From a bacterium (GTDB lineage Bacteria; Bacillota_I; Bacilli_A; RF39; UBA660), in the NCBI GenBank assembly GCA_004560915.1, contig SFTR01000011.1, positions 1 to 14,565 of the forward strand: 14,565 nt of DNA, written 5' to 3'. A program made the position numbers and the translations under genes. Positions 1 to 14,565 of this stretch are shown in pieces. A model generated the notes under the pieces. The model was given only the letters and a program-made list of their open reading frames with translations, was not told the origin of the DNA and ran no database searches. Each line of letters starts with the position of its first letter. The stretch's first letter is position 1.

Positions 1-174
1 GTAGGTGTTATACTAAATAAAACACTAGGTGAAAAAGTATATAAAGGAGATATACTAGGTACTATTTACTATAATAAAAAAGTAGATGATATGGATAAAC
101 TACTAGCAGACTCATTCAAAATAGAAAAGAAAAAGAAAAGACCAAAGAAAATAATAATAAAAACTATAAAATAA
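1..174 (+). CDS. pdp: Pyrimidine-nucleoside phosphorylase, C-terminal fragment
   Basis: The last 57 residues of a gene that begins before the window, ending in TAA at 172-174. The family cleaves uridine or thymidine with phosphate to the base and (deoxy)ribose-1-phosphate in cytosolic nucleoside salvage. The fragment opens with GVILNKTLGEKVYKGDILGT, then IYYNKKVDDMDKLL. This fits the C-terminal alpha/beta (biotinyl-like) domain of PyNP/DeoA proteins, where a G-I-V-L-x-K-K-V-G-D-x-V-x-K-G-x-x-L pattern is typical, followed by a helix. It ends in a Lys-rich tail (KKKKRPKK). The catalytic domain is outside the window, so uridine versus thymidine preference cannot be judged. The gene downstream starts 45 bp after this stop with no clear promoter or ribosome binding site. 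The identification rests on pattern recognition of a short piece. Confidence 0.65.
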   Translation, partial: VGVILNKTLGEKVYKGDILGTIYYNKKVDDMDKLLADSFKIEKKKKRPKKIIIKTIK

Positions 175-218
175 ATTCCAAAGTGAATTTATTTTTTTAT
201 ATTGTAAATACTATTAAT

Positions 219-929
219 ATGAAAAAAATAATATTAAGTATACTCTTGTTATTACCAATGAGTATAAATGCTATAGAAAGAATAAAAATTAATAATGAAG
301 ACTTATCTCCTATATTTGATAACAATATAAAAGTTTATAACTATTTTACAGATAAAGAACAAATCAAAATAGAGGTTACTTCATCAAAAGATGAGATTGT
401 TAGTGGACACGGAATATTTACACTAGATAAAGATGAAGAATCTTTTATAGTGACTTCTAATAAATATGGAGACTTTAAAATAAATATATTTAAAAATTAT
501 AAAAATAATACTGATATTAGTGAAATACTAAATATAGATATAAAAGGATATAATCTTAATTTCAATAAAGAAATACACGAATATAATTTAAATATACTTG
601 ATGAAGAAAAACTAGATATTAACTATGAACTATCTAATGACTCATCTAAAGTTAATATAAGTGGTAATGGTAACTTTAATGAAACTAAAAATGAAATAAA
701 GATAATTCTTGATGATAAAGAAGAATACACAATAAATGTATTTAAATCAGAACCTGTATCTAAAGTAGAGAAGGTTAATACTGAAGTTAAACCTATGAGT
801 TACATAAAAAAAGAAATAGTAAAATTTATAATAATTACTATTTCTTGTACTTTAATATTCTTATTTTATAGATTAATATTTATTTCTAAATTTACTTTGA
901 ATGTTTTACCAAATACTCTTCATAAGTAA
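219..929 (+). CDS. Secreted, membrane-anchored protein with two cadherin-like beta-sandwich modules
   Basis: I cannot assign a function. From the ATG at 219 the protein has 236 residues. It has a signal peptide (MKKIILSILLLLPMSINA, 1-18), a first beta-strand-rich module at ~20-92 and a second at ~100-175. The second module (L-x-x-x-I-K-G-Y-x-L-x-F, then a Tyr-rich strand and TINVFK) looks like the cadherin-like beta-sandwich domains common on Firmicutes surface proteins. A short linker leads to a membrane segment at ~200-222 and a brief basic tail, so the bulk should face outside. An in-frame GTG at 183 would add 12 residues before the signal peptide. I prefer 219 because the signal sequence then begins with Met-Lys-Lys. 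Neither start has a recognisable Shine-Dalgarno sequence. Its 3' end overlaps the convergent carboxypeptidase gene by 38 bp. Confidence 0.7.
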   Translation: MKKIILSILLLLPMSINAIERIKINNEDLSPIFDNNIKVYNYFTDKEQIKIEVTSSKDEIVSGHGIFTLDKDEESFIVTSNKYGDFKINIFKNYKNNTDISEILNIDIKGYNLNFNKEIHEYNLNILDEEKLDINYELSNDSSKVNISGNGNFNETKNEIKIILDDKEEYTINVFKSEPVSKVEKVNTEVKPMSYIKKEIVKFIIITISCTLIFLFYRLIFISKFTLNVLPNTLHK

Positions 930-1887
930 CATTCTCAGTATATACTTTAGTAGCTAAATCTACTCCTAAGTATCTATAATGCCAAGGTTCATAACCATAT
1001 CCTGTTATGAATTCTTTTCCTTTAGGATATCTTTCTATAAAACCATATTTATATGAATTTGCTTTTAACCATTTATATTCTTTAGTTTGATCAAAACTTT
1101 CTTCAGTACTATTAAGGTCTACTGCTAAACCTAATTGATGTTCAGAGTACCCTGGCTTTGCTGAATATATTAATGCGTGATCCATACCATGTCTTTTAAC
1201 CGAATTATTAAATAAACCTCTTTGAGTTCTTTCAGTTCTATATCCTGATATAACAAGTAAATTAAGTCCATCAGCTCTAGCCGCATCAATCATCTTCATT
1301 AATGGTTCAGAAACAACTTTCTTAATCTTATGTCCACGAGAACTATAAGTCTTACTCAATGTAACTAAATCTTTAGCTTCATAATTACTAGGTAATTTAT
1401 GATATTTATTTACTAAAGCGTCTACTTCATCATAATTAGTTATCTCATCCATCTCAGTATAGAACTCTATATCAAGACCAATCTCTACATATATAACAAC
1501 ATTATCAGTATCATACTCTTTATGTTTATCATAGTATTTTTGATATCTACTAGTTTTTTCAACTTTATAATAAGGACTAGCTATAAATTTAGTAATATCT
1601 TCATACTTTTCAGTTAATAAATATTTTTTAACATCAACATTACTAATCTTAGTAGATATTGTCTCTATATCTTTAATGTCATATCCAAGAGCCAATAACT
1701 CTTCTTTGTAAACATATTCTTCTTTATTTATTTCTTTACCCCCACTAGTATCTTTATCATTATCTGGATTATTTATATCTCTAACACATAGAAATGCACC
1801 CCATAATATAAAACCACTAATTATCAAAAATATCATTCTTTTAAGTATTAATTTAACACTTCTTTTAAGATGTCTTTTCTTAATCAT
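892..1887 (-). CDS. M15/VanY-type D-alanyl-D-alanine carboxypeptidase, membrane-anchored
   Basis: 331 residues. The family is zinc peptidases that remove the terminal D-Ala from peptidoglycan stem peptides outside the membrane. A basic N-terminus and one membrane helix (~18-34) act as a signal anchor. A Ser/Thr/Lys-rich, acidic linker and a ~100-residue spacer precede the catalytic domain at ~163-310. Zinc-site motifs are complete: SEHQLGLAVD (248-257, with H250 and D257) and EPWHYRY (300-306, with E300 and the third ligand H303). The conserved SGYRT motif is at 214-218. The start has a GTGATG-type ribosome binding site five bases upstream. A TATAAT-like -10 lies at 1912-1917. It lies beyond the PAP2 gene's terminator, so it is probably its own transcription unit although both genes point the same way. 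Together they suggest local envelope-remodelling functions. Exact substrate (D,D versus L,D) cannot be settled here. Confidence 0.9.
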   Translation of the reverse strand: MIKKRHLKRSVKLILKRMIFLIISGFILWGAFLCVRDINNPDNDKDTSGGKEINKEEYVYKEELLALGYDIKDIETISTKISNVDVKKYLLTEKYEDITKFIASPYYKVEKTSRYQKYYDKHKEYDTDNVVIYVEIGLDIEFYTEMDEITNYDEVDALVNKYHKLPSNYEAKDLVTLSKTYSSRGHKIKKVVSEPLMKMIDAARADGLNLLVISGYRTERTQRGLFNNSVKRHGMDHALIYSAKPGYSEHQLGLAVDLNSTEESFDQTKEYKWLKANSYKYGFIERYPKGKEFITGYGYEPWHYRYLGVDLATKVYTENVTYEEYLVKHSK

Positions 1888-1911
1888 AACTCATCACATC
1901 CTTATAATTAT

Positions 1912-1923
1912 ATTATACTATAA
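1912..1923 (-). promoter_or_regulatory. Putative -10 element of the carboxypeptidase gene
   Basis: On the minus strand the 12-mer TTATAGTATAAT ends in a perfect TATAAT (1917-1912), about 25 bases upstream of the ATG at 1887. No good -35 box is seen at 16-18 bases. The identical 12-mer occurs upstream of the PAP2 gene, which is what makes it more than background AT-richness. Confidence 0.35.
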
Positions 1924-1961
1924 GACAAGATTTTTAAGAATATTTTCTTCATGCTTTACAT

Positions 1962-1993
1962 AAAAAAACTATTAAATTGATAATAGTTCTTTT
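1962..1993 (-). terminator. Intrinsic terminator of the PAP2 gene, overlapping its stop codon
   Basis: A perfect 8-bp inverted repeat, AACTATTA (1967-1974) and TAATAGTT (1981-1988), encloses a 6-base loop. Read on the minus strand it is followed at once by a run of seven T (1968-1962, the first two inside the stem). A-T pairs can extend the stem outward. The TAA stop of the phosphatase (1974-1972) lies inside the stem. The stem is weak in GC, but its placement is exactly right. Confidence 0.6.
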
Positions 1994-2607
1994 ACCTTCT
2001 TTTTAATTTTCTTAAGATTATTTACTATTATATATGAAACAATTGCTAAGATGTCACCACTAAGTAAATCAATAAATACATGTTGTTTAGTATATAATGT
2101 GGCAATCATTATCAATATAGATATTATAAGAGTAAGTATCTTCAAATATAATGGACACTTCTTACACTCAAACATATATAATATAAACAACATACTAACT
2201 GCACAATGTAAACTAGGAAAACAATTTTGAGCAGGAGTATCTACCCAAAATACAATTCTTGTTATTAATTCAAGTATGCTATTACCAATAACAATAGGTC
2301 TATCTACATAAGTAGGATATATTATAAATATTATATTTGCTATAACTGTACAAAACAGATATGAAATGATATATTTAGTAAAAATATTCTTATCTTTCTT
2401 ATACAAATAATATGGAATTAAGAATATTAGTAAATACCATATACAATAAGGAATAATAAACCATACATTAAATGGTATTTTACTATCTATAACACCACCA
2501 ATTAGGTTAGGATTACCTTCAAAGAATTTAGATACAAAGTAACAAAAAGACTGAAATACAATTAATGCCACAGTAAGTATTAAAGGTTTATATTCTATTT
2601 TTTTCAT
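1972..2607 (-). CDS. PAP2-superfamily integral membrane phosphatase
   Basis: 211 residues, with about six hydrophobic segments (roughly 8-27, 47-69, 78-98, 110-122, 135-147, 153-173 and 181-196, some short). The family consists of membrane lipid phosphatases and phosphotransferases that act on isoprenoid or glycerolipid phosphates at the outer face of the membrane. The C-terminal half keeps two of the three acid-phosphatase motifs: PSLH (131-134, proton-donor His) and KQHVFIDLLSG (174-184, nucleophile H176 with D180). The first motif (K-x6-R-P) is weak; Arg103-Pro104 in VDRPIVI may be its remnant. That pattern fits the PAP2_3/inositolphosphotransferase-like branch rather than BacA/PgpB. A role in undecaprenyl-phosphate or phospholipid turnover is inference. 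The start has a GTGATG ribosome binding site. The gene is divergent from the large surface protein and is closed by its own terminator. Confidence 0.82.
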   Translation of the reverse strand: MKKIEYKPLILTVALIVFQSFCYFVSKFFEGNPNLIGGVIDSKIPFNVWFIIPYCIWYLLIFLIPYYLYKKDKNIFTKYIISYLFCTVIANIIFIIYPTYVDRPIVIGNSILELITRIVFWVDTPAQNCFPSLHCAVSMLFILYMFECKKCPLYLKILTLIISILIMIATLYTKQHVFIDLLSGDILAIVSYIIVNNLKKIKKKVKELLSI

Positions 2608-2623
2608 AACACATCACAAGAAA

Positions 2624-2636
2624 ATTATACTATAAT
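2624..2636 (-). promoter_or_regulatory. Palindromic -10 element upstream of the PAP2 gene
   Basis: ATTATA-C-TATAAT is a perfect 6+1+6 palindrome 17-29 bases upstream of the phosphatase ATG. On the minus strand it supplies TATAAT at the right distance from the start. No convincing -35 accompanies it. The minus-strand 12-mer TTATAGTATAAT is shared with the carboxypeptidase promoter region. Confidence 0.35.
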
Positions 2637-2653
2637 TTTTAAACTTAATAAAG

Positions 2654-2682
2654 TTGATTTAAATATTTTTATGTTGTAATAT
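2654..2682 (+). promoter_or_regulatory. Putative promoter of the BspA-like surface gene
   Basis: TTGATT (2654-2659) and TAATAT (2677-2682) are separated by 17 bases, four to five matches each to the sigma-A consensus. They would start transcription near 2689, giving a leader of about 20 nt that carries the ribosome binding site AGGTGAT (2698-2704). The whole divergent intergenic region is only 97 bp. Confidence 0.45.
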
Positions 2683-2704
2683 ATTTATATAGAGAATAGG
2701 TGAT

Positions 2705-5221
2705 ATGATGCAAAAGATAATTGATTATTTTAAACAATATATAGGTGTAATTTCTATAGTACTAGCAGTATGTATTCTTCTTACATATAGTCTTTCATAC
2801 TTCGTTACAAATAGTGATAACCATAGAGCAGCTGAAATGTATGTAGGAGAACTTAAGTATTCAATGACTATCGAAGGGAATAGTACAAATACATTAAGTG
2901 TACCAGCAGGTGAAACTATTGTTGATATAAATGTAACTAATCAAAATGAAATAAATACATATTTCAAATTATTATATTTAAAGAATAGTAATGTAACAAT
3001 TTCATATTATGATGAAACAAAAGATACAGGTGAGGTTTATACTAAGTATTTATCTTCAGGAGAATTATTAGAAAAGGGTATTACTGGTACTTTAAAATTA
3101 AAAATAATTAATAATTCTAGTAGTGCACAAACTCTTACTTTTTCAGTAAGTGGAGGTTATAGTACTAATAAACTCACTGATGTAGATGTACCAAGTACAT
3201 ATTCTGAAATTACTACAATGGAGACTACATCTTCAAATACATATTTTTGTAAAACTGGGAATACTCTTAGTCAAGGATTAAAATATATTGACGAACAATA
3301 TACATATTCATATAAACAACAAGGCTCTTCTAATTCTGGTACTGCATTAAGTTGGGCAAATATAACAACTAATGGTTGGGGTGTACAACTTACTAATAAA
3401 GCAAGTACAAATACTGTAAATAGCAAACTATGTACTTATATAAATAATAAACCTACTATCTCCATGACATATATGTTTTCTAATAGTAAAGCATCTTCTA
3501 TAGATGTAAGTGGTTTTGATACTAGTTATGTAATTGACATGAATAACATGTTTGCAAGTTCACAGGCTACAACTATAAGCGGATTAAATAATTTTAATAC
3601 AAGTAATGTAACTAATATGCGTTATATGTTTAATACCAGTAAAGTTACTACATTAGATTTAAGTAACTTTAATACAAGTAAAGTAACAAATATGAGTAGT
3701 ATGTTTAAGCAATCAAGTGCTACTACAATAAATGTAAGTAATTTTAACACAACTAAAGTAACTGATATGCATAATATGTTTGCAAGTTCACAGGCTACAA
3801 CTATAAACGGATTAAATAATTTTAATACAAGTAATGTAACTAATATGAATAGTATGTTTTATAGTTCTAAAGCACCAGCATTAGATGTAAGTGGCTTTAA
3901 CACTGCTAAAGTAACTGATATGGGCTTTATGTTTCAAGAAAGTAAATCAACAACTTTAAACGTAAGCAAATTTAATACAAGTAATGTAACTAATATGGGT
4001 TATATGTTTAGTTCTACTCAAGTATCTACATTAGATATAAGTAGTTTTAATACAAGCAAAGTTACAAGTATGGAAGGTATGTTTTGGAATAGTAAAGTAA
4101 CTACGATAAAAGGATTAAATAAATTAAACACAAGCAAAGTAACAACTATGAAAGCAATGTTTAAAAGTACTAATTTAACTACATTAGATTTAAGTAGTTT
4201 TAATACAAGTAATGTAACCGACATGGAAGGTATGTTTAATCCTTGCACGAGTTTAACAACATTAGATTTAAGTACTTTTAATACAAGCAAAGTAACTAAT
4301 ATGTCTTATATGTTTAATGGTTCTACGAGCTTAAATACAATATATGTAAGTGATAAATTTGTGACTACAGCAGTTACATCATCAACAAGTATGTTTGGTA
4401 ATATGCCTAAATTAGTAGGTGGAAACGGAACTAAATACAATAGTTCTTATGTTAATAAAACATATGCTAGAATAGATGGTGGAACAAGTAACCCAGGATA
4501 CTTTACTGATATTGCTGATAAACCTAAAGAACCGGAATCTTTTGCTACTGATTCGTGGAAAACAATAATAAATGCAGTTAAAAATAATAATATAAGTAAA
4601 TACAATATAGGAGATACCAAGACAGTAGATATGGGAACGTATGGGACACATACACTACGTATAGCAAATACATCAACTCCAAACGAATGTTCAAGGGCAG
4701 GTTTCTCACAAACAGCATGTGGATTTGTGTTAGAGTTTGCAGATATAATAACAACACATAAAATGAATGATACTGCTACAAATGTAGGAGGATGGCCAGC
4801 AACAAGCATGAGAACATTTGTAAATAATAATATATATAATGCAATACCAAGTGAAATAAAGAATGCAATAATAGATACAACAGTAGTATCAGGACATGGA
4901 AAAAGTGATACAGAAAACTTCACATCAACAGATAAAATATATTTTTTAGCCCCAGGAGAAGTATTTACTGATTGGAATACTAATAGCATATCTTCATATG
5001 ATACAGCAAAAGATTTAACAAGAACATTAGATTATTATACAAGTATAGGAGTAACAATTAATAATAAAAGTGGAGCAATAAAGAGTGGTAAGTTTTGGTG
5101 GTTTCGCGCGGCTTATTTCTCTAGTACTGTCAGTTTCTACATTGTGAGTAGCAGTGGTAACAACAGTTTCGATTCTGCTACTGATACATACGGAGTTGCG
5201 CCAGCTTTCCGTATCGGATAG
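2705..5221 (+). CDS. BspA-like leucine-rich-repeat surface protein with C-type-lectin-like (DUF6273-like) C-terminus
   Basis: 838 residues if the first of two adjacent ATG codons is used. The second (2708) has better spacing, seven bases, from the AGG of AGGTGAT. Order of parts: cytoplasmic stub; membrane helix ~12-34 (signal anchor); beta-rich region ~45-150 resembling TasA/camelysin-type modules, starting YVGELKYSM; a linker; then about 12 BspA-type repeats at ~253-560 of the form LDLSxFNTSxVTxMxxMF, 25-26 residues each; and a globular domain ~613-838 ending FWWFR (797-801) ... GVAPAFRIG (830-838). That ending is typical of DUF6273 domains, which have a formylglycine-enzyme/C-type-lectin fold. 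There is no LPXTG, so anchoring is probably by the N-terminal helix. BspA repeats are known in adhesins of host-associated bacteria; a binding role here is inference. The 3' end has foreign-looking base composition (see variable-region entry). Confidence 0.88.
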   Translation: MMQKIIDYFKQYIGVISIVLAVCILLTYSLSYFVTNSDNHRAAEMYVGELKYSMTIEGNSTNTLSVPAGETIVDINVTNQNEINTYFKLLYLKNSNVTISYYDETKDTGEVYTKYLSSGELLEKGITGTLKLKIINNSSSAQTLTFSVSGGYSTNKLTDVDVPSTYSEITTMETTSSNTYFCKTGNTLSQGLKYIDEQYTYSYKQQGSSNSGTALSWANITTNGWGVQLTNKASTNTVNSKLCTYINNKPTISMTYMFSNSKASSIDVSGFDTSYVIDMNNMFASSQATTISGLNNFNTSNVTNMRYMFNTSKVTTLDLSNFNTSKVTNMSSMFKQSSATTINVSNFNTTKVTDMHNMFASSQATTINGLNNFNTSNVTNMNSMFYSSKAPALDVSGFNTAKVTDMGFMFQESKSTTLNVSKFNTSNVTNMGYMFSSTQVSTLDISSFNTSKVTSMEGMFWNSKVTTIKGLNKLNTSKVTTMKAMFKSTNLTTLDLSSFNTSNVTDMEGMFNPCTSLTTLDLSTFNTSKVTNMSYMFNGSTSLNTIYVSDKFVTTAVTSSTSMFGNMPKLVGGNGTKYNSSYVNKTYARIDGGTSNPGYFTDIADKPKEPESFATDSWKTIINAVKNNNISKYNIGDTKTVDMGTYGTHTLRIANTSTPNECSRAGFSQTACGFVLEFADIITTHKMNDTATNVGGWPATSMRTFVNNNIYNAIPSEIKNAIIDTTVVSGHGKSDTENFTSTDKIYFLAPGEVFTDWNTNSISSYDTAKDLTRTLDYYTSIGVTINNKSGAIKSGKFWWFRAAYFSSTVSFYIVSSSGNNSFDSATDTYGVAPAFRIG
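3461..4370 (+). repeat. Array of BspA-type (DUF285) leucine-rich repeats, 75-78 bp units
   Basis: About 12 in-frame units encode L-D/N-x-S-x-F-N-T-S-x-V-T-x-M-x-x-M-F plus a Ser/Thr-rich tail. Inside the array, 3548-3619 and 3776-3847 are two 72-bp copies that differ at one base (AGC versus AAC), exactly 228 bp (three units) apart. Other units differ far more, so this pair is a recent duplication or gene-conversion event. Confidence 0.85.
5093..5221 (+). other. Candidate diversified (DGR-type) variable region at the 3' end of the surface gene
   Basis: From the FWW codons to the stop, the composition shifts sharply. I count 58 G/C in 126 bases (5096-5221, 46%) versus 29 in the preceding 115 (25%). 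Of the 30 codons for residues 800-829, 27 end in T or C, against 11 of 30 just before. The encoded stretch runs F-R-A-A-Y-F-S-S-T-V-S-F and later S-S-S-G-N-N-S-F-D-S-A-T-D. It sits between the constant FWW and GVAPAFRI motifs, where C-type-lectin-fold targets of diversity-generating retroelements vary. AAY template codons randomised at A would give NNY codons and raised GC. The reverse transcriptase and template are not in this window, so active diversification is not shown. Confidence 0.5.
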
Positions 5222-5250
5222 AACACAAAATACAAAATAGGTAAAAGGTG

Positions 5251-5283
5251 AAAATTTTGAATTTATTAAGTTCAAAATTTTTT
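5251..5283 (+). terminator. Intrinsic terminator after the surface protein gene
   Basis: Perfect 11-bp inverted repeat, AAAATTTTGAA (5251-5261) and TTCAAAATTTT (5271-5281), with a 9-base spacer. A run of six T (5278-5283) ends the structure, partly inside the stem. It begins 30 bp after the TAG stop. If the upstream segment is a retroelement variable region, this hairpin is also where such elements often carry a homing-associated stem-loop. Confidence 0.75.
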
Positions 5284-5388
5284 ATTATATTAAAAGTTAC
5301 TTAAAAGAAAAAAATATTTTAGATAATTTAATGATAAAATTTGTTTTATTCTTCATTATTTGGACTAGTAAAATTCTCAATTTTCTTG

Positions 5389-5394
5389 TATAAT
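5389..5394 (+). promoter_or_regulatory. Putative -10 box of der
   Basis: A perfect TATAAT lies 19 bases upstream of the der ATG and 6 bases before the ribosome binding site GAGGTGA (5401-5407). No recognisable -35 is found at 16-18 bases; TTGGAC (5360-5365) is too far away. Transcription of der must start in this intergenic region because a terminator separates it from the surface gene. Confidence 0.4.
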
Positions 5395-5413
5395 GTATGC
5401 GAGGTGAAGGGGA

Positions 5414-6730
5414 ATGGCAAAACAAACAATATGTTTAGTTGGAAGACCTAATACTGGTAAAAGTACTTTATTTAATAGAATAGTTGGTAAAAAAGTAGCT
5501 ATTATTGAAGATAAACCAGGAGTAACAAGAGATAGAATTTATAGTGAAGCTTCATACAAAGAAAAACCATTTTATTTGATAGATACTGGTGGTATAGATT
5601 TAAGTGAAGGAGACTTCAACGAAGAAATTCGTATGCAAGTAGAAGTTGGTATTGAAGAAAGTGATACTATCATTTTTGTAGTAGACGCAAAAGATGGACT
5701 TACTACTAATGACTTACTTATTCGTGATATGTTAAAAAAACAAGATAAGAAAGTTATTGTTGCCATTAATAAAGTAGATAATAAAACTGGACAAGAAAAC
5801 ATATATGAATTTTATAGTTTAGGATTTGATGAATATATTCCTATTTCAGCAGAACATGGAACTGGAGTAAACGATTTATTAAAAATTGTAACTGACGGAT
5901 ATGAACCAGGATATGAAGAAGAAGATAATAACATTAAGATTGCAGTTATTGGAAGACCTAACGTAGGTAAATCTAGTTTAGTAAATGCTCTTCTAAATGA
6001 AGAAAGAGTAATCGTAAGTAATGTAGCTGGTACTACTAGAGATGCTATAGATACAAAATTCACTTATAATAAAGAAGAATATACTTTAATAGATACAGCA
6101 GGACTTCGTAAAAAAGGTAAAATATTTGAAGCAGTAGAAAAATATAGTCTTTTAAGAAGTATGAAAGCTATAGATAGAAGTGATGTATGTTTACTTGTTC
6201 TTGATGCTACAACTGGTATTGTAGAACATGATAAACATATTGCAGGTTATGCTTTAGAAGCAGGAAAACCAGTAGTAATCGTTGTTAATAAATGGGATAC
6301 AATAGAAAACAAAGATGAAAGTATGAAAGAATGGAAAAAGTCTATTAGTCATAACTTCCAATTCATGGATTATGCTAAAATAGTATTCTTAAGTGCACAA
6401 ACTAAAAAGAGAATACATACTCTTATGCCAGAAGTATTATCTTCTTATGAAAACTCAATCAAAGAAGTTAAAACAAGCATAATAAATGATATTATAAGAA
6501 ATGCTTTCATAGAAACCCCACCAGCTTCATATAAAGGTAAAAAACTAAAAGTATATTTCACACATCAATCAGGTACTAAACCACCAAGATTTGATATAGA
6601 AGTAAACTCAAAAGGACTAGTGCATTTCTCATATTATAGATACTTAGAAAATAAAATAAGAGAAAATATAGATTTTAGTGGAACGCCAATAATAATACAA
6701 TTTAAAAACAAAGGAGAGAAAGAATTATAG
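5414..6730 (+). CDS. der: Ribosome-assembly GTPase Der (EngA)
   Basis: 438 residues, the normal length for the family. Der is the essential double-GTPase that binds the large ribosomal subunit precursor and promotes its late assembly in the cytosol. First G domain: GRPNTGKS (10-17), DTGG (57-60), NKVD (119-122). After an acidic linker (YEEEDNN, ~167-173) comes the second G domain: GRPNVGKS (180-187), DTAG (227-230), NKWD (292-295). The C-terminal ~90 residues (from ~350; PASYKGKKLK, FTHQSGTKPPRF, PIIIQFKNK) form the KH-like RNA-binding domain. All GTPase motifs are intact. The start has a strong GAGGTGA ribosome binding site six bases upstream. It is a single-gene unit with its own terminator, unlike arrangements where der is followed by gpsA or hup. 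Confidence 0.98.
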   Translation: MAKQTICLVGRPNTGKSTLFNRIVGKKVAIIEDKPGVTRDRIYSEASYKEKPFYLIDTGGIDLSEGDFNEEIRMQVEVGIEESDTIIFVVDAKDGLTTNDLLIRDMLKKQDKKVIVAINKVDNKTGQENIYEFYSLGFDEYIPISAEHGTGVNDLLKIVTDGYEPGYEEEDNNIKIAVIGRPNVGKSSLVNALLNEERVIVSNVAGTTRDAIDTKFTYNKEEYTLIDTAGLRKKGKIFEAVEKYSLLRSMKAIDRSDVCLLVLDATTGIVEHDKHIAGYALEAGKPVVIVVNKWDTIENKDESMKEWKKSISHNFQFMDYAKIVFLSAQTKKRIHTLMPEVLSSYENSIKEVKTSIINDIIRNAFIETPPASYKGKKLKVYFTHQSGTKPPRFDIEVNSKGLVHFSYYRYLENKIRENIDFSGTPIIIQFKNKGEKEL

Positions 6731-6751
6731 AAATATAGTTCTTTTTCTTTT
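6715..6751 (+). terminator. Intrinsic terminator of der with GAAA tetraloop, overlapping the stop codon
   Basis: Bases 6719-6729 pair with 6734-6744 (11 bp, one G-U) around the tetraloop GAAA (6730-6733). The stem can extend to 6715/6748, about 15 bp in all. It is followed by TTCTTTT. The der stop TAG (6728-6730) sits at the tip. GNRA-type loops stabilise such hairpins. Confidence 0.75.
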
Positions 6752-6770
6752 AAAACATTATTTATTGTAG

Positions 6771-6776
6771 TATAAT
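6771..6776 (+). promoter_or_regulatory. -10 box placing transcription start at or beside the ABC exporter ATG
   Basis: A perfect TATAAT ends six bases before the ATG at 6783, so the expected start point (about 7 bases downstream of the -10) coincides with the start codon. There is no Shine-Dalgarno sequence, and an in-frame TAG at 6768-6770 excludes a longer protein. The -35 is poor (TTTTAA at 17 bases). TAGTATAAT resembles the -10 regions of the two minus-strand envelope genes. Confidence 0.5.
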
Positions 6777-6782
6777 AAACTT

Positions 6783-8564
6783 ATGAAAAAAGAAGTAAAA
6801 GAAAAAACTAAAAAATCAAATAAAAAAATATGGACATATATTAAAAAATGTATTCCTTATTTTGCTAAAGAAAAGAAAGCAGTAATAACACTAATAGTAT
6901 TAAGTTTAGTAATAAGTATATTTAGTTCATTTAGTCCAGCATTAATGGCTAAAATATTAGATTATGCTACTAGTAGTAAATTAGATTTAGCAATAAAATA
7001 TACTTTTTTAATATTTCTATTAGCAGTATTTATGGAATTTATAGATAACATAATCTTTACAAGAGCATATGTTAAAGTACAAGAAACAGTATCAAATAAC
7101 ATAAAAAAAGATGTAATAAGCGGATACTTTGACATAGATAATAAAGAACTATTAAAAACTTCAAGTGGAGTATTTTTAACTAGAATAACACAAGATCCAA
7201 ATAATGTAGTAATGGCATTTAACGCATTAAGAGCAAACATATCTAGAATACTTTCTAATATATTTGTATTCATCTATATATTTTATATTAACTTCGTATT
7301 AGGTATTATAACTATACTTGGTACCATAACAGTATATATAATTGAAAAAAGAGCTATGGATAAATGGAATGCATACTTAAAAAGAAAAAACAAATTAAGA
7401 GATAGAAATACAACTGTTATTAATGAAGGAATAAGAGGATCTCATGATATAAAACTTCTAAATATAGTAGAACATTTTAAAAATAAAATAAATGATAATA
7501 TAGATGAACTATATAACGATACTATAAAAAGTATGAAAACAGATAGTAATTACACATTTGCAAGAGCATTCACAGTTTATTTATTTACAGGTATTATAAT
7601 AATATTATCTATTTATTTTGTTAAATTTGATGTAATAACAATATCTTCACTAATTGCAATATTTTTATATAAAGATAGATTATTTACTTCAGTATTATAT
7701 TTAGCTTGGTCAGAAAGACAATTGAAAGAATTTGCTTTATCCGCGGAACGTATCTTTGAAGTAATAGACCATACAACATATGAAAAAGAACACTATGGTA
7801 ATAAAAGAGTTAATGAATTATATGGAAAAATTGAATTTAAAGATGTTCACTTCAAATATGATAAAGATGAAGTACTAAAAGGAGTAAACTTTTCTGTAGA
7901 ACCAAAAGATACAGTCGCCATCGTAGGTAAGAGTGGTAGTGGTAAAAGTACTATTATTAACTTACTAAGTAAGATTTATGAAGTAACTAAAGGTGAAATA
8001 CTTATAGATGGATATAACGTAAACGATTTAGATAAATTTAGTCTTAGAAATAATATTGCAGTTATAAGTCAAAAACCATATCTATTTAATATGACTATTA
8101 AAGAAAATCTACTTTTAGTAAATCCAGACGCATCACAAAAACAAATAGAAAATGTATGTAAAATATGTGAACTTCATGATTATATAATGACTCTTCCTAA
8201 AAAATACAATACTATAGTTGGAGAAGGTGGAGTAACACTAAGTGGTGGTGAATGTCAAAGAGTAGCTATCGCAAGAGCACTTCTAAGAAAAACTAATATT
8301 ATATTATTTGATGAAGCAACAAGTGCATTAGATAATGAAACACAAGCAAATATTCAAAAAGCAATAAACAATATAAGTAGTGAATATACAATGTTAATCG
8401 TAGCTCATAGACTTTCAACTATAAAAGATTGTAACAAAATAATAGTAGTAAATGATGGGAAAATATGTGGGATAGGTAGTCATAAAGAACTATATAAAAA
8501 TAATGAATTATATAGAACATTATATGAAAATGAACTACAAAAGGAAGAAAATGACGAGAATTGA
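6783..8564 (+). CDS. ABC-type exporter, fused membrane and ATPase domains (half transporter)
   Basis: 593 residues. The family works as a dimer of fused membrane/ATPase subunits that pumps lipids, peptides or drugs outward. The membrane domain (~33-305) has about six helices (33-57, 70-92, ~150-188 as a pair, ~258-300 as a pair). The ATPase domain at ~350-585 is complete: Walker A GKSGSGKST (382-390), Q-loop Q430, signature LSGGE (486-490, with Glu replacing the usual Gln, a common variant), Walker B ILFDE (507-511), D-loop SALD, H-loop H542. The N-terminus is very Lys-rich. No adjacent second half transporter is present, so a homodimer is likely. The substrate cannot be inferred. It lacks a ribosome binding site and may be translated from a leaderless mRNA. 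It overlaps tlyA by 14 bp. Confidence 0.93.
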   Translation: MKKEVKEKTKKSNKKIWTYIKKCIPYFAKEKKAVITLIVLSLVISIFSSFSPALMAKILDYATSSKLDLAIKYTFLIFLLAVFMEFIDNIIFTRAYVKVQETVSNNIKKDVISGYFDIDNKELLKTSSGVFLTRITQDPNNVVMAFNALRANISRILSNIFVFIYIFYINFVLGIITILGTITVYIIEKRAMDKWNAYLKRKNKLRDRNTTVINEGIRGSHDIKLLNIVEHFKNKINDNIDELYNDTIKSMKTDSNYTFARAFTVYLFTGIIIILSIYFVKFDVITISSLIAIFLYKDRLFTSVLYLAWSERQLKEFALSAERIFEVIDHTTYEKEHYGNKRVNELYGKIEFKDVHFKYDKDEVLKGVNFSVEPKDTVAIVGKSGSGKSTIINLLSKIYEVTKGEILIDGYNVNDLDKFSLRNNIAVISQKPYLFNMTIKENLLLVNPDASQKQIENVCKICELHDYIMTLPKKYNTIVGEGGVTLSGGECQRVAIARALLRKTNIILFDEATSALDNETQANIQKAINNISSEYTMLIVAHRLSTIKDCNKIIVVNDGKICGIGSHKELYKNNELYRTLYENELQKEENDEN

Positions 8565-9327
8565 TATAGAACTAGTAAAAAGAGGAATTTTTGAAACAAG
8601 AAATAAAGCTCAAAATGAAATTAAAAATAAAATAATATTTTGTAATAATATATGTATAACCAAACCATCTTTTGATGTAACAGATACTGATATAATTGAA
8701 ATAAAAGGTGAAAAATTAAAATATGTATCTCGTGGTGGATTAAAGTTAGAAAAAGCAATAAAAGAATTTAATATTGATTTAAAAAATAAAATTCTTATTG
8801 ATATTGGTTCTTCTACTGGTGGATTTAGTGATTGTGCACTTCAAAATGGAATTAAAAAAGTTTATGCTATAGATGTTGGAACTAACCAATTTGATAAGAA
8901 TTTAAGACAAAATAATAAAATTAATCTTTATGAAAATACTGACTTTAGAAATATAGATAATAATATTATTAATGATGCTAATATTGCATCTATTGATGTA
9001 TCTTTTATATCAGTAACAAAACTAACTAATAAATTAAAAGAATTAACCAATCTAAAAGAAATAATATGCCTTATAAAACCTCAATTTGAGTGTGGAAAAG
9101 AATTATCAGATAAATATAGAGGAGTACCACTTAATAAAGAAGTACATAGTACTGTTATAAATAAAGTAATAGAGTCATTCAAAGAAAATGATTACTATAT
9201 AAATAATCTTACATCATCACCAATAAAAGGTGGTAATGGTAATATAGAATATCTAGCATATTTTAAAAGAGATAATGAAAAGAATATAGACATAGAAAAA
9301 GTAATAAACGAAGCATTTAGAGTTTAA
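8551..9327 (+). CDS. tlyA: TlyA family rRNA 2'-O-ribose methyltransferase (S4 plus FtsJ-like domains)
   Basis: 258 residues from the ATG at 8551. A longer reading frame starts at 8503 but would lie deep inside the exporter gene. At 8551 there is an AAGGAAG ribosome binding site and the N-terminus MTRIDIELVKRG matches the expected family start. TlyA proteins methylate ribose 2'-OH groups in 16S and/or 23S rRNA using S-adenosylmethionine; the family also carries the old name hemolysin. An S4 RNA-binding domain occupies ~1-60 (ending VSRGGLKLEKA). The Rossmann-like methyltransferase domain follows, with the SAM-binding motif IDIGSSTGGFSDCAL (83-97), SIDVSFIS (147-154) and LIKPQFE (174-180), which holds the catalytic-type Lys. 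The 14-bp overlap with the exporter implies translational coupling. No terminator is evident after it. Confidence 0.93.
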   Translation: MTRIDIELVKRGIFETRNKAQNEIKNKIIFCNNICITKPSFDVTDTDIIEIKGEKLKYVSRGGLKLEKAIKEFNIDLKNKILIDIGSSTGGFSDCALQNGIKKVYAIDVGTNQFDKNLRQNNKINLYENTDFRNIDNNIINDANIASIDVSFISVTKLTNKLKELTNLKEIICLIKPQFECGKELSDKYRGVPLNKEVHSTVINKVIESFKENDYYINNLTSSPIKGGNGNIEYLAYFKRDNEKNIDIEKVINEAFRV

Positions 9328-9337
9328 GAACAAAATA

Positions 9338-9346
9338 TGATATAAT
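9338..9346 (+). promoter_or_regulatory. Extended -10 promoter of the accessory peptide/ABC operon
   Basis: TGATATAAT is a perfect TG-N-TATAAT extended -10, 10 bases after the tlyA stop. No good -35 is seen, as is usual when the TG extension is present. It would give a ~175-nt leader that contains the 21-bp tandem repeats and the left inverted-repeat arm before the first gene at 9529. Confidence 0.45.
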
Positions 9347-9388
9347 ACTTTTAAATAAGTAGAGCTTAACATTACAAATGATACATTA

Positions 9389-9462
9389 AATGACAAAATA
9401 ATACACTTTAATGACAAAATAATACACTTTAATGACAAAATAATACACTTTAATGACAAAAT
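9389..9462 (+). repeat. 21-bp tandem direct repeats in the operon leader (3.5 exact copies)
   Basis: Three identical 21-bp units (9389-9409, 9410-9430, 9431-9451), each starting AATGACAAAATA and ending ATACACTTT, are followed by an 11-base partial copy (9452-9462). A degenerate copy (TTACAAATGATACATT, ~9372-9388) precedes them. Twenty-one bp is two helical turns, so bound proteins would line up on one face. The units read as a low-complexity open frame on the minus strand, which I do not regard as a gene. Confidence 0.9.
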
Positions 9463-9495
9463 TTAAAATTATAAATAAAAAAATGATAATGTAGC

Positions 9496-9512
9496 ATTGA
9501 GAAGAAAAATAT
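9496..9512 (+). repeat. Left arm of a perfect 17-bp inverted repeat flanking the small secreted-protein gene
   Basis: ATTGAGAAGAAAAATAT here is the exact reverse complement of 9943-9959. The arm ends four bases before the ribosome binding site AGGAGGA (9516-9522). With wobble pairs, an RNA duplex could run to 9515, directly against that site. Confidence 0.8.
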
Positions 9513-9528
9513 TTTAGGAGGAATAGAA

Positions 9529-9933
9529 ATGAAATATTTAAAATTTACATTATTCATGTTTATTGTTTGCTTAATGATGTCATATGCAAACATGAACGCA
9601 AGAGAAGTTACAGGAGTATCGGGATTTGAAATTAAAGCATATCAAATTGAAACAAGTTTAGGTGATTATGTTACCAAAAGTGAAAATTTTACGAATCATA
9701 CATATCAAAATATTGGAACAGTAAAATTGTATGGTTCCGGAGAATATACAAATGTGTTAGTTAAAATATGTAATAATAATGGGAAATGCACTAAATATAA
9801 AGAGTTTACTACAAATCAAAAACAAAATTATGATGAATCAGAGGCATCATTAAAAGGAAAATATACACTAAAGTTCAAGAATCCAAAATTCACAGCTTAT
9901 AGACTGAGTCACTCTGGAGTTTGGACATATTAA
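9529..9933 (+). CDS. Small secreted protein, possible peptide precursor of the adjacent ABC system
   Basis: 134 residues; I do not recognise the family. A signal peptide covers ~1-24 (hydrophobic FTLFMFIVCLMMSYA, then NMNA as likely cleavage site). The mature ~110 residues look beta-strand-rich and contain two cysteines, C81 and C87, in ICNNNGKCTKY, spaced for a small disulfide loop. The C-terminus is SHSGVWTY. The start has a near-consensus ribosome binding site AGGAGGA six bases upstream, the strongest among the operon genes. Codons such as TTG, TCC, CAT and GTG appear more often than in neighbours. It is first in an operon with a three-part LanFEG-like ABC transporter and is bracketed by a 17-bp inverted repeat. 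A bacteriocin-like or sensed/exported peptide is a reasonable guess. It lacks a double-glycine leader and does not look like lactococcin 972. Confidence 0.8.
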   Translation: MKYLKFTLFMFIVCLMMSYANMNAREVTGVSGFEIKAYQIETSLGDYVTKSENFTNHTYQNIGTVKLYGSGEYTNVLVKICNNNGKCTKYKEFTTNQKQNYDESEASLKGKYTLKFKNPKFTAYRLSHSGVWTY

Positions 9934-9942
9934 AAATAAAGG

Positions 9943-9959
9943 ATATTTTTCTTCTCAAT
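9943..9959 (-). repeat. Right arm of the 17-bp inverted repeat
   Basis: Exact reverse complement of 9496-9512, located between the stop of the small secreted gene and the ribosome binding site of the next gene. Its TTCTC (9952-9956) could alternatively pair with GAGAA (9969-9973), covering that ribosome binding site (AGGAGA, 9967-9972). Confidence 0.8.
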
Positions 9960-9977
9960 TAGTAATAGGAGAATTTT

Positions 9978-10862
9978 ATGAAAAAGTTTATTCAAAATAA
10001 CAAGGTTTTACTTATATCATTCATGATATTATTCATGTTTACAACATTTCTAGGTATTAAAGTAATTATTAATGATAAAGATTCAGAAGATTTAAGTATA
10101 AAAGTAAAAGAAATGTGTAAAGAAACTTTAAAGACTGATCCCACTAATGAAATATGTTTAAAAGCACTAAATGAAGAAAAAACAAAAAGAGATACACTAA
10201 CTACTTTTAATGAAATACTTAATGATTCAGAATATAGTTTTATATATTTTTTAGCAGTACCATTCTTAATAATTATGTCATCAATGTATGAAATAAGTAA
10301 AAGATTTAAATCAGGTGAAATAAAGAATAGGCTAACTAGAGAAAGTTATAATAATTATATAAAAGATGTATTTAAAAGTTCATATAAAAGTATTCTTTTG
10401 TGGCCACTAATAACTATGTATGTTTTAGTATTTTCCTACATAATAAGTGGAACATTTGAAGTATCTGCTGAAACTATAGCATTCACTAAAGAAATACTTA
10501 GTCATCCAGCACTATTTATATTTTCATATTTGTTAAATACAATATTAATGAGTATCTTCTATATAAATATAGGATTAATCTTAGTACCAGAGAATAGAAA
10601 CTATTTAGTAACAGTAATAGAAACTATTATGGTATATTATGGTATAACATTAACAAATACATTCTTTATAATAAGTTTTGTCTTAAAAGACTTTAAAGAC
10701 TCGGAAAAATACTTTGACTTCTTTGATATGTATACTTACAATGATAGGGAACTTATACCATTTAATTTATTATGTCTAGGAGTATCACTCATAAGTTCGC
10801 TACTAGTATATTTAAAATATAAAAACAAAGAAAAAATAATAATAAAATTAGAAAAGAATTAG
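9978..10862 (+). CDS. ABC-2-like permease subunit of the accessory transporter (six membrane segments)
   Basis: 294 residues, no family I can name with certainty. A first membrane segment (~10-30) is followed by a ~55-residue hydrophilic loop holding two cysteines (C47, C60), then five more segments (~86-104, 139-158, 178-200, 207-232, 264-287) and a basic tail. One helix, a large outer loop, then five helices is the usual ABC-2-type permease arrangement. It lies between the secreted peptide and the ATPase, and its TAG stop (10860-10862) overlaps the ATPase ribosome binding site AGAGG. A ribosome binding site AGGAGA stands five bases before the start. By position and topology it corresponds to a LanE/LanG-type subunit. 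Direct sequence similarity cannot be judged here. Confidence 0.75.
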   Translation: MKKFIQNNKVLLISFMILFMFTTFLGIKVIINDKDSEDLSIKVKEMCKETLKTDPTNEICLKALNEEKTKRDTLTTFNEILNDSEYSFIYFLAVPFLIIMSSMYEISKRFKSGEIKNRLTRESYNNYIKDVFKSSYKSILLWPLITMYVLVFSYIISGTFEVSAETIAFTKEILSHPALFIFSYLLNTILMSIFYINIGLILVPENRNYLVTVIETIMVYYGITLTNTFFIISFVLKDFKDSEKYFDFFDMYTYNDRELIPFNLLCLGVSLISSLLVYLKYKNKEKIIIKLEKN

Positions 10863-10870
10863 AGGTTAAT

Positions 10871-11506
10871 ATGGAAATAATAGTTAAAGCTTTATCAAAA
10901 AAATTTAAAAAAGTAACTATACTAGAAAACATAAATATGAAATTTGAAAGTGGAAAAATATATGGTATAGTCGGAAGAAATGGTAGTGGTAAAAGTGTAT
11001 TCTTAAAAATACTTTGTTCATTTTATAAACCAACAACTGGAGAAGTACTTTATGGTAATATAAATTACAATAGTAATAATAGTTTTCCTCCAAGTGTAAG
11101 AGCTCTAATAGAAAAACCAACTTTCTTTCCGGATTTAACTGGTTATGAAAACTTAAAGTTACTAGCAAGCATACAAAATAAAATAGGGAACGAAGAAATA
11201 AATAAAACACTTGAATTAGTAAACCTAACTACTGAGAAAAATAAAAAATATAGTGAATACTCACTAGGTACTAAACAAAAACTAGCTATCGCACAAGTAT
11301 TAATGGAGAGTCCTGACGTGATGATATTTGATGAACTATTTAATGGAATAGAAGAGTCCACAGTAGAAAAGATAAGAAATATTTTATTAGATTTAAAAAA
11401 CCAAAATAAACTAATTATAGTTACAAGTCATATAAAAGAAGATATAGATGTTTTATCAGATGAAGTATATAAATTTGATAATGGTCATGTGGAACGTATA
11501 AAATGA
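10871..11506 (+). CDS. ABC transporter ATPase, LanF/BcrA-like with Glu in the Q-loop
   Basis: 211 residues, a single short ATPase domain for a multi-subunit transporter. Walker A is GRNGSGKS (35-42). At the position of the Q-loop glutamine the sequence is RALIEKPTFFPDLTGYENL, with E81. This E-loop is described for LanFEG lantibiotic-immunity ATPases and is seen in BcrA-like proteins. The signature is degenerate, YSLGTKQKL (130-138) instead of LSGGQ, again typical of this branch. Walker B is VMIFDE (150-155) and the H-loop His is 187 (VTSH). The D-loop region reads LFNGIEE rather than the usual TNGLDP. It overlaps the next permease by ATGA (11503-11506), so the two are translated coupled. Role: powering export or removal of a membrane-active peptide, by inference. 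The gene ends in TGA, confirming standard stop usage. Confidence 0.9.
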   Translation: MEIIVKALSKKFKKVTILENINMKFESGKIYGIVGRNGSGKSVFLKILCSFYKPTTGEVLYGNINYNSNNSFPPSVRALIEKPTFFPDLTGYENLKLLASIQNKIGNEEINKTLELVNLTTEKNKKYSEYSLGTKQKLAIAQVLMESPDVMIFDELFNGIEESTVEKIRNILLDLKNQNKLIIVTSHIKEDIDVLSDEVYKFDNGHVERIK

Positions 11507-12252
11507 AAAACGATTTTAAATTAATAATATCACTATTACAAAATACTAGATTCAAAGTTACAACCATGATAATTATTCTATTATTCTTTATGTCTCTTGG
11601 AAACATAATAAACAACATGACTATGATAAATGGTATATATAGTACATTATCTTGGAACTTTTTTATAATGGTTTTACTATTTCTATTTATCTTTAATACT
11701 TATAATATCTATATTGAGTTAGTTAAAAATTATTCATTTTTAATAAGAATAAAAAACTACAAAGAATTCTTTTGTAAAATTATAAAGTTTATATTTATAT
11801 CAAACTTAATAATTTATCTAATAGTATTATTTTTAGTACTAGTTGCATCTATTTTAAAAACAGGTATGAATACAAAAATAGAAATACTAAATAATTATAA
11901 CATTACTAATCTTACATACTTAATATTTCATATAATAAGAAGTTATTTCATATTAAATATGATTGTCATTATATTAGTTAGTTTATACAAAACGATTAAA
12001 GAAGAAATAGTTGTAATCATTTCTGGAATTATACCGCTTAGCATAGTTGCGTTAACGCCACTTATGAAAGAAAGAGTAATAGACTCAGTATTTAAGTTAC
12101 CTTTATATTATGGAGATTATTTTATAGGCAATAGTTATACTACTTTTACATTTGAAGTATGTATGTCTATTTTATTCATATCTATATTATTTTTAATAAC
12201 TAAAATACTAATAGAAATAGTTTCCAAAAAGAGCATAGATTTAGGGTTTTAG
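11503..12252 (+). CDS. Second permease subunit of the accessory ABC transporter
   Basis: 249 residues, almost entirely membrane: segments at about 20-37, 52-70, 90-118, 145-162, 167-184 and 219-240. No family motif is recognised. Its start overlaps the ATPase stop (ATGA), so it is certainly expressed with it. One ATPase plus two different ~250-290-residue six-helix permeases matches the LanF-LanE-LanG composition, although in that group the ATPase gene usually comes first, whereas here it lies between the permeases. The gene is closed by the terminator at 12282-12333. It keeps the very low GC and AGA/CTA/ATA-rich codon use of the region. Confidence 0.78.
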   Translation: MKNDFKLIISLLQNTRFKVTTMIIILLFFMSLGNIINNMTMINGIYSTLSWNFFIMVLLFLFIFNTYNIYIELVKNYSFLIRIKNYKEFFCKIIKFIFISNLIIYLIVLFLVLVASILKTGMNTKIEILNNYNITNLTYLIFHIIRSYFILNMIVIILVSLYKTIKEEIVVIISGIIPLSIVALTPLMKERVIDSVFKLPLYYGDYFIGNSYTTFTFEVCMSILFISILFLITKILIEIVSKKSIDLGF

Positions 12253-12281
12253 AATACTAAATAAGCAAAATAAATAATAAA

Positions 12282-12333
12282 CTTAATGAAAACGATAAAA
12301 ACTTAGAAAATATCGTTGACATTAAGCTTTTTT
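12282..12333 (+). terminator. Intrinsic terminator of the accessory operon
   Basis: CTTAATG (12282-12288) pairs with CATTAAG (12320-12326), and after an AA/GA internal loop AACGATA (12291-12297) pairs with TATCGTT (12311-12317). The apical loop has 13 bases. A run of six T follows (12328-12333) after a single C. It begins 29 bp after the last permease stop. Its descending arm contains the -35 box of the following str promoter. Confidence 0.75.
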
Positions 12334-12344
12334 AATGATATTAT
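12316..12344 (+). promoter_or_regulatory. Consensus sigma-A promoter of the rpsL-rpsG-fusA operon
   Basis: A perfect -35 TTGACA (12316-12321) and TATTAT (12339-12344) are separated by exactly 17 bases. Transcription should start near 12351, giving a leader of about 85 nt. This is the best promoter in the window, as expected for ribosomal protein genes. Its -35 is embedded in the terminator hairpin of the upstream operon. Confidence 0.75.
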
Positions 12345-12356
12345 TAACTAGATTTC

Positions 12357-12417
12357 AGGTTTTCTCGTGCAGAAAACTTAAAAAAATAGTGATTTTGATA
12401 CACCTGGAAATGTGTAT
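12357..12417 (+). promoter_or_regulatory. Structured rpsL leader: two hairpins before the ribosome binding site
   Basis: Hairpin one: 12357-12365 pairs with 12371-12379 (9 bp, one G-U) around the loop CGTGC. Hairpin two: ATACAC (12398-12403) pairs with GTGTAT (12412-12417), extendable by about three pairs, with the loop CTGGAAAT; it ends next to the ribosome binding site AAAGGAG (12422-12428). The first is followed by A, not T, so it is not a terminator. A ribosomal-protein autoregulatory leader is a plausible role, not demonstrated. Confidence 0.5.
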
Positions 12418-12435
12418 TAAGAAAGGAGACAAATA

Positions 12436-12852
12436 ATGCCTACAATTAATCAATTAGTAAGAAAGAGTAGAACTGACAAAACTAAAAAGAGTAAAAGTCC
12501 AGTATTAAATGTTGGATATAACTCAAAAGATAAGAAGAGAACAAATAATACTTCACCACAAAAACGTGGAGTTTGTACTCGTGTATCTACTAAAACTCCT
12601 AAAAAACCAAACTCAGCTTTAAGAAAAATCGCTAGAGTTAGATTAAGTAACGGATATGAAGTTACTTGCTACATTGGTGGAGAAGGACATAACTTACAAG
12701 AACACAGCGTTGTTCTAATTAGAGGTGGACGTGTTAAAGACCTTATCGGTGTTCGTTATCATATTGTTCGTGGTACTTTAGATACTGCTGGTATTGATAA
12801 GAGACGTCAAGGAAGAAGTAAATACGGAACTAAGAAACCTAAGAAAAATTAA
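12436..12852 (+). CDS. rpsL: 30S ribosomal protein S12
   Basis: 138 residues, the usual Gram-positive length (13 more than the E. coli alignment before the PQKRGVC motif). S12 lies at the decoding centre and affects accuracy and streptomycin response. Signature segments are present: [10 protein letters not shown] (41-50), [11 protein letters not shown] (54-64) with both lysines of the streptomycin loop intact, and [11 protein letters not shown] (81-91). In the second loop the sequence is [10 protein letters not shown] (100-109): Ile104 stands where nearly all S12 proteins, including E. coli (Pro91 counting Met), have proline. The start has AAAGGAG seven bases upstream. It is the first gene of the str operon with its own strong promoter; rpoBC is not next to it. 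Codons are richer in G/C than surrounding genes, as expected for high expression. Confidence 0.99.
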
Positions 12853-12889
12853 TAATAAATAAATTACTAATAAGAAAGGAGATAATGAC

Positions 12890-13357
12890 ATGCGTAAGAA
12901 ACAAGCAATTAAGAGAGATGTTTTAGCAGATCCAATATATGGTTCAAAAATGGTTACTAAGCTAATCAATGGAATCATGCAAGATGGAAAAAAAGGAACT
13001 GCTCAAAAAATAGTTAACAATGCTCTTGAAATAGTTAGAGAAAAAACTAATAAAGATCCTTTAGAAGTTTTAAATCAAGCATTTGAAAACATCAAACCAG
13101 CTTTAGAAATAAAGAGTAGACGTGTAGGCGGAAGTAACTATTCTGTACCTATGGAAGTTCGTGAAGATAGAGCTAACGCTTTAATGCTTCGTTGGTTAAT
13201 CCAATATGCTAAAGGTAGAAACGGAAAAGGTATGGCAGAAAATTTAGCTGCTGAAATAATCGATGCTTCAAACGGAATAGGTGGAGCAGTTAAGAAACGT
13301 GAAGATACTCATAAAATGGCAGAAGCTAATAAAGCATATGCTCATTATAGATGGTAA
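12890..13357 (+). CDS. rpsG: 30S ribosomal protein S7
   Basis: 155 residues, full length. S7 nucleates assembly of the head of the small subunit on 16S rRNA and contributes to the E site. Recognisable segments are an N-terminal [15 protein letters not shown], the [15 protein letters not shown] loop (~77-91), [11 protein letters not shown] (~99-109) and the C-terminal [21 protein letters not shown]. The start at 12890 is chosen over an out-of-frame ATG at 12885; AAAGGAG (12875-12881) is eight bases upstream. It follows rpsL by 37 bp and precedes fusA by 15 bp without terminators, so the three are one operon. Confidence 0.99.
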
Positions 13358-13372
13358 GAAGGGAGAACACTT

Positions 13373-14565
13373 ATGGCACGTGATGTATCGTTAGAAAAAA
13401 CACGTAATATAGGAATTATGGCTCATATTGATGCTGGTAAAACAACAACTACTGAGAGAATTCTATATTTAGGTGGAAACATCCATAAAATTGGTGAAAC
13501 TCATGATGGAGCTTCTCAAATGGACTGGATGGATCAAGAAAAAGAAAGAGGTATAACAATTACTAGTGCTGCAACAACTGTACACTGGAATGGTTATAGA
13601 TTCAATATAATAGATACTCCGGGACACGTAGACTTCACTATTGAAGTTGCTCGTAGTTTAAGAGTACTTGATGGTGCTGTTGCATTAATCGATGCTCAAG
13701 CAGGAGTAGAAACTCAAACTGAACAAGTTTGGAGACAAGCAAATGATTATATGGTTCCAAGAATGATTTGTGCAAATAAGATGGAAAAAATGGGTGCTGA
13801 CTTTGATTACTCAATGGAATCAATTCATCATAGACTATCTGAAAAAGCAGAAGCAATCATGTTACCAATCGGAGCTGAAGATCATTTTACAGGATATGTA
13901 GATTTAGTTACAATGAAAGCTTATAAATACGATGGAACAGCTGCTCAAAATCTAGAAGAAATTGAAATTCCAGCTGACATGGTAGATAAAGCAGAAGAAG
14001 CAAGAGGAAAATTAATTGAAGCTGTAGCTGATTTCTCTGATGAATTAATGGAAAAATATTTAGAAGGAGAAGAAGTTAGCGTTGATTTATTAAAATCAGC
14101 AATAAGAAAAGCTACATTAGCTGTTAAATTCTTCCCAGTATTATGTGCTGATGCCCTAGGAGACAAAGGTACTCGTACATTAATGGATGCAGTTATTGAT
14201 TACTTACCAGCTCCAACTGATATCGCAGCTGTTAAGGGTGAAGACTTAAATGGTAAACCAATCGAAAGAAAAGCTAGTGATAGCGAACCATTTAGTGCAC
14301 TTGCATTCAAAGTTATGAACGACCCATTCGTTGGAAACTTAACATTCTTCCGTGTATACTCTGGTGTACTTAAATCAGGAAGTTATGTTATGAACTCAAC
14401 TAAGGGAGAAAAAGAAAGAATCGGACGTATTCTTCAAATGCATGCTAATCAAAGAAAAGAAATAGGAGAAGTATATGCAGGAGAAATTGCTGCTGCTGTA
14501 GGTCTTAAAGATACTACAACTGGAGATACACTTTGTGATGAAAAACATCAAGTTATTCTTGAAAA
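13373..14565 (+). CDS. fusA: Elongation factor G, N-terminal part (cut by window end)
   Basis: The first 397 residues are visible, about 57% of a normal ~690-residue EF-G. It is the GTPase that drives translocation of tRNA and mRNA on the ribosome and, with RRF, subunit recycling. Motifs: AHIDAGKTT (17-25, P-loop), RGITI switch I (59-63), DTPGH (81-85) in switch II. The guanine-specificity motif reads NKME (135-138) instead of the near-universal NKMD; the codon is GAA at 13784-13786. Also [14 protein letters not shown] has Ala where most EF-Gs have Glu before Arg-Ser-Leu. The rest of domain I with the G' insert and the start of domain II ([13 protein letters not shown], ~304-316) look normal. 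Start ATG has GGGAG seven bases upstream. Third gene of the operon; tuf may follow outside the window. Confidence 0.98.

Follow-up and report, generated by a model that had tools for sequence, protein, structure and literature searches.

Among the closest described systems, the diversity-generating retroelement (DGR) of Treponema denticola has remote targets, and its target genes are left in strains without a reverse transcriptase (RT) or template repeat (TR), according to the part of the published account that we consulted (PMC4891356). The system described here resembles it, as far as that part goes, in having several unlinked targets, in variable regions (VRs) that differ from the TR mostly at A, and in the persistence of VR genes where no DGR core was found. 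Unlike in T. denticola, where the same source gives predicted lipoprotein signals for 62% of targets, our target is a PARCEL-repeat protein with a DUF6273 domain, from another bacterial group; and no core was seen for the species of our window, the whole 14,565-nt stretch of DNA analysed here. Variable protein 1 of T. denticola has a solved structure (2y3c). DUF6273 targets of phage DGRs—tentaclins (PMC10743442) and proteins of Faecalibacterium prophages (PMC11792537)—share the Pfam domain with our protein, the VR being a surface hairpin or lying at the DUF6273 C-terminus in the excerpts consulted. These are phage proteins, whereas the gene neighbours in the window look chromosomal (der, a TlyA-like gene, rpsL, rpsG, and fusA, the last three named from reading and not from a profile match), and no phage gene was noticed among them. 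PARCEL/BspA-like surface proteins (TIGR02167, DUF285; PMC2996958, consulted in part) have a repeat array as in the window's protein, in which, by contrast, a variable domain of DGR type comes after the array. In the literature searched, to which most subscription journals do not belong, no paper joined 'diversity-generating retroelement' with 'BspA' or 'RF39', and papers on DGRs and 'leucine-rich repeat' held nothing on such proteins, judging by titles and the starts of abstracts. Hence, DUF6273 as a phage DGR target, remote targets, and core-less targets are known; what the window adds is the combination of PARCEL array and DUF6273, with a VR that in these Bacilli is probably both orphan and frozen.

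The gene in question (2705..5221, plus strand, as are all its features below) encodes an 838-residue surface protein with matches to PF03382, PF19789, and TIGR02167. An N-terminal hydrophobic segment (residues ~13–33; 2741..2803), read from the sequence and probably a membrane anchor, is followed by a PARCEL/DUF285 array (about residues 245–580; 3437..4444; PF03382, TIGR02167) of 13 MF-containing units of 25–27 residues each, and then by the C-terminal DUF6273 domain (4535..5218). The PARCEL repeat scored 238.2 bits (TIGR02167; cut-off 30) over ten stretches, and DUF6273 was matched at residues 684–837 (PF19789; E = 1.1e-13, 51.9 bits, gathering score 23.5). A structure model of residues 595–838 with a pLDDT of 95 predicts a C-type-lectin-like fold, in agreement with an earlier note that had proposed such a domain from the sequence; an initial model, built on 18 sequences, reached a pLDDT of just 56 and was discarded, and Foldseek by itself returned a single PDB match at E ≤ 0.001. 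Searching for proteins similar to residues 595–838 gave 3950 matches, and 43 of the 120 proteins listed from these carry both PF03382 and PF19789.

The end of the gene stands out in composition. As the earlier note had stated, GC content jumps to 46.0% (5096–5221) from 25.2% in the preceding 115 bases, and every listed top 126-base GC window of the stretch starts at 5085–5105. Its count of 27 NNY codons among the 30 at residues 800–829 was likewise reproduced and is the highest 30-codon count of the gene (the maxima of six other genes in the window range from 18 to 25), but the upstream comparison stretch, codons 770–799, holds 12 such codons rather than 11. The segment lies where it had been placed, between a WW pair (5096..5101), invariant in both alignments that we made, and GVAPAFRIG, inside the DUF6273 domain. 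The VR does sit at the gene end, shortly downstream of the WW pair, but it does not fill 5093–5221 as had been proposed: alignment to 102-base TRs of related genomes delimits a core of 34 codons at 5108..5209. A 3′ anchor, GCGCCAGCTTTCCG (5198..5211), is common to the VRs of relatives, and the TRs of G331, G080, G087, G360, and G530 read CCAGATTTCTG opposite it; we take the two to be a possible, putative IMH/IMH* pair. Codons 819–820 are AAC AAC, as described, and might be untouched template, a reading to be weighed against the GAT TGG that stands opposite them in the TRs of G331, G080, G087, G360, G211, and G506, and the AAT AGG in that of G530. The VR 3′ end does not recur anywhere in the 14,565-nt window, even as a near-copy; viral contigs held no exact 29-base match to the VR, and neither a protein search nor a profile found relatives of the VR-bearing domain in them.

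DGRs of the DUF6273 type do occur in related genomes, where they run from the variable protein through the accessory protein, TR, and RT-2 RNA to the RT. We read this order, accessory gene included, in G331 (L118), G080 (L119), and G530 (L191), and VR, TR, and RT in G360 (L164); in G087 (L121), G211 (L189), and G506 (L190), the contig takes in less than the full variable gene. Two RTs appear incomplete: that of G360 matches within its open frame only up to residue 255 of 365, and that of G530 over residues 6–240 of 365. Every TR is A-rich with AAC/AAT (AAY) codons, for example AATTCTAATAATACTAACAATTTCTACAATGTG in G080. When TR and VR of the same locus were compared, mismatches fell on template A at 20 of 38 sites versus 0 of 58 at other bases in G080 (p = 1.6e-10), 14 of 34 versus 0 of 62 in G360 (p = 5.8e-8), 19 of 41 versus 0 of 55 in G530 (p = 4.4e-9), and 15 of 36 versus 2 of 60 in G331 (p = 3.3e-6), the last pair aligned with a gap because a one-codon indel removes the signal from the ungapped comparison. 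More generally, VRs compared with the TR of their own genome showed an excess of A mismatches (p < 0.05) in 12 of 14 cases; the exceptions, not significant, were L124 (p = 0.50) and L131-2441 (p = 0.07), the latter—like L125—being one codon longer than the TR, yet scored ungapped. In G080, VRs on other contigs carry the footprint of the single TR, with mismatches at 24 of 38 A versus 2 of 58 other bases in L131-1559, 18 of 38 versus 5 of 58 in L127-1533, and 23 of 38 versus 12 of 58 in L130. Eight VRs were scored in this genome, including two in L129 that are near-copies of each other; the longer L127 VR (position 3114) and the L126 pattern match were left out. One-mismatch TR-pattern matches in G297, G392, and G087:C14 were not counted as TRs.

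The RTs of these DGRs match PHROG 1423 (phrog_1423, reverse transcriptase) and bear the motif LG.EIAQ, read from the sequences, as against LGN.TSQ or IGAMTSQ in other RTs of these genomes. For the accessory protein, Pfam, NCBIfam, and PHROGs gave no function (PHROG 30516, unknown). The RT-2 RNA (Rfam RF03077), which may be the spacer part of the DGR template RNA, lies between TR and RT and partly overlaps the start of the RT open frame (L118:2335-2521, L119:5322-5515, L121:5315-5438, L191:2638-2828, L194:893-1107); the window, unlike these DGRs, contains none. An 18-mer of this RNA, GGACGCTTCTTGCATGGT, was found exactly in 51 IMG/VR stretches, and the one of these that we read (L194) shows the tail of a variable protein, a small gene, TR, RNA, and RT in series. 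Eight of the 56 genomes searched possess the RNA, and none of 18 in the genus of G297, under filters that were stricter in this search than in others. Two-mismatch matches to the 18-mer in G001 and G071 were dismissed as DGR remnants: they precede a hisS-like gene in what we take to be a T-box-like leader, which they resemble.

Several further loci deserve mention. In L118 (G331:C32), the segment with variable-protein and accessory genes is present twice, identical at all 1890 of 1890 bases compared, and the two copies flank the RT and a transposase-like gene, as in a tandem copy, a circle, or an effect of assembly. A second DGR-like RT type (motifs LGN.TSQ/IGAMTSQ) was encountered in L132, L133, and L134, from genomes G002 and G004, which also carry DUF6273 VRs; near the RT of L132 lies a protein with a different tail, GVRPAVSL, and that of L133 is split over two frames. 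In L192 (G069:C54), an RT of the DGR core is interrupted by one TAG and one TAA and adjoins an RT-2 RNA match above the cut-off; from its sequence, this appears to be a DGR core in decay.

We compared the VR of the window with six TRs, all from other genomes and its own TR not among them; since these TRs are related to each other, the six tests are not independent. Mismatches were in excess at template A with p < 0.05 in five of six comparisons, led by the G080 TR (21 of 38 A versus 13 of 58 other bases, p = 1.1e-3) and followed by those of G530 (22 of 41 versus 14 of 55, p = 4.5e-3), G331 (p = 7.5e-3), G087 (p = 0.012), and G211 (p = 0.043), with G360 at p = 0.06. Sixteen of the 34 codons of the VR core match AAY positions of the G080 TR, and there mismatches number 8, 12, and 2 at codon positions 1, 2, and 3 (p = 1.1e-3); all 16 window codons at these sites end in T or C (p = 2.5e-5, given the NNY rate of codons 1–799). 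The same asymmetry emerged when 15 homologs were each compared with the window and pooled: at AAY codons, mismatch rates were 0.62/0.69/0.27 at positions 1/2/3, as against 0.26/0.26/0.36 in the rest of the domain (p = 1.5e-21 for the difference, the pairs not being independent). The VRs of relatives have in common a set of constant bases between which NNC/NNT codons are placed.

Relatives came in part from a scan of public genomes, which yielded 20 loci in MAGs labelled Bacilli, Erysipelotrichaceae, or Bacillales bacterium, most genomes having several. Alignment A1 holds 17 of the 20 (L007 and L009, with an in-frame stop before the VR, and the partial L020 were left out), and alignment A2, of 60 sequences, adds the window and 42 proteins hand-picked from the 120 listed. 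Across A2, the 25 most variable of the 244 positions include every one of the 16 AAY codons in the G080 TR (p = 4.5e-19); the coincidence persisted inside the VR alone (p = 8.8e-7) and, for 14 of 16 codons, when only the 42 proteins were used (p = 2.3e-14). Sixteen homologs that are 70–90% alike outside the VR had a mean identity to the window of 0.80 there, as against 0.21 for the AAY codons and 0.69 for the remaining codons of the VR. These results fit a DGR and no ordinary mode of protein evolution familiar to us. Because DGRs with this very domain exist in related genomes and the window bears the AAY-codon footprint, we take its VR to be a DGR variable region by descent, and the adenine-directed origin proposed in the earlier note is supported. 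Around L007:5690 and L009:4853, an in-frame TAA stands a little ahead of the VR in the same DUF6273 gene, so that in these MAGs the VR is cut off from the protein.

To place the window, we compared rpsL-rpsG-fusA DNA with 385 genomes drawn from the order to which it seems to belong, among which G297 and G131 were nearest (80%). The best DNA match to the window's domain in the 385 genomes was 81%, over part of the domain, and the best long match in the 18 genomes of G297's genus 74–75%; neither set showed a member of the window's own species. A strict VR 3′ pattern was present in 24 of 386 family genomes and the RT clade (55–100% identity) in eight of 386; the two coincide in five of the 24 (p = 3.0e-5), leaving 19 of 24 VR-pattern genomes without a matching RT clade, and the RT and RT-2 absences may partly reflect incompleteness of the MAGs, which came without completeness values. 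It follows that a search confined to the surroundings of RTs would overlook many surface proteins of DGR shape in the lineage. Within G297's genus, G392 has eight matches to the domain—five VR tails were read—and no RT-2 RNA, and seven of the 18 genomes have RTs of some kind.

Close alleles bear on whether such a region is still being rewritten. Thirteen close proteins, the window's included and hand-picked from the 120 listed of 3950 matches, hold four VR versions. Five of the 12 others have a VR identical to that of the window (P0011, P0012, P0014, P0021, and P0057) and differ from it at 4, 5, 5, 8, and 21 of 188 other positions. This speaks against the hypervariable tip of the earlier note as a present state; in favour of such a tip, five alleles (P0016–P0020) differ from the window at five of 16 AAY codons, at none of 18 other VR codons, and at 6–7 of 188 positions elsewhere (p = 5e-4 to 9e-4), differences that could stem from recent DGR action. 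P0015 departs at two of 16 AAY and one of 18 other VR codons, and P0062 has one VR change alongside 28 other differences. Of the 21 differences that P0057 has outside the VR, 17 fall at residues 614–643, and in both P0057 and P0062 most precede residue 645, so that their VR-bearing part may be a recent exchange; the identical VR of P0057 therefore says little about stability. Changes thus favour the A codons, but the two commonest versions share 11 of 16 AAY residues, and the versions overall at least 11 of 16, which is not what independent fresh copying would yield. Beyond these proteins, seven other ortholog groups—from a protein set clustered at 90%, which may hide VR variants—had a VR less variable than the rest in five cases (B, D, E, G, and H), no variation at all in one (F), and a more variable VR in one (C; P0093 and kin versus P0113, 5 of 40 versus 13 of 206). 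P0074 and P0075, whose VRs are identical, are set apart by a single 25-residue repeat plus one residue. On these sequences, hypervariability now is not supported, and the region could still be subject to some activity.

We consider it reasonably probable that the window carries a DGR variable region that is orphan and largely frozen. In the past, a DGR RT would have used a template rich in AAY codons to rewrite the 3′ end of the DUF6273 gene, putting random bases at A and so new residues into the strands and loops of the C-type-lectin-like domain, which would present a presumptive ligand-binding face at the end of the PARCEL-repeat protein opposite its probable N-terminal anchor. In this lineage, the VR would now apparently be passed on for the most part as an unchanging cassette, which may have moved between genes that differ in their repeat arrays, and the DGR core would probably be absent or act rarely. 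A DGR active in trans offers another account, doubtful in our judgement though by no means negligible: an intact core elsewhere in the genome or on a resident phage would still rewrite the VR, and alleles would be shared because they parted only recently or because selection favours a single variant. Such action at a distance has its precedent in the G080 TR that alone accounts for VRs on other contigs, and it would suit both the AAY preference of the P0016–P0020 differences and the VR of P0113, which diverges from its orthologs more than the remainder does; signs of recent activity are given for 50–75% of DGRs, in all groups, in the part of PMC8144416 consulted. It sits poorly with the VRs shared unchanged by five alleles, the 11 AAY residues common to the two commonest versions, the lack of RT-2 RNA in all 18 genomes of G297's genus, and mismatches between window and foreign TRs at non-A bases that are not rare (13–23 of 55–62).

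The remaining explanations dispense with a retroelement at this site. Same-domain DGRs with a near-copy TR mismatched only or nearly only at A, third bases kept where first and second bases of AAY codons have changed, and the 16-of-16 coincidence of variable positions with a foreign TR already strongly disfavour the view that ordinary point mutation and selection diversified a lectin-like domain in which no retroelement ever acted. Positive selection can act on the variable surface loops of lectins, and two allele changes fall outside the DGR pattern—Y812H lies at a non-A template position, and D823E requires a third-base change of an AAY codon—yet we regard this history as very improbable. 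Still closer to negligible, in our estimate, is the idea that horizontal transfer or gene conversion brought in a cassette of higher GC content, whose GC and NNY skew would reflect nothing but the composition of its source. The earlier note had named cassette exchange with a sister gene as a sign against its reading, and at the protein level such exchange is indeed suggested by P0012, P0057, and P0062, in which the VR-bearing C-terminal part is common to proteins with different arrays. Exchange accounts for spread, however, and leaves the A-codon footprint unexplained; moreover, GC is similar in the VRs of relatives (0.40–0.51 among those listed).

Returning to an orphan, largely frozen VR, the window illustrates that a DGR product can be recognised from codon-position asymmetry and foreign templates alone, and raises the question of whether orphan VRs are retained because of the binding specificity that the DGR last gave them. 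As a tentative generalisation, which we consider less likely than not, small-genome Bacilli may keep VR-capped surface proteins written by a DGR since lost or rarely visiting, and reuse the tips as cassettes between PARCEL arrays. If so, the array would change by recombination while the DGR-made specificity is inherited, as a memory of past hypermutation and not as diversity still being generated.

Elsewhere in the window, two proteins without a Pfam match (9529-9933 and 9978-10862) precede an ABC-ATPase-like and a membrane protein (10871-12252), possibly together an ABC-2-type export set.
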